64,000 bases of DNA from Caldilineaceae bacterium (GTDB taxonomy: Bacteria; Chloroflexota; Anaerolineae; Caldilineales; Caldilineaceae): the NCBI GenBank assembly GCA_958295845.1, contig OY282376.1, positions 695,022 through 759,021 on the forward strand. The letters are read 5' to 3'. The notes under the pieces are model-generated. The model was not told the DNA's origin. It searched no databases and was given only the letters and a program-made list of their open reading frames with translations. This document shows positions 1 through 64,000 of the stretch, piece after piece (position 1 is the first letter of the stretch; each line of letters begins with the position of its first letter). The position numbers and the translations under genes were made by a program.

Positions 1-2
1 AC

Positions 3-959
3 GCCTGGGACCTGCCTGAGGAATACCACTACTCCGTCTGGACCGCCGAACGCACGATCGCGGCCATCGAGCGCAGCGCCGCCGACAGCAAGCCCTTCTT
101 CCTCTGGAGCAGCTTCCACGATCCCCATCCGCCCTACCTCGTATCCGAACCGTGGGCGTCCATGTACGATCCCGATGCAATGCAACCGGGCGCCCTGGAG
201 CCGGGCGAACTCGATGCGATGCCGCCCCACTTTGCCAAAACGCAGCAGCGTCAACCGGACTTTTCCGCCTGGCAGGAGTCGCCCTTCGGCAATCACGGCT
301 TCAACAGCCACCTGCATGAACCGGACGCCCTGCGCAGAGACATGGCTATCTACTACGGCATGGTCAGCCTCATGGACCGCGAGATAGGCCGTATTCTGGA
401 CAGGTTGGATCAACTGGGCATTGCCGACAATACACTCATCGTTTTCAGCACCGACCACGGCCACTTTCTCGGCCAGCACGGGCTCACCGCCAAGGGCGCC
501 TTCCATTACGAAGACCTGATCCGTCTGCCCTTTCTGGTGCGCTGGCCCGGCCAGGTCCCCGCCGGCGCAGTAAGCAATTCGCTTCAATCGCTGGTCGACC
601 TGGCGCCCACTTTCCTGCACGCGGCCGGTATCGACATCCCGGGCCAGATGCAGGGCGCCGATCAGCTGGACGTTTGGACCGGCGCGGCCACTGAAGCACG
701 CGACCACGTGCTCGTCGAGAATCGCCACCAGCCCACCGCGCTGCACCTGCGTACGCTTGTGGACCAGCACTATAAACTCACTGTCTACCGGGGCCACGCA
801 TACGGGGAGCTTTTCGACCTGCAGGAAGATCCGGAGGAGCGTTGCAACCGCTGGGATGATCCCGCCTTTGCCGCAATCAAATCGACCCTGCTGCAGCGTT
901 TCGTACAGGCCGAGATGGAGCGGGAGCCAACCCGTTTTGAACGCATCGCCGGCGCATGA
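3..959 (+). CDS. Sulfatase family protein (5'-truncated by window edge)
   Basis: C-terminal part of a type I sulfatase (alkaline-phosphatase superfamily), which hydrolyses sulfate esters. The frame is open from base 3, so the gene starts before the window and the active-site Cys/Ser-x-P-x-R segment is outside it. Visible family features are the FFLWSSFHDPHPPY segment, the metal-site stretch FSTDHGHFLGQHG with the following TAKG lysine, and the typical LPFLVRWPG and LVDLAPTFLHAAGI segments. An in-frame ATG at 162 is internal and should not be taken as the start. Substrate cannot be told; the rhamnose enzymes further along make a sulfated polysaccharide plausible, as inference only. Confidence 0.92.
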   Translation, partial: AWDLPEEYHYSVWTAERTIAAIERSAADSKPFFLWSSFHDPHPPYLVSEPWASMYDPDAMQPGALEPGELDAMPPHFAKTQQRQPDFSAWQESPFGNHGFNSHLHEPDALRRDMAIYYGMVSLMDREIGRILDRLDQLGIADNTLIVFSTDHGHFLGQHGLTAKGAFHYEDLIRLPFLVRWPGQVPAGAVSNSLQSLVDLAPTFLHAAGIDIPGQMQGADQLDVWTGAATEARDHVLVENRHQPTALHLRTLVDQHYKLTVYRGHAYGELFDLQEDPEERCNRWDDPAFAAIKSTLLQRFVQAEMEREPTRFERIAGA

Positions 960-1469
960 ACACAGCGGCAGACCTATGCTTCGGTTGGCATCCCACGAAC
1001 CATCTGTAAGACAATCATTCGGTCTTGCGACTCTGATCCATGGATGCTTGCAGGCCAGGAACAACAAGGAAGGCCCTGGTCTGTCGGTCGCCGGCGGCCC
1101 CCTTGTGCGGGCAGTATCCTCCCGCAACGCCCCAATCAGCTCGACCCGCAGCGGTATCCCGTCATGGCGGCGCAGCGACTGTTCACAGGCGTCGCAGAAC
1201 TGCCTACCGAAAGCGTCGGCTGTGGTAAACTACAACTGAAATTGAAATCCGTTCCACTTCAAGATCTTCACACGCATCTGCGAAACGGAAGCCGGTTCGC
1301 AACTGCATACAGAACACGAAGAACGACTGCGCCTTGCAAGGCGCGCCTATAGGAAAAGTACGTATTGCCCGCCGCACTTCTGTCTTGCTGGCCGCTAAAC
1401 AAACTAGGTATCGACAACACATATTAACCGTTCTCACTCCCATCAAACATCCATTTACGGAGCACAACA
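960..1469. other. Intergenic region with a diverged repeat relative
   Basis: About 510 bases between the sulfatase and the VOC gene. Open frames here (for example 1044-1352 on the plus strand) give low-complexity basic translations with no ribosome site or recognisable domain. Bases 1100-1133 contain two blocks, CCCTTGTGCGGG and CCCGCAACGCCCC, that match the core of the dispersed repeat at 51762 and 63698, so this looks like a decayed copy. Confidence 0.5.
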
Positions 1470-1853
1470 ATGAATCTTGAACATGTTGCAATCAACGTAC
1501 CTAACGTCCGCGAGCAGGCACAGTGGTGGAAAGAGCATCTGGGACTGGAAATCGTCTCCGCCGGCGATGTTCCCCCATACATGAATTTTGTCTACGACAA
1601 CAACGGTAGCATGGTAGAACTGTACAGCAATGAAGAAATGGAGCACCTGGACTTTGCCCAGATCAATCCCTTCAACCTGCACTTTGCCTTCAGCGTAGAT
1701 GATATGGAAAGCGAACGCGATCGTCTGATCCAGGCCGGCGCCACGCCCGACGGCGAGATCAACAACACCCCCTCAGGAGACAAGCTCTGCTTCCTGCGCG
1801 ATCCCTGGCAGGTGACCGTACAGCTTGTCCAGCGCCAAAAACCCATGGTCTAA
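1470..1853 (+). CDS. VOC family (glyoxalase/bleomycin resistance fold) protein
   Basis: A 127-residue single-module vicinal-oxygen-chelate protein. It opens with MNLEHVAINVPNVREQAQWW, the first beta-alpha unit of the fold with its metal-ligand His, and has a later NLHFAFSVDDMES segment typical of the second unit. GGAG at 1457-1460 lies about 9 nt before the ATG. VOC proteins include glyoxalase I, dioxygenases, epimerases and resistance proteins, and nothing here fixes the reaction. A hairpin (1860-1880) follows the stop. Confidence 0.85.
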   Translation: MNLEHVAINVPNVREQAQWWKEHLGLEIVSAGDVPPYMNFVYDNNGSMVELYSNEEMEHLDFAQINPFNLHFAFSVDDMESERDRLIQAGATPDGEINNTPSGDKLCFLRDPWQVTVQLVQRQKPMV

Positions 1854-1859
1854 ACGGTT

Positions 1860-1880
1860 TTCAGTCTTTGGCAGACTGAA
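1860..1880 (+). other. Perfect 8-bp stem-loop after the VOC gene
   Basis: TTCAGTCT and AGACTGAA form a perfect 8-bp stem with a 5-nt loop, starting 6 bases after the VOC stop. There is no T-run behind it, so it may be a weak terminator or an mRNA 3'-end structure, or a dyad binding site in front of the E2 gene. Confidence 0.35.
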
Positions 1881-1962
1881 CTTGGTTGATTCCTGTACCG
1901 AAAGCCGCCAGGAACTGGAAAGATAGGTCCGGTAACTCGAAAATGCAGTTGGAGCGCCAGCC

Positions 1963-3270
1963 ATGCCAACTCCAGTGAAGATGCCCCAGCTCGGCGAGAC
2001 CGTCTTCGAAGGCACCGTCGCCCGCTGGCTCAAACAGCCTGGGGAACCGGTGCAGCGGCAGGAACCGCTGCTCGACATCACCACCGACAAAATCGACGCT
2101 GAGGTGCCCGCGCCCGCCGCCGGAATCCTGCTCAAGATCCTGGCCGCCGAGGGAACAACGGTTCAGGTGGGCTCTGTCATCGCCTACATCGGTGACAAGG
2201 ATGAAGAGATCAACGAGGCGGTCGAGGGCCCGGCAGAAACATTGGCAGTAATACCGGGAGCAACAGAGGTGTCGGCCAAAGAGACCGACCGACCGGCACT
2301 CGCTTCCCGGCGTACGCGTGAGGCAGCATCAGACGCGAAACCGGAAGGCCGCGACTTCGTCAGCCCTGTCGTCGCCCGCATCAGCGCCGAACACAACATC
2401 GACCTGAACGAAGTGCGCGGCAGCGGGCGCCAGGGGCGCGTCACCAAGAAGGACCTGCTGGCCTTTATCGAAACGCGTGAACAACAGTTGCCCGCAGCAC
2501 CGTCCTCAACACTGCCCCCTGTCGGCGTCGCCCCCGGTGAAGACGAACTGCTGCAGCCCCTCTCCAACATGCGGCGCGCGATCGCCGAACACATGAGCCG
2601 CAGCGTACGCACCAGCCCCCACGTTATTTCGATCTTCGAGGCCGATATGACCGCCGTTGTGCGCCACAGAGCGGCCCACAAAGAGGCGTTTGCCCAGAAG
2701 GGAGTCAACCTGTCCTTCACCCCCTACTTTGTGGCTTCGGTCGCGGCCGCGCTGCGCGAAAACCCGACCGTGAACAGCCGTTGGACCGACGCAGGACTGG
2801 CGCTGAGCCAGCGCATCCATGTGGGCATCGCCGCAGCCGTGGCCGACGGGCTGGTTGTACCCGTGATCCGGGACGCCGATGAAATGAATCTACAGGGGCT
2901 GGCGCGTACGGTCAACGATCTGGCCGGCCGCGCCCGCAGCGGCGAACTGGCGCCGGACGAAGTGAGCGGCGGTACCTTCACCATCACCAACCATGGGACA
3001 AGCGGCAGCCTTCTCGGCACGCCCATCATCAATCAACCCCAGGCAGCCATTCTGGGAGTCGGCAAAATCAGCAAACGAGCAGTAGTAAACAGCGGCAGCA
3101 GCACAGGCGGCGCCCCTGCCGATCCGCTTCTGCCCAGCGCCGACGATACCATCTCCATCCGCCCGATGTGTTACCTGAGCCTTGCCTTTGATCATCGCAT
3201 CCTGGACGGCTTCGGCGCCGACAGCTTCCTGGCAGATGTGGTGAGGCGACTGGAAAACTGGGGCGCGTAA
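1963..3270 (+). CDS. 2-oxoacid dehydrogenase E2 (dihydrolipoamide acyltransferase)
   Basis: E2 core subunit of a 2-oxoacid dehydrogenase complex (435 aa); it transfers the acyl group from lipoamide to CoA. Domains in order: one N-terminal lipoyl domain (about 1-78) with the lipoyl-lysine motif TTDKIDAEVPAPAAG; a linker; a peripheral subunit-binding domain (about 122-160; SPVVARISAEHNIDLNEVRG); and the C-terminal acyltransferase domain ending in DHRILDGFGAD, which carries the catalytic His and Asp. GGAG lies about 9 nt before the ATG. E3 follows after about 80 nt, so the two are likely one operon. No E1 gene is in the window, so pyruvate versus branched-chain or 2-oxoglutarate specificity cannot be decided. 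Confidence 0.93.
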   Translation: MPTPVKMPQLGETVFEGTVARWLKQPGEPVQRQEPLLDITTDKIDAEVPAPAAGILLKILAAEGTTVQVGSVIAYIGDKDEEINEAVEGPAETLAVIPGATEVSAKETDRPALASRRTREAASDAKPEGRDFVSPVVARISAEHNIDLNEVRGSGRQGRVTKKDLLAFIETREQQLPAAPSSTLPPVGVAPGEDELLQPLSNMRRAIAEHMSRSVRTSPHVISIFEADMTAVVRHRAAHKEAFAQKGVNLSFTPYFVASVAAALRENPTVNSRWTDAGLALSQRIHVGIAAAVADGLVVPVIRDADEMNLQGLARTVNDLAGRARSGELAPDEVSGGTFTITNHGTSGSLLGTPIINQPQAAILGVGKISKRAVVNSGSSTGGAPADPLLPSADDTISIRPMCYLSLAFDHRILDGFGADSFLADVVRRLENWGA

Positions 3271-3349
3271 CGACAGCGGATAATCATTCAGTTCACCGCA
3301 GTGACCGGTGATCATCGGCCACCGGCAACTGGAGTTAGTGGAGGCATCT

Positions 3350-4780
3350 GTGGCAAGCAATTTTGACTATGATCTGATCGTCATCGGCTCAGGTCCCGGC
3401 GGCTATGTGGCCGCGATTCGCGCCGCGCAGCTGAATCTGAAGACTGCACTCATCGAACGCGAGCACCTGGGCGGCGTCTGCCTGAATTGGGGCTGCATCC
3501 CCAAGAAGGCGCTCATCAAGAGCGCCGAAGTCCTGGACACGCTGCAGCATGCGAAGGAATTCGGCCTCACCTTTGACAATTTGCAGGTGGACTTCGGCGC
3601 AGCCGTCGATCGCTCCCTGCAGATCGTAGGCCGCCAGACCAAGGGCGTTGGCTTTCTGATGCGCAAGAACAAAATCGATGTAATCGAGGGACATGCCCGC
3701 TTCATCGATGCCAACACCCTTCAGGTCAGCGCTGGGCCGCTCAACCCGGATGGCGAGCCGCGTACCGTCACTGCCGCCAGCTTCGTGGTCGCCACCGGCG
3801 CCCGTGCCCGCGACCTGCCCGGCGTCGAAGCCGATGGCGAACGCGTTCTGCAGTATCGCCATGCCATCCGTCTGAACGAAGTCCCCGACTCCCTGCTGGT
3901 GGTGGGCGCGGGACCGATTGGCATGGAGTTGAGCCACATCTACGCCACCTACGGCGCACAGGTGACGATCGTCGAAATGCTGGACCAGGCCTTGCCGCTG
4001 GAAGATGCCGACGTCGCACAGGAGGTCGTGCGAGCCTTCCAGAAACGCGGCATCAAAGTGCTGACTTCGAGCCGCACCGAAGACTTTGAAGTCGGCGAGA
4101 AGTCGGTCACCGTAACCGTCAAGAACGTCAACGACGGGAGCGCCCAGACAATTGAAGCCGAGAAGGTTCTGGTGGCGATCGGAATCTCACCCAATACCGA
4201 AGAAGTCGGTCTTGACGCCGCCGGTGTTGCCCTCAACCAGGATGGCTTCATCGAAATCGACGAGTATATGCGCACCAGCCGTGACAACATCTACGCCATT
4301 GGCGACTGCACCGGCAAAATGCCGCTGGCCCATGTGGCCAGCGCCCAGGCGATCGTCGCCGCCGAAAGCATCGCCGGCCACGCGACGACCCCGATCCCGG
4401 CCGAGCGCTACATCTTTATGCCCCGCTGCACATTCTGCGTTCCCCAGGTCGCAAGTCTTGGCTTGACCGAGGCAGAAGCGCAGGAGGCCGGCCATCCCGT
4501 CAACGTGGGCAAGTTCCCTTTCATGCCCAATGGCGCCGCCCAGGCGCAAGGCGTGCGCAGCGGCTTCGTCAAAATCGTCGCCGACCAGAGATACGGCGAA
4601 ATCCTCGGCGCCCACATCGTCGGCCCCAATGCAACCGAACTTCTGCCCGAGCTGTCCCTGGCGCAGATGATGGAGCTCACGCCCGCCGAGATCGCGCACA
4701 ACGTGCATGCCCACCCGACCCTGGCCGAAGTGGTAATGGAAGCGGCCCACGGCGTTGAGGGCCAAGCAATTCATATGTAG
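3350..4780 (+). CDS. lpdA: Dihydrolipoyl dehydrogenase (E3)
   Basis: FAD-dependent E3 (476 aa from this start); it reoxidises dihydrolipoamide with NAD+. It shows the FAD-binding GSGPGGYVAA glycine motif, the redox-active disulfide GGVCLNWGCIPKKALI, the NAD-binding GAGPIGMELS motif, a second FAD segment (YAIGDCTGKMPLAHVAS), and the C-terminal catalytic HPTLAEV with His-Glu. I chose GTG at 3350 because GGAGG (3340-3344) sits 5 nt before it; an upstream in-frame GTG at 3308 lacks this and would add 14 residues. It directly follows E2 and ends 6 nt before the nucleotidyltransferase gene. Confidence 0.94.
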   Translation: MASNFDYDLIVIGSGPGGYVAAIRAAQLNLKTALIEREHLGGVCLNWGCIPKKALIKSAEVLDTLQHAKEFGLTFDNLQVDFGAAVDRSLQIVGRQTKGVGFLMRKNKIDVIEGHARFIDANTLQVSAGPLNPDGEPRTVTAASFVVATGARARDLPGVEADGERVLQYRHAIRLNEVPDSLLVVGAGPIGMELSHIYATYGAQVTIVEMLDQALPLEDADVAQEVVRAFQKRGIKVLTSSRTEDFEVGEKSVTVTVKNVNDGSAQTIEAEKVLVAIGISPNTEEVGLDAAGVALNQDGFIEIDEYMRTSRDNIYAIGDCTGKMPLAHVASAQAIVAAESIAGHATTPIPAERYIFMPRCTFCVPQVASLGLTEAEAQEAGHPVNVGKFPFMPNGAAQAQGVRSGFVKIVADQRYGEILGAHIVGPNATELLPELSLAQMMELTPAEIAHNVHAHPTLAEVVMEAAHGVEGQAIHM

Positions 4781-4786
4781 AGACCC

Positions 4787-5254
4787 ATGAGCACCGAAGC
4801 CGAAAGGAACCGGCCGTCTGGGCCAGCCACCAACCAAAAACGCACCGCGCTGGAGGCAATCTGCCAGCAGCACGGCGTCGCCATCCTCTATAGCTTCGGC
4901 AGCCGCGCCAAGGAGATGCTGGCCTGGCTGGACGATCCGGACGTTGTCCTTGCCCCCGGCCCCTCCGATGTGGATCTGGGCGTGAAGCCGCTGCCGGGAA
5001 CAGAATTCAACTCGAAGACAGAGGCCTTGCTGGAGCTGGCGTTAGAAGATCTACTAGGTGCGACGAGCGTCGTCCTCGTCAATCTGCAATGCGCCGACCC
5101 CTTCTTTACCTTCGAAGTCATTCAAGGTGAACGACTCTACGCCGAAAGCGAATATGCAGCCGACAACTACGACCTATACATCATGGCGCAAGTGGGCGAT
5201 CTCACGTTTTGGAGGGAAGAGAAAGAGCGCCTGCTTTTCGGAGACCCCAAGTGA
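4787..5254 (+). CDS. Minimal nucleotidyltransferase-like protein (orphan)
   Basis: A 155-residue protein with an N-terminal Pol-beta-type nucleotidyltransferase core: GSRA followed by DVDLG. In MntA antitoxins GS and DxD are separated by 10 residues; here the spacing is 21, so the loop between them carries an insertion of about 11 residues. It begins 6 nt after lpdA and is probably cotranscribed. No HEPN partner adjoins it, unlike the pair at 16252-17051. Function unknown; the nucleotide-binding and metal residues look intact. Confidence 0.75.
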   Translation: MSTEAERNRPSGPATNQKRTALEAICQQHGVAILYSFGSRAKEMLAWLDDPDVVLAPGPSDVDLGVKPLPGTEFNSKTEALLELALEDLLGATSVVLVNLQCADPFFTFEVIQGERLYAESEYAADNYDLYIMAQVGDLTFWREEKERLLFGDPK

Positions 5255-5344
5255 CCCGACCTCCCGCTCCCAACGCCTCATGGTCGAGTGCCTTTCAACG
5301 TTGGATCCGGGACAACCCACACAGAATCGATAATCCCCTGACCG

Positions 5345-5797
5345 ATGCCGATGGACAAGCCTGAATACGCCGCCTTTCCTCTCGAAATTACCGTCCGTTT
5401 CGCCGAAACCGACCAGATGGGCGTCGTCCACCACAGTGAGTATGCTGTCTGGTTCGAGGCCGGCCGCGTCGCCTGGATGGCAGCGGCCGGGATGCCCTAT
5501 ACCGAAATCGCCGGCGCCGGCTACAACTTCGCCGTAACCGACCTGCAGTGCCGCTACCGCAACGCCATCCGCTTCGGTGACGCCGTCCAGGTCATCACGC
5601 GCTTGGAACTGCTGCGCAGCCGGCAGGTCGAGTTTGCTTACGAAATCCGTAACCCGCACACCGGCGCCGTCTACGCTGACGGCCACACGCGCCACACCTG
5701 CGTCGACGGCGACGGCCGCATGACGCGCCTTCCGGAGTGGATTGCGCAACGGTTAACGGGAAACGTGGGGGGTGAAGCGAATGGGCAAAAAGCCTGA
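5345..5797 (+). CDS. Hotdog-fold acyl-CoA thioesterase (YbgC/FadM type)
   Basis: A 150-residue single hotdog domain that would hydrolyse acyl-CoA thioesters in the cytoplasm. The signature EITVRFAETDQMGVVHHSEY contains the catalytic Asp in the D-x-M-G-V-V-H motif of 4-hydroxybenzoyl-CoA-thioesterase-like enzymes, followed by WFEAGRVAWM. Two in-frame ATGs (5345 and 5351) are possible starts. Chain-length preference cannot be read from the sequence. Confidence 0.88.
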   Translation: MPMDKPEYAAFPLEITVRFAETDQMGVVHHSEYAVWFEAGRVAWMAAAGMPYTEIAGAGYNFAVTDLQCRYRNAIRFGDAVQVITRLELLRSRQVEFAYEIRNPHTGAVYADGHTRHTCVDGDGRMTRLPEWIAQRLTGNVGGEANGQKA

Positions 5798-5838
5798 CTC
5801 TTCTGCAACAGGGCCGTGCAAAACGGTGGAAGCAACGT

Positions 5839-6408
5839 CTACCGGCTAGGTGGGAATCGTCTCAACCCCTGCGCCAACTCCGCAGGAAATTCCTCCCCAT
5901 CGCTCTCCAAGGGGGGCAGCTCCTCCAGGCTGGTCAGGCCGAAATGCTGCATGAACTGGTCGGTAATGGCATAGCGGATCGGCCGGCCGGGCCCTTCCAA
6001 ACGGTCGAACTCCTCCACCAGACCCTGCTGCAGCAGATTGCGCAGAACGCCCGAACAGTCTACGCCCCGCACCGCCTCTACCTGCGCCCGCGTCACCGGA
6101 TGAAGATAAGCGATGATTGCCAAGGTCTCAAGTGCCGGCGCGCTGAACTGAACACTCAAATCCAGATTGAGAAAATCCTCTACCACCTGCGACGCGGCGG
6201 GATTGGTGACAAGCAGAACGCGGCCGTCGCGGCGCTGCAAGCGCAGGCCCCGATTCTCCTCCTCATACGCCTGCTGCAAGGCGGCCAGCGCCTTGGCCAC
6301 CTCCACTTCAGGGCAGCCCGTCGCTTGGGCAAGCTGCGCAGGCGTAACCGGGTCCCCCGCCACGAACAGCAGGCTCTCCAGAATGGCACTCAACTTCACG
6401 CTTCCCAC
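5839..6408 (-). CDS. scpB: Segregation and condensation protein ScpB
   Basis: Winged-helix subunit of the SMC-ScpA-ScpB condensin (189 aa). Recognised from LSAILESLLFVAGDPVTPAQLA near the N-terminus and the central ETLAIIAYLHPVTRAQVEAVRGVD segment, which is highly typical, followed by RNLLQQGLVEE. Its start overlaps the end of the AmaP-like gene by 13 nt, so they are translationally coupled. scpA, usually the upstream neighbour, is absent here and must be elsewhere. Confidence 0.94.
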   Translation of the reverse strand: MGSVKLSAILESLLFVAGDPVTPAQLAQATGCPEVEVAKALAALQQAYEEENRGLRLQRRDGRVLLVTNPAASQVVEDFLNLDLSVQFSAPALETLAIIAYLHPVTRAQVEAVRGVDCSGVLRNLLQQGLVEEFDRLEGPGRPIRYAITDQFMQHFGLTSLEELPPLESDGEEFPAELAQGLRRFPPSR

Positions 6409-6962
6409 TCATCCTCAAAAGGCAGATGGCGCATGCGCACGTCCAACTTTCCGAGCCGCAAACCCATATCCTCTTCGATGATATCCCGCGTCGATTCCAC
6501 CACCTCGTCCGTCTTCATCGGCACGTCGATATCCGGCGCGGTCTCAACCTCCAGTTGAATGTCAACCGCATTGCCGCGGGATTTCACGTCCGGAAACACT
6601 GTAATCACATCGGCGAGCTGGTCCAGGTGCCAGGTCAGACGGCGTGCGATACTTTCTGTATCCAACTCCACCGAACTGCCCTTCACCGTCTTCATGCGCA
6701 CCCCGCGCTGGCGATGCGGCCACAGCTCCAACCACAGCAGGCTGCCGAAAATAAGTACCGCGACGAAGCCCACCGCAACCTGGCCGATCAGGAAATTCAT
6801 GCTGTTCGCCTGCTGCTGCACGCGCAGAAACGCCTGGGCCAGCGACAGACTGCCCACGAGCGCCCCAAATGTAATGTCTGGAAAAATCGTCGTATAGACA
6901 ATGCCAGCCAGCAGAACCAGCCAAAGCACAACGACGACGATGCGGTTGAATACGTTGATCAC
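6396..6962 (-). CDS. AmaP-like alkaline-shock membrane anchor protein
   Basis: 188 aa. Two hydrophobic segments near the N-terminus (about residues 5-28 and 58-80, with VVVVLWLVLLAGIVY and VGFVAVLIFGSLLWL) are followed by a cytosolic domain with alternating beta and helix, including SVELDTESIARRLTWHLDQL and DVKSRGNAVDIQLEVE. This matches the layout of AmaP, which anchors the Asp23 cell-envelope stress protein in Firmicutes. No asp23 gene adjoins it. The link to scpB by overlap is seen; its meaning is not known. Confidence 0.7.
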   Translation of the reverse strand: MINVFNRIVVVVLWLVLLAGIVYTTIFPDITFGALVGSLSLAQAFLRVQQQANSMNFLIGQVAVGFVAVLIFGSLLWLELWPHRQRGVRMKTVKGSSVELDTESIARRLTWHLDQLADVITVFPDVKSRGNAVDIQLEVETAPDIDVPMKTDEVVESTRDIIEEDMGLRLGKLDVRMRHLPFEDEWEA

Positions 6963-7124
6963 GTCCGGTTTCGGGCCTGAAATACATGCACTGGTTTCCG
7001 GTTGACCGTTCGTCGAGCCGTGAAGGACGGACGACTGGAAACGAATCGTCGACTCTCAGCGCTGCAAAAGAAATTCCGTCCTTCGATTATACATTACAGC
7101 GTAATACGCCGCGAAGCAGACGAT

Positions 7125-10070
7125 TTAGCGTTTCCTCCGCCGCGCGCGGCCGTAAGTCAACCACGCCAGCGCCAACCAGATGAGCCCGCCCGCCAGGCTG
7201 AGCCGCAGACCGGTCTGCCAGGTAGTCGGCAGGTAAGAGAATACGACCTCGCTCTCGCCGGCCGGCACCGGTACGCCGCGAAACAGAACATTGGTCGGGA
7301 CGACATCCACCGCCTCGCCGTTCACCGCGGCGCGCCAGCCTGGATAGTAGGCATCCTTCAATACGAGAAACCCCGGCCGTTCGGAGTTGACGTTGACGAC
7401 AACCCGCTCGGGCGCGTACGAGATGATCGTCACCTCCCCCCTGGCTGCCGCTGAACCTCCCTGGTCCGCAAGCCCCCAGGCCGCCACCGCCTCGGCGCTG
7501 GCCTCGACGACCGCCGGCTGAGTGGCGCCTACCGTCGCGAGCTCGCGCAGCACTGTCACAGCCTCCTCCGGCGCTGTTACATGCCGCACCGTCTCGACCA
7601 GTTGCGCCCGCCCACTGCCCCCCAGCCGCGCGTAAATCTTGACGTCGCCGCTATGTACGCGCTGAAAGCTGCCGCGGTCGCTGGGAAGCAGCGGCACGAA
7701 CGTATTGGTACGCTCGTCAATGAGCGTGACCGCCTGCACCACCAGCCCGGTGGAGGCGGAATTCTCCTGCAACGCGATCTCCAGTTGCTCCGGACTGACG
7801 GCTTCCGGCAGCGCAAAGCGGGCCAGATACGCCTGCTGGCCCGTCTCCTCACTGCGGAAAACGATGGGAGCGTCTCCGTTGTCTTCAGACGCCGATCGGA
7901 GTTCCACCGCTACAAAGGCGCCTCCTTCACGCCCCGTGCGCAACCGCCCGATGGCGAGACGCTCACCACCAACCAGCGCCGTTATCTCCGCCAGCGGCAG
8001 ACTGGCATCGCCAGCCTGGGAGCCGTCCGAGTCTGAAATTACAAAGCCGACGACAGCCACCGCGGTCGCCTCAAAACTGTGCGGCATGTCAATCGTTAGT
8101 GGATCCCCGCCACCAGATCCTTCACCGGCCGGATCACTCGCGCCACTGGCTTCAAGTTCTGCGCCAATCTGACGGTCGTAATAGACACCGTCAAACCACA
8201 AATCACGTACCTTGTCGGTAATTACAAAGCGGACGTCCATCAGTTCGAGAATGTCACTGCGTGGGACCGCTTGCAACTGTTCCCGCACACGTCCGTCAGG
8301 CACCAGATCATCCGGCGGAATCAGCAGCGACAGAAAAGCGTTGTAACGCTGCAGAGGTAGCACGCCCCCGTCGAATCCGTCCACAGTGGGGATGCGCCAA
8401 AGCAGCGACAAGTTCGGCGCCAGGATCTCCTGTGACTTGAGCGCGATGACGAACTCCCTGAAGGCGGCCTCGCTGAGCTGCGGACGCGCGCCGCCGCGCA
8501 GGATGCGCCGCCAGTCGGACATGTCTCCCGGGTCGAACGTGATATCGCTGATGCTGAGCAGCCGCCCCGCGGCAGCCGGGTGAAGCGCTCGCCGCGGCTC
8601 CGTCAGCAGGTGGGCAGACGCGGTTCGCACGTCGTAGACGGCCTGGGGCGCAGTCGGCTCTGTGTGCGGGAGCGCCCGCGCGGCCAGAAGCAGATCGAGC
8701 GCCAGGACCGCAATCAGCGCCGCGCCGGCGGCGTGAAACAAGCGCGGGGAGACCGCCTTACGGCCGTCTGCGCCTCTCAATCTGCGCCACAGCCACTCAG
8801 TCCCAACGCCTGCCAGCACGGCCATCCCCAGCGTATAGAGCATCATCCACCGGGCCGGCGTGCGGAACAGATCATAGCCGGGGATCACATGGTAGAAGAG
8901 AAACGAAAATGGGTTCCACCGGCCTAACGCCAGGAAAAGGCCCAGTCCTGCGAAAGAGATTCCGCACAGTGCGCCCAATGGCCAGTGACCAACTGTCCAG
9001 ACCCGTTTCCCCGCCGTCTCCCGCAAACTGCTGACCAACGCGACCAGCGCCAGCAGCAGCCCCACCACCCCCACATAGGCGACAAACTCCGTGTACCCCA
9101 GCGTGGAAAAGACTACGCTCAGATCGCGCAGGCCGTAAGAGGGCAGTAGCGTCCAATGGATCAGCAGCGGCCGCAAACTGAAGCTGGTCACATCCACGTA
9201 GCTTAGACCGCCGCTCCGCAACCCCAACTGGCTCAGTTCCAGCGTAGGCAAAAGTTGGGCGGCGGCGAGCAGAACACCTAGCAGGACGCCCAGGAAATAG
9301 ATGAGGAATGAGGCGGCGAGGTGATGAATACCGCGCCGATACGAATGCAGGCTCGTCGCCAGCAGCCATGCGCCCACACCAAAGAGGTTGATATAGGTCG
9401 TCTGCGTGTGACCGGCCAGCAGAGCAAGAGCCACAAACATGGCGAAAGGCAGGAGCAGAGCCGAGTACTTCAAATAATATGATGCGAGATCTGAAGGGCC
9501 AGAAGACTTCTCACGCCCCTCGTCTCTTTCCGTGTACGCCCACCGCCCTTCCAACGACCACAGGAGCCAGGGCAGCCAAGCTGCGCCGTTCATCTGATTG
9601 ATATGCCCAATCAATCCGCCGTAGAATCCGCTCCCCGCCAGCACCAGTCCGGCGCCGACCGCGGCCAGCCACCCCATACCCCAGCGCCGCATCAGCGCGT
9701 AACCGCCCAACGCCAGGATCCAGGCATGGATAGCGCCGCTCCAGTAGAGCTGCCGCGTCACCGGCAGCCAGCTCAACGGCCAGTGTAAAGGATACAGCAC
9801 CGCGGCCTGCGGATTGGCAAGGAAAGGCGCACCCATAAAGATGTACGGGTTCCAGAAAGGAATCCGGCCCGCGCGCAGCGACGCGGCTGCATAGTCGCGG
9901 TACGGATAGAAGTAGTGGAGAATGTCGCCGCTGGCCAGAACCCGGTCCGTAAACAGGAGGCGGTAGAAGAGCAGCAGGACGAAGAGAGCCAGGACCGATG
10001 CGGCCGAAAGAGGGAGAAAATAGCGGCGTATCCTGCTGTAGCAGCTACTGTTCAGAAACACCGCAAACAA
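7125..10070 (-). CDS. YfhO family polytopic membrane protein (GT-C-like)
   Basis: A 981-residue membrane protein: a first TM helix (about 15-40), the GDILHYFYPYRDYAAASLRAG loop that resembles the acceptor/donor loop of GT-C enzymes, about 10-12 further TM helices to residue 480, a large extracytoplasmic beta-rich domain, and a final TM helix after the VPVPAGESEVVFSYLP motif typical of YfhO. YfhO-type proteins glycosylate teichoic or other envelope polymers using lipid-linked sugars. The gene starts 14 nt after a GT2 that resembles polyprenyl-phosphate sugar synthases, so the GT2 probably supplies the lipid-linked sugar. The start is uncertain between TTG 10070 and GTG 10061; neither has a clear ribosome site. 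Confidence 0.85.
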   Translation of the reverse strand: MFAVFLNSSCYSRIRRYFLPLSAASVLALFVLLLFYRLLFTDRVLASGDILHYFYPYRDYAAASLRAGRIPFWNPYIFMGAPFLANPQAAVLYPLHWPLSWLPVTRQLYWSGAIHAWILALGGYALMRRWGMGWLAAVGAGLVLAGSGFYGGLIGHINQMNGAAWLPWLLWSLEGRWAYTERDEGREKSSGPSDLASYYLKYSALLLPFAMFVALALLAGHTQTTYINLFGVGAWLLATSLHSYRRGIHHLAASFLIYFLGVLLGVLLAAAQLLPTLELSQLGLRSGGLSYVDVTSFSLRPLLIHWTLLPSYGLRDLSVVFSTLGYTEFVAYVGVVGLLLALVALVSSLRETAGKRVWTVGHWPLGALCGISFAGLGLFLALGRWNPFSFLFYHVIPGYDLFRTPARWMMLYTLGMAVLAGVGTEWLWRRLRGADGRKAVSPRLFHAAGAALIAVLALDLLLAARALPHTEPTAPQAVYDVRTASAHLLTEPRRALHPAAAGRLLSISDITFDPGDMSDWRRILRGGARPQLSEAAFREFVIALKSQEILAPNLSLLWRIPTVDGFDGGVLPLQRYNAFLSLLIPPDDLVPDGRVREQLQAVPRSDILELMDVRFVITDKVRDLWFDGVYYDRQIGAELEASGASDPAGEGSGGGDPLTIDMPHSFEATAVAVVGFVISDSDGSQAGDASLPLAEITALVGGERLAIGRLRTGREGGAFVAVELRSASEDNGDAPIVFRSEETGQQAYLARFALPEAVSPEQLEIALQENSASTGLVVQAVTLIDERTNTFVPLLPSDRGSFQRVHSGDVKIYARLGGSGRAQLVETVRHVTAPEEAVTVLRELATVGATQPAVVEASAEAVAAWGLADQGGSAAARGEVTIISYAPERVVVNVNSERPGFLVLKDAYYPGWRAAVNGEAVDVVPTNVLFRGVPVPAGESEVVFSYLPTTWQTGLRLSLAGGLIWLALAWLTYGRARRRKR

Positions 10071-10084
10071 ATGTCCACCGGTGC

Positions 10085-10855
10085 TTAGTCCCTGAAACGG
10101 TACTTGATCAGCGTAGCAATGGCCGTAAACCCGTCCCGCCAGGTAAGTTTCTTGCCTTCGTGGAACTGGCGCCCGTTGTAGCTGATTGGCGTTTCAAAAA
10201 TCGGGTAGTTGCGTTTGAGGATTTTTGCCGTCAGTTCGGCTTCGATTTCGAACCTCTGGCTGTGGAGGGTCATCCCTTCGATTACGCCCCGCCGAAAGCA
10301 CTTATAGCAGGTCTCCATATCGGTCAGGACCGTGCCGTAAAGCAGGTTGGTAAACCAGGTGACGCCTTTATTGCCGAGCGTGTGTGCAAGGCTCATGGCC
10401 GCACGCGGGCCGCCGAGAAAGCGGCTGCCATAGACGACGTCTGTGCGCCCCTCCAATATAGGCGCGAGAAGGTTAACATAGTCCCCAGGATTGTATTCAA
10501 GGTCGGCGTCTTGCACGACGAAGATGGCGCCGGTCGCCGCCTCAAAACCCGTGCGCAAGGCCGCGCCCTTGCCCCCATTGCGTTCATGATAGATGATGCG
10601 CAGATCATTCGGCTCTTCCGCCTGCAGCCGGGCCAGAATATCCCGCGTGCCGTCGGTCGAGCCGTCGTCAACGATGATGATCTCCTTTTCCAGCTGGGCG
10701 GGACTGCCTTCCGAATCCGTTGCGCTATCCGCGGTGACCGAAAGGCGGACCGCGCGCACGCGGCGAATAATCTCCTCCAGTGTGCCGATTTCGTTATAGA
10801 CCGGCATGATGATCGAGAGTCGAGTCTCAGGCCGCGCGCCATCTGAAGATATCAT
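10085..10855 (-). CDS. Family 2 glycosyltransferase (polyprenyl-phosphate sugar synthase type)
   Basis: 256 aa, soluble GT-A fold resembling dolichol-phosphate mannosyltransferase. Motifs: LSIIMPVYNEIGTLEEII, EIIIVDDGSTDGTRDIL (nucleotide-binding Asp), NGGKGAALRTGFEAATG, VVQDADLEYNPGD (D-x-D-like metal site) and VVYGSRFLGG. No C-terminal membrane helices are visible, unlike GtrB or the larger DPM forms. It would make a lipid-phosphate-linked sugar for the YfhO protein encoded immediately downstream; substrate sugar unknown. Confidence 0.9.
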   Translation of the reverse strand: MISSDGARPETRLSIIMPVYNEIGTLEEIIRRVRAVRLSVTADSATDSEGSPAQLEKEIIIVDDGSTDGTRDILARLQAEEPNDLRIIYHERNGGKGAALRTGFEAATGAIFVVQDADLEYNPGDYVNLLAPILEGRTDVVYGSRFLGGPRAAMSLAHTLGNKGVTWFTNLLYGTVLTDMETCYKCFRRGVIEGMTLHSQRFEIEAELTAKILKRNYPIFETPISYNGRQFHEGKKLTWRDGFTAIATLIKYRFRD

Positions 10856-10915
10856 AATGCAGTAGTCGTTCGTGATCGATCACACCAGTGCGCAGAGCAG
10901 GTCACAGTGGTCTGG

Positions 10916-11497
10916 CTACTCACCGGCCTGATGGGCAAGAATGATCGCTTCGGCCACAGCCTTCATCGGCTTGCGGTTGTTCATGCTCATCTTCTGAATG
11001 CGCCGGAAAGCCTCGGCTTCATTCATATTCTGAAGTTGCATCAGTATGCCCTTTGCGCGCTCAACCGCCTTTCGCGTTTCGAGCGTCTCCTTCAGGTCAT
11101 CGATCTCACTTTCCAACGTTCGAAACTCGCCGAAACGCGCCAGGGCCACCTCGATCGCTGGCGTCAGATCGCTTTCTCGGAACGGTTTGACCAGGTAACT
11201 GACAACGCCGGCCTCCTTGGCGCGATTCACAAGCTCCTGCTGGCTGTATGCACTCAATAGCAGCACGGGGGCCAGGCGCTCCTCTGTCAGAACGCGCGCA
11301 GCCTCAATGCCATCCACGTCCGGCATCTTGATGTCCATGATCACGATGTCCGGGCGAAGTTCCCAACTGAGGTTGATGGCGCTCTGGCCGTCGCCTGCTT
11401 CGCCGACGACCAGGTAACCCAGGTTGGTGAGCATCTCCCGCAGGTCCATCCGAATGAGCGATTCATCATCGGCAATAATTATGCGCGTACGCTCCAC
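10916..11497 (-). CDS. ANTAR-domain response regulator (PdtaR-like)
   Basis: 193 aa. N-terminal receiver domain with the acidic pair (IIADDES), phospho-acceptor Asp in DIVIMDIKMPDVDGIEAA and conserved Lys in YLVKPF, then a coiled linker and a C-terminal ANTAR RNA-binding domain (about 135-190; RKAVERAKGILMQLQNMNEAEAFRRIQ). ANTAR regulators act by binding paired hairpins in mRNA leaders to stop premature termination. A GTG start is supported by AAGGGA 6 nt upstream. It lies downstream of a HisKA_2 kinase, as in PdtaS-PdtaR systems. Confidence 0.92.
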   Translation of the reverse strand: MERTRIIIADDESLIRMDLREMLTNLGYLVVGEAGDGQSAINLSWELRPDIVIMDIKMPDVDGIEAARVLTEERLAPVLLLSAYSQQELVNRAKEAGVVSYLVKPFRESDLTPAIEVALARFGEFRTLESEIDDLKETLETRKAVERAKGILMQLQNMNEAEAFRRIQKMSMNNRKPMKAVAEAIILAHQAGE

Positions 11498-11618
11498 AGT
11501 CTATCCCTTTCCCGGTCGCCAAATACAAAGGATTCGGAGTCGGCGGCTGGCGAAAATGCCGGCGGCTAAAGGTTCCTATTCGATGGTTGCTGGCACTGCT
11601 GCTCACTGCCCGTTTCAG

Positions 11619-13256
11619 CTACGTTACGACAGATTCTATGTTGATCGAACGTTTGGGAAAAGTAACTATTGCCCGCGTGCCGCTGTTCGTACCTCCGACA
11701 GCGCCATTTTCGTCGCAGGTCACCTGTTCAAAAAGCAGACTCCCCTTCAAATCATCAGTGACAAGCGTATGAACAATCTGCAACCCTAAACTGTGGCTCA
11801 CATCCGGGTCGAAGTCGATCGGCAGTCCAAGCCCGTTGTCCAGCAATGTAATGCGTACCTCATCCCCCAGGTCTTCGAGCGCAATGCGAATTTCACCCCT
11901 GTGACGGTCCCGCAGACCATGTTCCAACGCGTTCATCAGCAGTTCGTTGACAACCAGCGCAGAGGCGGTGGCCTGGCTGGCTGGCAGGCGGATATTTGGC
12001 CCCTCCATTGCAATCTCAATGTTCTGTCCAGGGTTGACCGCAACCTGTTGGGCCTGTCCAAGGATGCGCTGGCAGACGTCGCGGATGTTGATCGGCCGGT
12101 GGTCATCCTGGCTCAGGTATTCGTGAATCACCGACATGCTCAGAATGCGGTTGACCGCGTCGTTCAGCTGTTGTTTGCCTTCCAAGCCCTGGGATCGCCT
12201 GCTCTGAATGCGCAGGATGGCGGCAATGGTCTGCAGATTGTTCTTTACCCGGTGATGCACTTCCTGGATCATCGCCGACTTGACCTTGAGTTCCCGCTCG
12301 CGCTGCACTGTTTCCGTGGCATTATGCACAAGCACCAATACGCCATCGACCTGCGGCGTGTCCTCAGTCGGTATCGGATTCGTCCAAGGCAGTTGCCGTC
12401 GCAAACGTCGTTGTATCAGGTACAGGGCGCCGCGCGGCGCGCGCAGTGGGATCGCAGTGCGTACCCAGACGCGACCGTCTTCGCTCTCGTGGCGCGTCTG
12501 CACACAACAGTTGGCCTGCATCGCCTGACCCACGATCTCTTCATCCGGATCCTCCAGTTCAGAGACCAACGCGCCCCGCATGTCCGCCACAAGACCGATT
12601 GAGCGAAACAGGTTCATGGCGATGCCACTCATGTAGCTGATGCAGAAATGCTCATCGACCAGGTAGACACCATCCAGGCTGCCAAACCCGCCCGAGATTC
12701 CAGCAGTCTCGATCTCGCCCTGCACCGCCATCCTTTGCAGCCAGCGTACGGCATGGCGAAAAGGCCGATCGCGGCGCCGGTGCCGTTCGTACTCAATCAG
12801 ATTTGTTTCGATCAGCAGTGCGGCAATCGCCTGGTTGACGGCGTTGTGAACGGTGTACGCCTGCTGGATTACCGGGGCGCCGCTGCTCGTGCGTTCGGGG
12901 GGAATTCTGCTCTCTGCCATCCTGTCTTTGCGGTCTTCCATCAGGGCTCGATGAACCGTTGGCTGGGCCGTGAATGTGTAAGTACGTCCGGTCATGTCAT
13001 CCCTATAAATGGAGGAGAGCGATTGGGGCGCTGCATGACGGGCAACCAGGATCTGCCCAACAGGGACGCGTTGCATTGCCGGTGACCTGATGAACTCATT
13101 GTGTGTGGGGGGATCTTCCTGGGGATCCATCAGACAGCAAAGCATTACGTCCGAACGGCTGACGTCGGCCGTGATGGCCAAACCGGCTTCGATCCGATAC
13201 AGCAACGCGATATCGCGCTCGGTCAATGAGGAACAAGAGTTGACCTGGCTATCCAT
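11619..13256 (-). CDS. Sensor histidine kinase, HisKA_2/PdtaS type
   Basis: 545 aa from the chosen ATG. N-terminal PdtaS-like GAF-fold region (LTERDIALLYRIEAGLAITADVSRSD...), a PAS-like sensor around residues 200-330 (DGVYLVDEHFCISYMSG), then a HisKA_2 phospho-acceptor motif EVHHRVKNNLQTIAAILRIQ and an HATPase domain with VNELLMNALEHG (N box) and LLDNGLGLP (G1 box). No membrane helix, so it senses a cytosolic signal. It would phosphorylate the ANTAR regulator encoded 121 nt downstream. A TTG at 13316 would extend the N-terminus by 20 residues that do not look like PdtaS; neither start has a strong ribosome site. Confidence 0.88.
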   Translation of the reverse strand: MDSQVNSCSSLTERDIALLYRIEAGLAITADVSRSDVMLCCLMDPQEDPPTHNEFIRSPAMQRVPVGQILVARHAAPQSLSSIYRDDMTGRTYTFTAQPTVHRALMEDRKDRMAESRIPPERTSSGAPVIQQAYTVHNAVNQAIAALLIETNLIEYERHRRRDRPFRHAVRWLQRMAVQGEIETAGISGGFGSLDGVYLVDEHFCISYMSGIAMNLFRSIGLVADMRGALVSELEDPDEEIVGQAMQANCCVQTRHESEDGRVWVRTAIPLRAPRGALYLIQRRLRRQLPWTNPIPTEDTPQVDGVLVLVHNATETVQRERELKVKSAMIQEVHHRVKNNLQTIAAILRIQSRRSQGLEGKQQLNDAVNRILSMSVIHEYLSQDDHRPINIRDVCQRILGQAQQVAVNPGQNIEIAMEGPNIRLPASQATASALVVNELLMNALEHGLRDRHRGEIRIALEDLGDEVRITLLDNGLGLPIDFDPDVSHSLGLQIVHTLVTDDLKGSLLFEQVTCDENGAVGGTNSGTRAIVTFPKRSINIESVVT

Positions 13257-13303
13257 ATCTGTTTGTGGGCTTCGCTGTGCCCTTCTAAACGGCGACACTG
13301 CCG

Positions 13304-13336
13304 TTTTAGTCCTCAAGAATCGCCGTTGGACTAAAA
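13304..13336. promoter_or_regulatory. Inverted repeat upstream of the kinase gene
   Basis: TTTTAGTCC (13304-13312) and GGACTAAAA (13328-13336) form a perfect 9-bp inverted repeat with a 15-nt loop, 48 bases before the kinase ATG. It could be an operator, an attenuator hairpin in the kinase mRNA leader, or the terminator of the tRNA-Pro transcript, which comes from the same strand just upstream. Confidence 0.4.
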
Positions 13337-13455
13337 ATGCCGTCGTAGAATCAACCTGTTCCCGACGGCAAGTTTCAAGTCATACATCAATTGGCAGATC
13401 AGTCGGACCACCGGGGGCAGGTGATAATGTGACGGCTCGACCATGCTGCGTACTA

Positions 13456-13530
<75 letters not shown>

Positions 13531-13881
13531 AAAGTGTACAAAAGTATAACGCATGTTGAAATCAAAGGGCAAATCGGGCTGACAGCAGTTGGGCGGAGTC
13601 GCAGCTACTTCTGTGCCCCCGGCCTTTTACTACCCTATCAGACCTGTCTTTTTGGCTAGTTACTCTACGACAGTCGTCTTGCTCCGAATGCAAGAAAAGC
13701 AAGCGACTGTCGGACTGAACCGCCGATTTTCGGGCACCATTTCGGCCTCTCTTTGGGGCCGCTCGGCAGTGCTACGTTCGTTCCCAAGGATAACGACCTG
13801 TGCAAACCCTCACACATTTACCGATTTCTAAGTCGGCGAATCTGGGGGGCGCCTTTCCCTGTTCCCCATAACGCCGCAGCT
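13531..13881. other. Intergenic region with a long hairpin (13668-13712)
   Basis: 351 bases between the tRNA and the dioxygenase stop; no convincing gene. It holds a strong imperfect inverted repeat: CGACAGTCG-T-CTTGCT (13668-13683) pairs with AGCAAG-CGACTGTCG (13698-13712) as a 15-bp stem with a single bulged T and a 14-nt loop. No T-run follows on either strand, so a Rho-independent terminator is not clear; it may cap the 3' end of the dioxygenase mRNA. Confidence 0.5.
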
Positions 13882-14898
13882 CTACGCGTCCGCGGGCTCC
13901 TGCAGCGCCGCCAGCAACGCCTCAGCTTCCTGCCGCCTGTCCGGGTTCTCGTTGCGGGCAATGATACGCTGGAGCGTCGAGATGGCCCTCGCATCCCCCT
14001 CCCTGGCCATCTTTATCGCCATCTCGTCGCGTTTGTCGTGGTAGCTGTTGTCATATTCACGCACTTCCAGGTCCCATTTTCGCCAGTAGTATTTCAGGTC
14101 CAGGTCGGGCCAGTCCGCGTAGACCTCCTCCCAGGTGCTCGGTTGGCTGTGCGGCTCCAAACTTCCGGGCGCGATCGGTTCGCTGACCTTCTGGTAGCGG
14201 GCGTCCATCGACATCCGTAACCTGTCTGAACTGTTCGGCATCCCCTTGTGGACCGTCATGCTGTGGAAGATGAGCACGTCCCCTTTCTGGAACGGGCTGT
14301 AAGCCCAGGTTCCGTCGAGCGGGTCGAGCACCTCCAGCCCCCCGGCCCCCATCGCCGGTTGAAAGTCGTAGACGCCGCGCCGATGCGATCCGGCCGCCAC
14401 CTGCAGTCCACCCAGTTCGGTAGGCAGATCGCCCAGCGGGATCCAGGCCGTATAGGTGTCGGCAGTGCCCTGAATCGGGATAAAGTCCTGGTGCGGCGGC
14501 GTGGTGAAAGCCTCGCGCTGCGGGAAGATCGTGCGTCCGATGATGCGGGGGTGGGGCAACACCGGCTCCCCGCACATGCGCTCGAAGAGGCCCATCACGT
14601 TGGCGTGATGTTGGATGGCGTGGAACTCGGGCAAGCTGTACATGGCGTGATACTTCTGCATGTATTCCGGCTCCGGCTCGACACAGAATCCGTTCAGGTC
14701 GGCCACCGCGTCTGCCAGCGGCCTGCCGGTCTGGACCCAACCGGCCGCGCGCGCGATCTCAAGGATCTGCATACGTAGATCCTCGACGACCGCAGCAGGG
14801 AGCAAACCGCGGATGAACAAGTAACCGTCCCGGTCCATACGCAGATGGAGTTCGGCGCCATCGTGTAGAAAATCGGTCGAATCAAGAAAAGGTTGCAT
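13882..14898 (-). CDS. Phytanoyl-CoA dioxygenase family protein
   Basis: Fe(II)/2-oxoglutarate-dependent oxygenase (338 aa). The iron-binding facial triad is visible as HQD in TPPHQDFIPIQG and the distal His in HSMTVHKGM, with the 2-oxoglutarate-binding Arg in SSDRLRMSMDARYQ. I chose ATG 14898 because GGAGGG precedes it at good spacing; the frame stays open to 14994 but the extra 32 residues look non-coding. It is the gene directly downstream of a Gfo/Idh/MocA oxidoreductase, a pairing common in sponge-associated and marine catabolic loci. Substrate unknown. Confidence 0.9.
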   Translation of the reverse strand: MQPFLDSTDFLHDGAELHLRMDRDGYLFIRGLLPAAVVEDLRMQILEIARAAGWVQTGRPLADAVADLNGFCVEPEPEYMQKYHAMYSLPEFHAIQHHANVMGLFERMCGEPVLPHPRIIGRTIFPQREAFTTPPHQDFIPIQGTADTYTAWIPLGDLPTELGGLQVAAGSHRRGVYDFQPAMGAGGLEVLDPLDGTWAYSPFQKGDVLIFHSMTVHKGMPNSSDRLRMSMDARYQKVSEPIAPGSLEPHSQPSTWEEVYADWPDLDLKYYWRKWDLEVREYDNSYHDKRDEMAIKMAREGDARAISTLQRIIARNENPDRRQEAEALLAALQEPADA

Positions 14899-14977
14899 GG
14901 GATTCCCTCCTGTGGCGCCCGGTGCCAGCAGGGCGCAATGTACTGTCTTCTCCCGCCTGGACCGCCAAACCGCAGCG

Positions 14978-16072
14978 TCAGCGCCAGGCGTCAAACGGGT
15001 TGTGCGGATCCGTCAATGGCAGGGCCACACGCGCGCCGGCGATATGCGAAGCATGCGCCGCCATCGCCCATTCAAGGTGACGGCGTGCCGTGCGCCCGTC
15101 GAGCAGTGGAAATTCCGGCTCGCGGCCATCGAGCATGTCAAGCATCGAGCGGGCCATGCGATGGTGCGCCTTCACCCACTTGCGATCGTCCGGCGGCGGT
15201 TCAGACGGGATCACCTGCCAGCGGTCATCGTTGAAAAGTCCAGGACTGACCAGCGGATGGAAGTAGATATCCGGCTGGTTGCTCATCGGGCCCGGCAGCG
15301 AGAGCGTCCCGGCCGTGCCGTGGATGTCGATGCGGTAAGGCCGCTCCTTATGGTCGCCTTCGTAGGATTCAAAGTCGGCCGCGAAGCCGTCGTCAAAGAC
15401 GTAATAGGCGCGAATGCCGTTGCCGGCCACAAGGCCCATCCCTTCGGCGCCCTGCATGAGGTCGTCCGGTGTCGCGTCTCGACCGTCCTGCGTGATGTGG
15501 GCGTGACACCATATTGGCTGGCCCCAGACCTGCCACAGAAAATCAAAGAAGTGGGGGTAAAGGTCGAGGAACAGCTGGTTCCCCCCTTCATGGCCGTTCA
15601 TACCGTGGATGCGGGCAAGGCGGGGTTCGCCGATTTTGCCGCCCTTGATGAGGGGAATAGCGACATGCTGGATGGGAGGATGGCCGCGCCAGGGGCAGGC
15701 GACAATGAGCAGTTTGCCGTTCTTCTCGCAGGCCGCAACCATCTCATCCACCTGGGCCGGAGAGGCCGCGACCGGCTTCTCGATGTAGATGTGCGTGTCG
15801 GCGGCCGCGGCGGCCATGGCCAGCTCATAGTGATCGCCGATCTCTCGCGTGGCGATAACGGTGATGTCGGGGCGCTCTGCGGCCAGCACCTCCCGGAAGT
15901 CGGCGTATCCCTTGGCCGCGCCCGTGCGTTCCATCGCCTGCTGGCGGCCCGCGTCGTCCGGGTCTGCGAGAGCAACGATGTCTGCGCCCTCTACGCCGAC
16001 AAAAGCCTCGTCGACATAGTGGCCGTAATTCCCGCGACCGGTATGTCCGATGATGGCGACTCTGTAGGTCAT
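14978..16072 (-). CDS. Gfo/Idh/MocA family NAD(P)-dependent oxidoreductase
   Basis: 364 aa. N-terminal Rossmann domain begins MTYRVAIIGHTGRGNYGHYV and contains IVALADPDD; the family EKP motif is present in IYIEKPVAASPAQVDEM, contributing the catalytic Lys. The C-terminal domain is the usual alpha/beta dimerisation domain. GGAGG is placed 5 nt before the ATG. The family oxidises or reduces sugars, inositols and related polyols. It is likely cotranscribed with the phytanoyl-CoA dioxygenase that starts 79 nt downstream. Confidence 0.9.
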   Translation of the reverse strand: MTYRVAIIGHTGRGNYGHYVDEAFVGVEGADIVALADPDDAGRQQAMERTGAAKGYADFREVLAAERPDITVIATREIGDHYELAMAAAAADTHIYIEKPVAASPAQVDEMVAACEKNGKLLIVACPWRGHPPIQHVAIPLIKGGKIGEPRLARIHGMNGHEGGNQLFLDLYPHFFDFLWQVWGQPIWCHAHITQDGRDATPDDLMQGAEGMGLVAGNGIRAYYVFDDGFAADFESYEGDHKERPYRIDIHGTAGTLSLPGPMSNQPDIYFHPLVSPGLFNDDRWQVIPSEPPPDDRKWVKAHHRMARSMLDMLDGREPEFPLLDGRTARRHLEWAMAAHASHIAGARVALPLTDPHNPFDAWR

Positions 16073-16251
16073 GGTTCCTCCATTGAGGTGGGTTTACGCG
16101 CCTCCCTCTGAGAAAGAGGCATTGACGTTGCGAGAAAGCGCCGCGGGCGAAAACAGGTACCCTCGGTGAAAGAGATTTCCTGAACTGTGTCCTTCTGTAC
16201 GACAGAATTGAACCACCAAGAGAACAGGACGCCTCTAGGTTATTGGCCCCC

Positions 16252-16629
16252 TTAGCTCTCGTCTGATATTCCTGGCCCCCTCCCGTCCATTAACTGCTGT
16301 TGCCTTTCATAAAGTATCGTCCCTACGCGCTGAATGTGCTCAATCAAATCGGAGTCACCTATGTCGCGATAGATGGACAGATCGATCATATAAGGCAGGA
16401 ACAGCTCTTCTAACTCAGTAGCGATTGTATGGCGCACGCTCAGGGTCAGGTCGGCCCCGCCGCAAAGGGTCAGATCGATGTCAGAGCCCTTTCTGTAGGA
16501 GCCTTTGGCGCGCGAACCATACAGGACCGCCTTTTCAACCTGTGGGTAACGGGTCAGGACGCCGCAAATCTTCTGGATGACCGAGTCCGACAGTCCGCTT
16601 TCCTGGCGAGAATGAGTAAAGGGAATCAT
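16252..16629 (-). CDS. MntA-like antitoxin (minimal nucleotidyltransferase)
   Basis: 125 aa. The full GS-x10-DxD nucleotidyltransferase motif is present (GSRAKGSYRKGSDIDL), as in MntA antitoxins, which inactivate their HEPN toxin by AMPylating a tyrosine near its active site. The start codon overlaps the stop of the HEPN gene in an ATGA (16626-16629), so the two are translationally coupled. Alternative name: HI0073-family nucleotidyltransferase. Confidence 0.87.
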   Translation of the reverse strand: MIPFTHSRQESGLSDSVIQKICGVLTRYPQVEKAVLYGSRAKGSYRKGSDIDLTLCGGADLTLSVRHTIATELEELFLPYMIDLSIYRDIGDSDLIEHIQRVGTILYERQQQLMDGRGPGISDES

Positions 16630-17051
16630 GACCTCTCCCCTTGTTTTAGAAGCGCAAGCCTTGCATGCAACTTCTGAAATTCTATAAAGTACTTGTCGAG
16701 AATCGCAGCAACGATCTGGGCAGCAGTGGCTTCATTATAGGTATGCGTCGTCAGATTGCGGCTTTGGATCATCTCCATCCACGTTTCACCGTTCTCAATC
16801 AAGTTGGCGCCGAAGGCGGCACGGGTCGAGTCTCTCGAACCGTACAGGTCACCAACGCCGCGCGCTTCAAGAAAGTCTTTAAGCGTCTTCCACGCCAGTT
16901 CATGCGTATTTTCAAAGCCTTGAATCAACCCTTGAGCCTCCAATTGCGAGAGCTGCCGTCGCTCCGCCAGCTCGACAGCTTCTTTCAATTGGGAAAACGC
17001 CTTGCCAAACTGACTGGATCGCTGAATCCAGCGGACGTCCTGACTGCTCAT
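16626..17051 (-). CDS. HepT-like HEPN toxin (HI0074 family)
   Basis: 141 aa, all-helical HEPN protein. Near residue 110 it carries RNLTTHTY, an exact R-x4-H-x-Y motif: the Arg and His form the RNase active site of HepT toxins and the Tyr is the one modified by MntA. The upstream segment (HELAWKTLKDFLEARGV, DSTRAAFGANLI) is typical of the HI0074 family, once named nucleotidyltransferase substrate-binding protein. It precedes its antitoxin in the operon. Confidence 0.87.
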   Translation of the reverse strand: MSSQDVRWIQRSSQFGKAFSQLKEAVELAERRQLSQLEAQGLIQGFENTHELAWKTLKDFLEARGVGDLYGSRDSTRAAFGANLIENGETWMEMIQSRNLTTHTYNEATAAQIVAAILDKYFIEFQKLHARLALLKQGERS

Positions 17052-17392
17052 GGAGCAACTCCATACAACGTGCCATCCAGGCTCTACCTACATTCCATTA
17101 CTGCAGACCACCATGCACAACCTCAGCGCGCATCCCAATTATACCCCAAATGTAACCCTTCTCTGCATCCCTCGCCCAGACATCGGGCAGACGCCAAAAT
17201 CTACTCTTGACACGCCCACCATGCGAATACCATACGCAGCCCATACGTTAACAGGACGAAAACGGTCTTCTGCACTAGCAACAGGTCCAAAATGGGTTTA
17301 CAACAGGGCCGTGATCTGATAAAATGTGCTATTGGTTAACTGTAGCGGTTTAGAAAACAGAAAAACGCTCAGACGGCTAAGAGGATAGAGAA
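17052..17392. other. Divergent intergenic region between hepT and ABC exporter
   Basis: About 340 bases with no gene. It separates the toxin-antitoxin operon (minus) from the exporter operon (plus) and should hold both promoters. A plausible plus-strand promoter is listed separately (17298-17325). A TTGACA at 17207-17212 lacks a good -10 at the right distance. Confidence 0.5.
17298..17325 (+). promoter_or_regulatory. Candidate sigma-70-like promoter of the first ABC exporter operon
   Basis: TTACAA (17298-17303), a 16-nt spacer, and TAAAAT (17320-17325). The predicted start near 17332 would leave a leader of about 60 nt before the exporter gene. Confidence 0.4.
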
Positions 17393-19273
17393 TTGAAAAT
17401 GGTACCTCCTCAACAACCCAAGGCCCGCAAGGACGTTTACCGGCGGCTCATCGGCTTTCTGCGACCCTACTGGAAGCAGGCGGCCTTTGCATATGTTTCA
17501 GTACTCTTTGCTTCGCTGCTCAACCTGTACATTCCACAGATTCTGAGGGATGCCATCGACCTGGGCGTCGAGGGAGGGCGCGCCAGCGCGCTCTTCAACG
17601 CAGCCGGATGGATCCTCGGCATCGCTGTCGTGCGCGGCATCGCCGCCTACGGTCAGCGCTATTACGGCGAATGGCTCACCCATCGCGTCGCCTATGACCT
17701 GCGTAATCAATTCTACAACGCGGCCCAGCGGCTCCCCTTTGCCTTCCACGACCGCTCTCAAACCGGCGATCTAATGAGCCGGGCAACCAGCGATATCACC
17801 GAAACGGAGCGCTTTGTCGGCATGGGGCTGATGGATCTGATCTCATCACTTCTCCTGATCGCGGGTGTAATCGTCGCCATGGTGTTCGTGAGTCCCGGCC
17901 TCGCCCTATACGCGCTCGTTCCACTTTCCCTGTTGCTGGTCCTCACACTGCGCTTCGGTATGGTCATCCGGCCCCGATTCAAGCGCGTCCAGGAACAGAT
18001 GGGCCAGCTCTCCTCCACCATGCAGGAGAGTATGACCGGCATTCAGGTGGTGAAAGCGTTCGCCCGCGAAACGGACGAGCTGCGAAAGTTCAACGCCGCC
18101 AACGAGGACTGGTTCGCCAAACGTTTCGGGATCATCAAAATCTGGGCCAATAACTGGCCTACGTTCACCTTCATCCTTTTGAGCAGTAATTTCCTGTTGC
18201 TTCTGGTCGGCGGGCCCCTGGCCATCGAAGGCACTGTCACCATCGGGTCCCTCTTCGCGATGTTGGCCTATGTGATGATGCTCAACGGCCCCGTACAGCG
18301 GCTCGGTTTCCTGGTCAATATGGCGGCCACATCCGGGGCCAGCGCGACGCGTGTGTTTGAAGTTATCGACACGCCCACCGAGGTGGAGGAAGAAGATAAC
18401 CCTGTCGTCCTGCAAGAGGCGCAAGGCGCAGTGACCTTTGAGCAAGTCAGTTTTGGCTACGAGGGCGGGCCGCGGGCGCTCGACGACATTAACTTCGAGG
18501 TGGAGCCGGGACAGACTGTCGCACTGATCGGGCCAACCGGCAGCGGCAAATCCACGATCACCAATCTCATCCCCCGCTTCTATGACCCGGCCAGCGGCGT
18601 CATCCGCATCGATGGGCATGACGTGCGCAGCCTGACACTTGCCAGTCTGCGTCAGAATATCGGTACCGTCCTCCAGGACCCGTTCCTGTTCGGCGTGACA
18701 ATCGCCGAGAATATCGCCTATGGAATGCCCGCGGCTGCGCCGGACGCGATTGTCGCCGCGGCCACAGCCGCGCGCGCACACGATTTCATAATGGATTTCC
18801 CTGCCGGTTACGAGACGGTTGTCGGCGAGCGAGGTGTGACCCTGAGCGGCGGACAGAAGCAGCGAGTCGCCATTGCGCGCGCGTTGCTCTATGAACCTCG
18901 CATCCTCATACTGGATGACTCCACCAGCAGCGTCGACACCGAGACCGAGCACCTGATCCAGCAGGCGCTCGACGTGCTGATGGAAGGACGCACGACCTTT
19001 ATCATCGCCCAGAGGCTTCTCACCTTGAAAAACGCCGACCAGATCTTCGTCTTGGATGGCGGCCGCATCGTCGAAAGAGGCCGCCACGATGAACTGCTGG
19101 TCGCCGGCGGGCTCTACCGTAGCATCTACGATCTACAACTGCGCGACCAGGAGGAGTTCGCAGCCCTCGAAGCGCAGTTGCATGAGCAAACCGAGACAGA
19201 AACGGCGGGCTCGGACGGCTCTCCAGTTCGGCCCCCGGTACTCGCCGGCGCCGTAAATGAAGGGAAAAACTGA
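17393..19273 (+). CDS. Heterodimeric ABC exporter subunit with degenerate ATPase site
   Basis: 626 aa: six-TM exporter domain (about 25-320) fused to an ATPase domain. Walker A GPTGSGKST near residue 380, signature LSGGQKQR near 484, Walker B ILILDDSTSSVD near 503 and H-loop IIAQRL near 537. The catalytic Glu after Walker B is Asp and the switch His is Gln, the pattern of the degenerate half in heterodimers such as TM287/288 and BmrCD. Its partner follows with overlap. The start is TTG 17393 or ATG 17399; both have GAG-type sites upstream. Likely a drug or lipid exporter. Confidence 0.9.
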   Translation: MKMVPPQQPKARKDVYRRLIGFLRPYWKQAAFAYVSVLFASLLNLYIPQILRDAIDLGVEGGRASALFNAAGWILGIAVVRGIAAYGQRYYGEWLTHRVAYDLRNQFYNAAQRLPFAFHDRSQTGDLMSRATSDITETERFVGMGLMDLISSLLLIAGVIVAMVFVSPGLALYALVPLSLLLVLTLRFGMVIRPRFKRVQEQMGQLSSTMQESMTGIQVVKAFARETDELRKFNAANEDWFAKRFGIIKIWANNWPTFTFILLSSNFLLLLVGGPLAIEGTVTIGSLFAMLAYVMMLNGPVQRLGFLVNMAATSGASATRVFEVIDTPTEVEEEDNPVVLQEAQGAVTFEQVSFGYEGGPRALDDINFEVEPGQTVALIGPTGSGKSTITNLIPRFYDPASGVIRIDGHDVRSLTLASLRQNIGTVLQDPFLFGVTIAENIAYGMPAAAPDAIVAAATAARAHDFIMDFPAGYETVVGERGVTLSGGQKQRVAIARALLYEPRILILDDSTSSVDTETEHLIQQALDVLMEGRTTFIIAQRLLTLKNADQIFVLDGGRIVERGRHDELLVAGGLYRSIYDLQLRDQEEFAALEAQLHEQTETETAGSDGSPVRPPVLAGAVNEGKN

Positions 19274-19274
19274 G

Positions 19275-21287
19275 ATGAGCAATTCGAATGGCAGTGGGGG
19301 CGCCGCTCACGCTTACCGCGGCAATGGTCAGGCTTCCTCCCTGCAAAGTGAGGCAGGTATGATAACCGAGAAACTCCCCCGCCAGCGAGATGCGTTCGGC
19401 CGCGAACAGGAGGTCCGAGCTACCCCCGAAGGCAGTCTGTCGGCCATAGAACAGGAAAGACTGCGCCGGGAGCGCAAGATTCAGGACCTGCTGCCGGACG
19501 AAGAGGAGGCGCAGGAGAAGACCTACGACAGCCGGTTGGTTAAGCGGTTGATGGTATATGTAGCCGTCTACAAGCGGGAGTTCGTTATCTCTCTCCTTCT
19601 GATTGTCGTAACCTCTGTCATGAGCGTAGGAACGCCTTGGATGATCCAACGCGCCATTGACGATGGCATCCGCGCCGGTAATGTGGGCACACTGCGCTTC
19701 TGGACCTTTCTCTTCATGGCCGCGATCGCGGTGGAGTGGGTTGCAAGCCGCGCCCGCCTCACAGTGATGGCCTATGCCGGCACCCGTATCGTGACCGACA
19801 TTCGCAGTCAGCTCTTCCGCCATCTGCATACGCTGTCGATAGGCTTCTTCAATGACTACAGCGTAGGCCGCCTCATGAGCCGGCTGATCAGTGATGTGAG
19901 TGTAATGCAGGACTTCGTCACCTGGTCGATCACCGGGCTGGCCCGGTCGGTATTCATCCTGCTCGGGATTATCGTGGCGATGCTGTTTCTGAACTGGCAG
20001 TTGGCGTTGGTGACCTTTGCTGTCATGCCGGCGATGGTCGCGCTCACCAACTATTTCCGCCGCTATGTGCGTGAGGCATACCGCGCCGCACGGCAACGCC
20101 TGTCCTTGATCAACGGCTTTCTCAACGAGTCAATCACCGGCATTCGTGTGACAAAGAGCTTCTCGCGCGAGCAGGCTAACTCGAGCCATTTCGAAGATCT
20201 CAACCGCTCCTTCTTTGACGCCAATGTGCGCACCACCCAGCTGGCTGCCTTCTTCTTCCCCGGGGTCGACTTTATCGGCTCGCTGGCGACCGCGCTGGTG
20301 GTCGGGCTCGGCGGTTGGCTCATCCTGGGCGATCAACTGACTGCAGGCGTACTGGCGGCATTCGTGATCTGGGTGGAGCGGTTTTTCGACCCGATTCGTG
20401 AACTGTCGCGGCGTTACTATACCTTCCAGGCAGCGATGGCCGCGAGCGAGCGCCTCTTCGCCCTGCTCGACACGGAGCCGGATCTGAAAGACGCGCCCCA
20501 GGCCTTCACGCTGCCGCCGATCGCGGGTCGAGTGGACCTCGAAAACGTTCGCTTCCACTACAAGGAAGATGAACCTGTGCTGCAGGACGTGACCATCACT
20601 GCCGAACCGGGTGAACGAGTGGCCCTCGTCGGCGAGACCGGCGCCGGCAAGAGTACTGTCATTCGTCTCATCGCCCGCTTCTTCGACGTAACCGGCGGGG
20701 CCGTCCTAATCGATGGGCACGATGTTCGCGACGTCACGCAGGCCAGCCTGCGGGCGCAGCTGGGCATTGTCCTGCAGGACAGCTTTCTCTTCGATGGCAC
20801 GATCCGCGAGAATATCCGCTATGGCCGCCTGGACGCGACCAACGCCGAAGTGGAAGCCGCCACCGTCGCAGTAGGCGCCGATGAATTCATCCGCAAGCTG
20901 CCGGACGGCTACGACTCCCAGGTTGGCGAAAACGGCGTCAATCTGAGCGTTGGACAGCGCCAAATCGTCTCCTTCGCACGCGCCTTGCTGGCCGACCCCC
21001 GCATCCTCATCCTGGACGAGGCCACCAGTTCCATCGACACGACGACAGAACGCCAGATTCAGGCCGGCTTGGAACGGCTGCTCAAGGGGCGAACCAGCTT
21101 TGTCATCGCCCACAGGCTCAATACCATAGTCAATTCAGACAAGATCGTCGTGCTGGATCAGGGGCAGGTGTTGGAAGAGGGCAGCCACGAAGAACTGCTG
21201 GCGCGACAGGGCCGCTACCACCAGCTGTACACGATGCAATGGGCGGTGGAGAGCGACCCCCGTGCCAAAAAATATGTTTTGAATTGA
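19275..21287 (+). CDS. Heterodimeric ABC exporter subunit with canonical catalytic Glu
   Basis: 670 aa from ATG 19275, placed 9 nt after AAGGGA; another ATG at 19257 overlaps the partner gene by 17 nt. A polar N-terminal extension of about 70 residues precedes six TM helices. The ATPase domain has GETGAGKST (about 453), a slightly altered signature LSVGQRQI (about 557), Walker B ILILDEATSSID with the catalytic Glu, and H-loop IAHRL with the switch His. It therefore provides the active Walker B that complements the degenerate partner. A strong terminator follows (21301-21332). Confidence 0.9.
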   Translation: MSNSNGSGGAAHAYRGNGQASSLQSEAGMITEKLPRQRDAFGREQEVRATPEGSLSAIEQERLRRERKIQDLLPDEEEAQEKTYDSRLVKRLMVYVAVYKREFVISLLLIVVTSVMSVGTPWMIQRAIDDGIRAGNVGTLRFWTFLFMAAIAVEWVASRARLTVMAYAGTRIVTDIRSQLFRHLHTLSIGFFNDYSVGRLMSRLISDVSVMQDFVTWSITGLARSVFILLGIIVAMLFLNWQLALVTFAVMPAMVALTNYFRRYVREAYRAARQRLSLINGFLNESITGIRVTKSFSREQANSSHFEDLNRSFFDANVRTTQLAAFFFPGVDFIGSLATALVVGLGGWLILGDQLTAGVLAAFVIWVERFFDPIRELSRRYYTFQAAMAASERLFALLDTEPDLKDAPQAFTLPPIAGRVDLENVRFHYKEDEPVLQDVTITAEPGERVALVGETGAGKSTVIRLIARFFDVTGGAVLIDGHDVRDVTQASLRAQLGIVLQDSFLFDGTIRENIRYGRLDATNAEVEAATVAVGADEFIRKLPDGYDSQVGENGVNLSVGQRQIVSFARALLADPRILILDEATSSIDTTTERQIQAGLERLLKGRTSFVIAHRLNTIVNSDKIVVLDQGQVLEEGSHEELLARQGRYHQLYTMQWAVESDPRAKKYVLN

Positions 21288-21300
21288 CGATTTCGTTGCA

Positions 21301-21332
21301 AAGAGTGAGGAACAGTCTGGTTCCTCACTCTT
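21301..21332. terminator. Bidirectional terminator hairpin
   Basis: A perfect 13-bp stem (AAGAGTGAGGAAC with GTTCCTCACTCTT) and a 6-nt loop, lying between the convergent exporter and cyclophilin genes. The plus strand continues into TTGATTTCCC. It can serve both convergent transcripts. Confidence 0.8.
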
Positions 21333-21344
21333 GATTTCCCACTT

Positions 21345-21824
21345 CTAGCTTTCTTCGATCTCGACCTTCTCCATCAAATCGCCCTGCTGAATCGCATCGA
21401 CCACATCCTGGCCGCTGCGCACCTTGCCGAAGACCGAATGTTTGTTGTCGAGCCAGTTGGTGGCCACGTGCGTAATGAAGAACTGGCTGCCGTTGGTATT
21501 GGGCCCGGCGTTGGCCATGCTTAGCACGCCGGGTCCGTCATGCACCAGTTCGGGATGAAATTCGTCGTTGAACCGGTAACCGGGACCGCCCCGCCCACTG
21601 CCCGTGGGATCGCCGCACTGGACCATGAAATCGGCGATCACGCGGTGAAAGCTGATGCCGTCATAGAAGCCGTCTCGGGCCAGCGCGACAAAGTTGTTGA
21701 CCGTGTTCGGTACCTTGTCGGCGTAGAGGTCAATGACGATATCCCCGCGGTTTGTCTTGATGGTGGCCGTGTAGGTCTTTGAATCATCCAGCTGCATGGC
21801 CGGGGGAGATGAATACTGCTTCAC
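21345..21824 (-). CDS. Cyclophilin-type peptidyl-prolyl cis-trans isomerase
   Basis: 159 aa, single cyclophilin domain without signal peptide, so cytosolic. Active-site elements: [19 protein letters not shown] (catalytic Arg, Phe, Gln), [18 protein letters not shown] and a His in [12 protein letters not shown]. The start is GTG 21824 with AAGGA 6 nt upstream; no in-frame ATG gives a full domain. Confidence 0.93.
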
Positions 21825-22167
21825 AAGCGATTCCTTTCGGTGTTGAAACGAGTAAAATGGCCCTCCCGTCTCCTTCAGCGAAGATGTCGCCGGGAGCGGC
21901 TAGAGCGAGTGTCACAAAAGTGGCGCAGGGGATTCGCGCCGGACTCTGCCTGCATTATAGTGCTCTTTCCTCGATGAACCACAATCGGTGCGTCTAGCGC
22001 GCTCGGTCAGTGGGCTCTTAAATTCCGCCATGTCGAATCAAACCAGTTGAATCGTGTACATCGCGAGGTGTGCTATACTGCATGTCGAAGACAGCCTTTT
22101 CTTCTTCCGGCAAATGTGTCGAACGGGCCAGGACACACGTGTCGGAAGGGAAACATGGACCAGACCG

Positions 22168-22731
22168 ATGACAGCGCAACCAATGCAAACAAAGACTGGA
22201 CTCATCACCGGTTCCGACCTGCTGGCAATGAGTGACATCGGCCCCTGTGAACTCATTGACGGAGTTATCGTAAGAATGAGCCCAACCGGTGGAATACACG
22301 GGTTCCTCGAATCGAAGCTTGCCCGCCGCTTGGGCGCCTTTGTTGAAGACACGAAAGCAGGCTGGTGCTTGGTTGGAGAAATCGGAATCTATATCCGGCA
22401 CGATCCGGATCGGATACGAGGCGCAGATCTGGCCTTCTGGTCCTTGGCAAAACTACCCGACGGCCCGCCGTCAGGTTTTATCGAGGTTGCGCCCGATCTC
22501 GTCGTTGAAATCCTGTCCCCGACCGACCGCTGGGCGGACATGCGCCAAAAGATCGACGACTACTTCTCCATCGGCGTGGGTACACTTTGGGTAGTCGACC
22601 CTGACGAAGAGACCGTCTTCGTCTACCGTTCCGCTTCGCAGCGCATCGCTCTGCACAGCGGTGACACACTGGCCGCAACAGGCCCGCTTACTGGCTTCAC
22701 ACTTCCCATTTCCGAGCTCTTCGCCTTCTGA
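22168..22731 (+). CDS. Uma2 family (DUF820) putative endonuclease
   Basis: 187 aa from ATG 22168. Uma2 proteins have a PD-(D/E)xK nuclease fold and are abundant in cyanobacteria and Chloroflexota; their role is not established. Typical segments: CELIDGVIVRMSPTG, HGFLESKLARRL, ADLAFW, PDLVVEILSPTDRWADMRQKIDDYF and LWVVDPDEETVFVYR, which contain the Asp and Glu-x-Leu active-site pattern. The start is uncertain: the frame is open back to 22054, and the best ribosome site nearby (GGAAGGG, 22144-22150) serves an ATG in another frame at 22155. Confidence 0.82.
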   Translation: MTAQPMQTKTGLITGSDLLAMSDIGPCELIDGVIVRMSPTGGIHGFLESKLARRLGAFVEDTKAGWCLVGEIGIYIRHDPDRIRGADLAFWSLAKLPDGPPSGFIEVAPDLVVEILSPTDRWADMRQKIDDYFSIGVGTLWVVDPDEETVFVYRSASQRIALHSGDTLAATGPLTGFTLPISELFAF

Positions 22732-22797
22732 GTTCCTGCTTGTCCGCCGACTGCTAGTCCATCAACCGCTTCTCGCCAACCGCCCCGCGCCTTTTCA

Positions 22798-24003
22798 ATG
22801 CTCCACGCCCTGTCCCATATCACCGTTCTCGACCTATCGCGCGTGCTTGCCGGTCCCTATGCCACCATGACGCTGGGCGACTACGGCGCCGAGGTCATAA
22901 AGATAGAGCAGCCGGGCCGCGGCGACGACTCGCGCCACTGGGGCCCCCCATTTACCGACGGCGGCCAGAGCGCATACTTCCTTTGCACCAATCGCAACAA
23001 GCGCAGCCTGACTCTGAATCTGAAGACCGAAGCCGGTCACAAAATCTTCCGGCGGCTGGCCGCGCAGGCCGATGTCGTTGTCGAAAACTTCAAGGCAGGC
23101 GGGATGGAGCGATTGGGGCTGGGCTATGATAGCCTCCGCACCGAAAATCCCGGTCTCATCTACTGCGCCATCACCGGCTATGGCCAGACCGGCCCCGACC
23201 GCGCGCTGCCCGGCTATGACACCGTCATCCAGGCCCAGGGCGGCATTATGAGCATAACCGGTTCAACCAGCGAGGGCACCGATGGTGAGCCCATCAAAGT
23301 GGGGGTGGCTATCGTCGACATCACCGCCGGTCTGCAGGCGGTGGTGGCGATTCTGACCGCGCTGCAGCATCGTGATCGGACGGGCGAAGGCCAGCAGATC
23401 GATATCGCACTCTACGATACCCAGTTGAGCTGGCTGGCCAACGTCGCCAGCGGCTATCTCCTCTCCGGCGACCCGCCCCGTCGCTACGGCAACGCCCATG
23501 GCACCGTCGTGCCCTATCAGACTTTCGCTACCGCCGACGGCCATCTCATGCTGGCGGTGGGCAACGACGCGCAGTTCGCTTCTCTGGCCGAAGCTGTAAG
23601 TGAGCCCGCCTGGGCAGACGACGAACTGTTTGCCACAAATCCGGCTCGCGTGCAGTTCCGCGAGCAACTCATTCCGGCGTTAGCCAACCATTTTCGCCAG
23701 CGCCCCACCGTTGAGTGGATCCGACGGCTGCGCGCGGCCGGCGTACCCTGCGGCCCTGTCAACGACATCCCAACCGCGTTGGAGACGCCCCAGGCCGAGC
23801 ACCGGCAGATGGTGCAAACAGTAACCGATGGAAACGGAGACCAAATCAGGCTTGTCGGACCGGTTCCCAAGCTGGACCGCACGCCGCCGCATATAAGCCG
23901 GCCTCCCCCGCTCCTGGGCGAGCACACCGATGAGCTTCTGCAGGAAAAGCTGGCTCTGACGGAACTGGAGATTCAGACGTTGCATGACAACGGTGTAGTC
24001 TGA
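22798..24003 (+). CDS. CaiB/BaiF family III CoA-transferase
   Basis: 401 aa. Family III CoA-transferases move CoA between carboxylic acids (for example formyl-CoA:oxalate, carnitine or bile-acid CoA-transferases). Opening motif ITVLDLSRVLAGPYATMTLGD is typical; ADVVVENFKAGGMERLGLGY and GLIYCAITGYGQTGP follow, and the catalytic Asp is expected in VAIVDITAGLQ. No ribosome site is obvious before the ATG. Substrate pair unknown. Confidence 0.92.
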   Translation: MLHALSHITVLDLSRVLAGPYATMTLGDYGAEVIKIEQPGRGDDSRHWGPPFTDGGQSAYFLCTNRNKRSLTLNLKTEAGHKIFRRLAAQADVVVENFKAGGMERLGLGYDSLRTENPGLIYCAITGYGQTGPDRALPGYDTVIQAQGGIMSITGSTSEGTDGEPIKVGVAIVDITAGLQAVVAILTALQHRDRTGEGQQIDIALYDTQLSWLANVASGYLLSGDPPRRYGNAHGTVVPYQTFATADGHLMLAVGNDAQFASLAEAVSEPAWADDELFATNPARVQFREQLIPALANHFRQRPTVEWIRRLRAAGVPCGPVNDIPTALETPQAEHRQMVQTVTDGNGDQIRLVGPVPKLDRTPPHISRPPPLLGEHTDELLQEKLALTELEIQTLHDNGVV

Positions 24004-24044
24004 CGCGCAGCAGCGGGACCATCGCCCGACTTTACAGGCCCACT

Positions 24045-24073
24045 TTGTCAAGCATTTGCCCGTGGGCTATACT
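24045..24073 (+). promoter_or_regulatory. Sigma-70-like promoter of the DUF898 gene
   Basis: TTGTCA (24045-24050), a 17-nt spacer and TATACT (24068-24073). The expected start near 24080 gives a leader of about 60 nt before the DUF898 ATG. Confidence 0.65.
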
Positions 24074-24141
24074 ATTCTGACAGCTTTGAACAATCCCCTG
24101 TGGCTCTCAACTGATCACCTCTTACTCGGAAGGGTTCCGCC

Positions 24142-25356
24142 ATGCCTACCAACCTGGAGTTTCGCGGCCGCTGGCTGAATGTATACGGAAATCTGATTCT
24201 GATAGCGATCCTTTCAGGGATTACCCTGGGCATTTACGTGCCATGGGGATACGCTCGCTGGCAACGCATAGTCACCGAAAACACCTATATTGAGGACCAA
24301 CAGCTGGAGTTTGACGGCTCCGGCGCAGAGGTGTTTATCCAGTTCATCGTCATTGGATTCTACACGCTGATCACGCTTGGACTGTACGTGATTCTCGGCT
24401 TCTCCGCAACCAGGATGCTGCGCTGGCAATACGCCCATACCCTCACACCAAACGGTCTGCGCCTGGAGTACGAGGGCAAGACGATCGATATCTTCTGGGA
24501 ATGGTTTCTGCTCGTTTTCTTTACGCCGCTGACCTTGGGGCTCTACTATTATTGGGGGCGCAACCGCCTGCGCAGCCAGATTCTGAACCATGTGTCGCTG
24601 AGCGACCAGCCGATGCAGTTCTCAACGACCCCAGGGGACTACTTCCTCGCCGTTCTGAGCAATTGGGTGATGACGGTTGTCGCGGTAGGACTATATGTTG
24701 CGCTGGGCTACTTCCTGCGTCTCCAGGTCTTGGATAACGGCCCCCTCGCGGCGCAACTCGACAGCATAAGCGCCGGTGCTCCCGTCATGGAGTTGGTAAG
24801 TTTGCTGGTGCTCGTCGTTGCCCTCGGCGTCTATGCTCTGCTTGGTCTGGCCCTGCTGGGAATGGCCATAGTCCGTTTTCGCGGTTGGGAAGTGAATCGC
24901 ACTCTACTGCCGGCGCCAGTACGTTCGCGTTCGCCAATGTCAGCGATGTCTACGCCGGTCAGCGCGCTGGCCGGCGCGCCGCCGCCCGTTTCCGAATTTG
25001 CCGACAGCGTTCCCGAAGAGAGCGAATCAATCTACGAGGAAGTCGAACCGCCCCCTGTGGTGGAAAGCGACTATGTGGCGGAAAGCGACTTTGTGGTCGA
25101 TACGCCTGGCCGGCCGCTGCCTGTCACGCAAGCGGATGGCGAGGACGAATACTACGACTTCGGCGAATTCTCCACCCAAGCCGGTCAGGAACCAGATGTG
25201 AACAGCGGCGACGAGCGCTCCGACTGGAGCAGTGAACAGTGGGCTCGCCCTCAGGCTATCGCCCCAACAACCGAAGAGGAAGATGGCGACGAGGAGGAGT
25301 ACCAGCAGGGCCCGGATGATGACAATGAGCCCTTTGGTTCATCCAACGCCGCGTAG
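24142..25356 (+). CDS. DUF898 (YjgN-like) membrane protein with acidic tail
   Basis: 404 aa. About six TM segments in residues 10-250, with the DUF898 repeats LSGITLGIYVPWGYAR, IGFYTLITLGLYVI and FFTPLTLGLYYYWGRNRL: three similar two-helix units each ending near W-x-x-R. The last 150 residues are a polar, very acidic, probably disordered tail, including a small duplication (ESDYVAESDFVV). Family function is unknown; E. coli YjgN is only described as an inner-membrane protein. Preceded by its own promoter. Confidence 0.8.
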   Translation: MPTNLEFRGRWLNVYGNLILIAILSGITLGIYVPWGYARWQRIVTENTYIEDQQLEFDGSGAEVFIQFIVIGFYTLITLGLYVILGFSATRMLRWQYAHTLTPNGLRLEYEGKTIDIFWEWFLLVFFTPLTLGLYYYWGRNRLRSQILNHVSLSDQPMQFSTTPGDYFLAVLSNWVMTVVAVGLYVALGYFLRLQVLDNGPLAAQLDSISAGAPVMELVSLLVLVVALGVYALLGLALLGMAIVRFRGWEVNRTLLPAPVRSRSPMSAMSTPVSALAGAPPPVSEFADSVPEESESIYEEVEPPPVVESDYVAESDFVVDTPGRPLPVTQADGEDEYYDFGEFSTQAGQEPDVNSGDERSDWSSEQWARPQAIAPTTEEEDGDEEEYQQGPDDDNEPFGSSNAA

Positions 25357-25486
25357 AGAATCCCACAGTGTAGTCACTGCGCAGAGGAAATATAGAAGCG
25401 GGTGAAGGCTGATTGGATGCTTGAGCGTGGATGTGGTTGCTTCGTCTACCAGTTCACGTCTTGGGCAGACGCGGCGCCGTGGTCGC

Positions 25487-26611
25487 CTACAAAAGCTGAA
25501 TGACCGGTTGATCCCCCTGGGCCGGCTCAACGCTACCGATCTCCCAGAAGGGTTGTTCATTCCCCTCGCATTCGTCTCGAAATCGACCAAGACCCGCAGG
25601 CGGAACTGCAAGCAGAAGACCGCCACTCGTCTCGGCCTCCCATAACAACGTTTTGTGCGCGGCGGTCACGCCTGGACCCGCCGTGACATGCGACCCAAAG
25701 TGCTCAGGATTGCGCACGCTTCCTCGTGTCAGATAACCGGCCTCGATATAACCGAAGGCCCCGGGCAGGGCCGGCACACTCTCCGCCTCAATCTGCAGTT
25801 GCACCGGCGTATCAGCGGCAGACGCCGTCGCCAGTTCGACCGCGTGCCCCAACAGACCGTAACCAGTGATATCTGTGCCGCTTCCTACGCCCGCGGCACG
25901 GCCTGCATCGGCAGCGGCGCGGTTCAAGCGCGTCATCGAGCGGATGGCATGTTCCAGATGGTCCGGCTGGAGGTCCGGCTTTCCCTGGGCCTGCCGCGCC
26001 TCGCGGGCTGCCGAATTCTCGGCTTCGCCTGTGAGCTTGGCAGCCGTAGTGATGATGCCGGTGCCGAGCGGTTTGGTCAGGACCAGATGATCGCCTGCCG
26101 CTGCGCTACCTTTTCTGAAAAGCGAGTTGGGGGCGGCCACGCCTGTGACGCTCAGGCCGTAAAACGGCTCCGGATTGGTCACCGTATGTCCGCCGGCGAT
26201 CGCAGCATCGGCCTCCTGCACCTTGGCCGCGCCTCCCGCCAGAATTTCGGCTATCACCTCGGCCGGCAGATCTTCGGGGAATCCGGCAATATTGAGACAG
26301 ACGCGTACCTCGCCGCCCATTGCGTACACGTCGCTCATCGAGTTGGCCGCGGCAATCTCTCCATACAGCCACGGATCGTCAACGATTGGCGTGAAGAAGT
26401 CGGTCGTCTGAATGAGAACCCGCTCGTCATCCAGGCGATACACTGCAGCATCGTCAGGTTTGCCCAGACCGATCAGAACATCCGGATATTCAGTTTGCGG
26501 AAAGACCGCAGCCATCTGTCGCACGACCTGCGACAACGCCCCGGGAGGGAGCTTTGAGGCTCAACCCGCGCAGGCGACGCGCGCCGTCAAGGGTAAAGTT
26601 TTCTCTGTCAT
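25487..26611 (-). CDS. selD: Selenide, water dikinase SelD, itself a selenoprotein (in-frame TGA = Sec17)
   Basis: Makes selenophosphate from selenide and ATP, the selenium donor for Sec-tRNA. From ATG 26611 the frame reads M-T-E-K...L-T-A-R-V-A-C-A-G-[TGA]-A-S-K-L-P-P-G, then continues unbroken to the stop (374 aa). The TGA (26561-26563) falls at codon 17, exactly the catalytic Cys/Sec position of SelD (E. coli Cys17), and the conserved Lys follows three residues on. Downstream motifs confirm the family: GKPDDAAVYRLDD, TTDFFTPIVDDP, AANSMSDVYAMGG, AGGHTVTNPEPFYG. A caller that treats TGA as stop would begin at TTG 26536 and lose the active site. Other genes here use TGA as stop, so this is local recoding. 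Confidence 0.93.
26534..26556 (-). promoter_or_regulatory. Candidate bacterial SECIS hairpin in selD
   Basis: On the selD mRNA, GCUCC and GGGGC pair (5 bp, one G-U) around a CUCCC loop; CAA and UUG extend the stem below an A-G mismatch. It starts 4 nt after the UGA, with the upper stem 8 nt after it, close to the usual place of a bacterial SECIS. The loop lacks the G often seen in the first loop positions, so the fit is imperfect. Confidence 0.5.
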
Positions 26612-27072
26612 CTCAATGTCATCTCTCTGCCATCTCTCTGAATCCTGAACTGTTCCAAACCTGCCGCACAATTCTAACACAGGCCCGTGCTGAACCGCTC
26701 ACGACCGCGGCGTAGGGCCGCGACTGTACAAAATGTACTTCCTGAACGCCTAAGTCCGCCTTCAAGTCGACCCATGCGGTCAAACCATCCAGCGAAACAG
26801 CCGAATCATTATGCAAACTGCCTAGTGAATGGCGTCTGAATCTGGAGTATAGTTGTCCCAAGTGGTTGAAGCTGGTGCCGAGTGGGGTCGGCATCGCCTG
26901 AGCTTCAACCGCGACCATTCTCCTTCCTTCCTCCTTTTGGGGCCCCGGCAGAACTTGTTGTCGGGGTCCCTCCCCTCCATTCTGGACCAATTACAGAACA
27001 TAAAAAGAGGCACCGGCTGCTCAGCCAGTGCCTCTTGCGGTCCTTCTTTCTTGACTACAGACGGGAGCCAGT
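26612..27072. other. Intergenic region with strong RNA-like structure
   Basis: 461 bases between selD and the hsp20 stop; no convincing protein gene. It contains a long two-part hairpin at 26864-26910 (GGTTGAAGCT with AGCTTCAACC, plus inner GGTGCCGA with TCGGCATC), a second 12-bp hairpin at 26939-26970 (GGGGCCCCGGCA with TGTCGGGGTCCC, including G-U pairs), and the terminator at 27001-27034. Such a run of hairpins may mark a small RNA. I could not fold it as tRNA-Sec, SRP RNA or 6S RNA. Confidence 0.45.
27001..27034 (-). terminator. Rho-independent terminator of hsp20
   Basis: On the minus strand GAGGCACTGGCTG and CAGCCGGTGCCTC form a 12-13 bp stem followed by TTTTTA, about 39 nt after the hsp20 stop. 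The plus strand has only a broken pyrimidine stretch after the stem, so minus-strand use is preferred. Confidence 0.85.
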
Positions 27073-27546
27073 CTAGGCTGCAACCGCCTTTCCCCCCGCG
27101 CCGCGCACCGCGATAATGTGGGGCCTGACCTCTTCGGCCTTCGGCAAGGTTAGGGTCAGAACGCCGTCCTCGTACTCAGCGCCGATGTCGTCGGCGTTTA
27201 CGACTGCCGGCAACGTGATGCTGCGTACGAACTTGCCAAATCTGCGTTCCCGCAAATGCCACTTGGCGTTTTCCTCAACGCTTTCCCCTTGGGTCTCGCC
27301 CTGGATGGTAAGCGAATTCTCTGAAAAACTAATCTCAAGGTCGGCTGGGTCGATACCAGGCAATGACGCCTTCACACTGTAACTGTTGTCATCTTCGCTG
27401 ACATCCAGCGGCAGACGAATGTGCCCGCCCTCGCCGTTGCCTTGCCATCCTGCCGGCTCCCGGAAGAGATCACCGACCAGTTGGTCCATCTGATTGCGCA
27501 CCGAAACCATCTCACGGAATGGGTCCCATCGTACGATTCTACTCAT
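27073..27546 (-). CDS. Hsp20/alpha-crystallin small heat shock protein
   Basis: 157 aa. N-terminal arm MSRIVRWDPFREMVSVRNQMDQL, an alpha-crystallin domain (about 45-145) with LPLDVSEDDNSYSVKASLPGI and the conserved AxYxxGVLxLxLPK strand seen as AEYEDGVLTLTLPK, and a C-terminal tail with an I-I motif (HIIAV). ATP-independent holdase chaperone. GGAGG precedes the ATG. A single-gene unit with its own terminator. Confidence 0.93.
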   Translation of the reverse strand: MSRIVRWDPFREMVSVRNQMDQLVGDLFREPAGWQGNGEGGHIRLPLDVSEDDNSYSVKASLPGIDPADLEISFSENSLTIQGETQGESVEENAKWHLRERRFGKFVRSITLPAVVNADDIGAEYEDGVLTLTLPKAEEVRPHIIAVRGAGGKAVAA

Positions 27547-27568
27547 TTGTGCCTCCTGTACTTTCCAG

Positions 27569-27600
27569 TTAGCGCCTCCGCTTCGGCTCTAAAGCGCTAT
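27569..27600. promoter_or_regulatory. Inverted repeat upstream of hsp20
   Basis: TTAGCGC (27569-27575) and GCGCTA (27594-27599) flank a small inner hairpin, in the leader of hsp20. The left half resembles the CIRCE half-site TTAGCACTC bound by HrcA, but the spacing and right half do not fit CIRCE well. It may be a heat-shock operator or an mRNA thermosensor element. Confidence 0.3.
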
Positions 27601-27771
27601 GAAAAATTGACCGTCTTGTTTGCGTTTCGCTGTGGCCGCCTGACCGCCACATGCAACTATAATGATAGCGGCCCAACATTAGATCGAAGTCAACGCAAAG
27701 TTAGAGGAATATAAGTGCCCCGTATGAGGAATGAAAGCGTCAAAAGCATCGCTATCGACTTCAGAATCGCT

Positions 27772-27800
27772 TTGTCCGTGCTAAGGGAATGGGGTATGAT
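27772..27800 (+). promoter_or_regulatory. Sigma-70-like promoter of the coiled-coil gene
   Basis: TTGTCC (27772-27777), 17-nt spacer, TATGAT (27795-27800) preceded by GGGG. Expected start near 27807, leader of about 108 nt containing an 11-bp hairpin (27833-27862) just before the ribosome site. Confidence 0.65.
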
Positions 27801-27914
27801 GAACACAAGAACACGTGTGCGATCCAATAGCCGAAGGGCCGCTTTGTAGCAGCGGGCCCTTCAGACGTGAAGTCAGGACCCTTGTCGAGGGATCCATGTA
27901 GCGGAGATGCAGTT

Positions 27915-28682
27915 GTGAGCACAATTAACACGATGGAGGACCTGATCCAGGTCCTTGATGAGCACCCCGAGTGGCTCGAAGCCCTGCGCGCGCGGCTCTT
28001 GTCGCGAGAGCTATTGAACCTTCCTCACACCCTGGCCATGTTTGCGGCAGAAATGCGGGAGTTCAAGGCTCAGATGGACCGGTTCGTGGTTTCTACGAAT
28101 AAACGGTTCGATGCGCTCGACGCCAAGTTCGATGCGGTCGATTCCCGGTTCGATGCGGTCGACGCCAAGTTGGAAACGGTTGACGCCCGGTTGGAAACGG
28201 TCGACGCCCGGTTGGATGGGCACGATGTCACGCTTAAGAGGATTACTGACGATCTGGGACAGTTGAAGGGCACCCACGCTAGAAATGCCGCGCTGGAAAG
28301 CGCAGGCATTATCGCCAGGGACTTGGGTCTTCGGCGGACGAAAAGTCTTTCGCAGGAGGAACTCCAGGATCTGATCGACGAGGCCGACACCGCTGATCTT
28401 TCCGCTGACGCTCTGAGGAGTTTCCGCGTGGCCGATCTGATCATGGAAGCCGCGGAAGAGGATGGGGAGATCTGCTATATAGCCGTGGAAATCTCCTACA
28501 CTGCCAATGGAAGGGACACAACAAGGGCTATCCGTAACGCCGAGTATATGACCCGATTCACCGGCAAACGTTCTTTTGCCGTAGTTTCCGGCCTTCATCG
28601 CGACGATCGCATTCAGAACAGCATCGAGTCCGGCGAGGTGTTCTGGCACCAGTTGACCGCCGAGGAACTGAATGCCGATTAA
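27915..28682 (+). CDS. Heptad-repeat coiled-coil protein with possible PD-(D/E)xK-like C-terminal domain
   Basis: 255 aa from GTG 27915, chosen because GGAG lies 8 nt before it; the frame is open to a GTG at 27867. Residues about 55-115 are exact 7-residue repeats of the type F-D-A-V-D-A-K / L-E-T-V-D-A-R, encoded by 21-bp DNA repeats, which predicts a coiled coil. The C-terminal 100 residues (DLIMEAAEEDGEICYIAVEISYTANGR...FAVVSGLHRDD) have a strand order and acidic residues like a PD-(D/E)xK nuclease, with E and E-x-S at the right spacing. I do not recognise a named family; the nuclease link is inference. Confidence 0.7.
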   Translation: MSTINTMEDLIQVLDEHPEWLEALRARLLSRELLNLPHTLAMFAAEMREFKAQMDRFVVSTNKRFDALDAKFDAVDSRFDAVDAKLETVDARLETVDARLDGHDVTLKRITDDLGQLKGTHARNAALESAGIIARDLGLRRTKSLSQEELQDLIDEADTADLSADALRSFRVADLIMEAAEEDGEICYIAVEISYTANGRDTTRAIRNAEYMTRFTGKRSFAVVSGLHRDDRIQNSIESGEVFWHQLTAEELNAD

Positions 28683-28818
28683 TCGTTGCATGAGCTTCCG
28701 CATCGCCTGCCCCGCGCGTTGTTTGCGGTAGCGAACTTGATGTATGATTGAAACTATCTAATCCGCGGCGCTTCCGCGCTGCATTTGGCCTTCACCCTCC
28801 TTACTTCCCGACCCTCAA

Positions 28819-31800
28819 ATGTCCAACGACTTTGTCCATCTCCACACCCATTCCGAGTACTCCCTCCTCGACGGACTAGGCCGCATCGACGATCTCGTCA
28901 ACGAGGCCGCACGTCTGGGACATTCAGCTCTTGCCCTCACCGATCACGGCGCTATGCACGGTGTCATCGAATTCTACCGCGCCTGCCGAAACGCCGACAT
29001 AAAACCGATTATCGGCGTGGAGGCCTACCAGACCCTCTGGCAGCGCCCCATGGGCGGCCGTGATCCACAGCTCGACAGGGAAAACTATCACCTCCTTCTC
29101 CTCGCCAGGAATATGACCGGCTACCGGAATATCCTGAAGATCGTCAGCCGCAGCAATACCGACGGATTCTATTACAAGCCCCGTGTCGACCATGACTTCC
29201 TGGCCGCGCACGCCGAAGGAATCCTTTGCACCACCGGCTGTCTCGGCGCAGAAGTGCCCGCCCTTCTGTCCAAGGGCAAAGAGAAAGAGGCTTACGAACG
29301 CTTGGGGTGGTATGCGGACGTTTTCGGCAAGGAAAACTTTTTCATCGAGGTCCAGGAGCACAACATTCCCGAACTACAGGAGGTGAATCGCACACTCATC
29401 CCCTGGGCCGATAAATTCGACCTGGACCTGCTGGTGACGAACGATGTTCACTATGTGAGCGAAAACGACGCCTCCCCCCATGAAGTGCTGCTGTGCGTAC
29501 AGACCAACGCCAGAATGAACGATGAAAAGCGGATGCGGCTCAGTGATCAGAGCTATTTCCTCAAGAGCCGCCAGCAGATGGAAGATACCTTCCGCCCCCT
29601 GCTCGACCTTCCCGCCTCCGCATTCGACAACACCCTCCTCGCCGCCGAAAAGTGTGACGTCGACCTGGAAGACGACGAATATCACCTTCCCGAAATGGAC
29701 ATCCCGGAGGGCTATACCTACGAGACCTATCTGCGGCACCTGACCGAAGAGGGCCTGCAGCGTCTTTACGCTGACAGGGCCGGCGATGAGGAAGTGCAGG
29801 AACGCAAAGAGCGGGAACTGCGCATAATCCACGAAATGGGATTCGACGTCTACTATCTGATTGTGGCCGATCTGTGCGACTTTTCCCGCAGACGCAACAT
29901 CTGGTGGAACGTGCGCGGCTCGGGCGCAGCTTCGCTGGTCGCCTACTGTATCGGCATCACCAGTCTGGATCCGATTGAAAACAATCTGATCTTTGAACGC
30001 TTTCTGAATCCCGGCCGCGTAACAATGCCCGACTTCGACCTAGACTATCCTGACGACCAGCGCGAAGAGATGATCCGCTACACCGTCGAAAAGTATGGCG
30101 CCGACCAGGTCGCACAGATTGCCACCTTTGGCCGTATGAAGGCACGCGCCGCCATCCGCGATGTAGGGCGCGCTCAGGATATCTCCCTCGATGATGTCGA
30201 TCGCATCGCCAAAATGATCCCGGGAGTGCCTGGCAATCCGGCGACGATCGAGGATGTGCTGACCGAAGGCAATGAGTTCTACGATGCCGAGCTGAAAGAG
30301 CTCTACAGTAAAAATGGCTGGGAGCGTTCACTGCTCGATACGTCGATGCAACTTGAGGGCGTCGCCCGCCACGCCGGCATCCACGCGGCTGCAGTCATCG
30401 TCGCCGACAAAGAGCTGACCAACTATACGCCGCTGATGCGAGGCTCCAAAGGGTCCATCACCGAATCAATTACACAGTTTGAATTCCCTGTCCTGGAATC
30501 GCTTGGCCTGCTGAAAATCGACTTCCTCGGCCTCAGCACGCTGACCGTTATGCGCGAAGCCTGTCGCCTGATCAAGGAGCATCATGGCATCGAATACGGC
30601 CTGGGCTCCATCCCCATCGAAGGCCAGGAGGCCGAGCCCGCCTTCCGCCTGCTGTCAAGCGGTGAGGTAAGCGGTGTCTTTCAGGTGGAATCGCCTGGGA
30701 TGAGGCGTGTGCTCACCGATATGAAGCCCAGCGCCTTTGAGCACATCGTTGCCACGATCTCTCTCTATCGGCCTGGCCCGATGGAGTACATTCCCAACTA
30801 CATCAGGCGGATGCATGGCGAAGAGGAGATGGAGGTTAAACATCCCGCGCTGGAGCCAATCCTGGCGGACACATACGGGATTATCGTCTACCAGGAACAG
30901 ATCTTCCAGATACTGAACCAGTTGGCCGACTATACCCTTACCGAAGCCGACCTGGTGCGGCAAGCCATCAGCAAGAAGGACGCCGCGAAAATCGAGTATC
31001 ACAAGGCGCTGTTCATCGGCGGCTGCGGCAAAAACGGCATCTCCGCCAGCGAAGCGCAGGCCATCTATGCCGACATCGAATTCTTCGCCCGTTACGGCTT
31101 TAACAAGGCCCACGCAGCCGACTACGCGGTCATCACCGTGCAGACAGCCTACCTGAAGGCGAAATATCCGGTTGAATATATGGCAGCGCTCCTGCTCGTC
31201 GAGCGGAGCAAGACCGAGAAGGTGATCAACTTCATCCAGGAATGCCGCCGTATGGGCATCCACGTGCTCCCGCCCGACGTGAACTACAGCGGCCTCGACT
31301 TCGCGATCCAGGATATACCCGAAGACACCGAGCTGGAGTTGCTGCCGAAGGACCCCACCCTGGCATTCGAATTTCCCGTAAACGCAGGGTCTGCCATCCG
31401 CTTTGGCATGGCCGCCGTAAAGAATGTGGGCGTCGGCCCCGTGCAGGCGATTCTCGACGCCCGCGCCGAGGGTGGCCCCTTCCCCAATCTTGAAGACCTT
31501 TGCGACCGCGTCGATCTTCGCCAAGTGAACAAACGCTCGCTCGAATGTTTGATCAAAGTGGGCGCTTTGGACCGCTTCGGCCAGCAACTCGAACGCGGCA
31601 AGGGACAACTCCGCCGCCAGCTTCTCGACGTAATTGACCAGTGCATCGCCCGCTCCGCTGCCACGCACAGCGCCAGAGAGAGCGGCCAGTTGTCCATGTT
31701 CGACCTGTTCGCCGGCGCCAATGGCGAAGCGCAGCCTGAGCAGTTTCCGATTCGGCTGCCCGAGTACAGCGCGGCCGCGCAAGAAAAAACAAGCGACCGC

Positions 31801-32940
31801 GAACGGTTCGAGTGGGAAAAAGAACTCCTCGGCGTCTACGTCGGCAGCCATCCCGTGCAGCAGCTGAACGTAGACCTGAGCCGATTCACCACCTGTCCCT
31901 GCCCGGAGCTGGATGAAAGACACGATGGCAAAAACGTGTCGCTAGTCGGAATGTTGGCCTCTATCCGCACCACGGTCACCAAGAAGGGCGACAGGATGGC
32001 CTTCGTCCAACTGGAGGATATGCAAGGCCAGTGTGAAGCAGTCCTCTTCCCTGAAGTCTACGACAAGTGCAAGGAAGACCTGCAAGAGGAGCGGGTCGTG
32101 CACGTCAAGGGGAAGGCCCAGACCCGCGGTGGGCGCACAAGCGTCCTCGTGGATACACTCAAAACCTCGATTGAGTTCGGAGAGGCAAAGCTCGACGATA
32201 ACCAGTCCGAGGCCAGAGGCGGATGGAACGCAGAGCCGGGCGCCTGGTCAAATGGCGGCGACTTGGACCACATGCCGCCGCCCGATGGCTCGCTACATAA
32301 CGAGCCGCCCATAGGCATGACGGCGCCTCCTTTCGACGCCGACAATCCGGCCCCACCGGCGCCGGAACCGGCAGAGGAGATGGCAACCGGCATGGCCGAT
32401 GGTACCGCGAGCGCTGAAAGCTATCCTGAACCAGCTAGCCCCACCCCTGGCATGCTGGCGGAGAACGCCGGAGACGACGCTGCCTCTCACTCGGTCGCCG
32501 CGTCCCCAGAGCCGGAGAGCGCAAACGGTCAGGCCGAACAGCCGCAGACAGGCGAGGATCAGGCCCGCAAAGGCTCGGATTCCGAGCAGCCTGCACCCGA
32601 AGTCCAGTCCCGAATGTTCAACGGAGGGGCCGCCGGCGCCGCCAATGTTGCCGGTTCCGAACCAGCGAATAAGGCCCCGAATGGCGAGAACGGCCGCCAG
32701 CTTCTGCGCATCACCTTCAGCCGTTCCGGTCAGTTCAGTCGCGACAAATACCGGCTGCGGGAGATTTTCGACGCAGTGCGCGATCCAAGAGGTCGGGACC
32801 AGTTCGTTGTCGTTGTGGAGACAAATGGCTCTCGTCATCAGCTCACCTTCCCCAACGAATACTGCAACGTCAGCGCCCGCCTTCTCAAAGACCTGCGCAA
32901 TCACTTCAAAGTCGAGGTGGCGGTGGAAGCCCAGCCTTGA
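28819..32940 (+). CDS. dnaE: DNA polymerase III alpha subunit
   Basis: Replicative polymerase, 1373 aa, longer than the usual 1150-1180. PHP domain at the N-terminus ([27 protein letters not shown]); catalytic palm with [11 protein letters not shown] near residue 404 and [10 protein letters not shown] near 568, giving the three Asp; finger and beta-clamp-proximal regions; an OB domain near 1030-1110 ([23 protein letters not shown]). About 170 residues of Pro/Ala/Glu/Gly-rich linker then separate the OB fold from a C-terminal domain (about 1290-1373; [22 protein letters not shown]). No ribosome site is evident before the ATG. Confidence 0.96.
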
Positions 32941-33430
32941 GGAGGATGGCCGACTACCGAGGTTCGAACTCTACACCGCGGCGGCTTCACCACACTGCAG
33001 ACTGACCGGGCTTCTCTGTGAAGGTTCTGCATTGGCGCCCGCACTGCTGAACGTGCTTCACCCCCTTCGCCGTCATTTCTGCTGAGGGCCGCCCGAATGT
33101 AGGTCTTTGATGGACTTTGGGTAAACGGAACAGCATAACTGCTAATAGCTCCGCAATGTGTCCTTCTTCACCAACCGTACCTGCCAAAACTCTCGCATCA
33201 GCCCTTTCCCAGCGCGTCGTCCCATTAGCAGCGCCCGTTGATACCCGACGAACCGTGCCTGTCGTTGCCATGGACATTCCATTAACTCTGGATCCCGTGA
33301 TGGAAAGCAAGATGTACTGTACAGAGAATCTTGGACAGAACGCCATCGGACAGAGCCCGTCCCGCCTGTGCGGCGGACTGCTTTAAGGCGATACAATAGC
33401 AATAGCTTTTCGCAATTATGGAGTGACCTG
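32941..33430. other. Intergenic region before the rhamnose genes
   Basis: 490 bases. Frames here are short and show no domain or ribosome site. It must contain the rhaA promoter; a TACAAT at about 33395 could be its -10, but no convincing -35 lies at 16-18 nt. No AraC-type gene (RhaS/RhaR) is nearby. Confidence 0.4.
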
Positions 33431-34705
33431 ATGAACTTTGCTACGACATCGAAACAGATCGAAGACGCATACGCCCTGGCCCAGGAACGATACGCGGCCA
33501 TCGGCGTGGACACGGAGCAGGCACTGGCAACCTTGCGCGGCGTTCCCATCAGCCTCCACTGCTGGCAGGGCGACGACGTGCTCGGCTTTGAAGAGCCAGG
33601 CCGGGGCCTGGGCGGAGGTCTCATGGCCACAGGTAACTACCCCGGCCGCGCCCGTACTGTCGCCGAGCTGCGCAGCGATCTGGACATCGCATACAGCATC
33701 ATCCCCGGCAATCACCGCCTCAACCTTCACGCCATGTACCCCGATACCGATGAAAGTCCGGCCCGCAACGAGATCGAGCCGCGCCACTTTCAGGGCTGGG
33801 CAGACTGGGCCAAAGAAAACGGCCGCGGCATCGATTTCAATCCGACGCTGTTCTCCCACCCCCTGGCCGAAGACGGCTTCACCCTGGCCTCCTACGACAA
33901 CGACATCCGCCAGTTCTGGATCCAGCACTGCATCGCCTGCCGCGAGATCGGCAGCTTCTTCGGCAAAGAGCTGGGCACGCCGGCCATGACCAATATCTGG
34001 ATCCCCGACGGTCTCAAAGACACGCCCGGCGACCGCACAACGCCCCGCCGCCTCCTGAAAGACGCCCTGGACCAGATATTTGAGAAGGAAATCGATCCCA
34101 ACCACAACCGCGACGCCATCGAATGTAAACTCTTCGGCCTCGGTTCCGAGAGCTACGTCGTCGGCTCGCACGAATTCTATCTGGGCTATGCCGCGCAGAA
34201 CAACCAGGCCCTCTGCCTCGACGCCGGCCACTTTCATCCGACCGAAGTGATCTCCGATAAGATTTCGGCCTGTCTGCTCTTCGTATCCGAGCTGGTCCTC
34301 CACGTGAGCCGCGGCGTACGCTGGGACAGCGACCATGTCGTCACCTTCAGCGACGAGCTGCAGGCCATCATGCAGGAGATCGTGCGCGGCGACCACCTCG
34401 ACCGCGTGCACATCGGCCTCGATTTCTTCGACGCCAGCATCAACCGTGTGGCCGCCTGGGCAATCGGCACGCGCAATTCGCTGCGCGCCCTGCTGCTGGC
34501 GCTGCTGGAACCGAGGGAGTCGATGCAGGAGATCGAGCGCAGCGCCGATTTCACCACCCGCCTGGCACTGATGGAAGAGTTGAAGGCGATGCCCCACGCA
34601 GCAGTATGGGACTACCACTGCTTGCAGCAGGATGTGCCTGTGGGCATGGCCTTCATGCAGGAGATCCGGCAGTACGAGAAAGATGTGCTGTCGCTGCGGG
34701 ACTGA
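33431..34705 (+). CDS. rhaA: L-rhamnose isomerase
   Basis: 424 aa; converts L-rhamnose to L-rhamnulose. Recognised from [20 protein letters not shown] near the N-terminus, [18 protein letters not shown], the metal-binding region around [12 protein letters not shown], and [27 protein letters not shown] 33431 follows GGAG by 8 nt. It is 66 nt upstream of rhamnulokinase and forms an operon with it. Aldolase rhaD or an alternative is not in the window. Confidence 0.93.
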
Positions 34706-34771
34706 CAACGCGGGCCATGGCGGCGGACGAACGTCCGCCCTTCGTCACGACAATAAGGAACGGGACCACAC

Positions 34772-36214
34772 ATGACAAGCAAACGCGCTACCGTTCTCGC
34801 CATCGATATTGGCGCCGAGTCCGGCCGCGTAATGGCGGTACACTTCGATGGCTCCGGCCTGCAACTGGAAGAGGTGCATCGCTTCCCCAACTACGCGCTG
34901 ACCGTCAACGGCGTCCTGCAATGGGACATTCTCCACCTCTGGCGCGAGGTGCAGGCCGGCATCAACCGCAGCGGAGCCCACGCAGCCGAACGCCCCGCCA
35001 GCCTCGCCGTCGACACCTGGGGCGTGGACTTCGGCCTCCTCGACCGCGACGGAAATCTCATCGGCAACCCGGTCTGCTACCGGGACAGTCGCACCGAAGG
35101 CATGCTGGACGCAGTCTTTGCCCGCGTACCCCAGGCAGAGGTGTTCGCCCAGACCGGAATCCAGTTCATGGCGATCAACACCCTCTACCAGATGATGAGC
35201 CTCGTAGAGACCGGTTCGCCCCATTTGCAGATCGCCGCCCGCTTTCTCACCGTTCCCGATCTGCTCAACTTCTGGCTGAGCGGCGCCCAGGTGTGCGAAT
35301 TCAGCAACGCCACCACCACACAAATGCTCAACCCCTTCACCCGCGCCTGGGTCGGTGACCTCCTGGACGCGCTCGGCATTCCCCTCAACCTCTTCCCGGA
35401 GGTCGTCCAACCGGGAACGCGCCTGGGGTCCTATGGTGACATCCCTGTCATCGCACCAGCCTGCCACGACACCGGCAGCGCAGTTGCCGGCGTCCCTGCC
35501 AAGACCGGGAACTTCGCCTATATCAGCAGCGGCACCTGGAGTCTCGTCGGTCTTGAAGAGGCCCAGCCCGTGGTCAACCAAGCCGCCCTCGCCGTCAACG
35601 CCACCAACGAAGGCGGCGCCTACGGCACTTTCCGTCTGCTGAAAAACGTGATGGGCCTGTGGCTCCTGCAGCAGTGCCGGTCTACCTGGGAACAGCAAGG
35701 GCGGCCCTACTCCTACCCGGAACTGGTCTCGCTTGCCGAGTCGGCCGCACCTCTGCGCGCCTTCGTCGATCCCAACGACGACCGCTTCCTGCCCCCCGGC
35801 GACCATCCTGCATACATCCAGGCCTTCTGCCAGCAGAGCGGACAGCCCCCGCCCCAGAGCGACGCTGACTTGGCCCGCTGCGTCTTCGAGAGCCTGGCGC
35901 TCGCCTACCGCGATGTCCTCCACGAGCTGCAGAGCCTGACCGGAAGACCGATCGAGGTCATTCATGTCGTCGGCGGCGGCTCCCGCAACCGGCTCCTCAA
36001 CCAGCTCACCGCCGACGCCACCGGCATCCCCGTCCTTGCCGGTCCCAGCGAAGCGACCGTAATCGGCAACGCGCTCGTGCAGCTCATCAGCCTGGGCGAG
36101 CTGGCCAACCTCGACGAGGGCCGCCAATTGATAGCAGAAATCGGCGCCCTGGAGCGTTTCAATCCCAAAGATCAGGACGCCTGGCAGGACGTGAAGATGC
36201 CCGCAATCAATTAG
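34772..36214 (+). CDS. rhaB: Rhamnulokinase (FGGY family)
   Basis: 480 aa; phosphorylates L-rhamnulose with ATP. N-terminal phosphate-binding loop ATVLAIDIGAESGRVMAVHFDG, the rhamnulokinase-typical VDTWGVDFGLLDRDG, and the C-terminal ATP site HVVGGGSRNRLLNQLTADATG followed by GPSEATVIGNALVQL. Directly follows rhaA. The product rhamnulose-1-phosphate would normally go to an aldolase encoded elsewhere. Confidence 0.93.
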   Translation: MTSKRATVLAIDIGAESGRVMAVHFDGSGLQLEEVHRFPNYALTVNGVLQWDILHLWREVQAGINRSGAHAAERPASLAVDTWGVDFGLLDRDGNLIGNPVCYRDSRTEGMLDAVFARVPQAEVFAQTGIQFMAINTLYQMMSLVETGSPHLQIAARFLTVPDLLNFWLSGAQVCEFSNATTTQMLNPFTRAWVGDLLDALGIPLNLFPEVVQPGTRLGSYGDIPVIAPACHDTGSAVAGVPAKTGNFAYISSGTWSLVGLEEAQPVVNQAALAVNATNEGGAYGTFRLLKNVMGLWLLQQCRSTWEQQGRPYSYPELVSLAESAAPLRAFVDPNDDRFLPPGDHPAYIQAFCQQSGQPPPQSDADLARCVFESLALAYRDVLHELQSLTGRPIEVIHVVGGGSRNRLLNQLTADATGIPVLAGPSEATVIGNALVQLISLGELANLDEGRQLIAEIGALERFNPKDQDAWQDVKMPAIN

Positions 36215-36426
36215 GGATGTCTTCTTTGCAGAAATAAGCAGAGAGGATTGGGACGCGGCAGCAGGGTATCACGCCGCATACATCCACCGATGGGATTCTT
36301 CCCGGACTACACAACATAACGTTATGACACAAAGCCCACCGCCGAACTGAACGCACCGCCAGCCAGCGCATGTTCCAAGTATCGCGGGCCATCTTGTTTC
36401 GCGGGCCACCTTCGAAGCCGGGCGCG

Positions 36427-37197
36427 CTAGTCCTTCTTCTTGCCGCGCGAAAATGAGGTCCGCAAGTGGCTGTCCGCCGCGTGGGGCGCGGCCAGACCGT
36501 TGTCCATGCGCAGCAACTCACGCTGGCGGGGCGACAGATCGTCCAGCCAGTCCTCCTGAAAACCGTCGTGGGGATCGACCTGGAAGATCAGCGCGTTCTT
36601 GCGGTAGTGGCCGAAGAGCGCATGGCGGTCGGTCTCAGTCCGGTTCGCCCCGCCGCCGTGCCAGCACTGGCCGTTGAAAACGAGGACACTTCCGGCCGGC
36701 GCAACCAACTGATGGACGTGCTTCACATCCATCCCTTCAGGCGGTCCAGCCATGCCGCTCTTGTGCGAACCGGGCACGATGCGCGTGGGCCCGTTTTCGG
36801 GAGTGAAGTCATCCAGCAACCACACCGTATTGACCATAACCGGGGATCCCATATTCAACAGGTCGGCGCGAATATCGCTGTGCAGACCCTGCACCGGGTC
36901 TCCAGGGCGGACGATACGCGCGTTCAGACTGCCTAGAATGATCTGCTTGCCCAATACATGTTCGATCACCGGCAGCGTACGGGGATGATCGACGAGCGGG
37001 TGGTAGAGCGGGTCGAGCGTTGGAAGGTTGCTCACATGGCCGGCCTGCCCAAGAAATCGCTGCTCGCCGCCAAGCCTCGCTGCCCAATCAGCCAGCGAGG
37101 CGCGCAGGACCTCCACCTCCGCCCCGCTCAGCACACCCTCCAACACGGTGAAGCCGTAAACATCCATCTCCCAAAATGCCTGTTGCAATGAGGGCAT
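36427..37197 (-). CDS. Phytanoyl-CoA dioxygenase family protein
   Basis: 256 aa Fe(II)/2-oxoglutarate oxygenase. Iron triad: H-S-D in GLHSDIRADLL and distal His in NGQCWHGGGANRTETDRHALFGHYRK, which also supplies the 2-oxoglutarate Arg. The W-H-G-G-G-A-N-R-T signature is common in this branch. AAGGAAG lies 5 nt before the ATG. It sits 48 nt behind the next dioxygenase gene, in the same minus-strand unit, and converges on rhaB. A palindrome CATAACGTTATG (36315-36326) lies in the gap to rhaB. Confidence 0.9.
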   Translation of the reverse strand: MPSLQQAFWEMDVYGFTVLEGVLSGAEVEVLRASLADWAARLGGEQRFLGQAGHVSNLPTLDPLYHPLVDHPRTLPVIEHVLGKQIILGSLNARIVRPGDPVQGLHSDIRADLLNMGSPVMVNTVWLLDDFTPENGPTRIVPGSHKSGMAGPPEGMDVKHVHQLVAPAGSVLVFNGQCWHGGGANRTETDRHALFGHYRKNALIFQVDPHDGFQEDWLDDLSPRQRELLRMDNGLAAPHAADSHLRTSFSRGKKKD

Positions 37198-37245
37198 CCG
37201 ACGATCTTCCTTTGTGTAGTAGCGTGTTTGACTGCCGTCAGTGGG

Positions 37246-38172
37246 TCAACAGATCATGCCGCGCTTGCCGTCCACCCCGTGGGCAATCGGGTTGTCCCCG
37301 ATCCAGCGCTCGTCCACCGGTTCCGACGCCAACTGGTAGCGCGTGTCGGTGGACAGCCGTATCTGGTTGGTATGATTGTCCAAGCTGGCGTGCATGGTGA
37401 ACATACTGAAGACCAGCAGATCGCCCATCGCATAGTCGGTGGTCAGCCAGCGATTCCCCAATTCAGCCCGCGCTGCAATGGCATCCTTGTTATAAGCGCC
37501 GCCATTTGGATGCTGCCACAGCTTCTCCCCGGATTCGATCTCGGCCGCATCGGGGTAGTTGGTGCAATATGCATCGACGTCTAAAGTGCCGTAGTCGGCC
37601 TTTACCTCTTCGTGGCGATGGGAATTCTCCAGGACCATCAGTCCACCCATGTCGATGGGGATGTCGCCCAGCGGCGTCCAACTCGTATATAGCCGCTGCG
37701 TCCCGCGTCCCATGAAGACGATGTCGTAGTGGGGCGGCGTGGCAGTCGTCTCGCCCGGCGGTTTCGAGCGGCACCAGGTATAATCGAAATGGCGCACCTC
37801 TCCGTCCAGAAACTGCCTGTAGAAATTCATCATCGGCCCGTCATAGAGCAACTCCAGTAGAGGGGCGTTGTCTTTTGTCAGCTCCACCATAAACGCATTC
37901 TCAAATTCGGCGTTGGCAACACCATCCTCCAGCGGATAGTCGGGGTCCAGACAGCCAGCCGCGTCGAGTTTCCTCAGCATTTCGAGCCGGGCCTCCAGAA
38001 CCTGGCTGCGATCCAGCAACCCGGGCAGGTACAGATAACCATCCTGCTCGAACCGCCAGCGCAGCTCCTTCATGTCAGACAGCGCGTCGCTAGACGAGCG
38101 CAGCGCACCAAATGCCTCCGGTGATGTGTCGAGCAGACCGCCTTGAAAACTGGGCGAAATCGAAAGATCCAT
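37246..38172 (-). CDS. Phytanoyl-CoA dioxygenase family protein
   Basis: 308 aa. Iron triad visible as H-Y-D in TPPHYDIVFMGRGT and the distal His in FSMFTMHASLDNHTNQIRLSTDTRYQ with the 2-oxoglutarate-binding Arg. Its ending (NQIRLSTDTRYQ) is close to that of the copy at 13882, so those two are more alike than the neighbour at 36427. Cotranscription with neighbours is likely: a zinc alcohol dehydrogenase lies upstream with about 65 nt between. Confidence 0.9.
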   Translation of the reverse strand: MDLSISPSFQGGLLDTSPEAFGALRSSSDALSDMKELRWRFEQDGYLYLPGLLDRSQVLEARLEMLRKLDAAGCLDPDYPLEDGVANAEFENAFMVELTKDNAPLLELLYDGPMMNFYRQFLDGEVRHFDYTWCRSKPPGETTATPPHYDIVFMGRGTQRLYTSWTPLGDIPIDMGGLMVLENSHRHEEVKADYGTLDVDAYCTNYPDAAEIESGEKLWQHPNGGAYNKDAIAARAELGNRWLTTDYAMGDLLVFSMFTMHASLDNHTNQIRLSTDTRYQLASEPVDERWIGDNPIAHGVDGKRGMIC

Positions 38173-38237
38173 CGTTCCTGTACTCCGTTCTGCTGTGTGA
38201 GTCTTGGTGGATTGGTCGAGGGCGCATCCTGCCGTCG

Positions 38238-39254
38238 CTATGCCCAGGGGTCAACCACGATCTTGGCCGCTTCGCCCTCTGCCAGAAGTCCGAATCCCGT
38301 CTGGATCTGGCTCATCGGCAGCTGATGGCTGATCAGCAGGTCGATGAGCGGCGATTGCCGGATAACCTTCATTACTTTGGCGTAGTCGCCCATATTGTAG
38401 AGCCAGGATCCGACGACCGTCAAGCCTTTGCGGATCATGTCGGTACTGACCGTAATTGTAAGCTTATCACGGCATTCGCCGACGAAAGCCACTCGCCCGC
38501 GGCGGCGGGTGGCGTCAATACAAAGCCGCTCTGCCGGGACGCGGCCCGAACAGTCGACCGCACAGTCCACACCCCTGCCTTCGGTCAGGCTGAGGATTTT
38601 CTGCAGAATGTCCGGATCGCTGGGGTCGAGTACTGTTTCGGCCCCCATCTCCAGCGCCCGGTTCGCACGCCACGGCGCCGGTTCGACACCGATTACACGG
38701 GCATTGCGAAAACGGGCGTTGACAACCGCCCCCAGCCCAACCGGTCCCAGCCCGGTGATCAGCACTGTGTCCTGCGAGTTGACGCCGATGGCCTCTTGAC
38801 CGCCGAACGAGGCGCCGATGCCGTCAATCGCCATCGTCGCCTGCGCATAACTCACATCGTCGGGGACCTTGGGCAGCAGCCACGCCGGTTTGAGTGTATA
38901 GTGGGCAAAAGTGCCCGCGCCGGCCATCGAGCCATGCAACTCGGCGAAATCGTGGCTGTCCTCACAGTAGATATAGTCGCCGCTCATGCAAAGATGGCAG
39001 CGGCCGCACGAAAACTGCGGCAAGACCACGACCCGGTCCCCTACGCTGACAGGCCCCCGCTCAGCGACTTCCACCACCTCCCCCACGCCCTCATGGCCCA
39101 TTATCGCCTGGTTCTGGCCGGCCATCCATAGCTTGTATTCAGTGCACAACGCAGAGGCATGGACCTTGACCACCGCCCAATCGGCTTTCGCCTGCGGCTC
39201 GGGCAACTCGTTAAATGCGACTTGTCGCTCACCGGTGATTGCAGCCTGTAACAC
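38238..39254 (-). CDS. Zinc-binding medium-chain alcohol dehydrogenase
   Basis: 338 aa MDR-family NAD(P) oxidoreductase. Catalytic zinc ligands: Cys in HASALCTEY and His-Glu in IMGHEGVGEVVEVA; the structural zinc site is four Cys in CGRCHLCMSGDYIYC; the nucleotide-binding loop is GLGPVGLGA. The start is GTG 39254 with GGAGC 7 nt upstream. Lies between two dioxygenase genes in a minus-strand run, so the three probably act on one compound or related compounds, with the alcohol made by hydroxylation as a possible substrate (inference). Confidence 0.9.
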   Translation of the reverse strand: MLQAAITGERQVAFNELPEPQAKADWAVVKVHASALCTEYKLWMAGQNQAIMGHEGVGEVVEVAERGPVSVGDRVVVLPQFSCGRCHLCMSGDYIYCEDSHDFAELHGSMAGAGTFAHYTLKPAWLLPKVPDDVSYAQATMAIDGIGASFGGQEAIGVNSQDTVLITGLGPVGLGAVVNARFRNARVIGVEPAPWRANRALEMGAETVLDPSDPDILQKILSLTEGRGVDCAVDCSGRVPAERLCIDATRRRGRVAFVGECRDKLTITVSTDMIRKGLTVVGSWLYNMGDYAKVMKVIRQSPLIDLLISHQLPMSQIQTGFGLLAEGEAAKIVVDPWA

Positions 39255-39397
39255 GGAAAATGCTCCTTATGGGTCCGACGGTCAATTCACGCGTGGTCAC
39301 GCCACCACCCAAGTTGATCGACTCCTCCTCCTGTCAGACCGGAATTCAGTCAGAAGGCAGGGATCCAAGTAGTGAAAACATATCTGCCGGCCCGCTC

Positions 39398-40255
39398 TCA
39401 GAACATCCCCTGCTTCGGGCCCCGGCCCCAGGGAATCGGCTCCGCGTCGCCCGAAAAGCGCGGTATCAAGGCCCGGACCGCCGGATCCGCCTGATCGGCC
39501 CACTCAGCCCATTCCGAGCGTCCCGTGACATGAGAGGCAACAAGCGCCTGGACGGGCTCGGGCAGACCGGCATAGTTGGCCCAATACCAGATAGTGAGTA
39601 CCGTGCGCCACTGGTCGCTCTGGTTCGCGTGCGCCGAATGTAGCAGCCGCGCATCGCCAACTACCACGTCCCCCGCCCGCACCGGCACATCGACTTCACC
39701 TTCCGCCTTCTGAAATGCCGGATGGTCCATGTTTTTGGCTCGGCCCACTTCGTCGCCGTCATGCGCCTTGCGGTCCAGATCGTGCAGCGCATGCCGCCTC
39801 AAATGCGAGCCCGGGATCAGCCGTAGACAACCGTTGTTCCGGTTGGTGTCAACCAGATAGTACATCAGGAAGTACTGTTGCGGTTGATCGGTGTAGCTGA
39901 TCGGGTGCTCCCACAGTACACCATCCTGATGCCAGTAGAGAGGAGGACTGTGCGGCGGCTTGCTGATGACAAAACCGCTCCAGACCTTGGGCTCGTCAAA
40001 ACCCAGCTGTGCCAGGGCGCCCAGCGCACCCGGATGGGCGATCAGTTCGGGAAAAGCCGGGTGCGGATACTTCCAATAGGGGATGATGCAGCCCTGCGAA
40101 CGGTGCTGCTCAAAATGCGCCTCATCCTCCTGCGCGATCGTCCATTCGCTCATCGCATTCAGCTTGGCCACCATCTCCGGTTCCAACACATTCTCGAAGA
40201 TACAGAAGCCGTCGCGCAGGAGCTGGTTGCGCTCCTCGACTGCGGTAATCGGCAT
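39398..40255 (-). CDS. Phytanoyl-CoA dioxygenase family protein
   Basis: 285 aa. Iron triad H-Q-D in LYWHQDGVLWEHP and distal His in DARLLHSAHANQSDQWRTVLTIWY with the conserved Arg. Strong GGAGG 7 nt before the ATG. First gene of a minus-strand run continuing with alcohol dehydrogenase and two further dioxygenases. It differs clearly in sequence from the other three, so these are distinct enzymes and not recent tandem duplicates. Confidence 0.9.
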   Translation of the reverse strand: MPITAVEERNQLLRDGFCIFENVLEPEMVAKLNAMSEWTIAQEDEAHFEQHRSQGCIIPYWKYPHPAFPELIAHPGALGALAQLGFDEPKVWSGFVISKPPHSPPLYWHQDGVLWEHPISYTDQPQQYFLMYYLVDTNRNNGCLRLIPGSHLRRHALHDLDRKAHDGDEVGRAKNMDHPAFQKAEGEVDVPVRAGDVVVGDARLLHSAHANQSDQWRTVLTIWYWANYAGLPEPVQALVASHVTGRSEWAEWADQADPAVRALIPRFSGDAEPIPWGRGPKQGMF

Positions 40256-40378
40256 GGCTGAACCTCCATACGTTCCGATTGCGGACGTCGGCTTATGATG
40301 TTGTCGGGAACAGGGAGAGCAGCTCTGTGGCTGCTCTGCAATTGCGCTGCGGCTGTGCGGGGGCGGAGTGGTCAGGGG

Positions 40379-41665
40379 CTATGGCGTTGGCTGCTCCTCT
40401 TCCGGTCGGCGCACCGGACGCCGTGCCATCGCTCGCGGCTCCACCTGGCTGTAGATGCGCCGGACGGCCCGTTTCCACATCGAGCGCGCTGCCGCCGCCT
40501 GGTAGGTCGCCTGCCGCTGTGTATTCTTCCACCAGGTCGATTCCGGCTGCTCTATCGGCACACTCCACTTGACCGAGCATGCGCCCCAGGTCAGACCCGC
40601 GCCAAAACCGACAAACACAAGATTGTCCCCCGGCGCTACCTTCCCTTCCTCAATCGCTTCGCATAGCGCAATGGGAATGCTGGCCGTGCTCGTGTTGCCG
40701 TACTTGTGAACGTTTACATAGACCTTGTCTTCCGGGATCTTCAACTGCCGCAGCACGCTGTGCTGGATGATGCGCTTGTTCGCCTGGTGCGGCACGACCA
40801 AATCGACTTCGCTGATTGAAACACCGGCCTTGTCCAACACCCGTCGCGTCGCGTCCGCCATGATCCGGGTCGCAAAGCGGAAGACGGCACGCCCGTCCAT
40901 CTGGATGTAGTGCGCTCCACTGCTTACCGTCTCCAGGCTGGCCGGAGCCGCGCTCCCGCCCGCCGGAATCGTCAACAACTCCGCGCCCGACCCGTCGCTG
41001 CCAAGCACCGAAGCCGTGACGCCGCCCGGCACGTCACTGGCCGCCAGCAGCACCGCGCCCGCGCCGTCACCAAAAAGAACGCAGGTCGTCCGGTCGGTCC
41101 AATCCACCCACCGGCTCAGCGTTTCGGACCCGACCACCAGCACATACTCGGCGTCCCCGGCCAGGATCTGCGCGCGCGCGACGCTGAGAGCATACACAAA
41201 ACCGGAACAGGCAGCGCTCAGATCAAAGGCGCCCGCATTGATGAGGCCCAAATTGTCCTGGATGATGCTCGCCGTGGCAGGAAAAAAGTGCTCAGGCGAA
41301 CTGGTTGCACAGATGACCAGGTCCACCCTGGCAGGATGGAGGTCGGCAACTTCAAGGGCTTTGCGCGCCGCCTGCGTTCCCAGAGATGCAGTGGTCTCCT
41401 CGGATACCGCCACGACCCGTCTTTCCTGTATGCCGGTGCGCGTCCGGATCCACTCGTCCTGGGTATCCACGACCTGTTCCAGATCATGGTTTGTGACCAC
41501 CCGATCCGGAACCTCATAGCCCCAGCCGATGATCTGGGCATAACAGGGCGGTTGCACCTTGTCCAGCATCGGCTGCTCCGCCTCTGCTTCCGAATAGTGC
41601 CCGTTCAAATGCGTGGCTGCGTAGTCGCTCCCGGTCCCATTTTCCTCGTGCGCTTGCGCTGTCAT
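40379..41665 (-). CDS. fabH: Beta-ketoacyl-ACP synthase III with terminal extensions
   Basis: 428 aa, versus about 320-330 usually. Catalytic Cys in DLSAACSGFVYAL, His in VVPHQANKRI and Asn in KYGNTSTASIP form the KAS III triad; it condenses acetyl- or acyl-CoA with malonyl-ACP. About 42 extra residues precede the core (QIIGWGYEVPDRVVTNHDL) and about 55 follow the normal end (WGACSVKW), the latter rich in Arg and Trp. The start overlaps the fabF stop as ATGA, so the two are coupled. No ACP or malonyl transferase gene is adjacent. Confidence 0.92.
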   Translation of the reverse strand: MTAQAHEENGTGSDYAATHLNGHYSEAEAEQPMLDKVQPPCYAQIIGWGYEVPDRVVTNHDLEQVVDTQDEWIRTRTGIQERRVVAVSEETTASLGTQAARKALEVADLHPARVDLVICATSSPEHFFPATASIIQDNLGLINAGAFDLSAACSGFVYALSVARAQILAGDAEYVLVVGSETLSRWVDWTDRTTCVLFGDGAGAVLLAASDVPGGVTASVLGSDGSGAELLTIPAGGSAAPASLETVSSGAHYIQMDGRAVFRFATRIMADATRRVLDKAGVSISEVDLVVPHQANKRIIQHSVLRQLKIPEDKVYVNVHKYGNTSTASIPIALCEAIEEGKVAPGDNLVFVGFGAGLTWGACSVKWSVPIEQPESTWWKNTQRQATYQAAAARSMWKRAVRRIYSQVEPRAMARRPVRRPEEEQPTP

Positions 41666-42954
41666 ACCCCATTCTCCTCAAACCGACGCAGCATCAGACA
41701 TGAGTTGTGGCCGCCGAAACCGAAACTATTGCTCATTGTCACTGCAACGTCTGCCTGCACAGACCGCAACGGCGTGTAATTCAGATCACAAGATGGATCG
41801 GGGTTGTCCAGATTAATGGTTGGCGGAATGACGCCTTCTTCGATCGTCTTGAGGCAGACAATCGCTTCTATCGCGCCCGCCGCTCCCAATAGGTGTCCAA
41901 GCATCGACTTCGTGCTGCTGATGTTCACGTTGTAGGCGTGCTCGCCTAACGCCCGCTTGATCGCCTTTGTTTCGCCCGGGTCGTTGAGCTCCGTACTCGT
42001 TCCATGTGCATTGACGTAATTCACGTCGGTACGCTTCACCCCGTAGCTCTCGGCCTTGCGCAGGGCCATATTCATCGCATCTTCGGCGCCCAGACCGTCA
42101 AAATGGGGTGCGGCCATATGATACGCGTCGGCGCTGTTCCCGTAACCGATTATCTCCGCATAGATCCGGGCATCCCGCGCCAGCGCATGCTCAAGCGATT
42201 CCAATATGAGAATCGCGCTCCCCTCGCTCATCACAAAGCCATCCCGGTCGCTGTCGAACGGACGGCAGGCCGCCGACGGTTCGTCGTTGCGCTGGCTCAT
42301 GGCCCCCATTACATCGAAGCCGGCCATCATCAGCGGTAGAAGCGCCGCCTCCGCGCCGCCCGTGACCATCACCTGCGCATCGCCGCGCCGGATCAACTCA
42401 AATGCCTCACCGGTAGCCGCTGTACCGCTGGCGCAGGCATTCACCACCGAAAAATTTGGTCCGCGCAGATTATAGACAATCGCGATCTTCCCGGCCGCGC
42501 TGTCCACCAGCATATTGGGAATCAGAAACGGGCTCGCCTTGCGCAAGCCGCGCTTCTCCGTCAGCCTGAAATTGTCAAGCAAGGAGGTGACACCGCCGGT
42601 CCCGCTGGCGATCAGCACACCGATATCGGTTGGCGTCTCTTTGCTCGTGTCGAGCCCGCTGTCGGTGAACGCCTGCTCCGTTGCCACCAAAGCATACTGA
42701 ATATATGGATCAAGCCGGCGGGCCTCCTTGCGATCCATATAGTTCTTGGCTTCGAAGCCCTTCAACTCGCCAGCAAAGCGCGTATTCAGCTCGCTGGCGT
42801 CGAATCTGGTGACAGTGTCAATGCCCGACCGGCCTGCCAGCAAGGCGTCCCACGTATCATCCATCGTCAAGCCCAGGGGGGTTACTGCGCCGATGCCGGT
42901 GATCACGACCCGTGGCGGCTGGCCATTGCTACTGTACATGCGCGTGCATTCCAT
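41662..42954 (-). CDS. fabF: Beta-ketoacyl-ACP synthase II
   Basis: 430 aa condensing enzyme of fatty-acid elongation. Core starts RVVITGIGAVTPLG; catalytic Cys in VNACASGTAATGEAF; the two His in NAHGTSTELNDPGETKAI and STKSMLGHLLGAAG. The first ATG (42954) has no ribosome site; ATG 42939 (MYSSNG) has GGAA upstream and may be the true start, shortening the protein by 5 residues. First gene of a fabF-fabH operon, divergent from marR. Confidence 0.94.
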   Translation of the reverse strand: MECTRMYSSNGQPPRVVITGIGAVTPLGLTMDDTWDALLAGRSGIDTVTRFDASELNTRFAGELKGFEAKNYMDRKEARRLDPYIQYALVATEQAFTDSGLDTSKETPTDIGVLIASGTGGVTSLLDNFRLTEKRGLRKASPFLIPNMLVDSAAGKIAIVYNLRGPNFSVVNACASGTAATGEAFELIRRGDAQVMVTGGAEAALLPLMMAGFDVMGAMSQRNDEPSAACRPFDSDRDGFVMSEGSAILILESLEHALARDARIYAEIIGYGNSADAYHMAAPHFDGLGAEDAMNMALRKAESYGVKRTDVNYVNAHGTSTELNDPGETKAIKRALGEHAYNVNISSTKSMLGHLLGAAGAIEAIVCLKTIEEGVIPPTINLDNPDPSCDLNYTPLRSVQADVAVTMSNSFGFGGHNSCLMLRRFEENGV

Positions 42955-43038
42955 GTGAGCATCCCGACTCGGGTAACTCGCGTCTTTCGCCCTCGTCGTC
43001 AGCCCACCTTCTGTAAAGGGATTCGAATCAGTCCGTAC

Positions 43039-43066
43039 ACTCTACTATAACACAAAATACGGTCAA
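43039..43066 (-). promoter_or_regulatory. Candidate promoter of fabF-fabH
   Basis: On the minus strand TTGACC (43061-43066), a 16-nt spacer and TAGAGT (43039-43044). Predicted start near 43032, leader about 78 nt. The -10 is weak; an overlapping TATAGT lies too close to the -35. Confidence 0.4.
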
Positions 43067-43146
43067 TCGTTGCGTTTCCCACTTTCGGAACAAATAGCCG
43101 ACTCTGGAGGAGCCGGGGCGCCCCGTGCTTCGACAGGCTTGCACCC

Positions 43147-43175
43147 TTGCCTTTTTTAGTTCGTTACCGTATAAT
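43147..43175 (+). promoter_or_regulatory. Sigma-70-like promoter giving a leaderless marR transcript
   Basis: TTGCCT (43147-43152), 17-nt spacer and a perfect TATAAT (43170-43175). The ATG of marR begins only 7 nt after the -10, so transcription should start at or next to the A of the start codon. This also explains the lack of a ribosome site. Confidence 0.75.
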
Positions 43176-43182
43176 TCGGCTT

Positions 43183-43794
43183 ATGACAAAAGCAAGCCAT
43201 TCAGTTCAATCCAAGCCACAGTGGTCGGACGCGGCAAACGGCCTGCAGAACTCGCCTGGTGCCCTTGACTCGCGTATTGCGCCAAACGAAAGTGACGGCT
43301 TCCGTCAGCTATTGGCCGAGTCCGGCGTGGACCATGCCGACGGGATTGAGGTCTTGCGCCTGATCAAGATGTGTGCCGGTGCGTATGATCGCATACTGGG
43401 CGAGCGCATGCGCGACGAAGAAATCTCTCTGCCCCAATGGCGTATCCTGATTCGTCTCTACCTGGCAGAACGCAACAGTCATGCCGCGCTCACGCCTACA
43501 GATCTGGCCCACAGCCAGTGTTTGAGCAAGAACACGATCAGCGCACATCTGCGTGCCTTGGAGGAATTGCATCTCATCGAACGCCAGCTGGACCCGAACG
43601 ACCTGCGGGCGTTCCGCATCCGGCTGACGACCGACAGCAGGAGCCTGATTCGTTCGTCTACCCCCCTGCAACTCGAATTCCTCAACGAGTTGATCGCACA
43701 ACTCTCGTCCAAAGAGTGCGAGATGTTGCAGGGGTTACTGACAAAGCTGGTAGAATCATTGCAACGGAAACGTGAAGACAGTGTCGAACTGTAG
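43183..43794 (+). CDS. MarR family transcriptional regulator
   Basis: 203 aa from ATG 43183 (an upstream TTG in the same frame lies inside the promoter). Winged helix-turn-helix: ISLPQWRILIRLYLAERNSHAALTPTDLAHSQCLSKNTISAHLRALEELHLIERQLDPNDLRAFRIRLT, with the recognition helix around KNTISAHLRALE and the wing D-P-N-D-x-R-A-F. It lies about 105 nt upstream of an ABC exporter pair, as with many drug-export regulators, and is divergent from fabF-fabH, so control of either operon is possible. Ligand unknown. Confidence 0.88.
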   Translation: MTKASHSVQSKPQWSDAANGLQNSPGALDSRIAPNESDGFRQLLAESGVDHADGIEVLRLIKMCAGAYDRILGERMRDEEISLPQWRILIRLYLAERNSHAALTPTDLAHSQCLSKNTISAHLRALEELHLIERQLDPNDLRAFRIRLTTDSRSLIRSSTPLQLEFLNELIAQLSSKECEMLQGLLTKLVESLQRKREDSVEL

Positions 43795-43899
43795 TCGCCG
43801 CCCGCCCCATTGCCCATCGTCGGCAAAGGACCGCGGCCAGCCGAACGGCGACGGCAAAGTCGCCCGGTATGCCCTGACTCTCTCCCCAAGGAGTGGCAT

Positions 43900-45846
<1,947 letters not shown>

Positions 45847-45903
45847 CACACCGCCAGCAGCCGCAGACCATGTTACGCACTATTTCTCCCAGGAGCGTGC
45901 CCG

Positions 45904-47907
45904 ATGTTCGGTGACCGCATGTTACGGCAGGAGACGCTGAAGCCCAAGAGCGTCGGCGCCACCCTGTCCCGTTTTAGTACATACTTCCGCCCCTACTGGT
46001 TTAGCCTGATTCTGGTCGCCATTCTGATGGCGGTCAACGCCTATGCCCAGGTGATCGGCCCCGTTCTGATCGGCCAGGCCGTGGACTGCTATCTGGCGCC
46101 CGCCGCCTTCGGCGAAGGCGGCGAAGAAGGCGGCGGGATTCAACTGCCGGCAGGAAGCGATCTGCCGGCGGAAACCGACAGCCAGGCCAACTGCTGGTAT
46201 GCGCCCGACGTCGCCATGGGCGACCCCAGCCGCAATGACCTGCTGCGCGGCCTCCTCAACATTACTCTGGTCATTACCGCCTACTATCTGGCCGGGTCGG
46301 TCACCGGCGGCCTCATGTTCTTCAGCATGAGTAGAACCGGCCATCACGTTCTGCGCCGTCTGCGCGTGCGCCTGTTTAACCACCTCCATCGCCTCTCTCT
46401 CGGCTTCTATACCCGCAACGAGACGGGTGATCTGATGAGCCGCATCACCAATGACTCAGACACGATCCAGCAGGTCGTCAGCTTTGCCCTTGTGCAGGTG
46501 CTGAGCAGCGTGCTGCTGATCCTCTGGATCGTCTGGCAAATGGTCGTTATGAACTGGGCATACGCCCTCATCAGCCTCAGCATTGTGCCGCTCATGGGCT
46601 TGGCCACTCTCTGGTTCAGCACGCAGGCGCGCAAAGCCTTCCGTGTTACCCGCCAGAGCATCGGCGATGTCAACGCAGAGTTGGAGGAAGGCATCTCCGG
46701 CGTGCGCGAGGTCCAGGCCTTCAGTCGCGAGGAAACCAACATCGAGCAGTTCCGGCAAAGCAATGCCGTCAACCGCGACGCCAATGTCAAAGCCGTTGCC
46801 TACACCTCTGCCCTGGCGCCGACGCTCGAAGCGCTCGGTTTCCTCGGCATCGCTATCGTAGTTGGCGTCGGCGGCGTGCTGCTCCTGCGGGGCCAGACAC
46901 TGGCAGGTTCGACCATCTCTCTCGGCCTGATCGTCACATTCCTGGGCTTTGCGCAGCGCTTCAACATGCCCATCTCCCAAATCAGCGTCATGTGGACCAA
47001 TATCCAAAGCGCCATCGCTGGCGTGGAGCGTATCTTCGAACTGATGGACGAGGTCCCGGAAGTACAGGAGAAATTCGGCGCCCCGCCCATGTCCGCAATC
47101 AAGGGCGCCGTTTCCCTGCATAACGTGGACGCCGAATACGTGCCCGGGGAACCGGTCCTCAAGGGGGTCAACCTCAACGCAACGCCTGGCGAAACGGTAG
47201 CCATCGTCGGACCGACCGGTGCCGGTAAGACGACAATTATCAATCTGATCCCCCGCTTCTGGGATGTCACCGGCGGGTCCGTGCGCATCGACGGTGTCGA
47301 CGTACGCGACGTTCAGCTGCACAGCCTGCGCGAGCAGATCGGCATCGTCCTCCAGGATACCTACCTGTTTAGCAGTTCGGTCATGGACAACATCCGCTTC
47401 AGCCGCGCCAACGCAACCGACGAGGAAGTAATCGCCACCGCAAAACTGGCCCAGGCCCACGATTTTATCCAGCGGCTGCCCGAAGGCTATGAAACCGTCC
47501 TCGGCGAACGCGGCGCCGGCCTCAGCCAGGGACAGCGTCAGCTCCTGGCCATCGCCCGTGCCGCACTGGCCGACCCCCGTATTCTCATCCTTGACGAGGC
47601 AACAAGCAGCGTCGACACCCGCACCGAGCAGAGAATCCAGGCCGCCCTCAACGACCTGTTGATAGGACGCACCAGCTTCGTCATCGCCCACCGCCTCAGC
47701 ACCATCCGCAGCGCCGATCAGGTGCTGGTGCTCCGAGACGGAGAGATTATCGAACGGGGCACACACGATGGGCTGCTCGCCCAGCGGGGCTTCTACTACG
47801 AACTCTACATGAATCAGTTCCGTCGCCAGGAAGACCTGCCGGTGCAGCCGAACGGAAGCGGTCCGCCTCCCAGTGCAGTAAGTGTTAGTGCGGGGCCGGC
47901 CACCTGA
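45904..47907 (+). CDS. Heterodimeric ABC exporter subunit with canonical catalytic Glu
   Basis: 667 aa. GGAG about 8 nt before the ATG. Between TM1 and TM2 there is an unusually long loop (about residues 58-115), Gly/Glu-rich, with two cysteines (about 62 and 97) that could form a disulfide outside the cell. ATPase domain: GPTGAGKTT near 436, altered signature LSQGQRQL near 540, Walker B ILILDEATSSVD with the catalytic Glu and VIAHRLSTI with the switch His. Forms the active half with the preceding subunit. Confidence 0.9.
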   Translation: MFGDRMLRQETLKPKSVGATLSRFSTYFRPYWFSLILVAILMAVNAYAQVIGPVLIGQAVDCYLAPAAFGEGGEEGGGIQLPAGSDLPAETDSQANCWYAPDVAMGDPSRNDLLRGLLNITLVITAYYLAGSVTGGLMFFSMSRTGHHVLRRLRVRLFNHLHRLSLGFYTRNETGDLMSRITNDSDTIQQVVSFALVQVLSSVLLILWIVWQMVVMNWAYALISLSIVPLMGLATLWFSTQARKAFRVTRQSIGDVNAELEEGISGVREVQAFSREETNIEQFRQSNAVNRDANVKAVAYTSALAPTLEALGFLGIAIVVGVGGVLLLRGQTLAGSTISLGLIVTFLGFAQRFNMPISQISVMWTNIQSAIAGVERIFELMDEVPEVQEKFGAPPMSAIKGAVSLHNVDAEYVPGEPVLKGVNLNATPGETVAIVGPTGAGKTTIINLIPRFWDVTGGSVRIDGVDVRDVQLHSLREQIGIVLQDTYLFSSSVMDNIRFSRANATDEEVIATAKLAQAHDFIQRLPEGYETVLGERGAGLSQGQRQLLAIARAALADPRILILDEATSSVDTRTEQRIQAALNDLLIGRTSFVIAHRLSTIRSADQVLVLRDGEIIERGTHDGLLAQRGFYYELYMNQFRRQEDLPVQPNGSGPPPSAVSVSAGPAT

Positions 47908-48266
47908 GCCGCAACAGGCAACGAAAACTGATACCCATACCCCAAATACCGACGTCTTCAGGCCCTGTCTTCAGGCCCCGTCTTCAGACCCCGTTGCTGG
48001 TAGCCAATCTGGTCCACCTACGGTGGTCACCAGGAACCGGCTATCACTACTGTTAACCGTTGACTCTTCACCCCTGCCCCGCGGCCTCCCCGACTCTACC
48101 TGCTCAACGCCGGCCCATCTGCAGGCGCATGTAATCGCGACCGGTTCACGACAAAGGCCGTGCAGCGCTTGGCTTTCTACTTGCGCCGCGCCTATCAGGT
48201 TCAAGATGTCAATTGGGCTCATAGCGAGCGGGGAAATTGATGACCAGAGACTGAAAGCCGGATCAC
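47908..48266. other. Convergent intergenic region with a 13-bp triplicate repeat
   Basis: 359 bases between the convergent exporter and GH3-like genes; no gene seen. Three head-to-tail copies of a 13-bp unit (GTCTTCAGGCCCC and near variants) occupy 47954-47992. No clear T-tailed terminator was found by eye. Confidence 0.55.
47954..47992. repeat. 13-bp direct repeat, three copies
   Basis: Units GTCTTCAGGCCCT, GTCTTCAGGCCCC and GTCTTCAGACCCC follow one another without gaps, differing at one or two positions. Confidence 0.85.
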
Positions 48267-51200
48267 CTACTCCGACCGAAACTGCAGCCAGACCAGCGGG
48301 ATCAGCATGCCGATCACCACAACCGGGACGCTGTCCCAGGGGGCGAGATTGACCTGGATCCACAGCCCGCCGGGAATAACGTCCACACCGTATAGGATGT
48401 AAGCGCCCCAGCCCACGAGCATCGCCCACAGCAAACGCTGAACAAGCATCTGGCGCGGCATCAACTGCACCAGCACCACCAGCAGCAGCGCCAGCACCAC
48501 CAACTGCGTCACCATGGCGATCGTCAACGAAGAGACATCGAGCTCAACCGCCTCCGGCCTCACCGCCGGCGAGCGTGTCGGGACTGCCTCCGGCGTCGAC
48601 ACAACTGTCACAGCCGCCCCCGGTGTGGGTGCCGCCGTGACGGCCGGCTCCGGGTTCGTGACCTCAATCTGTGTTCTGTCAGATGCAACGTCCGGGTCAG
48701 GGATGCGCGCCCGAATCTCTGTGCTGGAGTCGGCCTCGACGCTGTTGACCGCGATCAGGAGTGTCCCAGTTCTCTCCAATAACACCGATTTACGCGCAAA
48801 CCCGCCCCGCGTGGGAACGGGATTTGACTGGATTGCAAGCTCCTCGCCCTCATAGATCAGCCGGAAGTTCACAGGTGTTCCATCAGGGACCGCGTTCCCG
48901 TTGTAATCCAGAATCGGACCGGCCTGCAGCTCCAGGCTGTCACCGAGCCTCAGGTCGGTCTGGATAAGCTCCAGTTGGTCATCCTCGGCCTGTTCTATAA
49001 CAAAGCCCTCGTTCAGGACAGTCAGGCCTATCCGCTGGGCCGGGTCCGGCTCCAGCCGCTCGACCAGATTGCTGAAGCGTGTTCCCGGCACACTCACCGG
49101 CGGTGCGCCGGTGACCGTCTGGGCGCGGAACAATGCACGCACGGCCGCCTCCAAAAACGGCTGGGTCTTGGAGTAAACGCCGAGAAAAGCCGTCATCTTC
49201 CCGATTTCGGTCGAATCAAAGAAGTATGGTTCGTTCAGCGCCAGCACCACCAGCTTGCTCCCTGGCAGCCGGTCACTGCGCTGACGCAGAAACCGTTTGA
49301 CCGCATCGCTGCTGTCGTAATTCGCTACGTCTACGTCCAGCATGGCAAAGATCAGCCAATCAGCGTTCAGGATCTCCTCCTCCAACGCCTCTGCCACCGC
49401 GGCGTCGGCCGTGCCGTTAAGGAGAGAGTTCAATTCGGCAAAAGTACGACTTCCAATCCGCTCCCTGCGCAACTGGTTGGTCGCCTCCGGTCCGTAGAGT
49501 CTCAACATGATCTCTTCCAGTGCCGTCGGCTCTACGGTAGCATCAGCAAGGCAACCGTCACACTCATGTAAAATGCGGCTATCTGTGAAGATCAGAATAT
49601 CCTCGTCTTCGCCCGGCGGCGCAGGCAGAGGGTCGGTCAGCCCCGGGGAGTCGGGGAAGAAAATCGTCAGCGCCTCACTGGCGACTTGATCCAGCAGCAT
49701 CTGGGCCCCTCTCTGATTTTCACTACTGAACCCCTCCTCCAGGTCGGCTGGCCCCACCACCACATCCCCCAGATCGATTTCTATCGGTCCATCTTGGGGT
49801 ACGCCGCCCGTTGCCGCCGGATCGGCTCTGTTCTCAGGGTCAAACAGCCGCACTTTCAAGCGCAAAATCCGTCGCAACGAGGCATCCACACGCGCCGCAA
49901 ACTCGGCATCGTTTGTATAGCGCTCGCGGAAGAAAATGATCGTCTCTTTGATATTGGCTCTCTCATCCAGCCAGCTGTCGGTCAGCGAGAAATCCGCCAG
50001 GTAGAGTAGGTCGTTGCCGGCAGTAAACGCGTCAAGAGCGATGCGTCGCCGCGGGAATTCCTGCAGAGGCGGGTCGTAGTAGCGACGCACGGCCATCACA
50101 CCCAGCGCGTCGCTCATCAGGATGCCGCCCTCCGCACGCCAGGGAGCAAACTCGTCCAGGTCCAGCAGAATGCCCAGCTCCTGTGCCAGACTGATCGGCG
50201 GCGTGCGCTCGCGACTGCCCTGAAAGCTGCTGAAACGAATATGCCCGGACATCAACGCCTCGGTGGCCGCCAACGTCCCATCCACCCGCAGGATCGCAGA
50301 TGGCCGCTCAGTGACCGCGGCAAACGGCGGCAGTTCGATTCTCTGCAGCTCCTGCAAGCTCTTCTGAATCGTCGCGATCTCCTCATCCGGCCGGCGATCC
50401 GTACCCCCCAGGCCGGGGAAATGTCCAGCCACGGTAGCCACGCGACCGGCGCTGCCGCGATGGATCCCTGTTACATAGGCCTGGCCCATTCGCCCGACCC
50501 AAAACGGGTCACCGCCAAAAGAGTGCAGCCCCAATCCCGTCACCAGGTCCGGACGCGGCTGTTCTATTACGTCCAGCGCCGGCCCCAACAGTAGATTCAC
50601 CCCCACGCTGCGCATCTCCCGTCCGTGGACCGCACCCACCTCCTCCACCAGATTGGGATTCCAGGTCGCCCCCAGCGCCATCTGCGGCGGGATCGCGGTG
50701 AACCCGGACCGCAGTGCCGTGCCCGGCATACCGTCACCCCCCTGCTCCACGCCAATCAACAGCGGAATCTCTAGCGGCGCCCTCTGTTCCAGGCCGGACT
50801 GCAAAATACCCGGTATAGCCGGCCCGCCCTGCTTGACGTTCAATGCCTCCGTCGGTGACAGGTAGATGCCGTAGGCCAACGCCTGCAGCTGATTTGTAAG
50901 CCGCGCGATGTCCTCCGGTGTCGTGCCGCTGTAGTTACTGAAGTTGCGGTTTCTTGGGCTGATCACCACGCCGCCCACCCGGTACTCCTCAATCAACTCG
51001 GCGACGTCGCTCCTCGGTCCGATGTCGTTGCCCTGGAAAGTAACCACAAACAACTGGCCAACCCGATCGGCGACACTCATTCCGGCGATCAAGTCGTCAA
51101 TGAGCGCCTCCAGTATCTCATCCGGGCCGGGGGTAGGTGTGGGTGAAGGGGTGGGCGTAGGCGATGGTGTTGGCGTATGCGAGGGCGATGGCGTTGGCGT

Positions 51201-51560
51201 GACCGACGGCGTGAGCGCCAAACTGGTGGCTTCCGCCGCCGCCGTCGCCGTCAGCTGCGCGCCCACGGTGGCCGTAGCGCGAATCGACTCAAGCAACGCC
51301 TCGGCCGACCGCGTCGCCGTGCCCGTTGCCGCCTGCTGTTCCGCCGCCGCAGTCGTATCTGAACGTTGCGAACCGGGAGTAGACGTAGACTCCACCTGGG
51401 CAGCTGCCAACTTTACAAGCGCAATCCCGCCGCCCAAATCGATTGCCAGCATCGCAGCGGTCAGCAGCGCGGCCGCCAGCGCCAAGACGCGCCGACGAGC
51501 GCCGCTGCTATGCCTGGCACCCTTTCGATGGCTTCGCTGCGGGCTACGGATTACTCTCAT
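48267..51560 (-). CDS. Membrane-anchored glycoside hydrolase family 3-like protein
   Basis: 1097 aa. N-terminal signal anchor (about 25-52), a Thr/Ser/Pro spacer (about 112-145, TPTPSPTPTPSP), a GH3-type barrel (about 150-530), a second alpha/beta domain, an Ig-like region and two to three C-terminal TM helices (about 985-1097). GH3 features: GVEQGGDGMPGT, VGVNLLLGPALDV, AGHFPGLGGTD and GGILMSDALGVMAVRRYYD, whose Asp matches the nucleophile. In beta-N-acetylhexosaminidases of the NagZ type the first motif is KHFPGHG with a later D-S-H; here the Lys is Gly and the D-S-H His is not seen, so activity may be altered. ATG 51560 chosen over TTG 51563. Confidence 0.82.
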   Translation of the reverse strand: MRVIRSPQRSHRKGARHSSGARRRVLALAAALLTAAMLAIDLGGGIALVKLAAAQVESTSTPGSQRSDTTAAAEQQAATGTATRSAEALLESIRATATVGAQLTATAAAEATSLALTPSVTPTPSPSHTPTPSPTPTPSPTPTPGPDEILEALIDDLIAGMSVADRVGQLFVVTFQGNDIGPRSDVAELIEEYRVGGVVISPRNRNFSNYSGTTPEDIARLTNQLQALAYGIYLSPTEALNVKQGGPAIPGILQSGLEQRAPLEIPLLIGVEQGGDGMPGTALRSGFTAIPPQMALGATWNPNLVEEVGAVHGREMRSVGVNLLLGPALDVIEQPRPDLVTGLGLHSFGGDPFWVGRMGQAYVTGIHRGSAGRVATVAGHFPGLGGTDRRPDEEIATIQKSLQELQRIELPPFAAVTERPSAILRVDGTLAATEALMSGHIRFSSFQGSRERTPPISLAQELGILLDLDEFAPWRAEGGILMSDALGVMAVRRYYDPPLQEFPRRRIALDAFTAGNDLLYLADFSLTDSWLDERANIKETIIFFRERYTNDAEFAARVDASLRRILRLKVRLFDPENRADPAATGGVPQDGPIEIDLGDVVVGPADLEEGFSSENQRGAQMLLDQVASEALTIFFPDSPGLTDPLPAPPGEDEDILIFTDSRILHECDGCLADATVEPTALEEIMLRLYGPEATNQLRRERIGSRTFAELNSLLNGTADAAVAEALEEEILNADWLIFAMLDVDVANYDSSDAVKRFLRQRSDRLPGSKLVVLALNEPYFFDSTEIGKMTAFLGVYSKTQPFLEAAVRALFRAQTVTGAPPVSVPGTRFSNLVERLEPDPAQRIGLTVLNEGFVIEQAEDDQLELIQTDLRLGDSLELQAGPILDYNGNAVPDGTPVNFRLIYEGEELAIQSNPVPTRGGFARKSVLLERTGTLLIAVNSVEADSSTEIRARIPDPDVASDRTQIEVTNPEPAVTAAPTPGAAVTVVSTPEAVPTRSPAVRPEAVELDVSSLTIAMVTQLVVLALLLVVLVQLMPRQMLVQRLLWAMLVGWGAYILYGVDVIPGGLWIQVNLAPWDSVPVVVIGMLIPLVWLQFRSE

Positions 51561-51761
51561 CAATTCAGATTATACACGATCAGCGCATCTGTCGGAATGA
51601 ACGGTTCCGGCCCCATGTAGCATGGAGTGCATCCCAAGATTGGGATAACTCTCGTATACCTCGTGCTGCAACCAAGCCACCGCCAGCGCCAGTTCCAATC
51701 TCCTGCAGACCAAGTGGTGTCCCTCTCTCCTCTCTCCTATTCACTCTCTCCTTAGCCTTTA

Positions 51762-51870
51762 GGCGTTCGGGCCTTCGGCCCTCCCTTGTGCGGGGGCTGC
51801 GCCCCCGCAACGCCCCGCCCTTGCTCGCCACCGTGCTCTTTCTTCCCCAGCAACGTTTCTAGCCAACAGT
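51762..51870. repeat. 109-bp dispersed repeat, copy 1
   Basis: Matches 63698-63806 over the full 109 bases with about 8 differences (about 93 % by eye) and no gaps. It includes a nested hairpin GCGGGGGCTGCGCCCCCGC and ends in AGCCAACAGT. No open frame is shared. Confidence 0.9.
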
Positions 51871-51892
51871 ATGCCCCCAAACGGTCCTGTAG

Positions 51893-51980
51893 GGGCAGGC
51901 CTTGTGCCTGCCCTCGCGCGCCTCACCCATAGTCGTCGCCATCCCCCAGACTTCCGGTATTGGCAGGCCTTGTTCCTGCC
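51893..51980. repeat. REP-like GC-rich hairpin pair
   Basis: GGGCAGGC-CTTGT-GCCTGCCC (51893-51913) is a perfect 8-bp hairpin; a near copy, GGCAGG...CCTGCC (51962-51980), follows about 70 bases later with the same GGCAGGCCTTGT core. Looks like a repetitive extragenic palindrome family. Confidence 0.7.
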
Positions 51981-52126
51981 CTGTTCGCCCTCTATCATCG
52001 GAGAGTTTTGCGCCTGCCCCGCGTATCTCCAAGAGCAAGTGAGCAAGAACTGCCACGTCCGGCAAAGCCTCCCCGCCACAGCGTTCTCACCCCAAATCTG
52101 GGTTGCACTCCCTAACTTTCGCTTGC

Positions 52127-52155
52127 TGGACAGATGCCGCCAAAGTATGTATAAT
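52127..52155 (+). promoter_or_regulatory. Sigma-70-like promoter of uvrB
   Basis: TGGACA (52127-52132), 17-nt spacer, perfect TATAAT (52150-52155). The start is expected near 52162, leaving a leader of about 240 nt before uvrB. No SOS box of the Gram-positive CGAAC-N4-GTTCG type was found next to it. Confidence 0.7.
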
Positions 52156-52184
52156 AAACCCAAATAAGAACAAAAGTTCCATTA

Positions 52185-52415
52185 ATGAGTGAGACCTCTA
52201 ATCCGACCGATACCTCTCTCGGGACACAACCGGTTCGCCGCCCGGCCTACACTTCAAATGTGAACTTCGTACGATGCCGGGCCGCCGCACGCGGCCCCCG
52301 CCCAGAACACCGAGTGGCCGCGCTAAATGTCCCGATCCCCCGGTCCAATGTGGTAAGCTTGATCTGCGAACTGCGCGCGTATCAGATCTACGGAGCCGGA
52401 TATGCATCAATTTAA
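52185..52415 (+). CDS. Possible small leader ORF overlapping uvrB
   Basis: A 76-codon frame begins about 23 nt after the predicted transcription start and ends 14 nt inside uvrB. The translation ([19 protein letters not shown]...) has no recognised domain and the ATG has no clear ribosome site. The overlap would allow coupling to uvrB, but chance is also likely. Confidence 0.2.
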
Positions 52416-54414
52416 GGTAGTCAGCGATTTTCAGCCGATGGGTGATCAGCCCCAGGCCCTCGCCAAACTCGCCGCCGGTATCGATGAAGGGATGCCCCAC
52501 CAGGTCCTGCTCGGCGTCACCGGCAGCGGCAAGACCTATACCATGGCCAAGGTCATCGAACTGATCCAGAAGCCGACCCTGGTCATCGCCCACAACAAGA
52601 CCCTGGCCGCTCAGCTATACAGTGAGTTCCGTGAGTTTCTGCCCAATAATATGGTGGAGTACTTCGTCTCCTACTACGACTACTACCAGCCGGAGGCCTA
52701 CATCCCCCGCAGCGACACCTATATCGAAAAGGATGCCCAGGTCAACGAAGAGATCGAGCGCCTCCGACTCGCCGCGACCAGCGCCCTTTTCAGCCGTCGC
52801 GATGTTGTGATCGTCGCCTCGGTCTCCTGCATCTACGGCCTGGGAAGCCCCCAGGACTACGGTCAGGTAGCCCTAAAGCTGAATGTAGGCGAGACGGTAC
52901 GCCGCAACCAGGTCCTGCGCCACCTGGTCGACATCTTCTACGAGCGCAACGATACCGCCCTCCAGCGCGCCAAATTCCGCGTGCGCGGAGACGTGCTGGA
53001 GGTGCAGCCAGCCTACTCCGACAACGCCCTGCGCGTCAGCTTCTGGGGCGATGAGATCGAACGCATCAGCGAAATCGACACCCTCACCGGCGAAATCCTC
53101 GACGACTACCCGGAAGTGGAGATCTTCCCGGCCAAGCACTTCATCACGCATCAGGACCAGGTCCAGGAAGCAATCGTCGATATCGAAGAAGAGCTCAACC
53201 AGCAGGTCGCCGCGTTGGAGAGCCAGGGCAAACTCCTGGAGGCCCAGCGTATCGGCCAGCGTACACGCTATGACATCGAGATGCTGCAGGAGATCGGCTA
53301 CTGCAACGGCGTCGAAAACTATAGCCGCCACCTGGCGCGCCGTCCTCCCGGCAGCCGCCCTTGGACCCTGCTCGACTACTTCCCGGCCGACTGGATGGTG
53401 ATCATCGACGAAAGCCACATGACAATCCCCCAAATTCGCGGCATGTTCGCCGGCGACCGCTCTCGCAAAGAAGTGCTGGTCTCGCATGGCTTCCGCCTGC
53501 CCAGCGCGCTGGACAACCGCCCCCTCACCTACGATGAGTTTGCCGAGGTCGTAAACCAGGTCATCTACGTCAGCGCCACCCCGAGCGACTACGAGATGAC
53601 GCACGCTACACAAGTGGTAGAACAGCTCATTCGCCCGACCGGCCTCCTGGACCCAGTCGTCGAAGTGCGGCCGACCGAAGGACAGATAGAAGACCTGCTC
53701 GACGAAGTGCATCAACGCGTCGCCGTCGGTCAGCGGGCCCTCATCACGACGCTCACCAAGCGTATGGCCGAAGACCTGGCCGAATATCTCGCCGACCTCG
53801 GCGTCAATGTCCAGTACCTCCACAGCGAAATCGACACCTTGGAACGGGTCGAAATCCTGCGAGATCTGCGCCTCGGTGTCTACGACGTGGTCGTCGGCAT
53901 CAACCTGCTGCGCGAGGGTCTGGACCTGCCCGAAGTTACCCTCGTCGCCATCCTGGACGCCGACAAACAAGGCTTCCTGCGCAGCGAGTCAGCTCTGATC
54001 CAGACCATCGGCCGCGCCGCCCGCCATGTTGAAGGCCGCGCCATTCTCTACGCCGACAGGATGACCGATGCCATGGAGAAAGCCATCGGCGAGACCAACC
54101 GCCGCCGCCAGATTCAAGAGGCCCACAATCTGGCCCATGGTATCGAGCCCCGCAGCATCGTCAAGGGTATTCGCGACCTGACCGACCGCATGAAGGTCAT
54201 GGCCGAGGAACCGGCCGACTACGGCGTCGACGAAGACGGAGCAGTCGCCACACGGGATCTGTCTGCCCTCTCCCCCGACGAGCTGGTCAAGCGGATCACC
54301 AATCTGGAAGAGGAGATGCACGAAGCCGCCCAAAATTTGGAGTTCGAGCGCGCCGCCTCCCTCCGCGACCAGGTCATCGAGCTGCGCAACGCGCTGAAAC
54401 TGGAGAGAGTGTGA
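52402..54414 (+). CDS. uvrB: Excinuclease ABC subunit B
   Basis: 670 aa, damage-verifying helicase of nucleotide excision repair. Walker [11 protein letters not shown] near residue 38, the beta-hairpin region [24 protein letters not shown]-like box [16 protein letters not shown] near 334, helicase C motifs ([46 protein letters not shown]) and a C-terminal UVR motif ([21 protein letters not shown]). GGAG lies about 7 nt before the ATG. uvrA and uvrC are not nearby. Confidence 0.97.
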
Positions 54415-54662
54415 TTTCTCGGGGAACGCTCCCAAGCACACACCCTGCAAGGGTCTGCAGTTCGGAATAGCCTTTCACGGTGGCAGGCACCCCAAATCCA
54501 TCTTCCTTGACGGGATTTTAGCCGTGTGCGAACATTTTTGGCGAAGGCGAGCGAACAAAGGCCGAGCAGAGACACAAACCCGGCTCCGCATCCGCCCTGA
54601 CACGGATTGCCGCCGCGCTCAACACGACCATTGACACACTGATTAACCAATAAACGAGCAAA

Positions 54663-57600
54663 ATGATAGGAAACGTCCGCGAGATCGAAATCACCACCGA
54701 GATGCACGCATCGTATCTCGACTACGCCATGAGCGTCATCGTCGCCCGTGCTCTGCCAGACGTGCGCGACGGCCTCAAACCGGTCCATCGCCGCATCCTC
54801 TATGCCATGCACGACATGGGCATAGCCAGCAACAGGCCCTACAAAAAAAGCGCCCGTATCGTCGGCGAAGTACTGGGCAAGTACCATCCCCACAACGATA
54901 CCTCCGTCTACGACGCCATGGTGCGCATGGCCCAGGAGTTCAGCCTGCGCTACCCTCTCGTCGACGGCCAGGGCAACTTCGGCTCAATCGACGGCGACAA
55001 CGCCGCCGCCATGCGCTATACCGAAGCGCGCCTCGCAACCATAAGCGACCTGATGCTGGCCGACATTGAAAAAGATACCATCGAGTGGAACGACAACTTT
55101 GACACGACGCTCAAAGAGCCCGCTATCCTTCCGGCCGCGCTGCCCAACCTCCTGATCAACGGCGCCAATGGCATCGCCGTGGGCATGGCGACCAACATCC
55201 CCCCTCACAATCTGGCCGAAGTCGTCGACGCCACCGTCTATCTGATCGATAACTTCAACAGGATCGACGATGTCGGCGTCAACGATCTGCTGCAGTTCAT
55301 CAAAGGACCGGACTTCCCCACCGGCGGTATCCTCTTTCGCTACCGCCAGGCCCCCAAGGGCGACGAAGAGATCGATGCCATCTCCCACGGATATGCCACC
55401 GGCAGAGCGCGGCTGATCATGCAGGCCAAGGCCCATTTCGAAGAGATGAGCCGCAGCCGCAGCCGCATCGTCGTGACCGACCTGCCCTATCAGACCAATA
55501 AGACCAACCTGCTCGAACGCATCGCCCTGCTCGTGCGCGACGGCAAAATCGACGGCATCACCGACCTGCGCGACGAGAGCGACCGGACCGGTATGCGCAT
55601 CGTCATCGAGTTGACCCGCAACGTCGACCCCAAGACCGTGCTGGCCCGACTGCTCAAGCTGACGCCAATGCAGCAGACTTTCGGCATGTCTCTGCTGGCG
55701 CTCGTAAATGGCGAACCAGTCACCCTCACCCTCAAGCGCATCCTGCGCCTCTTTGTGGAGCACCGTCAGGAGATAATCCGCCGCCGCTCGCAGTTTGACC
55801 TCGCCAAAGCACGAGCCAGGTCACACATCGTCGAAGGTCTGCTCAAAGCGCTCGACATCCTCGACGAAGTGATCCAGACGATTAGACGCAGCCAGCGCGT
55901 CGACACCGCCCGTACCAATCTGATACGCGCCTTCGGCTTCACCGAAGTCCAGGCCCAGGCCATCCTCGATATGCCGCTGAGACGGCTGACTGCGCTCGAA
56001 CGCAAACAGCTCCAGGACGAACACAAAGAGCTGCAGCAGTTAATAACTTACCTCGAAGACCTGCTATCCGATGACGGCAAAATCCTCGGCGTCATTCGCG
56101 ATGAGCTGCTTGCCCTGCGCCAGCAGCACGCCGACCGCCGCCGCACACAGATCGTCGAACGCCCCCAAGGCACCCTCACCGCTACCGATCTGCTGCCGGA
56201 CCGGCGCGTTTGGGTGGCACTGGGCGCCAGAGGTTCCCTGCGGCGCCTGGATTTCGCTGGAATCAGCCGCGCCAGCCTGCGCCAGGCAGCCCAAAACGCG
56301 GCCTCGGCCTTGCTCACCGCCAACACGCGCGATCAGCTCTTCTTCCTTGCGGCCGACGGGCGCTGTCACCGTCTGGGTGTCCACGAACTGCCCCAAGAGG
56401 GGCGCAGGCATCTGGCCGACCTGACCGACTTCAGCCGGCGGGACACGATCTCCTCAATGGTGGCGCTGCCAAACGCCGCAACTGAAGGCTTTCTCTTCCT
56501 GGTCACTCTCCAGGGAACTGTCAAGCGCATCACACTCTCCGATCTTACGGAGGCGTCCGTAGCCGCTCAGGATGTGATCAGCGTGAATGGCAAAGACCGT
56601 TTGCGTTGCGCGTTCGTGACGCCCGGCAACGGCGAGGTCCTGCTCATCACCCGCCAGGGCCGCTCAATACGTTTCCCCGAGGAGACAGTGCGAGCGATGG
56701 GTCCGGCAGCACGCGGCGTCGCAGGTATCAACCTGAAACAAGGCGATGAGGTGGTTGCCGCGCTGCCTGTCGCGCCCAACGGCGAACTGCTCACCGTTAC
56801 TTCCACCGGCTATGTTAAACGCACGAGCATGAACGAATTCAGCCTGCAGGGCCGCGGTGGCGGTGGCATCATCGCCCATAAGCTCGGCGAGCGCACCGGT
56901 GACCTGGTGGGCGCTGCCATGATGACGCCGGAGCATACTTTCGCGGCCTTCATTACGCAAAAGGGCGTGGCAAAACCGCTTGGATTGGACGAAATCCCGT
57001 CCAGCGGACGCAGCACGATGGGCTCGCGCAAGGTGGACTTGGCCAGCAGTGACGCGGCAGTAGCCGTACAGGCTGTCTCACCTGTCGTGGCGGCCATGGA
57101 CGGCCAACCGCCTCCGCTCGGTCCACAGTCGAATGGCAAGGGAGACATACCGTCCTCGCCTCCGGCAAAAGAGATCCAGGGGAATGGCAAGAAAGCCCCT
57201 GCAAAAAGGAGGCGAACAGCCGGGTCCGCCTCTGCTACGCCCGCCAAATCGCGCGCCCAGCGCAAGCTCGACAGCGAAACGACCAGAAAACGCAATTCCG
57301 CAACCGGTGAAGGGGGTGCTCCGAAGCCGGCCGCGGCAGAACAGGCGAACGGCGAAATCGCCAAACGCAGCACAAAACAGCGCCGCAAAACCCGCCGGAA
57401 TGGCGCGCAGGAAGCCACTCCCCGGGACGACACCAACAGCGCAGCAGCACAGCGCTCAATTTCCAGAAAGTCAAAAGAGTCCGCGCCTGCTTCGAGGCGC
57501 GCAACAACGCCCCGCCAGGCAACGCCGACGAAGAGCCCCGGAAAGGATGCCCAGCCCAAGGACAAGCGGGCCGCGGCTGGCTCGGTGGACCAGTCTGTGC

Positions 57601-57740
57601 AAGGGAGCCTGCTGAACGAGCCAGCCGCAACACCGAAGCCGTCTGCCGGGAAGACTTCGGCATCATCAGCCGGTAAACGCACCGGAAAACTGAACCGTGT
57701 GAGCAGCGTCACCAGCGGCCAGAAGCGAAAGCCGCGTTGA
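54663..57740 (+). CDS. gyrA: DNA gyrase subunit A with long basic C-terminal tail
   Basis: 1025 aa versus about 800-875 usual. Winged-helix region with [12 protein letters not shown], quinolone region [17 protein letters not shown] and catalytic Tyr119 in [11 protein letters not shown]-terminal beta-pinwheel (about 500-800) with the gyrase-box relative [20 protein letters not shown], which favours GyrA over ParC. Residue 80 (E. coli Ser83) is Thr and residue 78 (E. coli Gly81) is Asn. After about 805, some 220 residues are Lys/Arg/Ala/Pro/Ser-rich, low complexity and probably disordered, like DNA-binding tails. No gyrB adjoins it. Confidence 0.93.
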
Positions 57741-57861
57741 CTATCAGGGCTTCTTCTCTTCTTCTGATCTTCACGTGCACGATAGCCTGACCCAGGGGCA
57801 GTATCCGTATTCTAGGTGAGTTCTCCCCTAACTGTAGAAATACTCCCAGACCAGTATAGAA

Positions 57862-57891
57862 GAAGGGGCCGCTGAGCTCAGCGGCCCCTTC
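57862..57891. terminator. Perfect 30-bp palindrome, bidirectional terminator
   Basis: GAAGGGGCCGCTGAG followed by its exact complement CTCAGCGGCCCCTTC, between the convergent gyrA and LRR genes. The plus strand continues CAGTTTGTCC and the minus strand TTCTATACTGG, so T-runs are short; stem strength alone suggests termination of both transcripts. Confidence 0.7.
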
Positions 57892-58004
57892 AGTTTGTCC
57901 TCGGAATGAACGCCTCCCAGTCCGATCACGCATCTGCTTCTCAAATGCGCCCTCCCGCAAGAAGGATTCCAACTGGGCGGCCATCTCCGAGGGCCGGAAT
58001 CCAA

Positions 58005-61000
58005 CTACTGGCAGAATTCCAGACGGAGGTTGCCCAAGTCATGTTCAGGCACGTTTCGCAATGCCCCCGGTATGCAACCGCTTAACTGGTTGTGTGAGAC
58101 GTACAACTCGTACAGATTGGTCAGGCGGCCCAGTTGCGGAGGGATCGCCCCGCTCAACTGGTTACCATAGAGCCACAAAGACTCCAGGTTGGCCAGGTTG
58201 CCCAACTGTGGAGGGATCGTCCCACTCAGCGCGTTGTCGAAAACGTTCAAGTTTTCCAGTTTGGATAGGTTGCCCAGTTGCGCGGGGATTGTGCCGCTCA
58301 ACTCGTTCTCGGCAAGTCTTAGAGTCTCCAGGTTGGCCAAATCGCCCAACTGCGGCGGAATTGGACCGCTCAAAGCATTCTCAGCTAGGTTCAGGTTCCT
58401 CAGCCTGCCCAGGCTTCCCAGTTCAGGCGGAATCCCACCGCTCAACTCGTTGTCGGCTAGAAACATAGACTCCAGCCTGTCCATGTCTCCTAGTTGAGAA
58501 GGAATCGCACCGCTCAGTCTGTTATAGGATAGAGACAGGGATCTCAGTCTGTCCAGATCTTCCAGCTGTGACGGAATTTCTCCGCTCAACTGGTTGCCGA
58601 AGAGATATAGTTCCTCCAAGCTGGACAGGCGACTCAACTGCTGCGGGATCGGGCCGCTCAGTCCATTATTATGTAGCGCCAGAGATCTGAGTTTGGCCAG
58701 GTTGCCCAATTCCGGCGGGATTGGGCCGCTCAACCTGTTACCGTTCAGCGACATCGTTCTCACACTGGTCAGACTACCCAACTCTGGCGGGATCGGGCCG
58801 CTTAACCGATTGCCATGCAGAAACAGGCATTCAAGATCCAAGAGCAGTCCCAATTCCGATGGAACTGTTCCACTGAGACTGTTCCATGCCAGGTCTAGTT
58901 CGACCAATTTGGTCAGGCGCCCCAGTTGTGGCGGAATGGTTCCCCGCAACCCGTTCTCCCTTAAGTCCAAATCGACCACACGACCACTGTCATCGGTGGT
59001 GACTCCGTACCAGGTGTCGATCGGCGTGTCGCTCATCCAGTTCCTGCTGTTGGTCCAATTGGCGCCGTCGGCGCTGAGGTAGAGGGTAATCAGTGCCGCC
59101 CTCTCGGAGATATCGACCGTAGCTGTCGGCGTCGCTGTCGGCAAAGGCAAAGTCGTCCCCGTAGGCGACGGGGTTGCTGTAGGCATAGGCGTCGCTGTAG
59201 GCGTGAATGTAGGTGTAGGAGAGGGTTGCGCCTCCAGCACTATCGTCGTGCCACTGCCGATGGCGAGGCCCCCAACATAGCGAGCGCCCTGAAAAACTGC
59301 CTCTTCGATACTTACCCTGATTTCGGTGGAAATGTCGACGGGCGCAATTGCGGCCGCCGCGCTGCGGCTCTGGCCGGCTCCAATTGTAACTGTGGTCCGG
59401 GCGGGTGCCCCGTTCTGCGCCGACAATGTGATCGACAGGTCGAACGGCGCGCCCTCAGCGACCGTCGCGACGACCCCCTCGTTTGACCGCTCCAGCCCCA
59501 TTCTTAAGATGAAAGGATCCGTCCGATTGCCCGCGAAGCTCACAACTTCCAGATGGGACAGACCGCTGAATATGCCGTCAGGCAGCGAAGTTAAATCGTT
59601 GTCCGACGCGATAAGATGCGTCAGATTGACAGGCCCAGTGAAGATACCGCCAGGCAGCGAAGACAGGTTATTCTCGGAGAAGGACAACTTCGTTAGACCC
59701 GACAATCTGTCAAACACGCCGTCGGGAAAGGAACTAAGGTCATTTACCTGCAACGCCAGTGTTTGTAGGCCGGTGAGGTCGTCGAAGACACCGTCGGGCA
59801 AGGAAGAAAGACCGCTATTCTCCATCCAAAGTATATGCAGATTTGAGAGACCGTCGAAGACATCCGCAGGGAGCTCCCTGAGGTTGTTTTCTTGCAAGTT
59901 CAGGTCGATCAAACCCGTGAGACCACCGAAGTCGCCGACCCGCAAGGAACTGAGGCGCCCGCCAATGCCGCCTCTGGTAAGGTCTATTCCGAAGATTCTT
60001 GTCAAGTATTCGTCGGTCACCTCGCTGCAATGCCGGATGTTTAGGCTGCCCAGGTTCTGGCTGTTCAGGAGGCCAATCATATTGTTACGTACCTGCTGAG
60101 TGCGGTCACAGATACCTCCCGAACCGCTCTGAACTTCACTTTCGCTAATAGCAGGTGTGGGATTACCGGTAGGCGCGACCGCGGGCATGAGCGTCGGCGC
60201 GTCGGTCTGCACAACCGCGGGCATGAGCGTCGGCGCGTCGGTCTGCACAACCGCGGACATGAGCGTCGGCGCGTCGGTCTGCACAACCGCAGGCGTGAGC
60301 GTCGGCGTGTCGGTCTGCACAACCGCAGGCGTGAGCGTCGGCGTGTCGGTCTGCACAACCGCAGGCGTGAGCGTCGGCGTGTCGGTCTGCACAACCGCAG
60401 GCGTGAGCGTCGGCGTGTCGGTCTGCACAACCGCAGGCGTGAGCGTCGGCGTGTCGGTCTGCACAACCGCAGGCGTGAGCGTCGGCGTGTCGGTCTGCAC
60501 AACCGCGGGCGTGAGCGTCGGCGTGTCGGTCTGCACAACCGCAGGCGTGAGCGTCGGCGTGTCGGTCTGCGCAACCGCAGGCGTGAGCGTCGGCGTGCCG
60601 GTGGCGTCTTCCGTACGCACAGGCGTCGACGTATCAGTTGGCGCTTCCGCAGGAAGGAGTGTCGGCGTGCCTGGGGGCTCTTCCGTAGGCACAATCGTCG
60701 ACGTGTCGGTCGATGCCTCTGTGGGCGCGAGCGCCGGTGTGTTAGTTGGCTCTTCCGTAGGCATAAGCGTCGGCGTGGCTGTCGGCTCTTCCGTGGACAT
60801 AAGCGTCGGCGTGTTAGTCGGCTGGGAAACTTGAACAACAGATTCGACCGGTTGCGTCCAATCGCCCGCGCCATCGCCGTACCGAGCGCGCAGCCTCACT
60901 TTGTAACATGCTCCCTCAGCTAGACCGGCTATCGTATAGGCAAGGCTTGTCGAATAAGCATTCCCTTGACCATCACCCTCCGCGGGGAAATTCTCGCCCG

Positions 61001-61259
61001 CGCGCACCCAACTGACACGGTAATCGAGCGGCGTTTCAGCAGGCGGGTCCCACGTAAGTTCAAGAATCCCTGGCTGACTGTTCCCCACGCGCACTGTCCC
61101 AATCGCCCGCCCGTTTTCCTGGGCGTATACGGTACGAAAGAGCGCGGGAGTCGTGGTACACACTGTCAGCAAGAACACTGCCAGCCTGACATGCAATCTC
61201 ATGCCGGCAGACCGTCCGGTGCTGAACAGGGCGCCATTGACCTGTTCTTTGCGCAACAT
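58005..61259 (-). CDS. Secreted leucine-rich repeat protein with Fn3 domain and Thr/Pro repeats
   Basis: 1084 aa. Signal peptide (about 20-47, ending VYAQ); a fibronectin-III-like domain (about 50-145); Thr/Pro-rich stalk (about 147-365) with 12 units of 12 residues of the form TPTLTPAVVQTD; a first LRR block (about 380-590) with repeats like LPDGVFDGLSNL; a beta domain; a second Pro/Thr stalk; and a plant-like LRR block (about 720-1084) preceded by the cap ALITLYLSADGANWTNSRNW and built of L-S-G-x-I-P-x-x-L-G repeats, about 12. AGGAGG precedes the ATG. No sortase motif or C-terminal TM; probably secreted, roles in adhesion or protein binding inferred. Confidence 0.85.
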   Translation of the reverse strand: MLRKEQVNGALFSTGRSAGMRLHVRLAVFLLTVCTTTPALFRTVYAQENGRAIGTVRVGNSQPGILELTWDPPAETPLDYRVSWVRAGENFPAEGDGQGNAYSTSLAYTIAGLAEGACYKVRLRARYGDGAGDWTQPVESVVQVSQPTNTPTLMSTEEPTATPTLMPTEEPTNTPALAPTEASTDTSTIVPTEEPPGTPTLLPAEAPTDTSTPVRTEDATGTPTLTPAVAQTDTPTLTPAVVQTDTPTLTPAVVQTDTPTLTPAVVQTDTPTLTPAVVQTDTPTLTPAVVQTDTPTLTPAVVQTDTPTLTPAVVQTDTPTLTPAVVQTDAPTLMSAVVQTDAPTLMPAVVQTDAPTLMPAVAPTGNPTPAISESEVQSGSGGICDRTQQVRNNMIGLLNSQNLGSLNIRHCSEVTDEYLTRIFGIDLTRGGIGGRLSSLRVGDFGGLTGLIDLNLQENNLRELPADVFDGLSNLHILWMENSGLSSLPDGVFDDLTGLQTLALQVNDLSSFPDGVFDRLSGLTKLSFSENNLSSLPGGIFTGPVNLTHLIASDNDLTSLPDGIFSGLSHLEVVSFAGNRTDPFILRMGLERSNEGVVATVAEGAPFDLSITLSAQNGAPARTTVTIGAGQSRSAAAAIAPVDISTEIRVSIEEAVFQGARYVGGLAIGSGTTIVLEAQPSPTPTFTPTATPMPTATPSPTGTTLPLPTATPTATVDISERAALITLYLSADGANWTNSRNWMSDTPIDTWYGVTTDDSGRVVDLDLRENGLRGTIPPQLGRLTKLVELDLAWNSLSGTVPSELGLLLDLECLFLHGNRLSGPIPPELGSLTSVRTMSLNGNRLSGPIPPELGNLAKLRSLALHNNGLSGPIPQQLSRLSSLEELYLFGNQLSGEIPSQLEDLDRLRSLSLSYNRLSGAIPSQLGDMDRLESMFLADNELSGGIPPELGSLGRLRNLNLAENALSGPIPPQLGDLANLETLRLAENELSGTIPAQLGNLSKLENLNVFDNALSGTIPPQLGNLANLESLWLYGNQLSGAIPPQLGRLTNLYELYVSHNQLSGCIPGALRNVPEHDLGNLRLEFCQ
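60165..60596. repeat. 36-bp minisatellite, 12 units, inside the LRR gene
   Basis: Twelve tandem 36-bp units encode the 12-residue repeats at residues 222-365. Eight inner units are identical at the protein level and nearly so in DNA; the three at the low-coordinate end (LM variants) and the first have diverged. Such arrays change copy number by slippage. Confidence 0.95.
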
Positions 61260-62283
61260 TTGTCTCTTCCTCCTCTGTGTGGAGTGTTGACAAAATGGTT
61301 ATTGGAATGATCCGACCGCGCGGTCGCATACATGTCGCGGACGCGATAGGGACCACAAAAGGGGTTTCTTCTAACTCTTTTTCTGCCAACTGGCTGCCTC
61401 GGGCCCTGCAAGAGCCGAAAATAGGATCAGCAGCGCGAGCCGATGCCGGCGGCGCCGCATGCGGGTCGGCATTTTTGCTCTGGTCGGAGTTGGCGGTGGA
61501 AAGGCGGCAGTCCTGGCGACTGTGCCTGAAGAAGCGGCGCGCACGCGAGCCGCACCTGCCTTCCAAGGCAGGAACGAACCGCCGTACGCCATCGGGTAAA
61601 GCATACGGATCGTCAGAATATGAGATTTCTAAGAGGAATAGGCGGCTACCAGATGGTGCCTGAGGTAAAGCTGCAAAACGTACGACTGGGTGGGAATAGA
61701 GAGGGAAAAAATTCGCGCCTGCCCTCTTCGGGGGGAAAGGTGACGGTGTAGAGCCGTTTACCTTCCTCTCGCAATTGCTTGCTGTTTGGGGAGGGTCAGA
61801 TGCCTGAGCGGCAAATCGTCGTTGATTGCCCACGATTCGATTGTTGTGAATGTTGGCGGCAAACTGCCCGTCAATTTCCTCCTGAAAATGGTGCAAAACC
61901 CCGAGGTTGATTGGCCTCTTTCTTCAAAGACCAGGCCGACGCTCAGGTCTTTCAGGACCGTAATAAGGTCGACGTTCCTATAAACAATATACGCCCGGAA
62001 ACTACTCTTGTCAATAGGGACAACGATTTCTGCCAATAATTGCCGCATGCACTTGGAAGCAGCCTTACGAAAGTCCCGTCTGACAACAGGACCTTCTAGC
62101 CTGGTTACGAAAAAGAATCTTGATCGTAAGGCTCGCGTTTGCGCAGCAATTGAAGAGCCCCCAAAACGGGTCTCCATTTAGAGCGCACAACAGCCGTGAA
62201 CTTGAGGACCAGCGGGTGGCCCAAAAAAGAAGCGCCGCAGCCAGGACGGCCGCGGCGCAATCTGTGCCCTTGGAGTTACAACC
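61260..62283. other. 1-kb region without a recognisable gene
   Basis: Lies upstream of the LRR gene and downstream of the anti-sigma gene, both on the minus strand. The longest minus-strand frame is 61758-62177 (139 codons, translation METRFGGSSIAAQTRALRS...); no family is recognised and it has no clear ribosome site. The region is a little less GC-rich than its neighbours and may hold decayed sequence plus the LRR gene promoter. Confidence 0.45.
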
Positions 62284-62697
62284 CTATCGCCCCCCAACCG
62301 GCGAGATCAGCTGGTCGTTCGAACGATGGCTGCGCCGCCACAGGATCGTCGCCAGAACGCCAATCAACAGCGGCACAGTCGCTGCCAAAGACCAGCGCCA
62401 CGAGATACCGCCCTCCTGACGCGCCGGCAGAACCGTCTCGTTAGCCACACGCCGCCGGTGCTCCGCCAGCAAGGCCTCCTTCAGCCGCGCCCGGAACTCA
62501 GGCGACGGCCGCACGAAGGGGAAAAGCCTGCCCAGGAAACTCACCATCTGGGCGAACTGCGCCTCCTCCTCTTCTGTCCACTCGTCCCCCGTTGCTTCAG
62601 ATTCCGTATCGCTGCGCGGTGCCTGCCGAAAGGGCATGACCCGCACCACGTCGGTTCTGAACTGCTCCCACCTATTCAGTATGTTAGCGCTTCCCAT
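62284..62697 (-). CDS. Putative membrane anti-sigma factor
   Basis: 137 aa from ATG 62697, which overlaps the sigma-factor gene end by 14 nt. An acidic N-terminal half (SDTESEATGDEWTEEEEAQFAQMVSFLGRLFPF) with helices resembling an anti-sigma-like region, FRARLKEALLAEHRRR, then one TM helix (about 103-123, LAATVPLLIGVLATILW). There is no zinc-binding H-x3-C-x2-C. The role as anti-sigma factor rests on gene order, coupling and a single TM helix, not on clear homology. Confidence 0.6.
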   Translation of the reverse strand: MGSANILNRWEQFRTDVVRVMPFRQAPRSDTESEATGDEWTEEEEAQFAQMVSFLGRLFPFVRPSPEFRARLKEALLAEHRRRVANETVLPARQEGGISWRWSLAATVPLLIGVLATILWRRSHRSNDQLISPVGGR

Positions 62698-63382
62698 CGG
62701 ATGCCTTCTTTCCCTTTTGTTCGCCAACGGATGGCGACCCTTCTGCCTCACCGTCCTCGAACTGTTCGCCCAGATCCTTGCGCAATGCCGCCAGCGTGCG
62801 GAAATAAAGTGACTTGATCGCACCCTCGCTCTTCTGCATCAGCTCGCCGATCTCAATGTTCGTCAGTTGGTCTCCGAACTTGTGAAAGAGAAGCAGGCGC
62901 CGCTCCTCGGGCAACCTCTCTATCGCCGCCCACAGAGCATCTTCCCCTTCCCGGCGCTCTACCGTCGCCTCCGGCTCTTTCCGCCCTTCCGCCCGGAAGA
63001 CCATCCCGTCAATCGGGACGAACGTCCGCCGCCCCTGATCGCGATGCCAGTTGGCCACCAGATTGTGAGCAATGCGGAAAAGCCATGCGCCAAACGGCAG
63101 CCCCCTGTCCTCGTAGCGGTCCAGCCGGTCCAGCGCCCGGTAAAAGATACGCGCCGTCAGGTCCTCCGCATCCTCGACATTCTGCACCCGGCTGTACACA
63201 TACGAGTAGACACGATCAACGTACCGCTCATACAGTTCGCCGAACGCCTGCGAATCCTTCTTCGCCCGCGCCACCAGCGCCGATTCGATCGCCCGTTCGT
63301 CCTCCTGCGGATCAGCCGTAGTCCCGCCGGGCCGGCTCCCGTTGGCGCTCTTTTCTGCTTCGCTCGGAGCGTTTCCGTTCAT
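62684..63382 (-). CDS. ECF-type RNA polymerase sigma factor
   Basis: 232 aa. Sigma region 2: AFGELYERYVDRVYSYVYSRV, DAEDLTARIFYRALDRL, GAWLFRIAHNLVANWHRD; region 4: LPEERRLLLFHKFGDQLTNIEIGELMQKSEGAIKSLYFRTLAALRKDL with the helix-turn-helix. About 35 polar residues precede and 35 Glu/Lys-rich residues follow the core. The next gene starts inside its last codons, consistent with a regulatory partner. Target promoters unknown. Confidence 0.92.
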   Translation of the reverse strand: MNGNAPSEAEKSANGSRPGGTTADPQEDERAIESALVARAKKDSQAFGELYERYVDRVYSYVYSRVQNVEDAEDLTARIFYRALDRLDRYEDRGLPFGAWLFRIAHNLVANWHRDQGRRTFVPIDGMVFRAEGRKEPEATVERREGEDALWAAIERLPEERRLLLFHKFGDQLTNIEIGELMQKSEGAIKSLYFRTLAALRKDLGEQFEDGEAEGSPSVGEQKGKKASDGKR

Positions 63383-64000
63383 AACCTATAACACGCTGTC
63401 GTTGAAATCGTTGCGGAGTGTTGCCTGCAGAGGGCCTGCCCGCCGTCAGATCCAAGTCGATCGTCCCCACCAGCGGACGAATCAATCGCCCTCCATGCGC
63501 GCTAAAGCCAAAGTGGCGCCGCGCCCCACCATTATAGAGAGTCAAACGGCCCGCCGCCAAACCGGGCAAACTTCCCTCTCCCTTCTCACGCGAAAGCGAG
63601 CACAGAGCCCTCCCACTCCCCAATCCACTTCAAACCCACTCCCAATCAACCGCCGCAGCCCTATCCACTAACCACTGACCACCGACCACTGCAGTTGGGC
63701 GTTCGGGCCTTCGGCCCTCCCTTGTGCAGGGGCTGCGCCCCCGCAACGCCCCGCCCTTGCTAGCCACCCTGTTCATTCTTCCCCAGCAAAATGTCTAGCC
63801 AACAGTGTCTCCTCCCCCTCTGCCGTCTCAACCCAGCGACAACTAAGCACTGACCACTGCCGTCCCATGCGAGATATGCCGCGCCGTCACGCAAAGAATA
63901 CCCAATACCCCATTGGTGTTCTTCGCGCCCCTCCGCGTAACTTCGCGGACCAAAGAAAAGGTGTTCTCCGTGCCCCTCCGTGGTTCAAAAAAAGGTGTTC
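63383..64000. other. Repeat-rich intergenic region at window end
   Basis: 618 bases with no secure gene. Contains copy 2 of the 109-bp repeat (63698-63806), several CACTGACCAC-like motifs (63670-63690 and 63848-63860), and near the end an iterated pattern CGCGCCCCTCCGCG / CTTCGCGG and two copies of AAAAGGTGTTC (63956 and 63990). The gene to the right lies beyond the window. Confidence 0.55.
63698..63806. repeat. 109-bp dispersed repeat, copy 2
   Basis: Gap-free match to 51762-51870 with about 8 substitutions, in the same orientation. Both copies begin GGCGTTCGGGCCTTCGGCCC and end AGCCAACAGT; beyond these ends the flanks differ, so these are likely the element boundaries. Confidence 0.9.

Follow-up and report, generated by a model that had tools for sequence, protein, structure and literature searches.

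A Caldilineaceae genome carries what we judge, at a probability of about 97%, to be an ordinary bacterial selD whose product is itself a selenoprotein, UGA-17 being read as selenocysteine (Sec) by way of a bacterial SECIS element (bSECIS), SelB and Sec-tRNA-Sec. The sequence shows the anatomy of the gene, conservation among relatives of its UGA and of a hairpin downstream of it, the presence of selA, selB and selC, and further UGA-containing genes in the same genome; from established knowledge of the family, Sec would be incorporated and the enzyme would be active. No evidence counting against this reading was found.

Reading frame, family membership and conservation of selD

The gene lies in the window, i.e., the whole stretch of 64,000 nucleotides that was analysed. 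Translation of the minus strand from 25487 to 26611 gives a single open frame of 374 residues with one in-frame TGA (codon 17). Its parts, in window positions, are as follows.

25487..26611, minus strand: selD, encoding a selenide, water dikinase (selenophosphate synthetase) of 374 aa with Sec17 counted; matches to TIGR00476, AIRS/AIRS_C and E. coli SelD
26609..26611, minus strand: ATG start of full-length SelD; Met conserved in 17 of 17 genus members
26561..26563, minus strand: in-frame TGA, codon 17, predicted selenocysteine codon; aligned with Cys17 of E. coli SelD
26552..26554, minus strand: codon of the conserved Lys (residue 20), near the active-site Sec; from translation and alignments
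26534..26536, minus strand: TTG start of the mechanical 349-aa open reading frame (ORF) in the ORF list; not the true start, bordering on the SECIS hairpin and leaving out the GUASK active site
25489-25487, minus strand: TAG stop codon of selD; from translation

The original prediction held that the frame runs upstream of TTG 26536 through one TGA to ATG 26611, over 25 codons, that this TGA is residue 17 of the conserved SelD N-terminus, a site taken by either Cys or Sec, and that a standard gene call would return a truncated ORF. On translation the frame proved exact. The ATG start adds precisely 25 codons to the 349-aa ORF, which lacks GUASK, and decoding the TGA as Sec gives the N-terminal sequence MTEKTLPLTARVACAGUASKLPPG. 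Lys20 is essential in E. coli SelD, and we infer that the truncated 349-aa product would be inactive.

Membership of the SelD family is clear from the read-through protein, which scores 339.2 bits against the curated SelD equivalog model TIGR00476 (cut-off 125; E = 2e-101) and contains both AIR-synthase domains (PF00586, AIRS, 87.4 bits; PF02769, AIRS_C, 47.4 bits). The best phmmer match among solved structures is E. coli SelD (3u0o; E = 5e-60), residues 1-372 aligning with 1-345. This match spans the whole N-terminus, and the frame extension is thus not a matter of chance. In the alignment the TGA codon stands opposite E. coli Cys17 and the Lys that follows it opposite E. coli Lys20; the active-site arrangement of the family, Cys or Sec with Lys three residues on, is present as GUASK. 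Homology to E. coli SelD and to Aquifex aeolicus SelD (2yye, 2zod) is full length, with the same active-site layout and a Lys after the catalytic residue. The Caldilineaceae protein differs from its E. coli counterpart in having Sec where the latter has Cys and in a short insert at about residues 193-213.

Conservation was assessed in 61 genomes drawn from the genus, the family and the class, 17 of them from the genus. A SelD match with exactly one internal TGA was found in 54 of the 61, including all 17 genus members, and wherever the N-terminus was read (48 of the 54 TGA-SelD genomes) the TGA occupied the same codon (48/48), the surrounding motif being AGU-(A/S)-x-K or closely similar. Two SelD homologues without TGA have Cys exactly at the Sec site (AGCAAK in L074, GGCAAK in L075), so that the TGA falls at a position which is Cys or Sec in SelD homologues, as expected of a bacterial selenoprotein and as had been anticipated for this family. 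The codons preceding the TGA (PLTARVACAG) are conserved as protein throughout the genus and, with few changes, in the family, as are codons 18-24; residues upstream of the Met at 26611 are much less conserved than the Met itself among the 17 genus members. Apart from its TGA, selD is an intact, conserved gene. All named relatives whose SelD is 81-90% identical are metagenome-assembled genomes (MAGs) of Caldilineaceae, among them bin5 (MPML) from a study of sponge microbiomes.

Three loci in the comparison set deserve separate mention. L074 (G026:C86:2428-3745) belongs to a family member with Cys-SelD, SelB and a borderline tRNA-Sec match (49.5 bits), which may reflect loss of Sec or a SelD of different origin. 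G018 has, besides its Sec-SelD, a distant second SelD-like protein, L075 (G018:C168:8786-10214), with 31% identity and Cys in place of Sec. At L086 (G037:C278:12319-14257) there are two adjoining SelD matches, each with a TGA, of which the second is incomplete because the contig ends within it; a tandem copy or an assembly effect is possible.

The surroundings of selD include two further features.

27005..27036, minus strand: hairpin resembling a terminator, directly behind the upstream hsp20 gene; one site found versus 1.4 expected in shuffles, weak evidence when taken alone
27073-27546: Hsp20 gene, upstream of selD

The position of the terminator-like hairpin after hsp20 suggests a separate transcript for selD. 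Near the first position of the window, 162-959 on the plus strand encodes the C-terminal portion of a sulfatase (with an SGSH_C domain), whose N-terminal part is not in the window.

The hairpin downstream of UGA-17

The original prediction described no recoding hairpin, and the following element is an addition to it.

26517..26535, minus strand: bacterial SECIS element with a 7-bp stem (UGUCGCA/UGCGACA) and the loop GGUCG; identified from predicted fold, pair counts, covariation and synonymous constraint

The hairpin lies 31-32 nt downstream of the TGA (alignment columns 29-47, numbered from the first base of the TGA). Across 27 distinct family sequences its pairing holds in 98.9% of cells, a value reached by none of 500 shuffles, and slid versions of the stem drop to 13-57%. 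The pair at columns 31-45 shows a compensatory change from U-A to G-C; it occurs as U-A, U-G and G-C across the class, persists in class members that are less closely related, and its variants arise at codons 27 (TCG to GCG) and 31 (CGA to CGG or CGC). The hairpin codons also have the lowest synonymous variation of 347 selD windows (0.12-0.18 for windows starting at residues 24-27, versus a mean of 0.48). When sequences are folded singly, the energy of the region is unremarkable (z from -0.6 to -1.4), and for several of them the hairpin is rearranged in the minimum-energy fold of a longer stretch.

A published bSECIS model (PMC13188914) specifies loop size, a G at the first positions of the loop and a spacing of 16-37 nt. 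The selD hairpin agrees with this model in every sequence feature, and SelB is predicted to bind it. It is conceivable, if unlikely, that the hairpin is in addition tuned to feedback. On this view Caldilineaceae and related Chloroflexota would keep Sec in SelD almost without exception, their entire selenium pathway would depend on what it makes itself, and the extreme constraint on the AGGUCGU loop region across the family would have a regulatory role beyond decoding.

Selenocysteine machinery and further selenoproteins

The genome is a single contig of 5.4 Mb (C1), on which the presence of selA, selB and selC had been predicted, their joint absence being named as the outcome that would speak against a Sec-containing SelD. 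All three were located on the same contig, scattered and with no operon shared with selD.

C1:573204-573298: tRNA-Sec (selC), anticodon TCA; 67.6 bits, cut-off 47
C1:3960026-3961198: selA; 542-aa open frame
C1:3896215-3898122: selB; 305 bits summed over pieces, cut-off 242; 650-aa open frame

The selB frame covers both the N-terminal and the C-terminal parts of the model, and neither the selA nor the selB frame contains an internal TGA. Among the 54 TGA-SelD genomes, 51 have both tRNA-Sec and SelB; the three with neither (G019, G024 and G033) are incomplete assemblies (85%, 87% and 69% complete, respectively). Four genomes without SelD (G039, G048, G052 and G060) are also without tRNA-Sec and SelB, and two (G028 and G058) have tRNA-Sec and SelB and no SelD match.

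Selenoproteins were sought family by family. At least three are encoded in the genome (SelD, FdhA and a SelW-like protein), in line with the expectation that SelD would not be the only one; the two besides SelD, each with one TGA, are as follows.

G000:C1:1232525-1234528: fdhA, formate dehydrogenase alpha subunit (L066); one TGA, NCSRAUHAPTVAG; passes the Fdh-alpha model
G000:C1:768914-769126: selW-like gene (L073); one TGA, YCVQUNY, corresponding to the CxxU motif

In each of these genes the TGA is at the Sec position of its own family and is followed shortly by a GC-rich hairpin, the fdhA loop containing GGUCU. The selW-like gene lies only about 10 kb past the end of the window and is likely to be missed or truncated by a gene caller. 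Within the window, five other TGA-extended ORFs tested with Pfam gave no sign of a second selenoprotein.

SelU/YbbB (TIGR03167) had no match in the genome itself. Because control genomes did match, the selenouridine trait is probably absent, selenophosphate then serving Sec and not selenouridine; this agrees with what has been reported for Chloroflexi (PMC1794560). GrdB/PrdB (PF07355) had no match in this genome, nor in any of the control genomes.

Alternative readings, mechanism and comparison with known systems

The TGA might be a true stop, the working protein being the 349-aa ORF from TTG 26536, a SelD-like ATPase without the active-site residue. SPS1 proteins of animals lack that residue, and the 349-aa frame is indeed what a mechanical ORF search returns. 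We consider this very improbable, at odds as it is with the conservation as protein of PLTARVACAG and of codons 18-24, with the Sec machinery in the genome and with the location of the TTG, which borders on the constrained SECIS stretch. A single base separates TGA from the Cys codons TGC and TGT, from which it could have arisen by sequencing error or as a pseudogene mutation. A sequencing error is very unlikely because the TGA recurs in separately assembled genomes; the recurrence of a single TGA in the SelD of 54 genomes, from many assemblies, refutes this explanation, and the remainder of selD is intact and conserved, leaving error and mutation together an extremely slim chance.

A general reassignment of UGA (e.g., to Trp or Gly), with no selenocysteine involved, would account for readthrough of TGA in at least three genes. 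It is hardly credible given that in all three the TGA coincides precisely with the catalytic Sec/Cys residue that characterises a known selenoprotein family, that the genome has tRNA-Sec, selA and selB, and that ordinary genes such as those for SelA and SelB have no internal TGA. The plus strand carries an antisense ORF at 25655-26557 that is open for 300 codons (300 aa), and one could take it for the real gene and the SelD frame for its shadow; the probability of this is next to nil, shadow ORFs of such size being common across the window, and it is refuted by the curated SelD match of the minus frame (E = 2e-101) and its solved homologues.

For the Sec-containing SelD that we favour, the following course of events would apply. 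A ribosome reaching the UGA at codon 17 would meet SelB, bound with Sec-tRNA-Sec to the hairpin 31-32 nt downstream, and selenocysteine would be inserted in place of termination. The resulting 374-residue enzyme, with Sec17, Lys20 and an AIR-synthase-type ATP-binding site, would make selenophosphate from selenide and ATP. SelA would use this selenophosphate to produce Sec-tRNA-Sec, thereby supplying SelD itself, formate dehydrogenase and the SelW-like protein.

The practical consequence is a corrected gene model, in that a caller halting at the TGA yields a protein without its active site. To judge from sequence, this sponge-symbiont lineage of Caldilineaceae possesses a complete selenocysteine pathway, whose products number three or more: SelD, the formate dehydrogenase and the SelW-like protein. 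Chloroflexi were listed among the selenoprotein-bearing groups in 2006 (PMC1794560). The portion of a sponge symbiont study considered here (PMC5649159) reports SelA and SelB in most bins, from various phyla, and covers Caldilineaceae bins, its bin5 (MPML00000000) being locus L029 of the present set; SelD is not described as a selenoprotein in that portion.

Knowledge of SelD and of UGA recoding is unchanged by the finding. Sec-SelD is already known from many bacteria, and the Caldilineaceae case is correct and, apart from its value for annotation, ordinary. In the prokaryote reference set surveyed by Mariotti et al. (2015; PMC4561486), 19% of detected SelD genes encode Sec, always at the same position. 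The gene described here matches those bacterial Sec-SelDs in family, in its single Sec site, in the bSECIS directly downstream and in the accompanying selA, selB and selC; the only difference is one of lineage (Caldilineaceae, Chloroflexota), and nothing of substance sets it apart from them.
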